Assembly (NCBI GenBank): GCA_964035545.1
Contig: OZ037771.1
Coordinates: 5,822,628 to 5,886,627, forward strand
Length of the DNA: 64,000 nucleotides
Direction: 5' to 3'
From: Bugula neritina
Lineage: Eukaryota; Bryozoa; Gymnolaemata; Cheilostomatida; Bugulidae
Under the pieces are notes generated by a model. It saw nothing but the letters and a program-made list of their open reading frames with translations. It searched no databases and was not told the DNA's origin. Position 1 is the stretch's first letter. Every line of letters starts with the position of its first letter. Positions 1 to 64,000 of the stretch are shown here, one piece after another. A program made the translations under genes and the position numbers.

Positions 1-495
1 ATATTTACTAATAGTTAGATTGGGAATCCCTTAGGGAGACTCATTTACCTATTATTAGTTATTTCAGGTTCGATAAATCATGAAGCATATTAATTTTTAA
101 AAAGCATCAGTTTTTATATAAATTAATTTCCACAACACTTCTCAACATTTTTCAAAAGTTGGCTTTTTATTGCTTGCGAAAGTTGGCAAATTTTTATTCT
201 ACAATTGACTTTTAACTTTTTCCTCATGACTGTTCAGTCCTTTTGTTGGATGCTTTTGGTAGTAAAGTGTTATAGATGCTGTAATGGCTAAACACCCACT
301 GATGGTATGTCATGTTATTTGTAATAGCAGAAGTCTTAAGTTTGTCTACAGGATATTAGCATAATGTCAACTATTGTTTCTTAAGGTTATTCAATATATT
401 ACACATTCTAAAATATACTATATTGCAATTTGTACATCATATTTTGTTGTAGTAATATACTGTAGTATAACTACATAATGCAAATTTTTCTGTAG

Positions 496-3400
496 GACTG
501 AGGAGTAGTGTTTTATCATTTCTCTATTTGAATGACAACCAGATAACTTCTGTAGACAGGCTGGCTCTGATTGGTCTCTTTAACTTAGAGGTGCTGAGGC
601 TACACAATAATAAAATATTTAATGTAAGTATTTCAGCTGACAAGTGCCTGGTGTAGCTACTCAGTGTTCCAGTGGCTATTATAGCGGCAATGCATCGCAC
701 ACATGCTATAGTTTATTATCATGTTTATTAATATGAAAACTGCAAACATGTTGCAATCTTAAAATAAAATGCTGAAACAATAGAGAGTAGAACATCAAAA
801 AATAAATACCCATTGTTTTACGATGGCTCCTTATAATAATTGTTGTATTCTCAACTACCTAATGTTCCCATTTTTAAATAAGAACAGCAATAATTTATAG
901 TAATTTGTAATAAATAGCGATTATTTGCTATGCATTTCTATGCAATGGGGTTGTGAATTGGGAATACATAGTTGTCAGATCTTGTGGAATGCTTTAGATT
1001 GACTTTTGTGAACTTAACACGTTTCTATGGACACCAGTTGAGCAAAACCTGTTTGCAGATAGCCAAGGTCAATCAAGGACATTTCAGTGAGTAGGTTACT
1101 TCCACAATATTATTATACTGTTTGTTAGACTCTTTGTATACCACCTTGTCATTCCAATTTCTTTAGAGGTTGTGGTTGAGTCAGTGAAATGAATGGTTAG
1201 TTTAAAATTGCTTAAATTTTATGTTTTTATGCAAAGTAGTAGATTTTATTGCCATTATTACTGTTTCAAGTTTTCAGATTGAAGTATTCTTCAAAACACA
1301 ACTCAAATTTTTATCTAACAAATTAGGAAACCACTTGCTGATGATTTTTAGTTAACATTTATTTATTCCTGATTACCTATCAGCTTAATTTTGGCCTGTG
1401 TTCTTAAGGCACTGATAACTGGAAAGGGTTGCAGATTAACATGTTGATATTTTGTCTGGAGTTGTCTTCTCAAAACAGTGGTAATATACCAACCCCTTCT
1501 AAGTATAAAATATGTTATAACTTTAGTACTGGTAACTACCATTAAAGATGCTAGCAGTCTAACCCCCTAGACACACTTTGCCGTACCGTAGGCTGTAACG
1601 TAAAATGTCAGCCATTTTAATGTGTTCATGCTGAAGTTCCCAAAGTGCGCTATTGTGTATGATTCATGACACCTCATTGGACATCTATATTCAATGAATT
1701 CACGTGGACGTCTTCTTGTCCAATAGGAACCCGCCGCAACATTTTTCAATCAAGCAGTGCTTGATCCTAACGTACAGCATCACCGTATAGGAAGCTAGGA
1801 CATTTGTAAAAATGGCTGACATTTTACGTTACGCCCTAGGGTGTGGCAAAGTGTGTCTAGAGGGGCACAACAGTCAATTGCATAAACTAGCATACTATCA
1901 TAGAGCAAATGTTGTGTAATGACTAAATTTGATACCTCATGTTAATTTAGTGAAAAAATGATGACGTTGAGTGGAAACCCGCTCAGCTGTGGCTGTAGTA
2001 TGGCATTCTTTAGGAGGTTTACTGATCCTTTGCCAGAAGACTACTTGAATGAGCCACCATTAGTACTTACTTGGGAGGTAGTTACTTTACCTATTTGTGT
2101 AGTCGTTAGTATTCTGTATACAGTAGAGCTTGCACTCTTATGGTTACCTACCCGTGTAGAGTTGACACATGACATGTGGTCAGATCAGCGTATTTCCTTT
2201 AGAATTTCTTGGAAAGCAATTTATACAGTGCATATAGTGTCGGTGCCAAAAGGGTTTGCACTCTTTTGTAGTTGAAACAATTATTTTTCAACATAATATC
2301 ATATCTAAGTCATTTTATTTATTTATATATTAATTACTTCTTAAAAAAGCTGTTTTTTGGAAATACATAATAGTTCAGGTTTTCAAAGCCTATGTTACAG
2401 CCTCTGCTTTATACAGTCTTTCTTTTTATCTATACTATTCGGCAAAAAATTTGCAGTCATATTTTATTTTTTTGTCCATTTTCAACAGTAAATAATGTGC
2501 AGTATACTCTCTACTTAATCATTTCAATCTAATTTCTGGTTACATTGTATTTCTTACAAGTAATTGATCTATATAAGACTTTCATACAATCTATTATTTA
2601 TCACTATTACAGAACCAAAAACAAATACTTTTGCATGTTTCAATACTAATAAGTTTGTTATTCTTTTTATTTATTAGCAACTTTCTGGTACGAAAGTCCC
2701 CACTTGCTCATTTGGGGGGACAAATTTAGTTCATCAGATTCGCTTGACTGACTTCACCATAAAAACATCATCATGTGTGAATCCTAGAAGACTGAGCTGT
2801 GGTTGTCAAGTTCCAGGTGCTGCCTGCTGTCATACTACCTGTACCTGTTTAGTATATTTAAGTTTCTATGTATTGCATAACGCTTATCTATCTGAGTATA
2901 TTATAATATAGTACAATAACATGCATGTCTATGTATAATATAATGTATTATATGATCATCTGAAAACTTAAATATTGCATAATGTAATATATATCATCTA
3001 ACTATATCTTGATATTGTCTAATATAATGCATTATACATGTTTCTACAGGGTGTGTACTAATATAATGTAATACTATCTAAATATCATTATATTGTATAA
3101 TACACTATAATGTATTATACACATTTAATAGCTGTATTCGTATTACTGTTTGTATTCTTATCTATATACACTATTATGTATTTATTTTACAGATTGTAGA
3201 ATAATTGAAGTTATTTTTGAGGTAATCTGTAACTTGCTTGTTTTGCAGAGACTGAAATAGCCTGTGGATGCAGTTATTGTGCTAATGGTGGGACATGCAA
3301 CCGGCTCACCCACTCTTGTGATTGTCCTAGTGGCTATACTGGGGCATCATGTTCCATCTCTGAAGAGTCTCTACCCAAGTGTGGAGTAGCCGATACACTC

Positions 3401-5599
3401 ATCTGTAGAAATGGAGCTAAATGTGAGAATTTAAAGCTTTGTTTACTAAAAAAACTAATTTTAAATTGTAATTATAGCAGCACTCGATCGCTGTATAACA
3501 AGCTGGTCTATTAACCCACAGAAATTATTAAAGTCAGCAAACTACTAACATTACGTTTCTGAGTTTTGCATTTTGCAAATGGATTTTTTATTTGATGTTT
3601 GGAAACAGTGACATCGAATGAAACCCCAACCGTAAATTCGTGCAAACCGCAAACAGAAAATCATCCGTAGGAGCATTATATATTCGCATTATATAAAACG
3701 CAATATGTAACAGAATTAGGTAACAGGTTTGCAGTCAATAGACCTTTTTCAGAGGTCTCCGATATCCAATTTACAATTAAGAGTTGTGTTCTCCCAAAGT
3801 GAATAGGTTAAACCTTTGTATAAAGAGCAAACTCGTTAAAACTTTAAATTTTGGCTGCTACTTAAAATTTTAATTATGCAATAGAATTGTTCTTTTAGGA
3901 GATAGATATTTTGATATAAGCACAATTATTGGCAGTTCAAAAAAAGTTTTATAGATATTTCTTCATGAAAAATTTTGAAGAAAATAAACTTGAAAGCATT
4001 TTTGTGGTTTTTGTTACTGGCAATGCTGAAGAAGCACTTCAGCATTGCTCAGTAACCAAAACCACAAAAATACGTTTAGGTTTATTTTGTTCAACCATTT
4101 TCATTTTAAGAGAACACAACTCTTAATTGTAAGGGGGGCTATTGGGAACCTCTGAAAAAGGTCTATTGACTGCAAACCTGCTTCCTAATTCTGTTACATA
4201 TTGCGTTTTCATAGCTCTGAAAAGGGTTTATTCAATTCAATTAAATTATATTATAAATACAAGCATGTAATGAAATATGTAGTTCATTAGCAAAACTAGA
4301 AGAAAGATCTGCTTTCTCAAGAAATTGTTTGAGCATATAATACATTTCAGGCAAATGCCATTTTTTCAACAAAAGTTTAAAAATTATGTTCTAGTACTCA
4401 AATAAAATTGTTTCTGGAATTTTCCAAGCTAATGTTTTTATAATGATAGCCCACTAAAAGTTAAATTCACAGCCTAACTTAGCTTAAAATACTCTAACTA
4501 ATACACACATGACACTTTCAGGCGTAGACAACATGTGTGACTGTCTAACTGGTTGGGTAGGAGTGGAGTGTGACCTTAGCGTGACCTGTACTGTGCCGTT
4601 TCCATGCAAGCCGTGGCAGCAATGTGCCTCTCTGCTGTCACTAGTTGAGGCAGATAAACTCTCGTCTAAGATGCATGAGTTTCTCCATACAAAGCTCCAG
4701 TGTCTAGGTAATGGTTATTGTTGCTACATAGTATATATTTTGAGAGTTGTCTACACCATCTGGGTATGTATTTTGTGTGAGTTGTCTACACTATGTGGGT
4801 ATATATTTGGTGTGATTTGTTCACACCATGTGGGTATGTTTACAGTATATGAATATATTATATTATTACAATATTTTGCTTTAGTTCATTATATTTTATC
4901 CTATTGTATTGTATTGTAATTCATTTTAATTATGATATTGCATTATACTTTATTATACAATAATATACTATAATACATTATATTATTTTATATTGTGTCA
5001 TATCATATCATGCCTATATCATATTATGTATTATACTATATTAAGTATTAGATTCTATTATACTATAATTATTATATTTTTTATTTTGTGGTTTATTTTA
5101 CTTTATTATATTCTAGTTAAATTTTGGTAAACATAGATATCATAAAATTACAAGCTGGATACTTTATTCATATATCATCTGTTCTATAAAAAGTTATTTA
5201 TTCTGAACACAGACCCTGTGAACTATCCATGTCCATTATTTAATAATGCAAAATTATAACATTATAATAATGCATATTCACCTACATAATATAAGATTGA
5301 AATTGCTTCTGTAGACATCTCTCTACTGATGACTCAAACTTTTCCTTCCACTTCTTTGTATTGCTCAAAAGAAGACAATTCTGATTGTGAAAAAGTTGAA
5401 AACTCTATCTGCACGCAATTTGAAGATTACCATCTGTGTAGATGCCCTCTATATATACCTTACAGCCAATCTCATACAAAGTGTTCCAGTAAACTACCTT
5501 GTAAGTAGAGGTGTATATGTTGGTTAAATACAGTGTAAATATGTGTGTGGGTGCATGCATGTGTGTGTATGTGATGACTTATTACTGCATTTCAATAGG

Positions 5600-5691
<92 letters not shown>

Positions 5692-7793
5692 GTGAAATGT
5701 GAGAGAGCTAGAGATTGCTATGCCCTGAGTGGACCACACACCTGTGCCTCTCCCCATCAGTTTGAACACCCGGAACAGGCAGCTGAGGAGGATCAGGAAA
5801 AAGAAGAGGATCATGAACATGAAGAGTTCACAGAACATCTCGTTAAATACTGTCACTGTATAAATGAGCAAAAGGTAAGAATTAGTGCTTCACTCTTCTC
5901 AGACTTTTCTAACTTATTTCAAACAGTAGTACTCGCTAGTTAGCTTGTAAATGTGTGTTCTAAAAGTAGAAGCAATGAATTTTTCTGTTTTCTTTTTCAT
6001 TCCAATGTTGCAAAATCATATTAGCTCTTGGCCTTCATACAAATGTTTGAACAACAGTTTATACACATTTCTTTACACAATCATGCAACACCGTTCTGCA
6101 CATATGCTATTACCCTTTTAGAGAGACTTGTTTTCCTTACAATGCAATAGAGATGATGAAGATCTAGACGCGATAAGTGTAGCAGCCCTTGATTGGAAAC
6201 TCTGGCATGTGTTACTCATCATTGGCTCTGTGACTGTGACGTTTATATTAGTGGGCATCACTGCAGCGTCATATGGTCGTATTGGCAATGGGTAAGAAAT
6301 TGTCTACACAATTACATAACTGTTACCTTCTCTGTAGACTAACATCATGTGTTGTGATTCATTCTTTTGGCTTTTTCATTATTCACATTTTTTTCACTCT
6401 CCATTTTATCGAGGTTGGTGCAGTATTAGCGAAATTGAGAAAAGCCCGTACTCTAGATGTGAGAAGTAGCAAGATTGAAGCTATGTTCTCACTTAAGAGT
6501 TTCAATCAGCGCACCCAGCGCACCAACTCAGACTTTATTAAGAGATTTAAATAACTTTAGCTAACAAAATTTTTTTCCGCTGCTCTTAAATTATTTTATT
6601 ATTAGTAGTTTTCTACTCTTTTTGCTTTGTATCCTAAAACATTCTTAGATTGAGGCTTGACATATTGGATGAAAAGTTACAGAAACGCTTTGGAATAAAT
6701 GCCTTGTCGCACCTGCTAGGTAAACGTCGCTCATCTGAAAACCCACGAGCTAAAGCGTCTCAAGGTGAGCTATCTAAGCCGGCTGCTAGAGATTCATGCA
6801 GCAGCCATATTGTACTACATGAGGCAATTAACGAGAAAAATTAATTCAGTTTGCTAAATTAAAAACATGAATTGAAACTCAGAAAGCGTGCTCACTATAA
6901 ATGGTAACCATCAAATTCAAGCAAATTCACACTCACTGTTCAGCATGTTATTCGCATGAAATCTGCACTCAACAGCTCATTTTTGGGTAAGCCAAGTTTT
7001 CTGCACCCAGTCTGTGCTGGAAATCTGTGTGGTGTAGCCCTATGCTTTGCGTGCCAGTTTGCAAGCTGGAGGTCTCGGGTTCAAATCCCAGTGGGGGCAA
7101 TGAGTTTATATAGTGTTCTACGGTTGCTTGACGTGTATTGATAAAGTTGTTATTGTGAACTATTAACAAATTTCATGATATGATTCACGGCCTTCTTGTA
7201 TTGTACATCACGTGACATCTTTTATGTATGTTCAGTCCGCAGTAGCAGAAGTTCAGTGAGGAAACACAGCTCGAGACTAAGGAATGACAACCACTACTAT
7301 AAGAAGTCAGATACTCAGCATAGCCCGAGTGAGCCTTTCCCAGCCCAGTCTGACCTTCAACCTTCCAGACTCCCGTCTACTATAGAAAATTCCAGTCGAG
7401 TTACTCAAGCTAGCAATCATCGGCACAGCAAAAAGAAGGTAACATATTGTACTTTTATTACAGGCATATATTATATTATCTCCCATCTTTACAAAATAAC
7501 CCAAAAATATGCTATGAGATTTTTTACACTTATCTTGGATTTTTAATTCATATTTATTGTAACAGTCTTGCTACCCCATCGCATATATACATATTTGTGA
7601 TAATGTTTTCTTAACAGTTAATAGAATAAACAATTGAGTATATAATAATGTGTCTACACCATGATGTGGGAAGGGGGGTTTAGCCACAAGCTCGTGTGTC
7701 GACTAATTTCAAGTTCTGGTCATAATATTTGTACAGGCTAAGAAGAAGCGGCATAGCCCTAGAATGTCAAATTCAACCACTAGCTACGTTTAG
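496..7793 (+). CDS. LRR and EGF-like single-pass membrane receptor, 3' part (5' end outside window or unresolved)
   Basis: Exons seen: 496-623, 1951-2077, 2678-2816, 3249-3422, 4522-4707, 5315-5500, 5693-5874, 6122-6291, 6649-6764, 7236-7438, 7737-7793. All have GT-AG borders, and phases agree from 1951 to the TAG at 7791. The first exon is a leucine-rich repeat (LSFLYLNDNQITSVDRLALI). The second holds an LRR C-terminal cap (NPLSCGCSMAFFRR). EGF-like cysteine modules follow (CANGGTCNRLTHSCDCPSGY; CDCLTGWVGVEC), then two more Cys-rich exons, the latter with an acidic EED/EKEEDHEHEE stretch. The 6122 exon has one hydrophobic helix (WHVLLIIGSVTVTFILVGI). The tail is basic and Ser-rich and ends in TSYV. 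This fits a plasma-membrane adhesion or recognition receptor; the ligand is unknown. A short linking exon between 623 and 1951 is missing from my model: the candidate 1060-1087 does not join in frame. Domain calls are from motif pattern; no orthologue is named. Confidence 0.75.
1563..1866. mobile_element. MITE with about 55-bp terminal inverted repeats
   Basis: The left end (CTAGACACACTTTGCC, then a stretch ending GTAACGTAAAATGTCAGCC) reappears as reverse complement at the right end (GGCTGACATTTTACGTTAC ... GGCAAAGTGTGTCTAG). The element is about 300 bp, has no transposase, and lies in an intron of the LRR/EGF gene. CAGTC occurs just outside both ends (about 1555 and 1871) and might be a target duplication, but the boundaries are uncertain. 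Confidence 0.75.
3695..4209. mobile_element. Fold-back element (imperfect long palindrome)
   Basis: The left arm starts AAAACGCAATATGTAACAGA and runs past GTTTGCAGTCAATAGACC. The right arm is its reverse complement, ending GTTACATATTGCGTTTTC. The innermost part is a near-perfect hairpin centred near 4034 (GCAATGCTGAAG / CTTCAGCATTGC) with arms of about 33 bp. The left arm carries extra unmatched sequence at about 3800-3960. No transposase is seen. It sits in the intron before the 4522 exon of the LRR/EGF gene. Confidence 0.8.
4742..4838. repeat. Short tandem repeat, about three 35-bp units
   Basis: Three diverged copies built on TTGTCTACACCATGTGGGTATG follow directly after the donor of the 4522-4707 exon. 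They are intronic. The open frame running through them is not conserved coding sequence. Confidence 0.7.
5602..5688. repeat. (TA)n microsatellite abutting a splice acceptor
   Basis: An almost pure TA run of about 87 bp ends four bases before the AG acceptor of the 5693 exon, where the polypyrimidine tract would normally be. Confidence 0.95.
7031..7099 (+). repeat. tRNA-derived SINE head
   Basis: The sequence resembles a tRNA: an anticodon-arm-like CCAGTTTGCAAGCTGG is followed by a clear Pol III B box (GGGTTCAAATCCC). The acceptor arm does not pair well, so this is more likely a SINE head than a working tRNA. It lies in the intron before the 7236 exon. Confidence 0.6.
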
Positions 7794-7996
7794 TTTGCAG
7801 TGGAAGTGCCATTACCTGCAGTGTGACAACTCCATAATTCGCTTTTTTGGAATTTATAATATTATTTCTTAGTTGTCTGCTCTTACAAACTTTTGCATCT
7901 CTCCTGTCAGTATATAGCATTATGATTATGATTGCTGTAACTTATACTCATTTTATATATATAACTTACTTTGTATTCTATAAGTTACTTACACAA

Positions 7997-8002
7997 AATA
8001 AA
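7997..8002 (+). terminator. Candidate poly(A) signal, LRR/EGF gene
   Basis: AATAAA lies about 200 bp past the stop codon at 7793, on the coding strand. Other A-rich hexamers are nearby, so the true cleavage site is not certain. Confidence 0.4.
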
Positions 8003-10225
8003 TTTTTCATTGATGTCTGTAAAACAAGTCTATGAATTCTTTCTGCAACTACTGGATAAGAGCTCTTATCTTTGTCTCTGGTGGTTTATAGATATAATGT
8101 AAAATTTTTCTTGTAGCCTCAGGCAACTTGCATAGTTTTGAGTAAATTAAAAACGAAAGCATATTTCTCATAGTTCCACTCAATTGCCACATTCAAGCTT
8201 TTTATTGAGATTCTTAATCGATCAAACAAAGCAGTCATTTCTATTCTCGTATAAAATTTCTAGCCCAATGTTATGGCTACCTAGTCAGTATAAACTACAA
8301 AATTGATAGTCACTGTTTAACTTGTTCTTCCCTCAGCAACTCATATAATGCAAAACACTATTCATACTGATGATATCTTTGCGAGTGATTGAAAGGCAGC
8401 AGCAGTCATGCTCTCCTGTTCAGCTGGATGTAGCAAGTTTCTTACACTCACTGTCTGACTAGTACCCTTGATCTAGTGCTGTCACTGTCTGAGTAGTACC
8501 CTGGGTACATTGCTGTCACTCTCATTGTTAATAGACTCACATACACCCCTGAGTATTATTTTATGTTAGCTATATATTAGAGTCTAGAGTCTAGACTATA
8601 GTTAGACAAATATCCAACATGGTTCCTTGATGACAGTTGTTGGATAAATGTAGTTTTCTTTATATAAAAATGTTTAAATACAACTTGTGAATTATGGGAA
8701 ATACTTTAAAATTGTAATTAGAACAATATTTTTTTAGGTTGTATAGTTGAGTATAATATTTTCAATAGCTTAAATTACATTTGTTGTTGCTTGGTACAAA
8801 ATTAGGCTTTAAATTTTTTCAATTGGACACCATATAAAATATAGTGGTTCAAAATATAACAGCTAACTATAACAACAGCAATCTCGCCACAGCCTTATGG
8901 TAACTCATTTATTCTTTAACCTAGCCAACTAAGAACTACAATTTCGTTTGTAAATCCAGTCAATTGTCAATATAAGATCTTGTCTACCCATTGAATTTTA
9001 ATATTGCTGCCATATCAATTGACAACAGCGGCAGCTTCTTTCACCTGTAGAAAGAAACAGTATCAGGTTTCAATTTCCTATCAGCAGAACTTTACAGATG
9101 AAAATTGAAATATGAAATTTTTATCTAAAAGCTTTAACTAATTATAAATTCTTTAGAAATTATAGAATATTTATTTATGGCATGATTTACACTCAAATTT
9201 AAATTCATAAACTTTTATTTGAAAGGTTCACAGTAAAACCATCAAAAATATTTTTTAAAAAATGCAGCTGTTACAAAAAACATGCATGGGAATTAGTAAG
9301 TTAGTAATGCAATTTTGAGCATGTGAGAGTGTTTTTATAAAGTGAACTTTAAAAAATAATCTACTTCAATTGTAATATTGTCAATTTTATATTACCATAT
9401 TACTATATTATCTTATTACTAAATTACCGTAATACCATAATACCACATTCACATTGTATTGTAACGTGCATACAGTGTATACTCTGTTTAGAAGAGTAGC
9501 CCTATGTTAGATGTAATATAATTATTATCTGCAAGCACTTGTTTTAAACTGCAAAAAAATGGAAAAATTTATGACGTGTTATATAACAAAAATAATTATT
9601 GATGACTGTTTGAAATATTGAAAATTATTGTATGAGAAAAATTATAATGCAACTAGTTTCCTGATATATCCCGACCTTCACTTCTTTTTCATCACTTATA
9701 ATACTTGATGCCCACACAGTAAACCATGTTACAGCATCTATGAAAGTTTAACACTGTTTTTATACCACCAAGCATTATTATCAGCCTGTAGAATACATCC
9801 AGTTACAATAACATTACATAATATTTCTTACCAATAGAGAATACTTGCTTTAGATGTATATTAGGCAATACATCTGAGGCTCGCGCTTTTCATGTATTGA
9901 TACAATCAGCAAGTAGTTATACCTGCACAATTCACCTGGGAGATATGACGATAATATCTATACCTTTGTAAATAGCCTGCATATAATGCAACGGCACACA
10001 CTGTGACACACTTTATATATCATTATACAAACTCTCCTGTGAACAGTTGCAAGTCTCTAGGCAGACAGAACTGTAGGATCTACAAATACTGACATCGCAT
10101 TATGGCAGCTCAGTTTTAAAGATTATTCATTCTTGTTGGCTCTTCTACTTTAAGAACTTTAATATCTAGCTACTTAAAGAAACTAATGTTTTTAACTATA
10201 CTGGATTATTATAACATTCTGTGAA
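8003..10225. other. AT-rich spacer with no recognised gene
   Basis: No exon with good splice borders or protein-like frame was seen on either strand. It presumably holds the promoter of the downstream gene starting at 10226. No TATA box stands out from the general AT richness. Confidence 0.6.
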
Positions 10226-13200
10226 ATGACGGCAAACCCAAATGAGTACATGACTTTCAATAGGAGAAAAATAATTATCTGTGAGAAAGATGAGCAGACA
10301 GCTAACAGAGCTAAGAGCTTAGCTACAAAGTCAGCTACTGGAATTGATCGGTGTAATAACACTTTGTCATCTGCTGGTGTGAGGTCAGCCACCGGTGATC
10401 AATCTGCTAGAGTATTGCGGCACAGTTCCAGATCACCAGACCGTGGCAGCAAGAATGTCACGTTTGACCCTCTGCCACAAAGTCACACAATACTCGTAAA
10501 GTCAGCGGGTGCAAGCAGCAAGCGAGTAGCTGATAAAATTCACCACAGAGCTTCACCACCACGAATTTCTCTGTCTAATAGAAACAGAGACATTGTAACA
10601 GGTAAAGACAGATCATCAGAACGTTGTGCTGCTATTAGTGGTGAGAGTGCTGATACAGCTGTCACTACCCGCAGAGTTCATAAAACGCTGCCAGAAGAGT
10701 GTACTGCAGCATATCAAAGATTCACATACCTGCCAGGTAAGAACACTGTTTCACTTCTGTGTGAAAATAGACAAATAGTTGACCACATGTAGGAAGGTTT
10801 AACTATGTCAAGCATAGAACATCATAACCTGTTGCTGCCAAAAGAGAGGCAATACAATTTTTTTACAGTTGAATATTCAAGACATGAGAGAAAGCACTAC
10901 AATATACTTTTGCTAATGCCAGGGTGTTACTTACAATATAACGAAAAAGTTAAAAGAAGCCTTTAGTTTATAATAATTTGAATATTTTTTAAATCCATTC
11001 AGATGAGCAAAACCTGCAGTTTTAAGCCTAAAGATGCTACTGAATTACAAGACCACATTAAAAATCATTTATTAACAATTACTATAAAAATAAATCAAGA
11101 TTGAACCAGTTACACATCAAAAAGTGTAGCTTCTTTATAAATTAAACCGTACCTATATTACACTGTTTAAAATATGTCATGCATGTAAAATACTTTAGTC
11201 TAAGACGTAAATACATGATATCATAGACGCATAAACCTCATCAGATGTCCAAAGATTTTCAACTTTCTGTGCTTTATGCAGTTTATGTGATGAATACATT
11301 GTACATGTATCACTCTAACAACATAAATATAATCATTTGGGTTGTAACATTCACTCTTTCCTGATTAATTAACAGATTTATTCTCCTTAATATAAAGCCA
11401 CTGCACATCATTATGTGTTTTGGTATATTTTAATGTTTGAATACCTCATGAATTAGCTGTGTAAACGTAAAATATTTTATAAATAAGCACTTGTTAGGCA
11501 ACTAGTTCAAGTTTCAGGATTGATTTGTTAAGATGGTTTCATCCCACTTAGTGGGATGACACCGTTAAGATCATGGCAGTTGCTCATTCAAAAGATGAAA
11601 GGTGAGATTTGAGTCTTTGCAGGTCAAAACTTTACATGTGTGTAGCTATCACCCATCTGTCTGCTGTTTATTAATGTTATGGCCTGCTTTATTCATGTTG
11701 TAGCTGTAAAGCTGATCTCAGATGATACACCTTCATGGAAAGTTCCAATTCTTCAAAGACGAAATAAAGAAGTCATTGACAATTTTCTAGTGAGTCAAGT
11801 TACGGCAGCTTTTCATGCAGCTTATGTATAATTCTATATGTAATTATACTTTGGAATTCTATGTAATTTTGTATGTACATTTTCCATATATACGTATAAC
11901 GTATGTATATTTTTTATGTACTTCCAGTGTATTCCCTTATATGCTTTCTATTTAACTTGCTCATTTGGCTAGATTGCCTGAAATTTCATGACTTGCTCCA
12001 CATGCTACACTAAGTGTTTTCTAAAATTGTCTTAATAAAATAAAAGTAGACAGCTGGTAAAATGGTCAAGGTATTTTTACACTGTAACAGCAAACTGCAC
12101 TAATTTACAGAGCAAACTTATATGGGTGAAAAAGTTCAAACAGGTGTACTTCATTGCATAACTTTTCACAGCAAAGAATGAAACTGGAAAAGCAACTGGT
12201 GAAACACAGTGTGCACTTTGAAGAACAAGAGAAGCCAACTATGATGCAAAGAGTCCCTAAAACACAAAGCATGGCTCAGAAGGTTGTTTGTAAGATGGTT
12301 CCCATAATGCATAGCTTTTTGTAAACATGCACCAACTATAAGACTCTTTTGTCTACATTGCTATTGCTGAAAACTTTTATGTACAACCTAACGTTATTTA
12401 TTCAATGACAAGGTATCAGTACTCCAAATTTTTTGAGATAGGAGTTAGAATTAACAATTAATCAACATTGAAGATTAGCATAATATAGCTTGCTGTAATT
12501 AGAACCCAGAAACCATATCTAAACTTCAATATATGAATTGAAGATCACTTTAAAGTTCTACAAATGGTTTCAACTTTTCACCTTAGAACTGTTTTCAACT
12601 ACTAATTACATATGTTGTGTTTTATTTATATGACAAGCTTCACCAAACAAACTTTTCAATATTTTTTCAATAAAAAGTACAAAACTGTTAAAAGTTAGCT
12701 GAAATTATTTGCCTAAATAAAATGTAAATTTGTTCTGTCTAGGTTAAAAAGTTTACTAAAAACATCTTAATTATTTAATAAATTGTAGTATAGCTATTTG
12801 ACTCAAAACCAGGGAAAAGATAAAATGTAAATTTGTTCTGTCTAGGTTAAAAAGTTTACTAAAAACATCTTAATTATTTAATAAATTGTAGTATAGCTAT
12901 TTGACTCAAAACCAGGGAAAAGATAATATTCCAGTGAAAAGCAAAGAGCCAGATAACTTTGTGCAGCACTTAATACCTCCTTGGAAACAAGAGCTTCTGA
13001 TTAGAAGAAAACAGCGTGAGCGGCTAGAGAGTCTCCCAGCGTGGCAGAGAGAACTTATCCTTAAGAAAAGAGTATCTACTTTAAAAGTTGGCCTAGAAGA
13101 AACGTGTAAGATGTCTGGTAGCAGTACCACCCAGCCATTGCTCTGGTCTAAAACGCCAGTTCCTCAGTCTACAACCTCAGCTCCCTGGTCTAAAGCAATG

Positions 13201-13227
13201 CTACGAACAACTGGCAGCTGGAAGTAA
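10226..13227 (+). CDS. P-x-W-K module protein, phostensin/taperin/espin-like (347 aa)
   Basis: Four exons close in frame: 10226-10736, 11704-11789, 12172-12282, 12892-13227 (1044 nt). Residues 1-170 are polar and Ser/Arg-rich and contain KNVTF at 76-80, which fits the RVxF docking motif for protein phosphatase 1; a weaker KHSVHF is at 210-215. Three P-x-W modules follow: PSWKVPILQRRN (180-191), PPWKQELLIRRK (265-276) and PAWQRELILKKR (285-296). The last two sit side by side, as in the N-terminus of vertebrate phostensin and taperin, proteins that bind PP1 and F-actin; espins carry related modules. The inferred role is an actin-associated PP1 regulator. Overall similarity outside the motifs is too low for a gene name. 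The donor of exon 3 (CAGAAG|GTTGTT) is weak; a GTAAGA lies 7 bases on but does not give an open join to exon 4. Confidence 0.7.
12721..12926. repeat. 103-bp direct tandem duplication across an intron/exon border
   Basis: The segment starting AATGTAAATTTGTTCTGTCT at 12721 is repeated without visible change at 12824. Each copy includes the acceptor TTGTAG and the exon start TATAGCTATTTGACTCAAAA. Copies separate after GGGAAAAGATA: copy 1 reads on into a stop (GATAAAATGTAA), copy 2 reads into the long final exon. Confidence 0.95.
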
Positions 13228-13252
13228 ATAAAACAAGTGACTCAAAAGATTA

Positions 13253-13258
13253 AATAAA
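13253..13258 (+). terminator. Candidate poly(A) signal, P-x-W-K gene 1
   Basis: AATAAA occurs 26 bases past the stop at 13227; another copy overlaps the stop, and a further one is at 13536-13541. Confidence 0.4.
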
Positions 13259-13259
13259 C

Positions 13260-14283
13260 GATCCAGTTTTTATATCGGCCTAATATAATATTCTTTTTTC
13301 AAGCATTTGTATGTTAGTCATCGCAGATAGTTACTCAAAATTGTTAACTTATATAATATATTTTTAAAACATAATATTGCCTGTAAGACTTGTAGCTTTA
13401 ATGTAGCAGTTGCAGCATTATCATGTATATCAGTGGACTTAGCCACGCCCATTTGGTGAGGTTAAGCAAAGTGTAGAATAGGAGATCTTCTTGAAAATGT
13501 CATCTAATGCTGCTAATTGTAGAACAAGTGTGATTAATAAACCTGCTCTATTTTGTTTATCTGTTTGTTTTTTCTCTGATCTTAACATTGTATTTATTTA
13601 TTTAATTTTAAAATAGTTGATTGTGTTTTTGCTATAACTTCAGGCTAGCACTATGGCGGCTGCTTACAAGTGATGCTAGATGCTTCAGGTGTAGTCATTC
13701 AATGAAATTTATTATTCAGTACATGTGTTTAAATATAATCAAATTTAATGGACTCTTCTATTTATATGAATTTGTTTCATGTGCTTATACCTAAATAATT
13801 TGGGATTATTTTTCATAATTTTGCTAGCTATGGAATTAGAACAAAATATTTCAAAATAAAGCGTTCTCTGTGAATAATTATACTTGTATTTCTACAACAC
13901 ACACCACAGTAATTGTACGACAATAATAACAATCTGAAGTGAAATAAAAATAAAAGATGGAAATACTGCTATACTGTCTAACATTTATAAATATGCTCCG
14001 GTGATAATTGTTTATACATTATTAGTAATACGCTAGCAATTCAGCAGATATCATTTTGTATTTTAAATTGTGTAAATATTTTATGCATTTTAAAGTTTAG
14101 CTATCACTGTATACTGCCTAGTGAGATAACAAGCTAAAGCATGCACTTAGCTTTATATATATAGTAAGTTGAGCATAACTAACTTGACTTAAAACAACAT
14201 GAGAGACACAAATTATTACATATTCTTATTTGAAATGTAGGAAAATATTTTTTTTGTATAAGATATATATTATAGCTGGTGAG
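13260..14283. other. Convergent 3' spacer
   Basis: AT-rich DNA between two genes whose 3' ends face each other. No exon seen; presumably 3' UTR and terminator sequence for both. Confidence 0.5.
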
Positions 14284-17200
14284 CTAATCTGTATTATCAC
14301 CACTGGGTTCACTTTCCTGATCAAGTTGCTCACTATCAAAAGCGGAGTTATTCTCTCCTGATGCTTCATCTTGGTCACGTGACATTGTTACAGCTTCCTC
14401 TACTTGTTCACTTGATTGGTGGTTATGCATGCAATTCTATAAGAAAACACGTGTATTATTATTCTGCACACAATTAAGGATGAATGAAAAGTATTATAAC
14501 TCCTTCTCACAACTGTTAGTTAGAGCGGGCAGACAACTACTCACAGTCATTTCTTCCTCTGATAAGCTACTCTTTTTTCTCAATAACACTTTTCGCTTCC
14601 ATTCAGGTAAACTTTCAAACTTTTCTCTTTCTTTCCTCTTAGCCTCTTCTATCTTTTGCTGAATTTCCTAAGTTATTATCATTAAAACAAAACCATCAGC
14701 TTTGTGATACACTAAGACTCTCAAGTATTATTTATATTCCATATCAGGTTGAGTGGACAATTCTCAATATTCAGTGTCAAAAATTTCCAAATATTATTAC
14801 TCAGCTACACCAACTCAACATAAACGAACAGAGCGATAAATAACTTTATATTCGCACTCAAAGAAGCCTAACGACCCCCCAGTCCACCACCACATTCTAT
14901 AGCCGAAGGTCACTACCCCCTATAGCCCAAGCTCACACATTCTGTAGTCCAAGCTCACAAAATTCTACAACTTGAGTTCACCACATTCTATAGTCCAAGA
15001 GAACAACATTTTATAGCCTAAGGTCACTGCATTCCATAGCTTAGAAGTAATCTCACGACCACACTCTTTAGCCTAAGTTTAACACATTCTATAGCCCAAG
15101 CTCGCACATTCTATAGTCCAAGCAAACAACATTCTATTGCCTAGAAGTAATCTCATGACCACATGCTACAAACTACAAGTAAATAAACACAAAGCTGATC
15201 ACCTATTTAAATATATGCGTGTCAAGTGCAGCATTCTAACACACATCAACGTATTTTACATTTCTCTCATCGCTGCTGACATCCCTATATGATTAGATTC
15301 ATGCTCTCATGTGAATTCTGTAACCAATCATCACTTCTATAGTAAGTATGTAGATTGTAGTACAACCTACATGTTGTAAAAACATGTGCAGTATTCAGTA
15401 AAAACAGCAGGATACAAATTACACACATTGTTTACTTCTAAAGATATTAGCTTTGCATATAATGTAGTTACTATAGAATGCAAGGCTAGTGGCTCTCAAT
15501 GCAGCTCTGCAAAATGATTTGTATTATAATTTATATAATAGATGATGCTTAGTTGTATCCAATAGTAAATAAATTTTATTGTATAGAAAAGACCCTGTAC
15601 TTGCAATACTTTAACTCATTACTATATCATTCCTTGACTTATAAAAAAATTTAACTTGCGGTTTGCATTTTAATGTACTAACTTCACCTACACATAAAGT
15701 GTGCTACTAGTTTCCTTAGCAAAATGACGCAACTATATTATATAGTACTTTATAAAGTGAAAGTACTACTCACACTGTTGAGTACATTTACTAACAACAC
15801 CATTGAACACTATTATTACGAATACTGTTAAATACTATTATTTTTATATTACTACTCAATGTGTGTATGTATTATTCATATATATTAGTTGATAATCTCA
15901 CTATGTAACAAAAATTAATGGCTGCACAAAGGCAACTGACTAGATTTAATGAATCGCTGCACATTTTTACCATCTCTTTGAGAGCTGCAGCCCATGGGCC
16001 ATAGAGGCCTAATTACACTAAGATTAAATGTAGTACTGACATGTCATCAATGTTTTTAATATAATTAATTTGAGGATATATTATGATTATTTGTTCCATT
16101 TCAATTGCTTTCTACATTTCAATTGTTTTATGCATTGTGTTTTTACTTATGGGCAAAAACTGCCCACTTTTTTGACACTATCTTATTACTAATAATTACG
16201 TTGAGTGTCCACAAAGTCTTGAAGAAACTTATCCAATTGTTGAAATATCCTCACCATATATGTGTCACAGTTCATGAGGTATTTCTGCATATAGCTGACA
16301 CACATAGTTTGTGCGAACACCTAGATTAGTTGATTAAATATCATGAACGACTAGTGATAGTGTATTTTTTAAGTTCGATGTCAAGTAATGATAGTATTAG
16401 TATCATAAAGTGTGTTGGAGTTTAGGCTAGCAGTAGACATCAAAACCTTACAAAGCTCTTACTCATGCTACACCCACCTCTTGCTCTTTTCTTTGGATTT
16501 CTTTCTTCTTCACCAGAGGCCTTTTCCACTCGGGAATTGCCTCCCAACGTGCTTCTTCTTTCTTTCTTGCTTCTTCTTGAGCCTGCAGTTCACGCAAACC
16601 CAGATTATTATGTGAGCTTAGCAGGATATGTATGTTACACATCACTTTATCCAGATTTAGTAGAAGCCATGCTGTTTTGTAGGCACGTTGCCAACGTCAC
16701 TCATAATTGACGTTTTGCTGCATACTAAAAGATGCATGTGCGTCACAAGCAATTGCTGTAACACTTAGAGTACCTAAAGATTTTAACTCTTCTTATACCA
16801 AACCTCATAATATCAAACAAGTAGGTTGTGAAGACAGCATGACTATCAAGTTCTAGCACCGACTCAGTAAGATGACTGAAACACAGTTAGGGTAGTGGTC
16901 TTAAGTTAACATATGAACATTTATCTGTCTGTATACTGAGATAAACTCAATTCAAAATCAAACTACAAGTTGGAAACTTAAGCTATGCCAGGTTACACAG
17001 TATACGTTAAAATTATCTATAAGCAACCCTTAGTTGGGGTGACTGAGTGCAATAGTTTGGGCGTCGAGTTTGAAGTTAGGATTTCGAAGTTAAAACTTAA
17101 ACCCGAGAACCCCAAATTACTGCACTCATTCACCCCCCAACTCAGGGCTGCTAATAAAATAACTTGTATATGTAATATTACAATAGAAGTGTCCGCATAA

Positions 17201-17952
17201 TATTATAATCATGCTTATATGAAGTTAATGTTGAAGATGATTTTTAAATTTCTTCTTTATTGAGATGTCATTCAACAATAGTGAAACACACATATTAACA
17301 AAAAGAACACCCTTAATTGATCCAGTATATTGGCTAGTCCCATATATGAAGAATTAAATATTTTACAAAATATCTTTAGATAAGGTTAAATAAACTATTT
17401 GAATAAGGGATTCTTATTGCATAATGTATTCTCAAATCTAACAAACTTTACCAGATATTCTGTAATCAGTTTCAAGTTTTTCTCTTGGATAGGCTTATAT
17501 TGCCATTGAGGTGTTTCAGAGTCTATCAGTCTTACACCTTTCACGTGGAGGTAGTCAGTGATGTTGATATCAGAGATGTCACAGACCGGCATCTACATAC
17601 AGAGAGGAAGACATATTGCTGCCAACTGTCTAATTACTGCTAACCCCGTGTTGTAGGTACAAAGTATTCTATTAGTGTGATATACTAAAAGCCAGTCAAA
17701 TATTGATGAAATTAAACATTATTATCTCTCATGAATTTAACAACTGAATCTATTATTCTAAAAACTTTTCTATTTTCCAGTGATATCAACTTAATGTTTA
17801 CAAAACTAGCATAGTACTTGACATGATATAGGAAAAGTAAAAAACAACTTTTTACATTATAGATAAATTTCTTATTATACTGACCTTGAAACAAGTTTTA
17901 GGCAGAGTTTTTAGTGCATTTAAGTAGATCTGGTCAATATTGAAACGCACTG
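14284..17952 (-). CDS. Second P-x-W-K module protein, convergent (5' end not located)
   Basis: Exons in transcript order: 17952-17885, 17592-17452, 16582-16478, 14667-14545, 14436-14284, all GT-AG and phase-compatible, ending in TAG at 14286-14284. The first exon reads VRFNIDQIYLNALKTLPKTC, possibly the end of a leucine-rich repeat. Then come three P-x-W modules: TPQWQYKPIQEKN, IPEWKRPLVKKKE and LPEWKRKVLLRKK. The last two are joined by a charged helical stretch (IQRKEQE / EIQQKIEEAKRKEREK), as in espin-type actin-binding regions. The tail is acidic (QVEEA ... SEPSGDNTD). Role inferred as actin-associated. The 17592 exon could itself begin with its ATG, since its acceptor falls exactly there, so the 17952-17885 exon is less certain. 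No start exon was found up to the NCBP2 gene at 19 kb. Confidence 0.6.
14870..15170. repeat. Diverged minisatellite
   Basis: About ten degenerate units built on ACATTCTATAGCCCAAGCTC lie in the intron between the 16478 and 14667 exons of the minus-strand P-x-W gene. Confidence 0.8.
17022..17152. mobile_element. Small inverted-repeat element, family A copy 1
   Basis: The left end AGCAACCCTTAGTTGGGGTG and the reverse complement of the right end (AGCAGCCCTGAGTTGGGGGG) match, and the match runs on through TGAGTGCAATAGTTTGGG. Two more copies lie at about 42328 and 50022. Confidence 0.8.
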
Positions 17953-18651
17953 CTTAGCAGGTGACAGAATTATCCCAGAGAAACGAACCCATGAAGCAGC
18001 ATGCTCTATTATAGTCTAGACATGCGTTGTGCTTATTCTGATTTATTGATCAAATAGCTGATGCTGAAGAATCATTATCGATATAATATTAATATAAAGC
18101 AACGAGATAAGAGATGTAAATTACTCAGATAATCAATGATTTGCATATACAACTATACTGCATGATAGCAGGAGTATGCAACTCTCCAGCATAAAAATAA
18201 GTTGTGAGCGCAAGTTGAGTTGGAAAACAAAGTAGCAAATGAATTTGTTTTCCTTTTCCTGCAAATTTAAATTAAGGACATTTTTGCCAAATCAGCACAC
18301 AAAAGAGAACGTCCAAATGAACAGGCATTTAGTATGAAATAATTGATTTACCATATTTTCAATAGATGAGAACCCATCATTGTGCCCAAGAATGAAGATT
18401 AAGATCTTATTAATGCTTATTGATTGTGCTCATGTTTATTGAGGACACCTAATTACACCTTTCAACGAATTCACAGTAATCTCATTAATATATTTTACCA
18501 AATTAATTTATAACAACTAATCACTAGCTAGCAAATCAGAGTCAGTGTGAACATTAAAATCTAAGAATACATTTAGTGCTATTTGTGCTCCTTCAAATTA
18601 GCTATGAAATTGGTTTATGACAAACCAAATTTTGAATTCATTAAATATTTC

Positions 18652-18803
18652 AGTGTGTGTATGTTTGTGTGTGCATGTGTGGGTGTTTGTGTGTATGTTT
18701 GTGTGTGCGTGGGTGTGTGCGTGGGTGTGTGCGTTTGTGCATGCGTTTGTGTGTGTGGGTGTGTGTGCGTGTATGTTAGTGTGTGTGCGTGTGTTGATGT
18801 GTT
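18652..18803. repeat. (GT)n-rich microsatellite
   Basis: About 150 bp of GT repeats interrupted by GC, AT and GG steps, just past the 3' side of NCBP2. The Cys/Val and His/Thr frames here are artefacts of the repeat. Confidence 0.95.
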
Positions 18804-18901
18804 TAAACAAATTACAGATTGTTTTTCAGTCTTATAGTTAGTGACATGTTCTAAGAAATACGAGAATCAACCACTCAGCAAGTAGAGAACTTAATAGAAA
18901 T

Positions 18902-18907
18902 TTTATT
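18902..18907 (-). terminator. Candidate poly(A) signal, NCBP2
   Basis: AATAAA on the minus strand about 100 bases past the NCBP2 stop at 19004. Confidence 0.45.
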
Positions 18908-19003
18908 TTATAAACTGCAGAAATATTTTGTTATAAAATTTAAAAGAGGGCAATATGTACAGAAAAAATATACACAAGTTATGCTACACTAAGACCAGCT
19001 CTC

Positions 19004-21730
19004 TCATTTCATTTTATCTTGCACTATTTTTCCGTATCCACCACGACCATCATCAAAGTCAGTTCTGTACTCATCACGAACCTGCAACATCATAAAATAT
19101 AAACTCAGCTGTGTATTAATACGCTCACTATAGGATATACTCACTTACTATACGATATACACATCAAGTATAAAATATATACACAATACATAAAAGATAT
19201 ATCCACTTAGTACAGACTTTCTTTATTTAGTATATTTTCACTATAAAACTCACTTACACAAGTTTACAGTTGCCATCCTGTGAGAAAACCCTTGATGGAA
19301 GAGGTTTTTGTTAAATCAGGCTAAGGACTTATTCATATGTGGCACAGACAATTATGACTGGATGTTCTTCCTAGCATCACCAATGGCCTTTGTCGGGTTC
19401 AAACTCATGACTTCGTGTTTACTAGACAAAAGCTCTAACCCCTAGACCACGGCTGCTCCCTATATTTTCACTATACAGTATTTATACTCAGTAAAGTTAT
19501 TTCCAACAAGCCACAATAAGTTGACTCACCTGACCCCCTGACCGACCTCGGCCAAACTGCCTCCCTTCCACGAATCCCGCGTCCCAGTCCGTACGTACAA
19601 TCCTGTCATCAAGACGAGTCCCGTTCACATACCTCATGCAGTTCTCCGCATCAGCCCTGTCATAATATCTAGTATCTGCTAAGGAAACTTGCAAGTGATT
19701 TGAACATGACACAGATGAGTATTGCAAACACAATATTTTTTGTAAATGTTGCATCATCAAATATTTAATGCAGCTAAACAATGTCCAATATATTGTACAT
19801 TTATACTTGGCATATTACAATTAGTTTGTTAGATATTACATAAGTAAATGGTCTGATGTAATATTTGTTATTGCAGACCAACAAAAACTAGCAGTTCTTT
19901 GTATGACAGCACAGGCACAATAGCAAAGCTTTCAGTCTATTTCATTTTCTGATAAGACAACTCCTGCATTACAATTTTTCTTCGTACAAACAGCCTGAAA
20001 CATGAGGAACAAAACTGCTCTTCTAGAAAATTATTATGAAACTTTACAAAAAGAGAGTAAATACTCAAGACTTGGAAACCGTACATTATCTGAAGTACTT
20101 ATATTGCCATAGAAAATCTTTTGCTATCAGCATTTTTATATCACCAAAATGTCTTTGATTTATTGAATCAACTTTGAACAAAGATATTTGAATCAGGAAA
20201 ACATACTCAACACCATGAAACGGCTGACCTCAGGTAAACACAATACACAAGACTAACTAAAACAAAATAATATCTTTGATCCTTTTTTCCTTCCTGAATT
20301 GAAGAATATATATTCACAGGGTAAAAGATAATGAATCAATTAGAATCGGGGAGTCTTTAACTTTCTAGTGGTGCAAGAAGTTGTAAGCAACACGAGACAC
20401 ATGAAGAAAGTTCATTTTCAGCAGCTTTTGATTCAGATAATGTGTTTAAACAATGCACATGTTTTATGAGCATGGACATTGACATAAATTAAGAAAATTT
20501 CATGAAGCTAACACAGCTTTTATATCGACTGATTTATTTTGAAAAGGTCATCTAGTACTTACCAATTCAAATCATATACTTTTCACTCCCCACCTCAACA
20601 GCTCAATTCACCTAGATTTTACTCACTAACTGATAAAAAGGATACTCTACAAAGCAGAAACCACAAGGTGTCCTCTTATGCTTGTCTAAGCCCATTATTA
20701 TTCGTTTAACATCTCCTCCCCGAGAGAACAACTCCCATATCTGCTCTTCAGTTGTGTAGAAGGAGAGGTTTCCTACGTACAGCGTGGTGCTGGCCTTGAG
20801 TTTCTCTTCCTGTAGGGTCCGGCTACCCTGTCATATGTCAAGAATATTTTTGACACACACCGTCAGTGCCTGCTCATTATTTCACAGTTTGTAATATCTA
20901 CTAACAACCAATAAACATGGCAACATGCTTGTAGCATCTACTAGCTACGAATGACCATGCTTGTATAACCTGGTAGCAACCAATGATTCTAAACACCAAT
21001 GTTATAGTGTAAATTCAAAGCAGGACCACCTTGTTTACGTGTCCATAGAAATAATATTACGTTAACATGATGTTAGAGTCGTATGCCCGATAACAATAGA
21101 TTTCTTGGCACACTTTGTGAAACCATAGTTATTAACTTGAGAATTTACTGGCTGATGACATTGCAGTTGGGTTCAGTCAGGAACTGAGCCAAAGGTGTCA
21201 AAATGTAACCTGACTGGTGTTTACAAAGCGACTTGCTTATATTAACTGCCCTTCTAGTAGATTGCAATGTATAACCAGGTGATCTGGGTTAATGAGTCAA
21301 TAGAAAACATGGGCTCCCAAAATATACTCTAAGAAAATTAATTTGCATGAGCGAACAGCTCTAACATCAACATTTAGATTGTGTCTACAGCATTTTCTTG
21401 TATATTTTATTGTTACATATATGTATGTAAGGTAGTCCGGACTTGAGTACAAAGAAATACTATTTGAAAAACTAAATGAATGTTAGTGCTGACCAGCTTA
21501 CGTTTTTTTAGCTTATCATTAAAATTGACAAGTGGCAAGTTCTTATGCTAAAATATGCCAACTTGAAGCAAATGTAGCCTGTAATCCATAAGATATAAAA
21601 ACAAAACAGACTGAAGATGCCTCTACTTGAACCAGCATACCTTGAAGTGTTGGTCTCTGTAGTTACTGAGAAGAGTGGATTTATGCTGCACTTGTCGGGT
21701 TTCTGAGAAAGGGCTTTTCCACACATCCAT
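19004..21730 (-). CDS. NCBP2: Nuclear cap-binding protein subunit 2 (CBP20)
   Basis: Four exons, 21730-21641, 20827-20646, 19668-19530 and 19081-19004, give 489 nt and 162 aa (about 156 in human). CBP20 binds the 7-methylguanosine cap of nuclear RNA with CBP80. One RRM is present: RNP2 LYVGNL (46-51) and RNP1 CGFCFVEY (85-92). The family-specific parts are all there: YRDQHF with Tyr24 and Tyr47 where the cap-stacking tyrosines lie, [46 protein letters not shown] and a GRGGYGK tail. The start is the only ATG before YRDQHF in an open frame. Every junction keeps phase; Glu91 is rebuilt across GA|A. Only the N-terminal 20 residues look unlike known CBP20. A SINE sits in the last intron. Confidence 0.97.
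19255..19457 (-). mobile_element. tRNA-derived SINE, family S copy 1
   Basis: Read on the minus strand, a tRNA-like head (CCGTGGTCTAGGGGTTAGAG, then B box GAGTTTGAACCCG) is followed by a core GGTGATGCTAGGAAGAACAT and a tail with GGGTTTTCTCACAGGATGG. The same core and tail recur at 32826. The SINE lies in the last intron of NCBP2. Confidence 0.85.
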
Positions 21731-23981
21731 ACTAAGAATATAAATGCTTGGTTTTATTCAGCTACCTATTTATCTCTGATCTCATGCGTTATTAAAAATC
21801 AATGCATTAATTTTTTTCATTTTTAGTAGCACTTATAGTTGTACTAAAATAACTATTAAAATATAAAATATTTTACTTAGAAATACCAACAGTAGATACT
21901 AGTACTAGCTACAATGACGAACAACTAAAAACCTTTAGCAAAATAGACTTTAGTAAAATTAAATGTTCTCCTGGTTTAACAGGATCAGTATTAGTTGATT
22001 GTGGTTATAAATATTTAGTATCAGTCTGAGTCACAGTAGGAATACTACACCAGACCTTTGTTGTACTCGCAGTAGTACTCAGACTCACATTAGGGTACTG
22101 GCAGTAAGTACTAAGGAAGAGCATCAGTGAGTACTTACAGATACTTTAGCAAAAGCGAACAATAGTGGTAATGACAAGGTTCCACCATTAATAAAAGCAT
22201 AACGATAATTATTACTGCTACACTTAATCTTATGGTGATCATATTGGTATTCATTAGTATTATGATTATAAGAATACGTACCAAGCAGTGTGATCAAAGC
22301 ACTATAATTACTATAATTACAATATTCATTTAATCTTAATTACATTTTTAATAAAAATTGCAATGAATAAATTTTTATAATTATTACTGAAAAATAAAAA
22401 ACTATCATTATCAATGATAATCAATAATGATCCATCACCTAATGATAATATAAATATTGATATAATTATTATGATAAAAAAAATAAATTATCATTATGTT
22501 GCTTTGACCACATTATCATTAAACTCAAATTATTAATCATCTACTTCTAGTTTTACTATTACTGATCACCATAATTAAATTCAATATCACATAACCATAG
22601 CTGTAGTACTAATACTTGGTCTAGTGGTAGTAGTAGTACTAATACTTATTAAACAATAATAAATAATTATAATACTGGTAAGTGTAATACTAATGCTAAT
22701 ACTAATGGTAATATTAATAGCATTGCCATTAGCATTAGCATCACTATTTATGAATGTATTATATTTATTTATTATCCAGTTTCATATTGATACAAATTAA
22801 AAAAATTATAACTTAACTTTAAAATATAATTATATTTATTATTATTCTATATTTATGATTTATCAAGTTCAATAAAGTCAAAATGAAAATGAATATGAAC
22901 ATTACGATTATTACTAAATTCAATTGTATTGAATTTTCTTTCAGTCTTTGACTTTCTGTTTTCTGATTTCTAACAGTAACACTTACAGATTGAGGTTACA
23001 GTTAGTGTTACTGTTAAACTTAATCATAATGAGTTAGTGTTACTGAGAGTGAGTTGGTGTTACTGAGTTAGTGTTACTTAAAGTGGGTTAGTGTTACTGA
23101 GTTAGTGTTAGTGTTACTCAATTTTTAATGTGTTATCAAGTGTAAAACTATGAGTATGACTAACAGTATCAGTGAGTGTAACAGCAACACTAACTCCAAC
23201 TGTAAGACTAAGACCAGGAGTAAGACCAAGTGTAATTGTAAGTCAGTAAGTCTGTAAGATTAAGCGTAACCTCAGCGCTCAGCCTGTAAATAAATGTAAG
23301 TGTAAGAGTAAGACTAAGAGTAAGTGCTACACTAAGTCTAAGTGACTAACAGTAACTCAGTAACTGTAAATTAAACTTAAACCTAAAGTTAACTGTTAAG
23401 TTTTAGTTATTTAATTTCATTCTAATAAATAAATATTATCAAAATAAACCATATTTAACTTTGCCTAAGAGATTGTCATTTACTTTTACACTATAATTGT
23501 AATTGGAAAGCTCATACACATGTGAAATAATATAATTATATACTTATAATTATATTACTACTTCAAAAGTAACATTGTGATTGTAATCATTATGATAATC
23601 ATTATGATTATGATTATCTTCATACACATTACACTGCTGATGTTGGTGCGATACTGATCCGAGTGAATGGCACGGATATTACCGAAAACCCTGCACATGA
23701 AAGTAGCATAGCCATCAGAGTTATCTCCTAAAACTGGTAGAATAACTCCCGGATAGCATAGCGATCCCTAAAGAACGCCAACCATAAGAAGCAGTATGGT
23801 GTGGAACAGTTACCCTTTTATTGATCATAAATGTATTAGCAATGGTGAAATATATTTATAAAGTGTTCCTAATTATAGCTGCTGCCTAGTCCCAATGAGT
23901 CAAGTTACCCATTGCAATGTTATTTGACTTTATTAGTAACTGCCTATGCTGCAAGCAAATACATAGTTTTTATATACAGTA
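21731..23981. other. Spacer upstream of NCBP2, simple-sequence rich
   Basis: Strongly AT-rich DNA with clouds of diverged short repeats: ATTATTATGAT-like at 22180-22900, GAGTTAGTGTTACT units at 23020-23120 and TAAGTGTAAGAGTAAGAC units at 23200-23340. No gene recognised apart from a doubtful protein-like stretch at 23636-23731. The NCBP2 promoter should lie just above 21730, but no clear element is visible. Confidence 0.6.
23636..23731 (+). pseudogene. Possible PDZ-like coding fragment
   Basis: A 31-codon frame ending in TAA reads VGAILIRVNGTDITENPAHE, which resembles the middle of a PDZ domain (I-L-x-V-N-G-x-D-I-T, then a His before the helix). The stretch is richer in GC than its surroundings. 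No splice acceptor or partner exon is seen, so it may be a relic or chance. Confidence 0.2.
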
Positions 23982-25321
23982 GGGGTAACGGGGGGGGGGG
24001 GGGGGGGGCACAACGGGCCGAATTTTGCATTTGTTGCTCTCATTCGTCTGTTTTTCAAGTTACTAGTTCAATAATCTCTAGTCTTAATGCTGCATCTGTT
24101 GTCTATTACAGGTACCAGTTTGTTGTTTCTATCTCTCTCACAACTTTCAGAATAATGAAATTTTCATGACGAAAAAATTGGCCCATTGTGCCCCGGTACC
24201 GGGGTACAATGGGCCACTGGGTGAGACACAACAAATATATTGAATTTTGCGTATTTTGTTACATCTGATCTTTATTTATTTAATATTACAAATAAATAAA
24301 GATACTCTTTCAGATCTACAGCAAGATTCATGTTTTAGCTGTACAGTTTATGCCACTACGGATAGCAGAGGAAGGCAAAATCAAACGCACGTCACTCGGT
24401 TCTGCAGTGCCATTATCATGCATTACTGTTTAGAACTAAAAATGTTCTGTTATTTTCACCTCAGAGGAACGTTTATCCAAAAAAAACTTTAGTAACATGT
24501 GCTACAAAATTCTGAGTAGACTTTTTCCTATGAACTGTAGCTAAGGTGCATGCATGGCTGAGGTTTGTGACTGAAGTACGGAAGGGAGAGGGGGGAGCAA
24601 ATGAGCAAATCACAATTTATTTTAGTCAAATACATGTATATTCCCTCAATGGTGTAATATATAATGAATATCATAACTATCTACTAGTAGCAAGTAGCAA
24701 CTGCAGAGTGTTTTGTATTATGTATAAAATGGCAAAGCTTTAACCTCACCAGATGTATATATTAGGGGAACTTCACCTTGTAGTTTTGTAGTCTTACCAT
24801 GATGTCTTTGATATTTTACAAAAAGGTCAAAAATGACTTTATCTATAGATTTTAGTAACATCTCAACGAACTTTTTGAGCAAACAAACTAATAACAGTGA
24901 TCAGGGTGCAATAATCAGGTGGCCAATTGTGCCCCGGTCAGCGTGACCCATTGTGTCCCGTGTGGCCAAATTGAAAATAAATGTGCCTCAAGGAAAAACT
25001 ATTTTCAAGTTTGCTGTCATACTAGTTAAGCAATGTAGAGACAAGCAATGGCAACAATAGTAGTAAAATATAGGGTTCTTGCATTTGAGTGTAAAAAGTT
25101 ATAAAGTTTTAACGACATCCTAAAAAATTTACAAAAAGTAGGTAAAAACAGTTTTTTACTCGCCTTTTCAACATGCATGTTCCGCAAGTGTTGAAACTAC
25201 AAAGGCTGAATAATTATGTCAATATCTTTTTATGAAAAAAATCACAACTCTAAGTCAATAAGTTCTCTCACAATTTGGCCGGCTTTTTGTACCCCTATGA
25301 CTGTTGTGCCCCCGTTACCCC
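23982..25321. mobile_element. 1.34-kb TIR element with TA flanks, non-autonomous
   Basis: The left end GGGGTAACGGGG...GGCACAAC and the right end, reverse complemented (GGGGTAACGGGGGCACAAC), are inverted repeats. Each is flanked by TA (23980-23981 and 25322-25323), as for Tc1/mariner-like insertions. GGGCACAATGGGCC-like motifs recur inside (24179-24216, about 24922-24960). The left repeat has grown into a run of about 19 G. No reading frame looks like a transposase. Confidence 0.8.
24179..24216. repeat. 38-bp near-perfect GC-rich palindrome
   Basis: TGGCCCATTGTGCCCCGG followed by TACCGGGG and TACAATGGGCCA pairs with itself at all but one symmetric position, centred on GGTACC. It lies inside the 1.34-kb TIR element. 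Confidence 0.95.
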
Positions 25322-25323
25322 TA

Positions 25324-26769
25324 TACTCCTGCGCAGTTAGCCAAGATAATATAATATATAATGATATATTATATATAAAATAATGTATATAATAATATTG
25401 CAGAAACACTAATGTATAAAAAAGTGTGATGCGGGAATTTATAGGTGGCATGTATTATAGTGTTATGGACTTATAACTACTACACAGTGTAGCGTAGACA
25501 TTAAATAGTTGTAACACAATTACCATGCAATGCATGAGTACATGAAGATACTAGAAAGGGTAAGGCCACTACATTAGTAAAAGTTTGTTATAGATCGACA
25601 TACTGTCTTCATTCTAATAAATGGTACAGGTATCAATGGAATATTTTAGCGATATAAACATTTTCTCAAAAACCTGTTTTGCTCTGCTTGTGACAAAACT
25701 GAATTGGGGTTATTTCCCCTGCAGTGTGTCTCTTTTTTTGCTGACAACACAAAAATATATAAAACTATAATTAATAAACATATACAAATGATCGAAAAAA
25801 CTATGCCAAGCTGATTTGATTTAGACATACACATCGCACATACACTTTCATTGCATTTTATTAACCTGATTTACCATTTGAAAATACAACATCACTTTAA
25901 AAAATCTCAAAGCTACCATTCAATAAAAAATGCTGCATTTTAAACACAAAATGCACCCAAGCACTATTAAACCAATTTTAAATAAACACTATAAATAAGT
26001 TAAAGTATAATCTATAATTATGCAAAAAATAAGTAATATGCATCGAAATATAATTAGAAACAAAATGGTGAACCAGACTGTGTAAAGGAAGAAAATAATA
26101 TTTATTCTGAGATTGCCTTGTATCACATTCATAAAATCAGTGAAAAATTTGCTTAGGTAATGTATATGCACAACTGGATATTAAGTATAAGAGTGGTAAT
26201 ACAGCTGACAATAAGAATGAATAATAAAAATAACAATCATCACAGATTTAAAACTGAATGAAATTTATTTACAAATAATAAATAATATAAACACATCATT
26301 ATGTCAGCAGCAACACTGCAGATGTCTGAAGAATACAGTTTATATGCACTAATCAAAAGTAAATTATTATACATTTGTAAAGCCTTGGACTTTGGTTCAA
26401 AACTGGAGTTATTTCCCCAAAAAGATAGTGAAACTCGTTTAATTAAACATACTTTTTAAAAAATATGATAACATTTGACTAAGCATTGAAAGTGTTGACC
26501 CGCACCAAAGATATGCATATCACTTAAATGGACATAGTGGGTCAATTGAATTTGAAATTATGGTGTGAACCAGGCGTTAACTTGGCCAATACATTATTTG
26601 ATTTGACTAGCTCTCTTTAATATGAGCAAAGTGTACTTTTTCCAAAAAGTCATAAAATTAGAAATTTCTCATTTCGCTTAGTAAAATAATTTAATATCTT
26701 AAAAATATTGGCATATTACGTGAATAGCCAAAATTCTGAGCATGTAAACAAGCCATGTTTATGGACAAA
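25324..26769. other. AT-rich spacer / 3' flank of the NT5DC gene
   Basis: No exon or known element seen. Minus-strand AATAAA sequences occur (for example around 26268), but too far from the stop to assign with confidence. Confidence 0.5.
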
Positions 26770-29700
26770 TCAACTTTCAAACATATTTTCATGAGCAAGA
26801 GCTCCCCGCCTGGGGTAGAACTGATGATCCACAGAGTAGTGAAGCAAGTTGCTGAGGGAGGCTGTATATATATCGGCAAACCTATGGAGTCTCCTTGAGA
26901 AGTATGTGGGGTTGTGGAAAGTCCTGAATATACTTCCAAAGTGAGGGTTTATTAGGTCTTTCGTTCTTTTCCTGTAAATTCAATTTTTTTAGAAAAGCAA
27001 AACCCTTGCTTGAGTTTGCATCACTTTCTGTACAGCAAATCAGAAACTACAGCTGTTTAAAACTGAGTCATAGGGTTCTTGTAATGCCAATCTTAATCTA
27101 ACAATTGCCCGTATAATCTATAATGAAGCTTAACAGTTTAGTATTAGTGCTGATGAAGTAGTCAAGACATACTTGATGGTGATGAGCTCCATCTGCCAGG
27201 AGTTGAGCAAATCATCAGGAGCAATATCCTACAGAGGAGAACACATCACTTAAATATATCGGAGCTTGATTTACTCTCTGAACTTTCCAGTTATTCAGTC
27301 TTTGTTTAATATGAGCTAATAAAATTATTGTTTACAGTTTTAGGCAGCTTGGGTCAAATTACGGTTAGTTAGCAATTACATTCAAACCTCAGCATAGCAA
27401 ATGAAAACTAATAGAAAATCCTAACACGTAAGAATTGATAAACTTTGAAATTGTTAACAGAAGGTAAGTTTAGTGCTAACTAAGTACTAGTGAAGTACTA
27501 GTTAAGTACTAGTTGAGTATGACTTAAGTGTTAGTCAAGTACTAGTTAAGCTAAGTGCTAGTAGGATACTAATTGAGTATTAACAAAGGTACTAGTTAAC
27601 TATTAGTTAGGTGTTAGTTGAGTATTAGTTAGGTACTAGTTAAGTACTAGTTAGGTGTTAGTTGAGTATTAGTTAAGTTAGGTACTAGTTAAATTAGGTA
27701 TTAGTTAAGTTAGGTACTAGTTAAGTTAGGTACTAGTTAAGTATTAGTTAGGTGTTAGTCATGTACAAGTAAAGCGCTAGTAGGATATTAATTGAGTATT
27801 GGTTGAGTACTAGTTAAGTATTAGGTGAGGTTCTAGTCAAGTATTCATTTGCCTGGTATTTCTCTATGAGATCCTGCAAGCCAACCATCAGAATAACATC
27901 TCTTTTAAATTCTTCTTTATTCAGTGCATTGATCTCATTCTGTCCAACATATCACACCAGTATTCAGCAGTATAAACAAAATCCTAATTATCATTGCAAT
28001 AATTCTTCCTATAAGAATATACGCATTTAGTACAGTGATAAAGTACTGTAAAAATCAATCCACAAGCTTCAGCAGTATATATTGATGAAAACCCTTCGTA
28101 AGTAACTATTTCACCATTGAGTGACTACATTCTGCATGTCAGAATCATTCACAAAACATATTCATAAGCCACTCCTATATCATAAAATTTTTGTTTCTTG
28201 ACATGTCTCTATGTAAGCGGGGCAGATTTTTTAGAGTCTCAAATAATTGGATGATATAAAGGTTTGACAAAATTAATCAAAATTAGTTTTCTTTAGTTTC
28301 ATCTTTTACAGCAGTAAATTAATTTTTAATTAATGTAAAATTAACTTAAATAGCCATTTAAAACATTTTTGTTGAGAAAAAATTATCGTAAGAGTATGAA
28401 TATACTAAGTACAATGTTACAATGTTACATACAGTTAATTCGGGAATTATAGCCCCGGTTCTCCAGCCATGATGGAGGGTGGCGTCAGCCAAGTCCGTGT
28501 ACACATGATCACCAAAGTATAGCACCTTGGAGCCGGACCAGCCAGTGAACCTCTGGAGGTCAAACAAGTTACCTTCAGAGTAGACACAACCTTTCTCTAA
28601 CTGAGACACTCTGTGCCAGAGGGTTGAGTTCGTATCATGGTTGTACATCCGAAATGGTCTAGAGCATAGAGTTACAGTACATGAAAACTAAAATGTATTG
28701 CAAACACATCATATCGCGATAATATGTATATAGAGTAAAATATATATATAAAAATCAAGGAGCAAATACACTCATAGGTAAAATAATAGCATTATTCAAG
28801 CCTGTCCGAGGTGTCACAGAGTAATGAAGCAGTGGCACTTACTTGGCAGCTCATTTCTAAACACAACAGAATCACTACAATACTTGTGGAAATTTAAGAG
28901 CCCAGGAAATGTAAAATGGCAGGAAATATTACTTGATGTACCTTTTGTTAGAAATGAAAAAATCCGGTTTTCTTGCATTTATGATGACGACATCAAACTT
29001 GTCTAGCCAATCAGCTCCAACCATGTAAGTCATGCCGGCATTTCTAGAGAACATAACATATTGTAAAGATTACAGATAACATTACAACCCCAAAGGTAGA
29101 CTTGCAGTAACAGCAGCTGTACAGTAATAATCTCAGTAGTAGTAATAGTAGAGGTGGTGGTGATGGTAGTGATGGTGATGGTAGTGATGGTGATGGTAGT
29201 GATGATGATGGTAGTGATGGTGATGGTAGTGATGGTGATGGTAGTGATGGTGATGGTAGTGATGGTAGTGATGGTGATGGTAGTGATGGTGATGGTAGTG
29301 ATGGTGATGGTAGTGATGGTGATGGTAGTGATGGTGATGGTAGTGATGGTGATGGTAGTGATGGTGGTGGTAGAGGTGGTGGTGGTAGAGGTGGTGGTGG
29401 AGAGGTGGTGGTGGAGATGGTGGTGGAGGTGAGTATTAGTAGTAGTAGCAGCAGCAGCAATAGCAGTAGTAGCAGTAGTAATATTGGTGATGTGGCAAAC
29501 AATGTGTGAATAAAACCTACATAAATGGGAATCCACTATTTGAGATAAGAAATAGTTTCTTATCACGAGAAATCAGTCTGTCTAAGAGTTCAGCAATACG
29601 TGAACTGTTGGTTAGGTACTTCTCCAGGTTTCTGGTGATCTCTTCGTGAAGCTGACCAGATGTGTGTATACTTTGCACTGAGCTCTGAAATCACACGCTT

Positions 29701-32549
29701 AGTATACCAAGTTTACCAGCAAAGCATTACAATAAACCAACCAATGTGATTGGAGACAGGAATCTTAAATTAAATGTAAAGCTGAGAAATTTTATATCAT
29801 AGCAGCTTTCGAAAAAAATGCCAAAATTCAATTTTTCTGTACTTTTGTAGAGCTGTTTTACAAGAAACTGTAACATCTGTTATTTACTAAAGTATACATT
29901 TTATATAACATATCCTTAAGAATATAAAAAATATTACCTTGGGAAACATTTTGAAACAAAGACAGCTCAATTTTACAGCACAAATACTCAGAGAAATGAA
30001 TATATGTTAAACTATACCAACCAATAGAATAAATGTGTATCCCAGCATGAAAAGACTACGAATGTAGATTTTGAAGGATAACATAGCTGACTATAAACAA
30101 ATATAATTACAGAGTATAAAAATGGACTCACTCTAACATCCCAGAACACATATTCAGGATCATAGGCTATGGCATTAGACTGAAAGAATTCGATCACTTG
30201 ACTAATGAGAGATATCTCAGGTATGGTGAAGATGTCTACAAACTGATGCATCTCAGAGCCCTGAAACCACAGCATATAGGCAGAGTTGATCTCAGAGAAC
30301 AAGGTACACATCAGTAGAGTACACATGTACTACTATTATTACTATATCTTTCACCTGCAGGGTTCACCTCTTTTCCAACACCATAGGACTTTGAGATGTA
30401 GAGTCTTAGTACTAATAACTCATCTGTAATTAGCCCTTGTGTGAAAAACTGATACTTGTGTGTTTACTCATTAGCACTTTTGTCCCTTTACTTCTTATTC
30501 ACTACATGTTTTTGTTTCTGCACTTTTGTTTTGTCTCTTTTTTGATTAGTTTTTATGTATACTTTTCTCTAATTTTATTTTCTGTAAGCCTAGGGCCACA
30601 CGGTGCGTATTTTCGCATGCGAAAATTGAAATCACAAGTAGCAAAGGTGTCTACTGTGCGCGTTGAGAAAACGTTCGCACTTGTCGCTCTGCATTTTCAA
30701 CGCAAGTGCGAATCGTCTCTGTCGTCGTCACCTAATTGGCTGGTAGTTATTCAGCGAGCCCAATTTCTTTATTTAGTGCTATATTCCAGTAAGTTGCGTT
30801 TTATTGAAAGCGAGTGCGATTTAAAAATGAAAGCTTTATTTATCACGCATCACTGACGCTACAGTGGACACCTTTGCTACTTGTGATTTTAATTTTCGCA
30901 TGCGAAAATACGCACAGTGTGGCCCTAGGCTTACAAAGTACCCCCTTACATACATACATTAGATGTGTATTTTACACATATTTCACCTTAAATACTTCAG
31001 TATCTACAAAATATCCTAAGTACTGATCGTACATATAATTCACTTTGACTTTAGTGTGAACATATACTTTAAACTTATAACATCAGCTTGAGTGTATTAC
31101 CGCGCCATGAAATTGATTCATTTGCTTGACTGGGACATGAAAGCCTGAATACTGCTCTAAAACTTCATCCCAGGACAGCTTGTGAAGGCCCCGGTATACG
31201 GTATCTTTCTGAATATGGTGAAATGAGTCTATCTTCATTAGAAGACCCTTCAATAAAATCCCCCGACATTCAACATAAACTAACAACAGAGTTTTACTGG
31301 AAAATCAATAAAATACAGCATTAGAGCACGGAGGGAATCTTGGCCACCAACAAACACCGTACATAACTGTTTGTTGTTAACATGAATGGCAAAAATATTA
31401 TATATTAGTCATTAAGACTCATACTTATATCTTTGAAAAACAAATTTTGGGAACGGAAATGGTGCTACTAGAATACATATAATCATCATTAAAAGGCACA
31501 TACAATAATAATTCGCTATGAAATACATCATTCATGTAAAGATCAACAGTTCATTCAGTTATACATAAACTATGATTATTTTGTAAAATAAATTATTGTT
31601 ACCTTTTTCAGGTCAAAATGTAAACCTCTGACAGCAAAGTCTGGCTGGTATGTTAACGTTTTGAGAATCTTTGGATACTAAAACAGTCACAAAACTGATG
31701 AAATTAAATGGAATTTTTTCATTTACAATAATAAAAGTGCCTAGTGTTGTAGGAAATAGAGAACAAATTTAGTAACATCAATTTTAATTTTTCAATACAT
31801 TAAAGGAGACGATACCATCTATAAACATGGATGGAAAGCTTAATGTATAATGGAAGAAATACATATACATGTATAATGCATACACGCACGCAATACACGC
31901 AGGTAATTCATACACGTGATACACACACTCACACAATATTCAAACTCACACACACCCATGCATGCACACACGCACATATATACACGCTTGCTCATATATA
32001 TTTCTGAAGAATATTAAATGAATACATTGATATTGAAGCTGCAGTGGCAATAACAAATTAATATGACAATTGACTTACATTCTTTGTTTGAAGAAGAGCT
32101 TGCTTGCCCATTTCAAAAATTGTGTGCAGCAAAGAGTCTGAGTATCCAGCTAGTGTGTAGTCATAATCAAAGCCATAGACATCCACATCAGATAGATTAA
32201 TTTCATTGTTAGCAAACACAGCCTGGTTATCTATTGTGGCAGGAAGTTCTGTATCTGAGATATATAGAAATATGAAAATGAAACCGAAATATTATAACAA
32301 ATCTCTAAAAGTTACAGTAAGCTAGTAAAGTTTGTATAATTAATTTTTTTATGCATGCAAAGAAAATATTTGAAGTAAAAATAAAGCATAAGTACTTTGG
32401 GCTTTCAGCAACATTCTCTCATAATGCTCAATAAATGGGGTAGAAGCAGTTGTATAGCTGCATGGGAAGAGGGCTGGAAGTTTGGCACTGGTCAATGGTG
32501 GCCAGTGAGGACTAAGAACTGCATATGTTTTCTTGCAGACAGACACCAT
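26770..32549 (-). CDS. 5'-nucleotidase domain-containing protein, NT5DC2/NT5DC3-like
   Basis: Eleven exons close in frame (1518 nt, 505 aa): 32549-32396, 32254-32079, 31677-31603, 31247-31101, 30260-30132, 29684-29521, 29043-28942, 28658-28433, 27939-27853, 27228-27173, 26971-26770. This is a HAD-type hydrolase of the cytosolic IMP/GMP 5'-nucleotidase family. The nucleophile motif DYDYT is at 81-85 within [13 protein letters not shown]; motif II is LFLISNSG; the Mg-binding loop is [10 protein letters not shown]. The C-terminal signature [18 protein letters not shown] and FYPRR are typical of NT5DC2/3 (about 520-550 aa). The catalytic residues look intact. The first 50 residues could be a mitochondrial presequence but are not strongly basic. 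The substrate of this subfamily is unclear. The ninth intron appears to use a GC donor. NT5DC2 versus NT5DC3 cannot be decided here. Confidence 0.95.
27470..27845. repeat. Degenerate minisatellite in NT5DC intron 9
   Basis: Many imperfect copies of GTACTAGTTAAGTATTAGTT fill the GC-AG intron and end about 10 bases from its donor. Confidence 0.9.
29153..29440. repeat. 15-bp minisatellite in an NT5DC intron
   Basis: About fifteen tandem copies of TGATGGTGATGGTAG, grading into GGTGGTGGTAGA units. Long open frames on both strands (Met/Val/Val, Thr/Ile/Thr and Ser/Leu/Pro repeats) are by-products of the array. Confidence 0.97.
30583..30935. mobile_element. 353-bp MITE with about 76-bp near-identical TIRs
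   Basis: The left end starts TGTAAGCCTAGGGCCACAC and the right end is its reverse complement, differing at about three positions over 76 bp. Each arm holds an inner palindrome, ATTTTCGCATGCGAAAAT. The centre is GC-richer than the host intron. No flanking target duplication was recognised. It lies between the 31101 and 30260 exons of the NT5DC gene. Confidence 0.92.
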
Positions 32550-32825
32550 TATGATAGTTTCCCACTAAAATAAAAAAATTATTATTCACAAGCATAGAAA
32601 CAATGCCAGAGATTTTATTCTGAAGCTAAAATAATTCATTAGAACTATTTTTGGATCACTTCAATAAGGCATTATTTGGCAACAAAATTATTATATCTAA
32701 AAACTCATTTACATGTTTTAAAGTTTTATTGCTTTCAAAAATGTAATAAATAGAAACATTATATGTGACTTCACCAGATTTCAAAATTATTATTCATATT
32801 CAGCTTCGATCTTATACATTAGGTT

Positions 32826-32995
32826 TGGGCCCAGGCAAAGCCACTGGTGATGTTAGGAAGAGCATCCAGTTATAATTGCTCCTGTGCCCCAGCTGCAAAA
32901 GTCTTTAGCCCGATCTAACAAAACCCCTTCTATCAGGGGTTTTCTCACAGGGATGGTGACTATAAACTTGCGTGAGTGAGCTTCAATCTTATATT
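32826..32995 (+). mobile_element. tRNA-derived SINE, family S copy 2 (5'-truncated)
   Basis: It begins inside the B box (GTTTGGGCCCAGGCAAAG) and keeps the core CTGGTGATGTTAGGAAGAGC and the tail GGGGTTTTCTCACAGGGATG, matching the copy at 19255-19457 on the other strand. Confidence 0.85.
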
Positions 32996-34006
32996 ATTCA
33001 AACCATAGTGATGCAAAAAACTAACTATTTTATAGGCACGTAATTTAAAATGAACTATTGATATCAGGTGAAGAGTTTATCAATTCAGCCTGTTTAATCA
33101 ACTTGTCTAGCTGCATATAATGATAACGAGTTATTTTACAGAATATTTCGGATGACGATGTTATATGCACTAATATTCTGTAAATCTTCAGTTGTGGGCT
33201 AGAAGTTGAGCTATGCTTGAAGAATAATAGGTATACTGCTTGATGAAATGAAAAAAAAAACAATTAACTAATGGCAATGAGGAAAACTAAATACAATGGC
33301 ATATATCAGTATGTCTTAGTTATAACCACAAAACTGTAAAGAGGTTTTAAATCAAATAAATTATTCAGCTGTGACTTTTACAAACAGTTGATTAATAAAA
33401 TCTAAAGTCAGCATCTGTTTACTTTTGAGCAGCAATAGTTCTGTTCTATGTCTAAAAATACTTTTTATGACTTGGCCTCCAAATATATATTAACTGAATT
33501 GATCGTTTGTCTTCTCTTTACTTTTTACTAAATTTTTGTTATGTCAATTTATGATACCTTATCATTGAATTACAATTTCAATGTAATTTTTGTGTGATCA
33601 CAACAACTAAATAATTATATGTTTTATTGAAATCAATAAAAGTAAAAGTTGTTTAAATTGTTATAGTTTGATAAAGCATATTAATAACCTAATGAATTGT
33701 TTCTAATGCCATACCAGTTATAGAGCAGCAGCAAGCCAGCAACTAAAAACTGCAGCATAATATACATATAAGTTAGTAAAAATATAAATGACTGTTAATC
33801 GTGCTAAGCATAACTTCAGTTTGAACTATATCATTATTCATTATTATTATCCGTTGTTGTATTTATTATTATAAATATATTACTAAAACTATTGCCATGG
33901 GTCTATGAATGTGACAGTATCAGTATGAGAGTGCCAGTGTTGAATGATTATGAGTATATGACAGTAGAACTAGATGTACATGTAGCGGAGTAAGTTTTAG
34001 TGGTGT

Positions 34007-34735
34007 CATCACAGATAGACACTTCCCGGTTAGACGCTAGGCTAAATTTCTCACTTAGATGCTTCCTACATGAAATCTTCCCAGTTAGGCGCTAGTTATT
34101 ATTTTAGTACAATATGTAATGTTGTAATGTGCGTGACATTGCATCATGCAGTTATGTAACCGTTTTGTAATTATATTATTATAGTTGTGCGGTTTTCATT
34201 TGTGTCCTAAATCCCCTTTATCTTTGTGGGTTGTATATATGTTGTCAGTCTTGGAAATGTGTTCGTAGTGATTAGTTGTGCTTTCCAAATAAAGATATTT
34301 CAGTGAACTTTAAGTATAATACTATTACACAATATATATTCTATGTGCAACTTATTTGAATATTATTGAAATATATGTATATTTAAATAAACTTGGATCA
34401 ATTGCTTGTTATTCAGCACATAAATAAATTCCTTTGATCTGCATCAACTTATTAATTTTGCATATTTTATACTTCTTGTTGTTTGAAAAGATATTTCATT
34501 GATAAGTATTCCTTAAAGATAATGTCTATTATTAATGTATTACTGGTTTCGTAAAAATTGGAATATTATTCCAGATAATTCATGTTAGCTATTATAGCTA
34601 TTAGCTATTCAGCAGTATTCAGCAATCATGCAATACAACAGTTATATAGGTATATATAGGTATATTGCTATATATGATATCAAAATGAAACATAGCGTCT
34701 AAGTGAGAAGCGTCTATCTGGGAAGCGTTTATCTG
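34007..34735. mobile_element. Inverted-repeat element with reiterated ends
   Basis: The left end carries repeats of GATAGACACTTCCC / TTAGACGCTAG / CTTAGATGCTTCC; the right end carries the reverse complements (AGCGTCTAAGTGAGAAGCGT, CTATCTGGGAAGCG). The interior of about 600 bp is AT-rich and non-coding. Exact borders are uncertain. Confidence 0.65.
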
Positions 34736-36110
34736 GAATGTAACCGTTTTAGTTTCAACCTTACAGTAACTGTGAGTACAACTGTGATTATCATTATGAA
34801 CAAATTAGCCTTAGGTTTAGATCCATCATTTTTATGTTAACAAACAGTCATAAAATTTAAATTCAATCATTAACAAATAGAATTGCAATGTAAATATTAA
34901 ATTTAATGAGTATTATCAAAAAAGTTATAACTATCAATGCAAAATTGAATGCCACTATGATGCCTAAGCTTTAGGCATCATAAAAAAATTATGATCATGA
35001 AACCATAAAAACTAAAGAATAATAATAAAGTCAAACACACCACAATAAACATAATAAAAGTAAAGCAGTAAAACTAAAACTAAAGTAAATGCCAAAAAGC
35101 CAAAGCCCAAAACCAAAAACAATAACAATTATTATCATCATCATTGTGATAAACTCATGAACTCAAATTATTCCACTTGGTCGTACTGTGTGACACTTAC
35201 AGTGTAACGAGAATTTAATTTCATGAATTTGAAATTCAAATTGAAAATTAATAATAATAATATTAATATAATTATAAATATTTAATTTTTTAATTTTAAT
35301 TTAATAAATATAATAATAATAATATTAATTCATCATTCATCATATCTAGATAGAAATTTACTTTTAGTCATACCATACAAATAAATTACAACTCGCATAA
35401 CTATATTGACAACTATTTTACTTCACAATTATTAGGAGCTCTATCAAGAATGGTAATTTATTATAAATATATTTTTAATATAACTCTAACTAAGATATTA
35501 TAATTATTTTTCACATTGAACGAGGATATTGAAATTTAAAGTTATTATTTGAATCGTCAATGTAAGAGCGATATGTTAATAGCCTTAAAACTTAAAAGCG
35601 GGTCAAAAAAATGTATAAAGCCCATTTTCTAATTCAGCTGTATCCGGGTTTAAACTACTAAAATATGTATTGACATGTACATCATTGAACCAAGTATGTA
35701 ATATTTTCAATGTGCACAATAACCTAAATGCGTGTTATAATAATATTATTTCATCTTGGATGCTTACTAATTAATTTTTAAAGTTTATATTGATTGCATG
35801 TCTCTTATTACAAGTTTTCAGATATAAAATATTAGTTTTTTTTAAGTTCAACTCTCTGTAGCAGACTATGTTGTATCGTAGTTATCTTTCCATACTATTA
35901 TGCGCAAAGAGCACAACTAGAATATTATTATACAAATATAAACGAGTATAGGCTTAACAGATTGGAAGCTGGTGGGCATAGCAGTGCCTGCAGAACTTGT
36001 GTGGATACAGAGAGATTGAATAGTGTGCTTGTGAACAATAGAATAGAGTGTATGTACATATAAAAAGCATGAGATTGGTAACAAGTAAATAAATTACGAA
36101 TGTGCTAGAG

Positions 36111-36441
36111 CAGGGGTGCCCAACTTTTTCAGAGCGAGAGCCACTGAACTTTGTAAAATTTAGCTTGAGCTAGAAGCCACAGCATCAGTATTCTTCAAGT
36201 TATTACTTTATTCGAAATTCCTATGAATCATTATACAATGAAGTACCAATAATTATTGCAGGCTGCGTGTCTTGTAGGAGGTATGTAATAAAAAGATGCA
36301 CATTAAAAAGGTGTTTTTTCTCCACTCGAATTTATTTACTTTATTTTTAAAATACTTTTATTTGTTATATCTTTGAGGGCCACATAAATGTAGGCCGAGG
36401 TCCACATCTGGTCCTGGGGCCGCCTGTTGAACAGAGGCCTG
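36111..36441. mobile_element. hAT-type MITE
   Basis: It starts CAGGGGTGCCCAACTTTTTC and ends GTTGAACAGAGGCCTG, imperfect inverted ends of the typical hAT form. It is flanked by an 8-bp near-identical duplication, TGCTAGAG / GGCTAGAG (36103-36110 and 36442-36449). There is no transposase in the 331 bp. Confidence 0.88.
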
Positions 36442-37197
36442 GGCTAGAGAGTGCTCAGCTCGGGATCTTAGCCTAACACCTCTTACAGATCAAGACAGGA
36501 GCTAGAATTACCTCGAAGCCATGCAAAGCAACACGTTTCGATTCACTGATCCCAAATATTACTTGGCGAGTTCATAATTAGTTGAAAACTCCCCTTACAA
36601 CTATTATTGTAAAAACCTTTACAAATATAGCTACACATTGCGTGGCCAAATATATGCTGTGCACCAAGAACCATCCTAAAGTAAGAGGATTAGTTTATTC
36701 TGTGCTCCACAGTGTCAATATAATGTATAATATTTTGAGGAGTACTTCATTAGCTCTAGCACTTAGTAAACCACATCTAATAGATGATGCAGAAAATTCA
36801 AAGCCTCCTTTCTCAGAGTCGATCTGATGCTGATGCAAGGACGGCTCACTTTTATGCACTGCTCAGGTTTTGAGTTACATAAAGCAAGCTGAGCAAACAT
36901 TTTTAAATGAATCTATTAACACATTTAAGCAAACTCAATCAATTTCTAAATTCAGCCAAAAGATTTAAAATTTTATCCACATAAGCAGTTATACTTTTAT
37001 TAGTTGTAATACTAAAATTATCTGCTTGCAAAGGCAGAATTGACAAAAGTATATCGGATAGCAATGTCAGGAAAAAAATATCACAATAAAAGCAATTCAT
37101 GAAATATTCAACATTGCCTATTCCACAAAAAACATACATTGTTTTAATTAATATAATGTGGCATCAAATTTGTGAGCCAGTAATACAAAGTATGCAG

Positions 37198-37450
37198 TTA
37201 TATACATAATATAGTGTACTTACATATGGTGTACATACATATGGTGTACATACACCTAGTATAAATACATCCAGTATAAATACATCTAGTATGCGTACAT
37301 CCAGTTTAACTACATTTAGTGCACATACATGCAGTGTAAATACATCAAATGTACATACATATGGTTCTCATGCATCTACATAGTGTACATACATATTATC
37401 ACGATAATACATTTAATGTAATTACATATAATATACATATATAATGCACA
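37198..37450. repeat. TACATAC-rich degenerate tandem repeat
   Basis: Diverged 12-20 bp units of the type GTACATACATATGGT and ATACATCCAGTATAAA, just beyond the stop codon of the nuclear receptor and so probably in its 3' UTR or flank. Confidence 0.8.
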
Positions 37451-37470
37451 TATATAAAGTAAAGTGTAAA

Positions 37471-40400
37471 TTAAGTTGATATTTGGGTAGCTTCCATCAC
37501 GTCCACTCCTAGAATAGTACTTTGAGGATCAGCAACTATAATGTGTGGAGGAATATCGCACACTGAATTGAATAAATCAGGATCTCCTCTAAGCAAATGC
37601 ATTATCAGTTTGTAGGCTGGAATTGTTCCCGACTTCAACCTTTTTATAATTTGTTTGCGCATAACTGAGGTCAATCTAAAAAATACAATTGCTTTAGAGA
37701 AAAAGAGGAGAATTTGCTATCAAGTCATATGACAGAAGAAGGAATAAACACAGGATATTCTCTCAGTTGTCAGCTAGACAGGGTACTATGACATTCCAAC
37801 TAACTCTGGCAGCAAACAAAACTATTCCATTATATTTTAAGCTAAAAATTCGTAAGATTAAAATGCGTTATCATAGTGAATAGCAAATTTTGGAAATTTG
37901 ATTTAAGTATGCTTTTATAAAAGAAGGCAATGTTAATACACATAGAACTTTGGTGGGAGAAGTAGATACAGATATAAGCTTGATTTTGGGTATATAAGGG
38001 TAGATAAAAGTGTGTGTTTTGTTTAGATAAATGAACAAGGAGTTCCTCCATCTTATACGAGTAACTAGCCTGGTGCAGCAACTGTGTAAATTATTTCAAT
38101 GTCTTCCAGCTCTGAATCTAACTTGCCAAACAGTGTTTTAAAACATCTTCATGTAATCATTTCCACCAAAATGAAGGCCCACAGTTCTTAGCCAATAACA
38201 TAAACCATAAATCAAAAGTGTAGAGCCATAAATTGGCATGGTGAGATTAATATTAGCATTTGAAAGTGATTTTCACACAGAGGCCTTAGCCAATGGTCTA
38301 CCAAACACAAGCGGCTGTGGAAAAATGCAAATACGCTAATGTTGAAAATTCAAAAATAAAACGGAAAGGAAATTAAGGACTAGAATGTTATAACTGCTAA
38401 AAATAGAAAGAAGGATAGCCCTACCTATGTAAGAGCTGTGCCCCCTCCCCGGTTATAAGTTACAAGGGCTAGGCAAAGGTTTACAGGTGGTGTGACCACC
38501 ATTTAGTTGTAAATAATAACTCAGAAAGTAGACTGCAGTCGCCAGTTTTATGTTTGCAAAGTTGCATTTGTGTTCTGCCAATAGCAGTGAGTCTGAAACA
38601 CAAACAAGAACGGCTCTAAAGGATGTCGTTTAAATTTCGTCATAACTAAGCCAGCTGACTGAGCAAGTAGGAGATGTTAGTTACTATCCGGGAGGGGGAG
38701 ATTATATCTTAAAGCAAAAGAAAGCATGATAAAGCATAAGTAAATGCTGCTGCGGAGCCTCTACTACCAAGTTTAGATTTAGAAGTGATATCACTTCTCT
38801 CAAAGGAGCAACTGCACAGAATATTGTGACTTTTCTTGTAGAAATATACATGAAAAATAATTTTAATAATAAATAGTTATCAGTACACTAAAGTCAATTA
38901 AAAGTATTTTTAGATTCTATACTTCATGACCGATACACTTATCCAACTTGCTAGTGACTAGCAGTGTGAGGGAACATTTTTAAAAGTCTTCCACAGATAA
39001 GTTTAGGGGAAAAGCTGGAAGGACTCCTACAGAATCTTATAACAAAAATTTTAAACCATTGACTCGTAATAGAAACATTTAGATTTAGGAGTTATCCTTC
39101 CCAATTTGCATACAGTAAACGAATGTAAATAAACAGTGTTACACTCAGGCAACCATTTTTGTCTGATCGGAATTTGTTAATTTATTAACTGCAGTACTAA
39201 ACAATATGACAAGCACAACTTTTCTTAGTTTTTTTTTGTAATTCTATAGAATCGAGCTGTCTATATCTAAATAATGTGACTAGCCCATCACACCAAAAAC
39301 ACAACACTATATAATCCAATAGAAATACATCCAAGTGATTTTCGACTGTATTTTACCATAAAAGTTGTCCATTTATTAAGAAGAAAGTTTCAAGCAACTT
39401 CCACATTTCTTCCTGTTCACTTTTACTTCCTATTGCAAAGACGACAAAACTGAATTTCTAGATACTTTAATAAACTAAAGCAGTTTTAACAAGGGAGTGA
39501 GTGAACAGCAGTGCGTTATGTACAGACAGGTCTCCCTTAAAAATTAAATAATATTCTAAAGGCAACTAAACCATCAGAGCTTAAATTGTAATAAATATTT
39601 TCTATCTTTGTCTTGGCCGAAAATTTCAAAAAGTGTGTTACTATGGCGATAGTAAATGACTGTTGTATATAGATCATAGAGCAGGAGAGGTTAGTATACT
39701 GTTAGCAAATAGAAGTAAGCAACACATGTATATTATATAACAGTGAACGTAAGTATCTATAAGCATATGGGTCATTTTACTTAACTTAGTACACACTCGA
39801 TATTTCTAGTTTTTGGCTATTTTTCACAATTTAGCTGCTAATATATTATGTGTTTCTTGCTCTAAACTAAATAATTAAAGCTTTTTTAATTTTGCTTGGC
39901 CTTCTATATTTTTCTTAAATTTTTAGTAAATTGGGATATGCAGGACCATTATGGTTTTTTCATAACAGTCTGCAACCTACCAATATGGCAATTAAATGCA
40001 CTTTATTGTTGCAGGTTTCCCTCTCAGTTTTTTTCCTATACATATATTTGTAATAATCATAAAAAAAATACCACAACCTGTTAAATTTTTATGACTTTTA
40101 ACCAATTTCAATTGTTGGTCCAAATTTGCTGGTGCTATTAAATAAAGTAAAATGACCCATATCGGCTGTGAGTGTGCTGAGGTAACTTTGAGTCAAACAG
40201 AGCTACATGCAGTTAGGGTGGAGCGTAGCTGCCGGCATCAACAAGCCTGACCTTTGAACTTCGCTGAGTCTGAGAAGTAACTCTCCACATTTGGTAGGAA
40301 AGTCTGGAGAATGGGACGTAGTGTACAACATGAGGGCATCCAGCAGTCTGTTCTGGTAGGTCTGTATCTTATCCGGCTCTTTTAAACCTTTCACATCTAA

Positions 40401-43400
40401 ACATCCCATCAATTAGATTATATACTGTGAGAGTAGCAACACACTCTGTAATATATTCTGTAATATACTATGTAATATACTCTTTAATATACACTATGTA
40501 ATATACTCTGTCATACACTCTGTAATATATTCTGTAATATACTATGTAATATACACTATGTAATATACTCTGTCATACACTCTGTAATATATTCTGTAAT
40601 ATACTATGTAATGTACACTATGTAATATATTCTGTAATACACTCTGTAATATATTCTGTAATATACTATGTAATATACACTATGTAATATATTCTGTAAT
40701 ATACTCTGTAATCTACTTTGTAATAAACTCTGTAATAAATTTTGTAATATATACTCTGTAACATACTCTGTAATGTATTATGTAATATACTCTGTAATAT
40801 ACTCTGTAACTTACCCTTTAATATATTTTGTGATATACTATGTAATACATTCTGTAATATATTATGTAACATACTACAACACACTTCACTAAGAGATTTG
40901 GCACCTAAATAGCGGTAACTACACTGTAGGCAACCCACACACAGCTAGGTAGTATTATGGAAGGCTCCACTATGACAGAAATCACCATACCTGGTAACAT
41001 GGTAGCTAGAACCTTCAATGTTACATATTCATACTTGTCAACTTTGAGACGAGCTAGATTTTCACACACATGCAGCATACGACTTATTACCTGAAAATAC
41101 AAGAGGAGTACAGTTACAGAATAAACAGGAGATGGAGTAAGAGAAAGAATAAGTTACATATATGTATATATACTGTATAGTTTATACTGTGTAGTTTATA
41201 CTGTATAGTTTATACTGTATAGTTCATCTGTATAGTTTATACTGTATAGTTTATACTGTATAGTTTATACTGTATAGTTTATACTGAATAGTTTATACTG
41301 TATAGTTTATACTATCTAGTTTATACTGGATAGTTTATACTGGATAGTTTATACTATCTAGTTTATACTATCTAGTTTATACTGTATAGTTTATACTGTA
41401 TAGTTTATACTGTATAGTTTATACTGTATAGTTTATACTGCATAGTTTATACTGTTTAGTTTATACTGTGTAGTCTATACTGGATAGTTTATAAACAAGG
41501 CAGGCAGGCTACCTACCTCCTCATGCTCCATCTCCCTGGCCTTCTGCAGGTCTATAGTTTTACCATAGCTGAGGTGTATAACTGCATGAGAAAACCTGGA
41601 CCTCCAAATGGCTCCAAGACAGATAAGTTCTGCCCACGAGTTTTTAAGCAGTAGAATCTGATCTTCGACCTGTAGCAGTGTAGATGGTGCAAGATACTGA
41701 GTGTGTAGGGCTTATACAGTACAGTACACACGATGTGTAGGGCTTATACAGTACAGAGTACACACAATATGTAGGGCTTATACAGTACAGTACACACAGT
41801 GTGTAGGGCTTATACAGTACAGTACACACAATGTAGAAGGTGTAAGTATACAGTACACACAATGTGGAGTGTGTAAGTATACAGTACACACAATGTGGAG
41901 TGTGTAAGTATACAGTACACACAATGTGGAAGGTGTAAGTATACAGTACACACAATGTGGAAGGTGTAAGTATACAGTACACACAATATGGAAGGTGTAA
42001 GTATACAGTACACACAATATGGAAGGTGTAAGTATACATTTTAGCGTATAGACTCAAGTTCACTAGATTTAGGCATAAAGTCCAACGCATATGAATTCTA
42101 TGCTATTCACCTAGTTGGATACACTATTGAGATACAAGTTCTAATCTGTATCCAGTTTGACTTAGGTATATGCATATTATATAATATATACATACTATTG
42201 GTAGCCAGTCTGTTGGTGGCAATAGTTTGGTTTTTAATTTTGAGGAATAAAATTTAAACAACATCTATATAGCCTAGTTGAATCTTGAACTGGTTTTGGG
42301 GAATTTTGTGTAATAAAGAAAACTGATAGAAGCAGCACCAAGTTGAGGGTGACTGATTATAGTATTTGTAAAAACATTGTAGTCCAAACTCCAAACTCGA
42401 CACCCCAAACCAATGCACTCAGTGACCACCAACTCAGTGCTGCTTCAAGCGATTTTCAAAGTCTATGGTTATTACTACCCACAAGAAAAATAATGTTATA
42501 TTTGGATGGCCTCAAAGGTACGCTAGCAAGAATAATACAACAAGTTACACTTTAGCTAATATAGCCATCCCATAAACCCTGTCTACCAGCCAATACACTC
42601 ATATTGAGAGATAAATTGAGCCAGATAATAGCTGGACATGTATTACTCACATCTATATCCATGAAGTTGGGGAGGTGACGAGCCCACCGCACCACTTGAT
42701 GCAGCCTATGCTCCGTGAGATGCAGCATGGAGCTAAACTTATGCTGATCACATGCAGTCAGTTTGTCCACACAGCACTGCATGGGCTCAGATCTGGACTC
42801 CTCATACAGGTCCTCTAAATCCAGGATTTGCTACAAGAGAAGTTCACTTTAGTACAAACTAAATTTCAGTTGGACAGTTTATTATTGGTTGTTTTTACAT
42901 ATCAGTGATCAGCTCTGCAAATAAAAAATGATTCTAATTAATGTTCAATTAAATTAAAATTATAAAAGTATCAATTTTCTTTTGAAAACCATAGTATTTT
43001 ATTATATAATGCTCATTAAAAAGTGGGGTATGTGGTGAATTCCCTACGTGAAAGAATTGAAAAATTATGGTTTTCATATCTTGTAAGAGGTTACATTCCT
43101 AACAGATACTATACAACAGTTAACAGTTATTATAAGACATTGTATTTGGAATGACAACTGATATATTGTGTAATGCCTCTAATACAATAGTTATTTCCAA
43201 ACTACAAAGCACTGTCGATATTCTGTACACTACAGTTTACAGTAACTCTACATGTACATGTGCTGATAACTCTACCTGTATTATCTGAGGTACGACAGGC
43301 TGGGGGTAGTGTGTATGTCTATACTGTAAGTCAGGTAGCCTCATCTTCTTAGGAGGGATATGAGGAGAGACGTCAATGGACGATTGGTCTATACCCTCCC

Positions 43401-46400
43401 CGCTTCTGCTGGGATAGCCAATTGAAGTGCCGTAATATTTACTTCTACCACCTCTCGACCTGTCTTCTCTCACACCTACACAATGTGCAGAAGGATAGAC
43501 TCAGATACTCTGTATGATGAATAGAGAAACCCCTTCCCCCCCCCTTTCCCATTGCGTTAGAATGTACACCATGTGCATGCTGTATGTTCGCAGTAGACTC
43601 AATATCTGTACCATTCTATTGAACAAAGATTCCCTGAGCAGTTGATTTTATAAAACCAAAGCAACTTAGTACAGCTATAATAACGATTAGACACTGTATG
43701 GAGTGAGCTACAGAGACACCAAGTTTTCCACCAAAGACTCCATGTTCGAGTTCAACTCCCATATGCCACTTTAGCACACCATGGATGAAACCGTGGTATG
43801 CTAAAACCCACATGTTTGAGAGAGAGGTTTAGAAGATGCTATTCTATTACAGCGGAAAGCAGGCTAGATTTTACTGATTATATTGTAAATTTAGAGTCTA
43901 GTAACGCAATAGTCAAAATATCCGCAATATTTCTGTTACTGTGTGGTAACACTGCTACTGTGTGGTAACACTGCTACTGTGTGGTAACACTGTTACTGTG
44001 TGGTAACACTGTTACTGTGTGGTAACACTGCTACTGTGTGGTAATATTAATCTGGTTTTTAAGCTTGGTTTGAATTTTGAAAACCAATCAACTGACAAGA
44101 TTCGAGTCACCAAGCACTTGACTCAAGCTGTCACTGGAAGTATTCAGAGTCAAGACATGTTGACAGGTTTACCAGACTGGCTCACTAACCTTCAATCTTC
44201 ATGCCAACATCACAGCACTTCTGGAACCTGCATGCAGCACACTTCTTACGACTGCTGAGAGAGATATTGCATGTGCCGCCCCTGTGACACGTGTGAGTCT
44301 TCTTATTCTGAACCGTTCTCTTGAAGAACCCTTTACACGATTCACAGGTTTGTACAGCGTAGTGGTAACCTTCAACACAGTAACACTGGCAGGGAACACT
44401 GTCAGGGAAGGGAGATAAGAGAGAATAAGGTAAATACGTGGGTGTGATATATGATCGAAATCTGCTCTAGCCTACTTCAAACCTTTCCAAATGTCATAAG
44501 ACGTTGCCAAAAACTTTGAAGTAAAGCAAACTCTATATATACAGCCTTCCCACACGGATTTAGACTGTGGGCTCCAGAGACATAGCATGACATACTGATA
44601 CTGTACTGATGGGCTAACTAATAGACTAATGTTCCCAATGAATGCCTTTCAAGACAATTGTCTGCGCAAAATAAACAAGGTTTTCAGCCAAACAAAGCAA
44701 CCATACATGAAAAAGGTCAGTAAGGAAAACGGTTAGGCAAGTCAGCCCAAGTACAGTGTGTCAGCCAAAATTGTCCTGTCTCTAGCTGCATATGGCTAGT
44801 AGAATATACAATAGAATACACTGTCTACCTCATACTACACATAGAATATACTGTCTACCTTATACTACAGATAGAATATACTGTCTACCTTACACTATAC
44901 ATATAATATACTGTCTACCTTACACTATACATAGAATATACTGTCTACCTTATACTACAGATAGAATATACTGTCTACCTTACACTATACATATAATATA
45001 CTGTATACTATACATATAATATACTGTATACCTTACACTATACATATAATATACTGTATACCTTACACTATACATAGAATATACTGTATACTATACATAT
45101 AATATACTGTCTACCTTACACTATACATATAATATACTGTATACCTTACACTATACATATAATATACTGTCTACCTTACACTATACATATAATATACTGT
45201 ATACTATACATATAATATACTGTATACCTGTTACTACGTCACCACATATAGGACAAGGCTTAACATCAACTTTCTCATGTTTAGAGGCAAAATCTCGAAT
45301 TGTATTGACAACAGACTTGACAATGGCATTGACATCTTCATTCTCCTTATCACTGAGTGGTACATCTTCAGTGAGGTCTAAAGACACATCGTCTGGAAAA
45401 CATAACATACATGTACGTAATGTGTGTATACGAGAACGCCAAAGCACAAACATATTTAGACTAGCATTAGCGAAAAATTTTCAAATTGCAGTTCCCTTCT
45501 TAATGATAGACAAATATGTGAACATGTTCACAGTATAATGTAGACCAGACCTAATGCAGTCTGTGTAGGGCTAACAGGCTAATATTTTAAAACATATTGT
45601 ATTTAGGTTGACTAAAACTAAAACATGTATAGAATAAGGTAGCCAGGTAGTACTAACTATAAGAGCATAAATTTTAATTCGGTTATAAAAACTTGTAATA
45701 ATACAATAAACCATTGATCTATGTGAAAGTGAATAATACATATACACAACATACACAACCCCAAGCATTGAGTAGAAACTTCTTTTAGTCCAACTTTCTA
45801 CTACAGATAATACAACTTTGGAGCTGCTTGATACAAGTAAATCATGTCTTTAGACTTAGAAACTGGAACTGAAAGGATATGATATGAAGGGCGTACCTAG
45901 ACCCCTGCTGGCAATAGGTGTAACTGTGTCTTCAAATACAATGTTCCCATCTCCATCCTCCATTTGTACAACAACCTTCATTCCTAGTTTCTGCCTCAAC
46001 TTGTGCATGATAGCAGCTTGATTTACAGTGTCTACGAAGTTGTCTCCTATCACTTTGATGACAAGATGGCCGTCAGCATTTTTATTCGGAGATGTGGTAG
46101 CCATGAGCGAGGGAACTTCCTCTTCCTGAATAGTCTCTTCGCCAACTTCCGTTTCTTCATTAGAACCTTGCAGAGTGTATAGTTAAAAGGTGCAATTCAG
46201 GCCATAATAGCAGTGGTAGTAGTTAGTAATAGTAGTGGTAGTAGTTAGTAATAGTAGTGGTAGTAGTTAGTAATAGTAGTGGTAGTAGTAATAGCAGTGG
46301 TAGTAGTTAGTAATAGTAGTAGTAGTAGTTAGTAATAGTAGTAGTTAGTAATAGTAGTAGTAATTAGTAATAGTAGTTATAGTAGTAATAGGTTGCACTA

Positions 46401-48576
46401 ACACCAACACTTATGAGATGCAAATAAGAGGTAAAATACAGTAAAAGTACAAATAGGCAGCTCATAGTATAAGAGGGTATTTCTTGGAAATGGTTGACTT
46501 GATTTCCATCTAAATAGAAGGAGCTGACACATTACTTACATATACCTAAAAATATTTACATGAGAAGTATAATTAATCAAAGACATCCCAGGTGTCACAA
46601 AATAAATTGACTTTAGGTTCCAAAAAAGTGAAAAGACAATGAGATGATGTGGAAGAGAAATATGACAGTGGTAACCTTGACCAACATGTTACATAAATGT
46701 ACAAGTGATTGATTGAGCACAGGTAACGGTGGGCATATCACTCAATTCACTTCACCAAAATATGAGAAAGCCATGGGAACAGTCTGAAGGTGATTTGATT
46801 CAACTAGGAAGAGCTAGCTCATGAAAAACACGCCACAGATTAGTACACAGTTACAGGGCTGTACTCACCTATAATGACTGTTTGGGCAGTAATTTCACCT
46901 GAGTCGTGAATAGTAGCAATTCCTCCATCGCCAGCATCTGTGACCACCAAACTCACTGTGAAATATATTTACAGCTCCTAAGGCTAAAGATAGGGTGAGT
47001 TCCACAATGGGAACAAAGAAGACAAAAAATGAATACAAACTTCTTTGCTTAAACAAAAATGCTGTCAAAAAGTGCTCTACTTTAGCAAATATTATAAAAG
47101 GATTTCATAAAGAAGTAATAGAAATTTGATTACTGGTTTAGGAGCTGTCAAAATCTGTTAACAGGATAGACAGGGAACTGTGACATCATAAAAGCAAAAA
47201 ATGCATTTAATTGGCAACAAAATGTAGATTTTTTGGATGAAAATTTAATTGCTTGCAGCATCTTCAAACATGCATGTTCAGACAAAATGGCTGTCAATAT
47301 AGAGATGGATATGAGTATAAGAGAACAGCCAACTTAGCTATTTTATTGCCGAGTTTTAAACTTAATTTTTTCTGTAACAAATCATAAATTATAAATGTAG
47401 ACATGGAGATTGCATAAAAAATTATTTTAGCTATTGAATTAAAAATGAGTGCTAAAATACCTGTTCCATGGTTTGGATTGATGTTACTACATATACTTAT
47501 CATAACAGGGTTGAGAACTTAGGGTGATAACATAACATAGGATCTTCCCATATTTGGCTTAGCTTTGCACAAATATAGATGTGAAAAATATTAACAGCTC
47601 AACCAAGTAAACCAAGTAAATCAGATCAGCGTTGCGCTAATTACTTTTTCATCTTTTATAGTCTAATTCAACTTTTCACTACTGTCCACAAAATCTGCTA
47701 CAAAACAAAAAATTTTCTTTTTCAGTGTTAGTATTGGGCAAATATTCATCTAGTTTTACTTTAACAAGCCTCAATTTGTGAATCACCAAATAAAAAAACC
47801 CAAGCAGCAGGCAGCAGCACGTGGGAGTGGAGCTATTGGGGGGTGTATTAGAGCTAGAGGCCAATAATTTTCAAGTAATCCATTAATATAAAGTTCTGCT
47901 AAAATTTTTAAAACTTTGAAAAAAAAGGGTGGAATAGCATGTCTTACAAATTGATTCACAGAAACTACCCGCCATTTTTTCCCAGCAGAACCTCACAATA
48001 AAACTAAGAACAAAAAGGACAGCCTTGATAATGACTATTGGATTTTAAAAATAAACTATTTAGCATTTTACTTTTACCATCAAAAACTGAAATTGCGTCT
48101 TAATTGAAAGGTAATCTGCAATGAGTAGGCAGATACAAAGTAATTTGCAATTGATCAGTCAGCTGTGGTGACACCATGGCTTGAGGTAAAACTAGTTGTG
48201 GAGACAGATGAAGAAGACAACATGCTGTTTGCAGGGATTGAACCTTTATAACATCTGCTCACTGAACAAGAGCTGTAAAGATAATTTCAAAGGACGTCAT
48301 GAGGGACATCAAATTTTATCTTTTTAGCTCATCTTAAACATTTTTTTTTGCTTTGTTGTGCATATTACCAAGTCACACAATTATCATAGTGGTGGCATTT
48401 TGAAAATTTCAATTTTATTTTAATAATATCACACATGCGAGCATACCTTGTTCTGATGACGTCTTTGTTAAATCTAGTGTTTGATTCACAGCCTGTAGTA
48501 GCACTGGGGAGATGCCGATCTCGCCATCAGCTAACTGAGTTTGTAAATAAACAGTTGGAGGCTGATCTGCAGCCAT
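37471..48576 (-). CDS. Nuclear receptor, NR5/NR6-like (FTZ-F1/HR39 relative)
   Basis: Eleven exons close in frame (1815 nt, 604 aa): 48576-48447, 46955-46869, 46166-45897, 45392-45228, 44369-44190, 43475-43276, 42830-42651, 41669-41517, 41090-40991, 40396-40252, 37675-37471. It is a ligand-type transcription factor. The DNA-binding domain (about 209-275) has all eight zinc cysteines, starting CPICGD. The P-box CESCKG, then [11 protein letters not shown], and the following A-box-like [15 protein letters not shown] are marks of the NR5 group. The ligand-binding domain follows: [39 protein letters not shown] and [11 protein letters not shown]. Helix 12 is [10 protein letters not shown], lacking the usual Glu, followed by about 38 extra residues. 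The first 200 residues are acidic and unlike known domains. NR5A, NR5B or NR6 cannot be settled; the domain is divergent. Confidence 0.92.
39768..40159. mobile_element. 392-bp TIR MITE with TA flanks
   Basis: Ends TGGGTCATTTTACTT and AAGTAAAATGACCCA are exact inverted repeats, each bordered by TA, fitting a Tc1/mariner-type insertion. It is in the last, long intron of the nuclear receptor. The open frame inside is not protein-like. Confidence 0.88.
40438..40880. repeat. Minisatellite in receptor intron (TGTAATATACTC units)
   Basis: About thirty copies of a 13-15 bp unit (TGTAATATACTCTG and variants) between the exons at 40396 and 40991. Confidence 0.95.
41165..41494. repeat. Minisatellite in receptor intron (TTTATACTGTATAG units)
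   Basis: About twenty-three copies of a 14-bp unit, ending some 25 bases from the donor of the 41669-41517 exon. Confidence 0.95.
41696..42035. repeat. 31-bp minisatellite in receptor intron
   Basis: About eleven copies, in two sub-types: GTGTAGGGCTTATACAGTAC and GAAGGTGTAAGTATACAGTA. It starts about 25 bases upstream of the acceptor of the 41669 exon and yields spurious open frames on both strands. Confidence 0.95.
42328..42446. mobile_element. Small inverted-repeat element, family A copy 2
   Basis: Left AAGCAGCACCAAGTTGAGGG and right end (reverse complement GAAGCAGCACTGAGTTGGTG) match copies 1 and 3. It lies in a receptor intron. Confidence 0.8.
43690..43770 (+). repeat. tRNA-like SINE fragment
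   Basis: GAGTGAGCTACAGAG followed by CATGTTCGAGTTCAACTCCC resembles a Pol III A/B box pair. A short hairpin (TAGCACACCATGG / CCGTGGTATGCTA) follows at about 43773. It lies in the receptor intron between 43475 and 44190. Confidence 0.4.
43938..44046. repeat. 19-bp tandem repeat in receptor intron
   Basis: Six nearly identical copies of ACTGTGTGGTAACACTGCT, differing mainly at one T/C position. Confidence 0.95.
44798..45235. repeat. Minisatellite running into the DBD 5' splice site
   Basis: About fourteen units of 22-33 bp (ACATATAATATACTGTATAC, with or without CTTACACTAT). The array continues up to the donor of the 45392-45228 exon: GTATAC at the donor belongs to the repeat unit. Confidence 0.95.
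46206..46392. repeat. AGTAGT-type minisatellite
   Basis: Copies of AATAGTAGTGGTAGTAGTTAGT lying about 40 bases upstream of the acceptor of the 46166 exon of the receptor. Confidence 0.95.
48230..48273 (-). repeat. Possible tRNA-like SINE fragment
   Basis: On the minus strand GCTCTTGTTCAGTGAGCAGA is followed by AAAGGTTCAATCCCTGC, a good B box. The remaining arms are absent. It is in the first intron of the receptor. Confidence 0.35.
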
Positions 48577-50797
48577 TATAATTATGGCAGTTCTATCACA
48601 CTTGTCAACGCCTGTAGCAACAAGGGGAATTTCAAATAAACTGTTTCAGAAACTGGTATATTCTGACTGCCTGCACAAATATTAAGAGCTTGGTTCGAAT
48701 TTTGAAATGTATATATTACCATTTCATGTCTTCTCCAATTAACCTATAAATTATTCTTTTGAAAATAACTTTGCTTTAGGCTTTTATTTGTGCAGTTCAA
48801 ATGCATAATATAGATATTTGGTTATTTGCTAGTAGTAGTTTTACTAAAACTACGTACTATTAACTATGACTAACACTATTGGCATCAGTATCACTAAGAG
48901 TATGAGTATGATATTAATTATGATGGTCGTGATAATGCCAATGGTATGAGTGAGTGTAATACTAAGTCTAATAGTAAATGTAATACTAATAGTAATAGTA
49001 ATAGTATTACTAAATCTAATATTTATACTTATAGACTATAGTTATAATTATACTAATACTTAATAGTAATAGTATAAGTATTAGTAAATCAAAATCCAAT
49101 ACTAATAGTAATGGTATAAGTTAAAGTAATACTAATAATTATAATACACTAAATCTAAATCCTGCTTTGACTCTTATACTTACAGTTACACTGTGTAACT
49201 TACAGTATCACTATGATTGCCAGTATCATCATCAATATGAATGAGAATGATACTGAGTGTGAGTATGACTATGAGTATCACTATCAGTATCATACTGAGA
49301 GTGAGTATGTGAAACTGAATGTCTATACTATTACTAATACTAATAATATATTTATAGTTAAACTAATATTTATACTTCATACCCACATACATGATACTCA
49401 TACTCTCATAGTCATACTCATACTGATAATCGTAGTCGTAGCTCATAGTCATAGTGGTAGTCGTAGTATGACTATAAGTATAACTTAACTATAAGTATTA
49501 GTATTACATTTACTATTGTCTATAAGTATAAGTATAACATTAACTCTAACTGTAGGCGTAGCCGTAAGTACTGGTACAACTATAAGTATAACTATAAGTA
49601 TAAGCATAAGCCTAAGACTAAGAGTAAGAGTAAGATACTAGACTCAAGAGCATTTGTAACTAAGTGTAAGGCTTAAAGTTTGAGTTAAAGTTAAGGCTTT
49701 TACTTATACTTTTACTTTTAGTTATAGTTAATCATAATCATAATGATAATGTTATAGTTATTAGAATAAGAATTAGAATTAGTTATACTTAAACTTATAC
49801 TTGCTGTTATTGCCTATTGACATTGGCTAAGCAGCCTTTTGACTTTTTTTTATTTTGATTGCACTATTTCTTTCTAGTTTTATTTATCGAATCATTTTTG
49901 GTTTAATTTGGTTTTTTAACAACCACAAGCTACTACAAGTACAACCGAAAAACTCGCTACTAAGTCTACTAGTAGTTGTACATTTTTTAAAGCTCCCCTC
50001 AAGCTAGTTGGTTGAACGATTCTATAAGCAGCTCCGAGTTGGGGGTAAATGAGTGCAGTAGTACAAGATTCTCAAGTTTAGAGTTGGGAGTTTAATAAAC
50101 CCCAACTTCAAATTCAAGAATTTCAAACTACTGCATCAGTCACTCTTAATTTGGAACTACTTCTAAAATCATTCTAGTCAATTATTTAATATTACATTAT
50201 TATGTGGAAACTGCGCCATGGGCGATTTCGATTACAACTTAAAAATAATAATTTAACTGTTCAGTGTTTTTGCTAAAGGGAGGCAACTCCTAATTTAATA
50301 TCGTTTTTACGCTTTATTAGGAAGAAAACTGCAAACCTTCAGCGCTTTCTTTAGTTATTAGACCCAAAACCTAGATTGTACCACTGAGCTGGATATTATT
50401 GAGTTCGATGGATTGTACACGTAACGCGGAATTTCGGGTTATAGTGTCCCTGGGCTACACCAGTTCAGTTACCCGGTCAAAGTTCGTGTAGCACAGTTGT
50501 CAAAAAGACATCGTTTAATGCAGCACATAGTTTGGAGTCATTAAGTGCAGTTGTTAAAAATTAGAGGTTTAGAATTCAATCAACAATGCTATCAGTGGCC
50601 GCAAACTTTGTGCTGCGTCAAGGGATTTTTCTGTTCAAACTAATATTTTTTACGTACTTCATTCAAGTTCACATTACCATTTCATATACTCATGTACTTA
50701 TACATCAACTTATAGTTACCGTGAGCTTGCTTTGAAATTTTCAACTACTTGTACAAGTTACATAAATTAACTGTCCATTTTTAATATTTTAGTCGCA
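48577..50797. other. Divergent spacer between receptor and MPDU1
   Basis: Must contain the start regions of two head-to-head genes about 2.2 kb apart. 48830-49830 is a cloud of diverged TACTAATAGTAATAGT and TAAGTATAAGTA simple repeats. 50022-50168 holds an inverted-repeat element. 50200-50500 is less AT-rich and a plausible MPDU1 promoter, but no specific box can be supported. Confidence 0.6.
50022..50168. mobile_element. Small inverted-repeat element, family A copy 3
   Basis: Left ATAAGCAGCTCCGAGTTGGG followed by TGAGTGCAGTAGT; the right end, reverse complemented (AGAAGTAGTTCCAAATTAAG ... TGCAGTAGTTTGAA), is more diverged. Same family as 17022 and 42328. Confidence 0.75.
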
Positions 50798-53700
50798 ATG
50801 GACTCAATCAAGCCGTATGTTCAATTAATGCTTCCCGGCCACTGCTATGATACTTTTCTTGAAGATTTAAACTTCTTTGATGGTAAGACTTACTCACTTA
50901 GACTAAGCATTTAGTTTTACTCTTAGACTTAGTCACTTATCATTCGAGTGATTATTTATTACTGGTCACTCGTGATTACGGTAACCGTAGCAGTAACAAT
51001 TATGACAGGACTGATAGTCATAGTGATAGTCATAGTGCTAGCAAGTAGCAATACGTGTGCCAACAATAATACTAACTCTAAGTGAAAGTCTAGCAGTAAT
51101 ACTAATAGTAATAATAATACTAATAGTAGTATTACTTATTAGTCTTAGTGTACATGAGTAGACTAACTCTAAGGCGTGGTAGTAAATCACTAAATGTAAG
51201 AGTACCTATTAGTATTAGTATTAGTGTGGCATGCTTTCTTCTATGTGAATAGATTTGGTTTTTTTTCTTGAGTGAAACAAATAAATGATATAATATTGTA
51301 GTTGACTGTTGGAAGGTGTTTATCAGCAAAGGTCTTGGCTATGGCATAATCTTGGGCTCAGTATTAGGTAAGTCTCCGGTCCCATCTAATAAATATTCAA
51401 ACTTTTTTCGAGCCACCAACTTTCCTGCTTATCTTGTCCAGTCAAGCAGACCATTATTTTCAAGCCATTGGATACATTTATTACTTTTATGCAAAAAAGC
51501 TGATGCTCATTTACTTTGATTGTTTAAAAAAAACTAGCAGATATAAATATCAGACTTGAGCTGAATTGAAATACTACAGAGTTAGAATATTCTAGATAAG
51601 CTTTCGCAGGTGAAATATCATGTATAAAAATTCCTCAAATAAAATGCTGAATTTTTATGATTTCTTAGCCTTAATTTAAGTTGTTATTTTTCCAGTTTCT
51701 GCTTGTATCGTTAACTAATGTGACATGTGATGCTTATTGTCTATTCTCAGTCAGTGCATAACCTATTTCTAGTATTGCAGAGTAACTCATTGATTTAGTT
51801 GAATGTTATTTCAACTTCATAATCTCTATACACTGTAAATCAATTATATTCCTTTCTTTATACAAGCAGGTACTAGAGCAGTCAGAGTGAATATAGTTAC
51901 ATGCAATGCGTACACAGTTATAGCTAAGACTTGAGTTCTTAAGAAACTGTGTTTTGTTTACACCTGTTCAGACAGCAGAGAAAGTGCTGCCACAGCATAC
52001 TCTTTATTGTAGAGGTCTTATTCCAGAGCAAGTGTCCTTAATTCTTACGTTATTATTGTTTTATTTCTTTTAGTCAAATTACCTCAGATCCTGAAAATAC
52101 TTGCTGCTAGAAGTGGGGTGGGTCTGAGTATGCTGAGTATATACTTGGAGTTGTTAGCCGTCACTTCATCTTGTGCCTATGGTTTCAACGCTAAGTTTCC
52201 TTTCAGGTACAACATAATTCATAGTAAACAGGTTATATTTTCTGTAAAATTGAGTTTGTGATTGAAAACTTAAAAAAAAGTTGCAATAGTGGGGTAGTGT
52301 TCAACTAAGATACATAATATTTGCTATTCAAAAGAGTTAATTTTTCTTTTTTATTCACAAGTGTCGACTTTGAAGTTAAACTAGGCAATCTTGTGCAAGC
52401 TCTGCATAAGTAGCAGACAACTCTCACTGTCCTATTTTATTTATATATATATGTGTGTTTGCAAGAAGCCAACCTTGACTTAAAGAACTTGTCTAACAAA
52501 GCATGCATCCTCTGTGCTAAGTTTCATGTATATCAGGGTCATCCAATCACATTGGGTGGTCACATTGGAGCCCTTAAGCCTGATAACTAACTCAAAGAAA
52601 TTTATAGCCTACTAAAAAAACTTTAAAGTTTTGTTCTAAAAGCAAATGCTGTTATAGCCAATTGGGACATGAGTACTTAAGTTTGTCCTGATTGGATGCA
52701 GTTTTAATTATGCTGGTAATAATAGTAATTTCTCTTTTTACCAGTGACTATTCTATTTTACAGTGCTGCTCTATACAGATTAGCTGTATTGTGGCAGCTA
52801 CCTGTATTACATTTCATATGATGTGTTAGTTTTCTATTATTTCAGTTCCTATGGTGACAGTCTATTCATGCTAGTACAGACCTCCATCATAGCTATACTT
52901 GTGTTGATGTTCTCTGGTCGTACAGTCACCTGTATGCTATATCTCGCCATCCAGTCCGCTATTATATGGTTCCTGTTCCTTTCTGGTCTAGCGCCATTTG
53001 ACTTGATATGGGCCCTGCAGGCTGCCAACATGCCTGTAGTCGCTTCTAGTAAAGTAAGAAGCATACTAATCACTTTAAAACGTCCACCTTTGACCTATTC
53101 TGAATATCTTACATTACTGAGAGTCTGAAATTTTGATAGCTCTTTAATTTGTTTAATAAGTTTTAGTTCAGGGCACAAAATAACATTTTCGCAAGAACAT
53201 AATTTCTTTTTGCTACATTTTCAATCTATGATGTAGGCTGTTTTCTCAACTTCTCTTTTACTGCACTTACCTCTGAGTTTGAGACATACACTGTATACTG
53301 TAGTATGTGGGCTATTTTAATGCTCCTTGATAACTGATTTTGGCTCCAGGTGTGTTGGTTTGACTCGAATCAAATCTGCCAGTTAAAGTGCTTCATTACC
53401 TTTAATGATTTTTAGTCACAATATTTTCTGTATTCAAATCAATGAAGCACGATAGGTTTTAATGATCACTAGTGGATAAGCTTTGTATATATATACTACT
53501 ACTAAATTGCAAAATCAAAATTTAAAATAAATTAGTTTCGCCTGTTAGCTAATTGGGTTTCAGGATTTCTCTTGTAGCAAAGTGCTATTTTCTACTCTGA
53601 TTTTAGATGATACAAGCATTTGAAAACTATAAGAATGGGCACACTGGTCAGCTGTCCGCTATCACTGTAGCCCTACTGTTCTTAGGATCTTTGGCTAGGA

Positions 53701-53970
53701 TATTCACGTCCCACCAGGAAACTGGGGATCTTACCATGATTCTGGTGTTTGTTGTTGCAACTCTCTGTAATGGAATACTCCTGTTTCAGGTACTGAATGC
53801 ACTGTTGGTAATTCAATTATTTAGAGTTGTCTTCTCTTACTACATTAGTGTTGTAGGAAAAACAACTCCTTAAAATATGTGCTTTTTGCTTTGTAACCAA
53901 ATTAATTTATTGATGATTTAAGGTTATTATATATTGGAACGTTGCCAGTCAAGATAAAAAGAAAAAATAA
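50798..53970 (+). CDS. MPDU1: Mannose-P-dolichol utilization defect 1 protein
   Basis: Six exons, 50798-50882, 51302-51367, 52074-52206, 52846-53053, 53607-53789 and 53923-53970, give 723 nt and 240 aa (247 in human). MPDU1 is a multi-pass ER membrane protein needed for use of mannose- and glucose-phosphate-dolichol in N-glycan and GPI synthesis. Family blocks are clear: [29 protein letters not shown] (first PQ loop, Pro54-Gln55), [24 protein letters not shown] (second loop), [12 protein letters not shown] and [14 protein letters not shown]. It ends in KKKK, which fits the KKxx ER-retrieval signal also present in the human protein. The start is the first ATG in frame, preceded by an open 5' UTR. 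No damage is seen. Confidence 0.97.
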
Positions 53971-54100
53971 GCCTAAACTAGTCACTGCCCTCTCCTGTTG
54001 GTTCAAGTAAGTATGCTTACCAATCAATATTTAAAAGTACCTGATCAAGCTAAAAGTTTTATGTTAGAGCTTATTTGGCTACAAGAAGCATATTTTATAA

Positions 54101-54106
54101 AATAAA
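54101..54106 (+). terminator. Candidate poly(A) signal, MPDU1
   Basis: AATAAA about 130 bases after the stop at 53970. Confidence 0.45.
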
Positions 54107-57100
54107 AATATTTATAGTGAACTTTACTAAAAATTCTTTATCAGATTGTAGTCTAAAATTTAATATTTTTTAACAAAAACTTTTGTATGTTTTTTAATTT
54201 ATTTACTGATATTCAATATTTACTTTCTTTGAAAATATACATCGCGTCATCTCGAGTAGGCTGTTGTATTATGACTCCATCACCATTCTACACTAACTAG
54301 GTACTTGTAATTGAGAGTTGTCTTGCCATTACAAGGTTGTTGGTCTACTTACTGATAACTTACTAATGACGCGGAGTAAATAAGTTTGAGTTTTGTGTCA
54401 ATTGAGCAGGAGAGATCTATCAAACTAATCTTTTGAAGTTACCTAAAAATTTATTATGTTTTTGACTAGCATTTAAAAATCAGAATTTTTAAACAAATGA
54501 ATATTGATAGTAGCTGTTTAATAAATGAATAATAATTATGCATTTTATAATTATTATAAAATGACTGTGAATGTACTATCATCAGTATGGCTGTGGTAAA
54601 GCTGGCATTTGTTGCCTTCAAACTTAGAATAATTTCATTTGCTTAGAATAATGCTTTACAATGAAAAAGGCTGTAATAATAAAAATTAGAGTAAAAATTG
54701 AGTTATGTGTTTAATAAAATGTAAGCATGATGATTAACAATTGCATTCAGTAATTGGGAACTTGAATGTAATATTTGGCCATACAGTTGTAGCCAAATCC
54801 TCTCCAATGATGATATAATAATGATATAAGATGCTATGATATCTTAAACTCATTATTAATTTCACAGACAGCACTCAAGATAGAGTAATTATTTTAACTA
54901 TAGCATTCAGTGTTCGTAATTAAATGTTGTCTCCAGCCTAGAAATACTTGTTTTTCTGCAGGAAATAGGCTCACAGCTTTTCCAATAATTTACAGCAGCT
55001 TCATCTATCTAGTTTATAATACTTGTATGGCTGATCTAAGTCTATCTAAATTCTTGAGTCTAAGTAATTTTGTTCTCTGATGTCTAAGATATGAAAACCT
55101 GATCTCATTCTGAGAAGAAATACACGAGTATAGCATGACCCCAAATGAACTGTTCACTAACTTGACAGTCTCTAATATTTTCTAGGTTAATTGATAATTG
55201 TAATTGACATTATTCACCAGTAATTTAGAAAAATGCCTTTTCCACTGGTGTATAACGTTATAAAATAGTTTAATGGACCCAGTGTTAACTTCTTTTCGTA
55301 CTTGGTTTTATACCAGTTTAGTTTTATATTGCTTAAACTTTTCGATCAGATAATTGGTTTATTATTTTTCAATTTAGCATATAGACACTTTGAATTCAGT
55401 TATGCAAGTTTAATATTCTACATGTGTTATTTTATTATAATTATTATTGTGTTTTCTTGAGTCCTTTGTGAAACCTATATTGGCAATCATTTTAATTCAT
55501 CTATATTTAGATAAGTGCACCTTCAGTAAATTATATTTTAATTGTATGTACATGCTACTATAATACTCCATTCTTAATACTGTTTTCTGTCATGTGTCAC
55601 TTTAACTGTTAGGGTGAATGCAGTTAGGTTTTGGGTTTGGATCACCTAATGCCTGCTGGTACACAACTAGTACAGATAATTCGTATAGTATTTGGATTGA
55701 AGATTGTATCACATAAAAATCACAGTAATTATATATAATATGTGCGTGCACGAATAATATATAATATATACATATATATAATGTAATATATATCTAATAT
55801 ATACATATATATAATGTAATATATATATAATATATAAATATATAATATAAGTTGTATATGTTGTATATTTATATAATGTAAATTCTTTACTGCTTTCAAA
55901 GTATTTTGTTTGTTCATCAATGCTGATAATTTTAAAAACCGAGCTACGTATATGGCAGACAATGTAACAAAATATAACAGTTGGCTAGCCTGCTGGTTGC
56001 TAGTGTAGAAATAAAATGACATCATTGAGTCGTACCACTTTGGAAGATTAAAACTCGGTTACAGCTATGATTACGTTCATTCAAAAATCCTAATATTCAT
56101 AATGATATTATAAAATGAGCTGCCACTTATTATATTATTTTAGAAATATATGTATAGATGTATATTTGTGTTCTTCAATATAATGTATTATAGCTCACTA
56201 TAGCTAGTCTATGTAACATGTAGGAATACAACATCTTACAAATATTCACACTATTCACGTGAGAAAATAGCAGAGTTAGAAATTAACATATTCCAGTTAA
56301 GTTTTTTCTCTCTACTGCATTTGAAAGTATTATCAACATGTGACAAATATGGAATTTCACTTTCTTTTTTTCTATTTGTAATTCATGCAAATCCAATATT
56401 AACCCCAATTACTTGAAATACTTTCGATGCCAAAAATTACATTGTAAACTTTTCCAAACTAAAATGTTGAAATTAAATATCTACTAAATGTCACTTAGGT
56501 CTAAGTTTTGAAATATGATAAACAAATGGCGACAAGTATGGTAAGTGTGAAGCCTGTTATGTAATAGTGTTTGCAAGTATGCCCCAAGGCAAGATAATAC
56601 TGGGTACATAATCAGGGTAGAGATGAAGTGTTAATTTAGTTGAGAAGCATTCCAGCTGCAAGAATGGGAAATAAATGAGATAGAGTTAAGCTGTTGTGAT
56701 TAAACCTGGTTACAGAGCCTCAATGGCTGGAGAAAGCTGCTTTGGTTACCAGCTATAGGGCATTTACGACATAAATCATGCAATAAGCTACATCATAGGT
56801 CATACAATGTTGCTTGGTCTAATCATAGGCATTGGGCATAGTTTAACATAGATCTTTGGAATTTACACTTGTCTACGCCTATTTGTTACTTTTCACTGAC
56901 ATAATATAAAAAATATGCACTATTGACATATATGTGTATTATATAATATAAGCGTATATACTGTAGTTATATATATGTATAATATTATATAATACATAAT
57001 ATAATATGTTATCTATATGTATTATATCTACATTACAAATATCTATGTTTATATTATAAACATTATAACCATATATGTATATAATAGTATATAATATATT

Positions 57101-57465
57101 CATATATAGTATGTGTCCATTATATTATTTATATATAATATAGTGTTTCACTTGACGTTTTAAAGGTTGTACTCTATTGCTGAAAGAATAAGTAGCTTTC
57201 TTTGTACAATTACACTGAGTGTATTATTGCTTTCTGACTTTCCATGATATACTCTTCATACATGCCCACAAGTGTCTCATGCATTGTCTTTCTTTGTGTA
57301 AATTATTCCCAAGGTATCTCATTCTTATTATACTCTTTGTTTTAGGTTTGCAAAGAATTTCTACAGGAGTTTCTCTTTGGAGGCCTGAAGTTGCTGACTT
57401 TCAAAACAACGCATTGTGCTTAAGTTGACTTGACGATTTATTACTGAATTTCCAATAGGGTATCA

Positions 57466-57632
57466 AGCTGTGGAACAGATTGCCATCCAACATTCGATTG
57501 CTTTCATGTTGCAATAAACATTATTTTTGTCTTTATCTTAAAAATCATTTGATGCAATTTTTGATTATTCCGCAGTGGAATTTATTGCCCTCTCTTTTCC
57601 AAATAATTTTAAAAGTTAATTATAAATGATGG
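57466..57632 (+). pseudogene. Possible 3' tail of a non-LTR retrotransposon ORF
   Basis: An open stretch reads IKLWNRLPSNIRLLSCCNKH, then YLKNHLM, before a stop. L-W-N-x-L-P-x-x-I-R followed by a short basic stretch is the usual C-terminal end of CR1/L2/Jockey-type reverse transcriptase ORFs. Nothing of the catalytic domain is present upstream. Confidence 0.45.
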
Positions 57633-60600
57633 ATTTAATAGATTTATTTCACTGAAAGGTTATGTAAAGTATAGCAGTGTTGTTGAAATTCATTGGATTA
57701 GCTAATCATGTAGTCGTAGCTCTAGCACAGAATTGCGGTTCTGTTTGAGTGATGAATCACCAACTATACGATTGAATTGGGGAAATTCGTAATTGACTTC
57801 TTGGCTTGATGCTTTAATTTTCCATATTTTATTAAAGTATAATTTTCTTCCTAGAGTTTTAGATAAATTATAGGCTATGGCGAAGTGTTACAAGATATTT
57901 TTTCACTTCTTGGAATAAAAGTTATTAGTTATCAGCCACATTCTATTTCTGTAATTTAGTTGAGCAATAGGAGTTCCTCTAAAATATTGACTTAATGTCA
58001 GTTTTAGCTCTTAAATCATAATTAATAATCAATCAGTACAATTCTATTTCTTAGGATTAAGGTCATTGATAAATTAGATACGTATAACTCTCGCTTAGTT
58101 GAACAAAAGCCTACATATCTGCCAACTTATAATTATCAAATTTAAATCTTACAAGATGTTTCGATATTTTTCGCAACCTGCTATTTTTTTTTCATTTCAC
58201 TCCATTTTATTTAAAAAGCAGCTGTAGTGAAAGCTTGCCTCGAGTACGCAATTCAAAATAAATTTGCATTAAGTGAAAACTGATGTTATCTGATGGTTGA
58301 TAAAACTTCTCCAATTTCAGTCCATGTATGGAAATGCGTTGTTGCCTTGAAGTTATCATAAGATGTATGTTCCTTGTCGCTCCTTGATCTATGTTTTATG
58401 CAGTGCACTCGGGAACAGAGTAGCTTCAAAAGATCAATCACTTAGGCACTTAATAAAATCAATGTTGAATTGCTTTTCACGCTGACATGTGACACCTTAC
58501 TATTAGTTTGCTATTTCATCACTCTTACTACTAAAACACATCAACTACATTAATTTAAATAGCTTTTGATAGCCATCTACATGAGTTTATACTCCAACAA
58601 TAACACAGCGTTTGAATAATGCATATCTTCAATGGTTTCAATAGGCCTAGAAACTGCCAGTGTCTTGTATTTTAATATACAACCTCACTGGAAGATAAAA
58701 TATTAGGTTTTATGAAAATGATAAATTAATTGTTGGATAATAATATTCACTACAGAAAAGCAGGCCATTAAAACTGTAACCCCAGTCAGTGTACAGAGTT
58801 TATATATATATGAAATATTATGTTCATATTTTGACAACACCTGGATAAAAATGATGGGTAAATATGATTTAAAATACTAAATGTTTACACAAGTGTGGAG
58901 TAGAAAGTTATGATTACCCCTTTGGCTTCTGTAAGCATTTAAAACAAACACAAATGGAAATGGCAAACTTATACTGGGTAAATATGCTGAACATCTATGA
59001 TCTGTAGTCAAATTTTCAAACATCTTTCCTTATTCACTTTTTTCAGTAACATTACATAGTTGCCATGCCAACAGCTGCCTAATAATGCTAGATCTACTTC
59101 ATAAAAATAACTGAAGAAAATTAGAAACTAAAGTCTAAACAACCATAGCTACATGTTTCCCATTTAGTAACACTTGGGCAGAAAAGTTAAAATGTATTTC
59201 TCAGGGTAATTGGAGAAAACTGATCATCTTTAGTAGATTTTGTACACCCCTTATACTACATTTATGGCTTCATCCACTAGCACATATAATAGACCATCTT
59301 GCTGCAACTAGCTGTATTCAAAACTATATATATTGTCTGGACAGTTAGACTCAGTTTTGTAACACAATGGTCCTGAAGCAGTTGGTTTTTACAGAAAGAA
59401 TGCGGAAGATAGCTGTAACAATGCTCATAGATTTGATATTTATACTCACTGTACACAAACGAGTGAATAAATTTTACAATAAGTTTAAGGCAGCCATTGA
59501 ATGTCCATTGAAACGGCTGTGAAAAGATTGTCAACAGACGGACAGTAGCAATTTCATTTCCTCTTTAGTACTGCCTCTCATTGATCGGGTCCTGTAGACA
59601 TAGTCATTTCATTCCCTACTCTATTTACAAGTTTAAAGTTAGTTTTTAAGATTCTGTGTATATAGCTATGGTTTGCTTGTATTTGTTTAGTAAATATTTG
59701 CCTTAATTGGGTAGCATGATATTTCAAGCTAATGTATGCATGCCCACTTAACATTCAACCAAGTGCCTTCACCTGGTTATGCCCATTTTAATACAGTGGA
59801 ATATTTCTTAAGTTTAACCTTCATATAAGAATTCTTCATTATTTAAACACCAGTATATGTTATGTTGATTATTAACCATAGTACAACTAAAAGCAATACA
59901 ATATATATCATAATGTATTCATTATTAATGTATAATAATAGGATGGATGAATTTACGTATGTCTTATAATGAGGTAACATAATATAACGATATTAATTGA
60001 TGACTAAATGTAATACTAAAAAAATATATTAGCATATCTTATTATTGTAACATAATATAATAGTAATAATATAACTATATGAAATAATATATAGGAAAAT
60101 TATGATTAGTATAATATTATTTTAATGATGTAACATAATATTATATTAATATGAAGACAATTAAATGTAAAATGAGGAATACTAATTTATATCTTGTTGA
60201 TATAATATATTTATTAAAATGTATAATAATATTGAAAATATTAAATAATGATGTGGATTAAAGTGTCCAATTGATTTGTATGCAATATATGGTACCCATA
60301 GAACCCCTTGCACCTTATAGTTTCATAGTTTTATAGATGCGTCAGCTAATTGATATTTTGTAATGGAAGTCCATATCTCAGTACATGATGTGTATTTTAG
60401 TACGCCGGGAGTGGTGACTGCATACTTGTATTATTTACTATATTATATTGTAGGCTACGACCTGCAGCTCTACAAAAGCTATTTTGCACGCATTGAAACT
60501 GGGATAATAAAAATTAGGAGTTTCATGAAAATTTCAGATTTTTATACAGTTCTTATATACGCTGACTTTATTTATATTCTAATCAACAATCACTAAATCC

Positions 60601-60659
60601 TATAAAGTTCATTGCAACTGTCATTTATACAATTATTTGATTATATCAAATAAGTATGG

Positions 60660-60880
60660 AACATTTAGTATAAAATATATAATATTATAAAATATCTAAT
60701 ATAAAATCTATAGTATTATAAAACATCTAGATAAAATATTCAATATCATGAAACATCTAGTATAAACTATATATAATATTATAAAACATCCAGTATAAAA
60801 TATATAATATTATAAAACATCTAGTATGAAATATATTATATTATAAAATATGTAGTATAAAATATTAAGTATAAAAGAAT
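60660..60880. repeat. 31-bp minisatellite, AT-rich
   Basis: About seven diverged copies of TATAAAACATCTAGTATAAA with AATATATAATAT. Confidence 0.9.
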
Positions 60881-60987
60881 ACTTTCTTATGCGAATTTTT
60901 TAGGTTTACAATTCTGCAACTAGTTTTTGAATATTTTTAGGGATTTTGTAAGACTTCAGCTTTAATTATTTACTGCTGCCATTACAG

Positions 60988-61101
60988 CTGCTCCACAACA
61001 GACATGGTGCAGGAGCTGACTTGAAGGTTATTGAGTACGACGTATTTTCTCTGCCAACTTTAACAAGCCTTTTGAAACCATTGACAGCAGAATTTTATTG
61101 A
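60988..61101 (+). CDS. Possible orphan terminal exon
   Basis: After a fair acceptor (GCTGCCATTACAG) a 37-codon frame reads LLHNRHGAGADLKVIEYDVF, then SLPTLTSLLKPLTAEFY and TGA. Composition is protein-like and a CAATAAA follows at about 61350. No upstream exon could be found, and no family is recognised, so chance is quite possible. Confidence 0.3.
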   Translation: MLHNRHGAGADLKVIEYDVFSLPTLTSLLKPLTAEFY

Positions 61102-63455
61102 TTTCTTGAGTATTAGCTAACCAGACCGATAAAGCCTTTATATTACTTGTATGTGGCTAATGGTTCGCTTTGTTTTTAGAATGATTAAATGAGTATAAGA
61201 TAGCTCATCTAACTCCATTGTGAGTCTGAATTGTAGTATGATTAGGAAAATAATTGCCTTCACAATAGAGCTATATCAGAAGTTTTGTGATATCTCAAAC
61301 GTGTGTTAATAAGTTGTATATGTTTCATCCCTATACATTATTGTTGAATTGTAACAATAAAATTTTATTATGCCTTTTCTGTTGAGACTAGTTATTTATA
61401 AATAATATTCACAGTGAAAAGAGCCCTCAGTGTGTAACCAACACTTGATCAATGCACAGACTTTATGCATAAATTTTAGTAGAGCTGGAATTAAAACCAT
61501 AGAAAAATCTGGATTGTCATTAAAATGCCTTATAGGAGGATTTATATACCTGTTATGCAGGTATTCTGGTGTGGTATATTATATTACAGTTATTACAGCT
61601 TTCATTATATGCACAATATGTATACGGCAATGAAGCATTCTATGTTCTAATAATAACTTGTAATATGGAGCATTAAGTAATTATATTGCTCTATGTTATG
61701 CTGTAGGTATAATGTTATTTTGTAATATATTCTATCATGCTAATTTATATTACACTGTATTATTTTATTCTGTATTATATTATATGACACCATACAATAA
61801 TATATTATATTTATATTATATTTTTTCATATTTCATTATATTATATGTTGTTTTATATTTTATCATATTGTGCAATAACCATATAATTATACTAAGTTAC
61901 TATAAATGGTGTTTATTGCTATTATTTTTAAGCAGCAATGTGGATATTAGTGTGTATTTTTATTTTGTTTTGTAGGATAAAGTTTTAGCATACAAATATG
62001 GAATTTACGTACAAGTTTGTTTTTGTGTTTTGACATAAGTTATATATTTTTATTTGACAAAAGCTTCTACAATTTTGAGGATGTCTATTAATTTTTACAT
62101 CATCTCCAAATAAAATACTGTGTTTTCAACTATTTTTTTCTGTTAAATTTAACTTTGTGTATAAAATATATAAAGGTTACTGGTATATAAAACTGTGCTA
62201 TACTTCTAGCAATAATAACTGTAATGGGTTATTATGCAACATACTTCAGCTTCTTTGTGATGCTCTGCCCAGTGTATTCATTCCCAGTTTAATTCAAAAG
62301 CTCATTTCTGTGGGCTGAAGCTAATCTTTTGTTTCGGTCTACTTAACATACTGCTGGAGACAGAAATAGAAAGAGTTTAACAGAGTTTGAACTCTGAAAC
62401 TGTAGCAGTTATTGAAATAAACTTACTAACATCCTTTCAAAGAAATTTAGCATTAAAGAAGCTTATACTTTAGTTTAACAGGAATAGTGTGAAATAAGTT
62501 TATAATTCTTCTTAATAGTTCTGGAATATTCCATGATGCCCAAGAACCAAATAATGATGCCAATTTAGTGATAATTGCATCAACCAACATTTTTAAATGA
62601 AGTTTATAAAATGCTTGTGGTACTTTATTTTCAAGATTTCACCACCTTTTTACTAAAATTGTGTCTGTAATTAAATTGCCCTTTCAACATTTTGACCACA
62701 AATTTTACAATGGTAAAAGCAACCCTGCTCTTAAGTTAGTTTCACACTTAATGGGCTGCCCTAAAATTTTCTGGTAAAAAATGGTTCAATGTTGGTTCCA
62801 ATAACAACAGGCTAGTAATTAGTTGATCAAATTTCATCCTTCCCATTACCTGCGGTTAAATTATTTGGTCTAAATCATATTCACCAGTGCAACTAACTAC
62901 TTAACATCAGCTTTAGGCATAATGATTTTTCAAAAGTAATATGAGACGGGAATAAAAATTGTTATTCAACCTTGTTCTTTCATCCAAATCCAAAATGAAA
63001 AATACCAATCAATGCTTTCTTACTCAGTCCTTCATATAATAGCAACAAATGTGAAAATAAAACACAAATTGTAGCCAGCAAAGCCAGTTTGTGCCAAACA
63101 ATTTATTGAGTTCAACTCTTTTCATTTAAAATTCATTAGTTTATTACAATAACAAGAAATTGTTTAGGAGCAGCAAATTAAACAAACATAGACCACAATT
63201 ATTTCACCATATGATCATGCTGTCATAACTATTAATAGCATATCTCATTTATACAATTCAATAACGCAAGTGTGTTGAGTGTTTAATACCCGTATATACA
63301 AAATTATGCACAGAAGTTTGAAGGAAACATACTCTGCAAACTATAAACACATTCTAAAAAGAGTCTGTTGATTTTTAAAAGGCAAGCATTCTTTTTGTTT
63401 TTCTTCCTGCTTTCTTTCACAGTAGAAGCTGAGATTCTGAATACACTTTCAGCTT
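61102..63455. other. AT-rich region without recognised genes
   Basis: 61680-61860 is very rich in TATATT/TATTAT. Open frames here are low-complexity Tyr/Leu/Ile strings. No repeats with clear ends noticed. Confidence 0.5.
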
Positions 63456-63500
63456 TCAAGCTTCAACTTTACTGTTTTGCTCCATGTCTTTCTCTTCTAC
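63456..63500 (-). CDS. Possible last exon of a gene beyond the window
   Basis: On the minus strand, TATATGATTTTAG is followed by an open stretch VEEKDMEQNSKVEA and TGA, in phase 0. It may end a gene whose other exons lie to the right. Short, so weak. Confidence 0.22.
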   Translation of the reverse strand, partial: VEEKDMEQNSKVEA

Positions 63501-64000
63501 CTAAAATCATATAAAACAGTAAAAATATCAATATATTTCTCAATCATTGTCATTGATTTACATTTTTTAATATGCAATCTCAAACTGTCATAGCGGAGTT
63601 TCTTCTTCTGCCATTATTATTTAGTCGCATTGTAAACAAGCTTACACTTTCTCACCGGGACACCTAGCAAGATTAGAGCTAGCTTTAATGAAAATTATCG
63701 CTAAAATAGGGTTGGCTTGCGAGTTAGCTGCTTGAAGAGGTAATGTATAGGCTTACTCGTACCTGTGAGACCAAACTGAGAATGCTATATTAACCTCTGG
63801 GTCTCATACCAATTAAACTTTAATAGAGTAAACCACACCAATCAATAGATATGGAGTCTAAGCAAGCCAGCATCTACTCAGCTATACCCATCAGACTGAA
63901 ATCAGTCTTCTAACATATAATCAGTTGTAAGGAATGTATAATTGAATTTCTTAATATGGTAATGATATAATAAGACCTGGCATACTTTTACTTGTGTTCC

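What the first reader, a model, noticed from the sequence alone, without database searches (positions are those of the whole stretch)
10226..17952. Two convergent neighbours, each with three P-x-W-K modules
Seen: gene 1 (+) has PSWKVPILQRRN, PPWKQELLIRRK, PAWQRELILKKR; gene 2 (-) has PQWQYKPIQEKN, PEWKRPLVKKKE, PEWKRKVLLRKK. Their stop codons are only about 1.06 kb apart, tail to tail. Modules of this kind occur in phostensin, taperin and espin, which bind actin, some with PP1. Finding two such genes side by side suggests an inverted duplication, or a functional pair, not described as far as I know.
Basis: partly seen in the sequence, partly recalled or inferred. Interest (0 to 1): 0.75.

Follow-up and report, generated by a model that had tools for sequence, protein, structure and literature searches.

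The report
Bryozoan actin-bundler-like gene pair, tail-to-tail
Two small neighbouring genes of a bryozoan, facing each other tail to tail, look like old duplicates of one gene whose short tryptophan-containing helices resemble parts of vertebrate actin-filament proteins, and one of the two also carries a possible docking site for the enzyme protein phosphatase 1.

Summary
In detail: six P-x-W-K/Q modules lie where stated, in two convergent genes whose stops are 1,056 bp apart. The source is Bugula neritina or a near relative (NCBP2 neighbour 99% identical to its Cbp20). The genes are each other's nearest relatives found in the 216-Mb genome: gene 2 exon A matches only itself and gene 1 exon 2; gene 2 exon C and gene 1 exon 4 match each other next after themselves. 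Module 1 ends at an aligned phase-0 donor in both. Ancient tail-to-tail duplication is likely. Modules 2 and 3 resemble the phostensin N terminus (recalled sequence; z 10.7 and 8.9), but neither protein reaches Pfam's Phostensin_N cut-off (best 17.7 against 23 bits), so I do not file them as phostensin. Gene 1, not gene 2, has an RVxF-PhiPhi-R pattern for PP1 docking. Most likely both are small multivalent F-actin binders, gene 1 also recruiting PP1; this is inferred, not shown. Transcripts are untested.

The parts
10226..10736 (+). Gene 1 exon 1: start ATG and about 170 residues, basic and Ser-rich, disordered by eye (not tested); phase 1 donor CAG|gtaaga
   Evidence: no AG between the in-frame stop and the ATG, so no upstream splice reaches the ATG in this frame; finds only itself in the genome (1 candidate); no Pfam family over its cut-off
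10451..10525 (+). Gene 1 residues 76-100: RVxF-x8-PhiPhi-x9-R pattern (KNVTF, IL, R), candidate PP1 docking site
   Evidence: found in 2.1% of 20,000 shuffles of gene 1 by the loose pattern, 0.06% by the strict one
11704..11789 (+). Gene 1 exon 2: module 1 (PSWKVPILQRRN), phase 1 in, phase 0 out
   Evidence: the only other place matched in the genome by gene 2 exon A
12172..12282 (+). Gene 1 exon 3 (less certain): short linker; the better donor may be after 12289
   Evidence: open frame with GT/AG; two consistent exon 3-4 junctions
12916..13227 (+). Gene 1 exon 4: modules 2 and 3 (PPWKQELLIRRK, PAWQRELILKKR) and stop; the exon may begin at 12935
   Evidence: predicted as two helices, each starting right after the P of P-x-W, pLDDT 92-93 over its residues 21-50; next best match in the genome is the gene 2 exon C region
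17452..17592 (-). Gene 2 exon A: ATG and module 1 (PQWQYKPIQEKN), phase 0 out; follows a TAG that can be an acceptor, so a non-coding first exon ending near 17885 is possible
16478..16582 (-). Gene 2 exon B: module 2 (PEWKRPLVKKKE), phase 0 both sides
   Evidence: matches itself and exon C in the genome (2 places)
14545..14667 (-). Gene 2 exon C: module 3 (PEWKRKVLLRKK), phase 0 both sides
   Evidence: matches itself, gene 1 exon 4 and exon B (3 places)
14284..14436 (-). Gene 2 exon D: acidic C-terminal tail and stop
13228..14283 (.). 1,056-bp spacer between the two stop codons

Best explanation
One ancestral gene was duplicated tail to tail and the copies diverged strongly. Each keeps a module 1 in an exon ending in phase 0, followed by two canonical P-x-W-K modules. 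Each canonical module would be a basic helix capped by the P-x-W (predicted here for gene 1 exon 4 only) that binds the side of actin filaments; several in one flexible chain would cross-link filaments into bundles, as the N-terminal part of taperin and the espin bundling module do. Gene 1 has in addition a long, probably disordered N-terminal tail with an RVxF-PhiPhi-R pattern that would bring PP1 to the filaments; gene 2 lacks it and would be a plain binder. Shown: modules, open frames, mutual nearest kinship in the genome searches made. Inferred: actin binding, bundling, PP1 docking, transcription.
For: Gene 2 exon A against the 216-Mb genome matches 2 places, itself and gene 1 exon 2 (E 0.016; the match ends at the last residue before both donors). 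Exon C matches 3: itself, gene 1 exon 4 (E 0.015), exon B (0.06). Gene 1 exon 4 matches 3: itself, the gene 2 exon C region (E 0.007), and a place on C1 at E 2.3 that I did not examine. Shuffle z 9.1 for module 1 and 7.9 for exon 4 against B+C, 0 of 3,000 shuffles reaching either. Likeness to the recalled phostensin N terminus: z 10.7 (gene 1 exon 4), 8.9 (gene 2 B+C), 7.0 (gene 1 exon 2); reversed controls 24 and 40 against 87 for the first two. PP1 pattern in gene 1. Two helices at pLDDT 92-93 in their core. Taperin 1-260 bundles actin (PMC12139522, passages).
Against: Gene 1 exon 2 used as query found only itself (1 candidate), so the module 1 match is not reciprocal. Only one intron is clearly shared. 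Both proteins miss every Pfam cut-off, and the best Pfam family of gene 2 is villin headpiece (16.1 bits), ahead of Phostensin_N (12.3). Phostensin's known actin site is elsewhere. Gene 2 exon A is only weakly like phostensin (z 2.9; 45 of 3,000 shuffles reach it). A loose RVxF alone occurs in 32% of shuffles of gene 1. Gene 2 exon A is predicted at low confidence (pLDDT 55), exon 4 at 69 overall. The phostensin and espin sequences were recalled, not fetched.
Confidence: 0.55

Rival explanations
1. The two genes are paralogues, but the modules do something other than bind actin, for instance bind a membrane, a microtubule or a nuclear partner.
For: Short basic helices are versatile (general knowledge); no Pfam family passes its cut-off in either protein.
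Against: Likeness to phostensin modules survives removal of P-x-W: no window 13-mer but gene 1 module 2 itself reaches its score against recalled phostensin module 1, and none but gene 1 module 3 itself against recalled espin module 2 (1 of 51,321 each).
Confidence: 0.25
2. Two unrelated genes that happen to be neighbours and independently carry similar short motifs.
For: Only short stretches align; the exon-intron plans differ apart from one phase-0 border; E-values of 0.007-0.016 are modest one by one; one search found no reciprocal match for module 1.
Against: For exon C and exon 4, in both directions, the best match in the genome beyond the query itself is on the facing gene a few kb away, and module 1 agrees outside P-x-W (z 9.1).
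Confidence: 0.15
3. One or both are decaying pseudogenes or wrongly joined exons.
For: No matching protein in a collection that does hold a Bugula neritina protein; the exon 3-4 border of gene 1 is ambiguous and a perfect 103-bp tandem repeat reaches one candidate acceptor.
Against: All exons of the models are open, with GT/AG borders and agreeing phases.
Confidence: 0.1

Closest known systems
Phostensin (PPP1R18), N-terminal region (Pfam PF13916 Phostensin_N)
   Same: Two P-x-W-K modules with a charged linker; gene 2 exons B+C align at 20 of 56 columns identical to the recalled human N terminus; gene 1 pairs modules with a PP1 pattern.
   Different: Below the Pfam cut-off; no KISF and no match to the published C-terminal actin motif; gene 1's PP1 pattern lies before the modules, whereas phostensin's KISF lies towards its C terminus (position relative to the modules recalled); gene 2 has no RVxF match.
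Taperin (TPRN)
   Same: N-terminal residues 1-260 bundle F-actin, and a region within them (15-107) resembles phostensin (PMC12139522, passages).
   Different: No NPF motif and no KISF here; taperin is called vertebrate specific in the title of Ferrar et al. 2012 (title seen in a reference list; paper not held).
Espin actin-bundling module
   Same: Two W-containing stretches joined by a charged one in gene 2 (recalled sequence; BLASTP 25.8 bits; z 5.6).
   Different: No ankyrin or WH2 family found in either protein; reversed espin still scores 73 against 93, so much of the match is charge.
Villin headpiece (PF02209)
   Same: Best Pfam family of gene 2 (16.1 bits); gene 2 exon C is the fourth and weakest of 4 places in the genome for this family (16 bits, E 3.8).
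   Different: Cut-off 27 not met; only positions 14-29 of 36 match.

Membership tests
Phostensin (PF13916) | Pfam Phostensin_N gathering score of 23 bits | tested here: not met
   17.7 bits gene 1 exon 4 and 15.2 gene 2 exon C; joined proteins 15.9 and 12.3; module stretches 17.2 and 12.3. The recalled human N terminus scores 39.5
Phostensin (PF13916) | Two P-x-W-K modules in tandem | tested here: met
   against a recalled sequence
Phostensin / taperin | RVxF-type PP1 docking site (KISF in both) | tested here: inconclusive
   Gene 1: RVxF-PhiPhi-R pattern with NVTF, not KISF; gene 2: no match to the RVxF patterns used. Binding not tested.
Phostensin | C-terminal actin-binding motif L(X)7(D/E)(X)6L(X)2(E/D)L(X)3L(X)2(K/R) (from PMC3546673) | tested here: not met
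   No match in either protein, strict or relaxed
Espin | Ankyrin repeats (largest form) and WH2 before the bundling module | tested here: not met
   No such family listed at E up to 10 in either joined protein
Espin | Bundling module with two W-containing sites | tested here: inconclusive
   z 5.6 (gene 2) and 3.7 (gene 1; 10 of 3,000 shuffles reach it); reversed control 73 against 93 for gene 2; recalled sequence
Villin headpiece | PF02209 gathering score of 27 bits | tested here: not met
   15.9 bits, 16.1, 17.1 for exons B+C
Inverted gene duplicate | Mutual nearest relatives in the genome, facing each other | tested here: met
   but one search found no reciprocal match for the 28-residue exon 2
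Inverted gene duplicate | Shared intron positions and phases | tested here: inconclusive
   One shared border, phase 0 after module 1; the other borders differ or are uncertain
F-actin bundling protein | Binds and bundles actin filaments | not testable with these tools
   needs co-sedimentation and bundling assays

The most novel reading that the evidence does not exclude
The P-x-W-K helix is an old, general F-actin cross-linking element that unites the N-terminal part of phostensin and taperin with the espin bundling module, and this bryozoan pair shows it in a very small form, split after duplication into a PP1-recruiting copy and a PP1-free copy. It would suggest how taperin bundles actin, which its authors call unknown; their statement that taperin 1-260 resembles no espin or villin motif stands against it.
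Probability: 0.25. Interest if true: 0.62.

Novelty: new variant of a known kind. Interest (0 to 1): 0.42.

Why it matters
Taperin deficiency ends in deafness, and its authors state that the way its N-terminal part bundles actin is unknown and that this part resembles none of the actin-binding motifs they list, espin's included (PMC12139522, abstract start, passages). Small invertebrate proteins made largely of such modules would be convenient test pieces, and a duplicated pair that differs in a PP1 pattern is a natural experiment in adding phosphatase recruitment to an actin binder. For Bryozoa it adds two gene models that found no match in the protein collection searched.

Tried and rejected
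Chance: rejected for the motif set and for module 1. Part of espin or of another large gene: rejected. No upstream splice reaches gene 1's ATG in frame, and gene 2 is hemmed in by NCBP2, whose stop lies at about 19,004. Pfam families in the genome: Phostensin_N and Phostensin found nothing, but the tool's controls rang nowhere either, so this says nothing. VHP served as a positive control for short families, with 3 of 4 places over its cut-off. Recalled espin and phostensin stretches found nothing in the genome, although exons of the pair resemble them by pairwise test, so that search is not sensitive enough to prove absence. PDB search of gene 2: one meaningless match, E 0.85; gene 1 was not searched there. 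Phage collection, gene 2 residues 1-114: none at E 1e-5. Structure of gene 2 exon A: too low in confidence to use. Direct phostensin-espin likeness: not supported (z 2.5; reversed 56 against 50). Literature searches. In the parts of their result lists shown to me I saw no paper on a phostensin- or taperin-like gene pair of a bryozoan or other invertebrate; they cover open-licence papers only, and searches listed mostly unrelated papers.

Full report
Observation. The six modules are at the stated places and in the stated frames. Joined by GT/AG borders they give gene 1 (+), 339 residues (335 with the alternative junction), and gene 2 (-), 173 residues. The stops are 1,056 bp apart. Gene 1's ATG at 10226 has an in-frame stop upstream with no AG between, so no upstream splice reaches it in this frame. 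Gene 2's ATG at 17592 directly follows a TAG that can serve as an acceptor; a donor near 17885 would make a non-coding first exon. The border between exons 3 and 4 of gene 1 is uncertain; either choice leaves the modules unchanged.

Organism. The window is C7:5822628-5886627 of a genome of 215,847,546 bases in 295 contigs. The neighbour on the minus strand, about 19.0-21.8 kb, is NCBP2; joined by eye from four exons it is 99% identical over its full length to Cbp20 of Bugula neritina. A published assembly of that species has 216.00 Mb (PMC11480708, abstract start in the search listing). I take the source to be Bugula neritina or a very near relative, a bryozoan.

Kinship of the two genes. Gene 2 exon A was compared with the six-frame genome: 2 places, itself and the stretch holding gene 1 exon 2 (E 0.016; 36% identity; the match begins upstream of the acceptor that I chose and ends exactly at the donor). 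Gene 2 exon C: 3 places, itself, gene 1 exon 4 (0.015), gene 2 exon B (0.06). Gene 1 exon 4: 3 places, itself, the gene 2 exon C region (0.007; the match runs past the exon's start and holds one TAG there) and a place on C1 at 2.3 that I did not examine. Gene 2 exon B: itself and exon C. Against this, the 28-residue exon 2 of gene 1 found only itself (1 candidate), and gene 1 exon 1 only itself. The tool scores only the best candidates of a first look, so these are not full censuses. Pairwise, module 1 scores 56 against a shuffle mean of 18.8, and gene 1 exon 4 against gene 2 B+C scores 84 against 35.3; 0 of 3,000 shuffles reached either. Both module 1 exons end with a phase-0 donor at the same point of the alignment. 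That the nearest relative found in 216 Mb is the facing gene a few kb away is hard to explain except by duplication. The low identity (36% in module 1) suggests that it is old.

What the modules resemble. No Pfam family passes its cut-off. Phostensin_N (PF13916, cut-off 23) scores 17.7 on gene 1 exon 4 and 15.2 on gene 2 exon C; on the joined proteins it is gene 1's only family (15.9), but for gene 2 (12.3) it comes behind villin headpiece (PF02209, 16.1, cut-off 27). The recalled human phostensin N terminus scores 39.5 on PF13916, which supports the recalled letters. Against that stretch gene 1 exon 4 has z 10.7, gene 2 B+C z 8.9, gene 1 exon 2 z 7.0 and gene 2 exon A z 2.9; reversed controls for the first two are 24 and 40 against 87. 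With the P-x-W positions left out, only gene 1 module 2 itself, of 51,321 window 13-mers, reaches its score against phostensin module 1, and only gene 1 module 3 itself against recalled espin module 2; gene 2 module 1 is not distinguishable from background against phostensin. Espin: z 5.6 for gene 2 and 3.7 for gene 1, but reversed espin scores 73 against 93 for gene 2, and recalled phostensin against recalled espin shows little (z 2.5; reversed 56 against 50). So phostensin-like is well supported, espin-like only suggestive; and the taperin authors see no likeness of taperin 1-260 to espin or villin motifs (PMC12139522, passages).

Structure. Gene 1 exon 4 alone is predicted as two helices, residues 22-39 and 42-65, each starting right after the P of P-x-W; pLDDT is 92-93 over residues 21-50, 85 over 51-60, lower beyond, 69 overall (single sequence). 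Gene 2 exon A is at pLDDT 55 and not usable.

PP1. Gene 1 residues 76-100 fit RVxF-x8-PhiPhi-x9-R. The loose form occurs in 2.1% of 20,000 shuffles of gene 1 and the strict form in 0.06%; a loose RVxF alone occurs in 32%, so the single motif means little and the spaced set somewhat more. One RVxF pattern also fits HSVHF at residue 211 of gene 1, without the rest. The RVxF definition and the spacing of five to eight residues to PhiPhi are in PMC10731240 (passages; that definition also allows L, mine V or I); the further 8-9 residues to R, and the author names on the patterns, are recalled. Gene 2 has no match. Neither has KISF or the published phostensin C-terminal motif.

Mechanism. Likely multivalent F-actin side binding by basic helices, giving cross-linking, with PP1 recruitment by gene 1. 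In print, taperin 1-260 bundles actin and the way it does so is unknown (PMC12139522, passages); the espin bundling module is thought to have two filament-binding sites (PMC3953818, passages); phostensin's mapped site is C-terminal (PMC3546673, abstract and passages). So the role of the modules is an inference from taperin and espin, not from phostensin.

Distribution. Neither protein found a relative at E up to 1 in 5.8 billion proteins (62 candidates for gene 2, 1,083 for gene 1). The same search with NCBP2 gave 4,144 proteins at E up to 1e-10; the 120 listed include arthropods, molluscs, annelids and Bugula. The null result is therefore somewhat informative, but that search needs shared 5-residue words and similar length, so long or diverged relatives would be missed.

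Verdict. A real and probably functional duplicated pair. A new variant of a known kind of module protein; not shown to be phostensin, taperin or espin.

Noticed in passing
window 12717-12922: Perfect 103-bp tandem duplication at the end of gene 1's last intron, reaching one candidate acceptor of exon 4; a very recent event or an assembly slip.
   Followed up: partly
window 14885-15172: Array of diverged direct repeats around ATTCTATAG(C/T)C in the long intron B-C of gene 2.
   Followed up: no
window 44188-44466 (-): Nuclear receptor DNA-binding domain (zf-C4, E 2e-20) with the P-box CESCKG, which I recall from the NR5A (FTZ-F1) group.
   Followed up: partly
window 19004-21757 (-): NCBP2/CBP20 in four exons recognised by eye, 99% identical to Bugula neritina Cbp20.
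   Followed up: yes
window 28361-28687 (-): Exon of a 5'-nucleotidase family protein (PF05761, E 3e-25).
   Followed up: no
window 3233-3511 (+): EGF-like exon of a further gene upstream (EGF_2, E 2e-4, 22 bits against a cut-off of 22.1).
   Followed up: no
window 29030-29572: Long simple repeat open in several frames on both strands; not a gene by itself.
   Followed up: no
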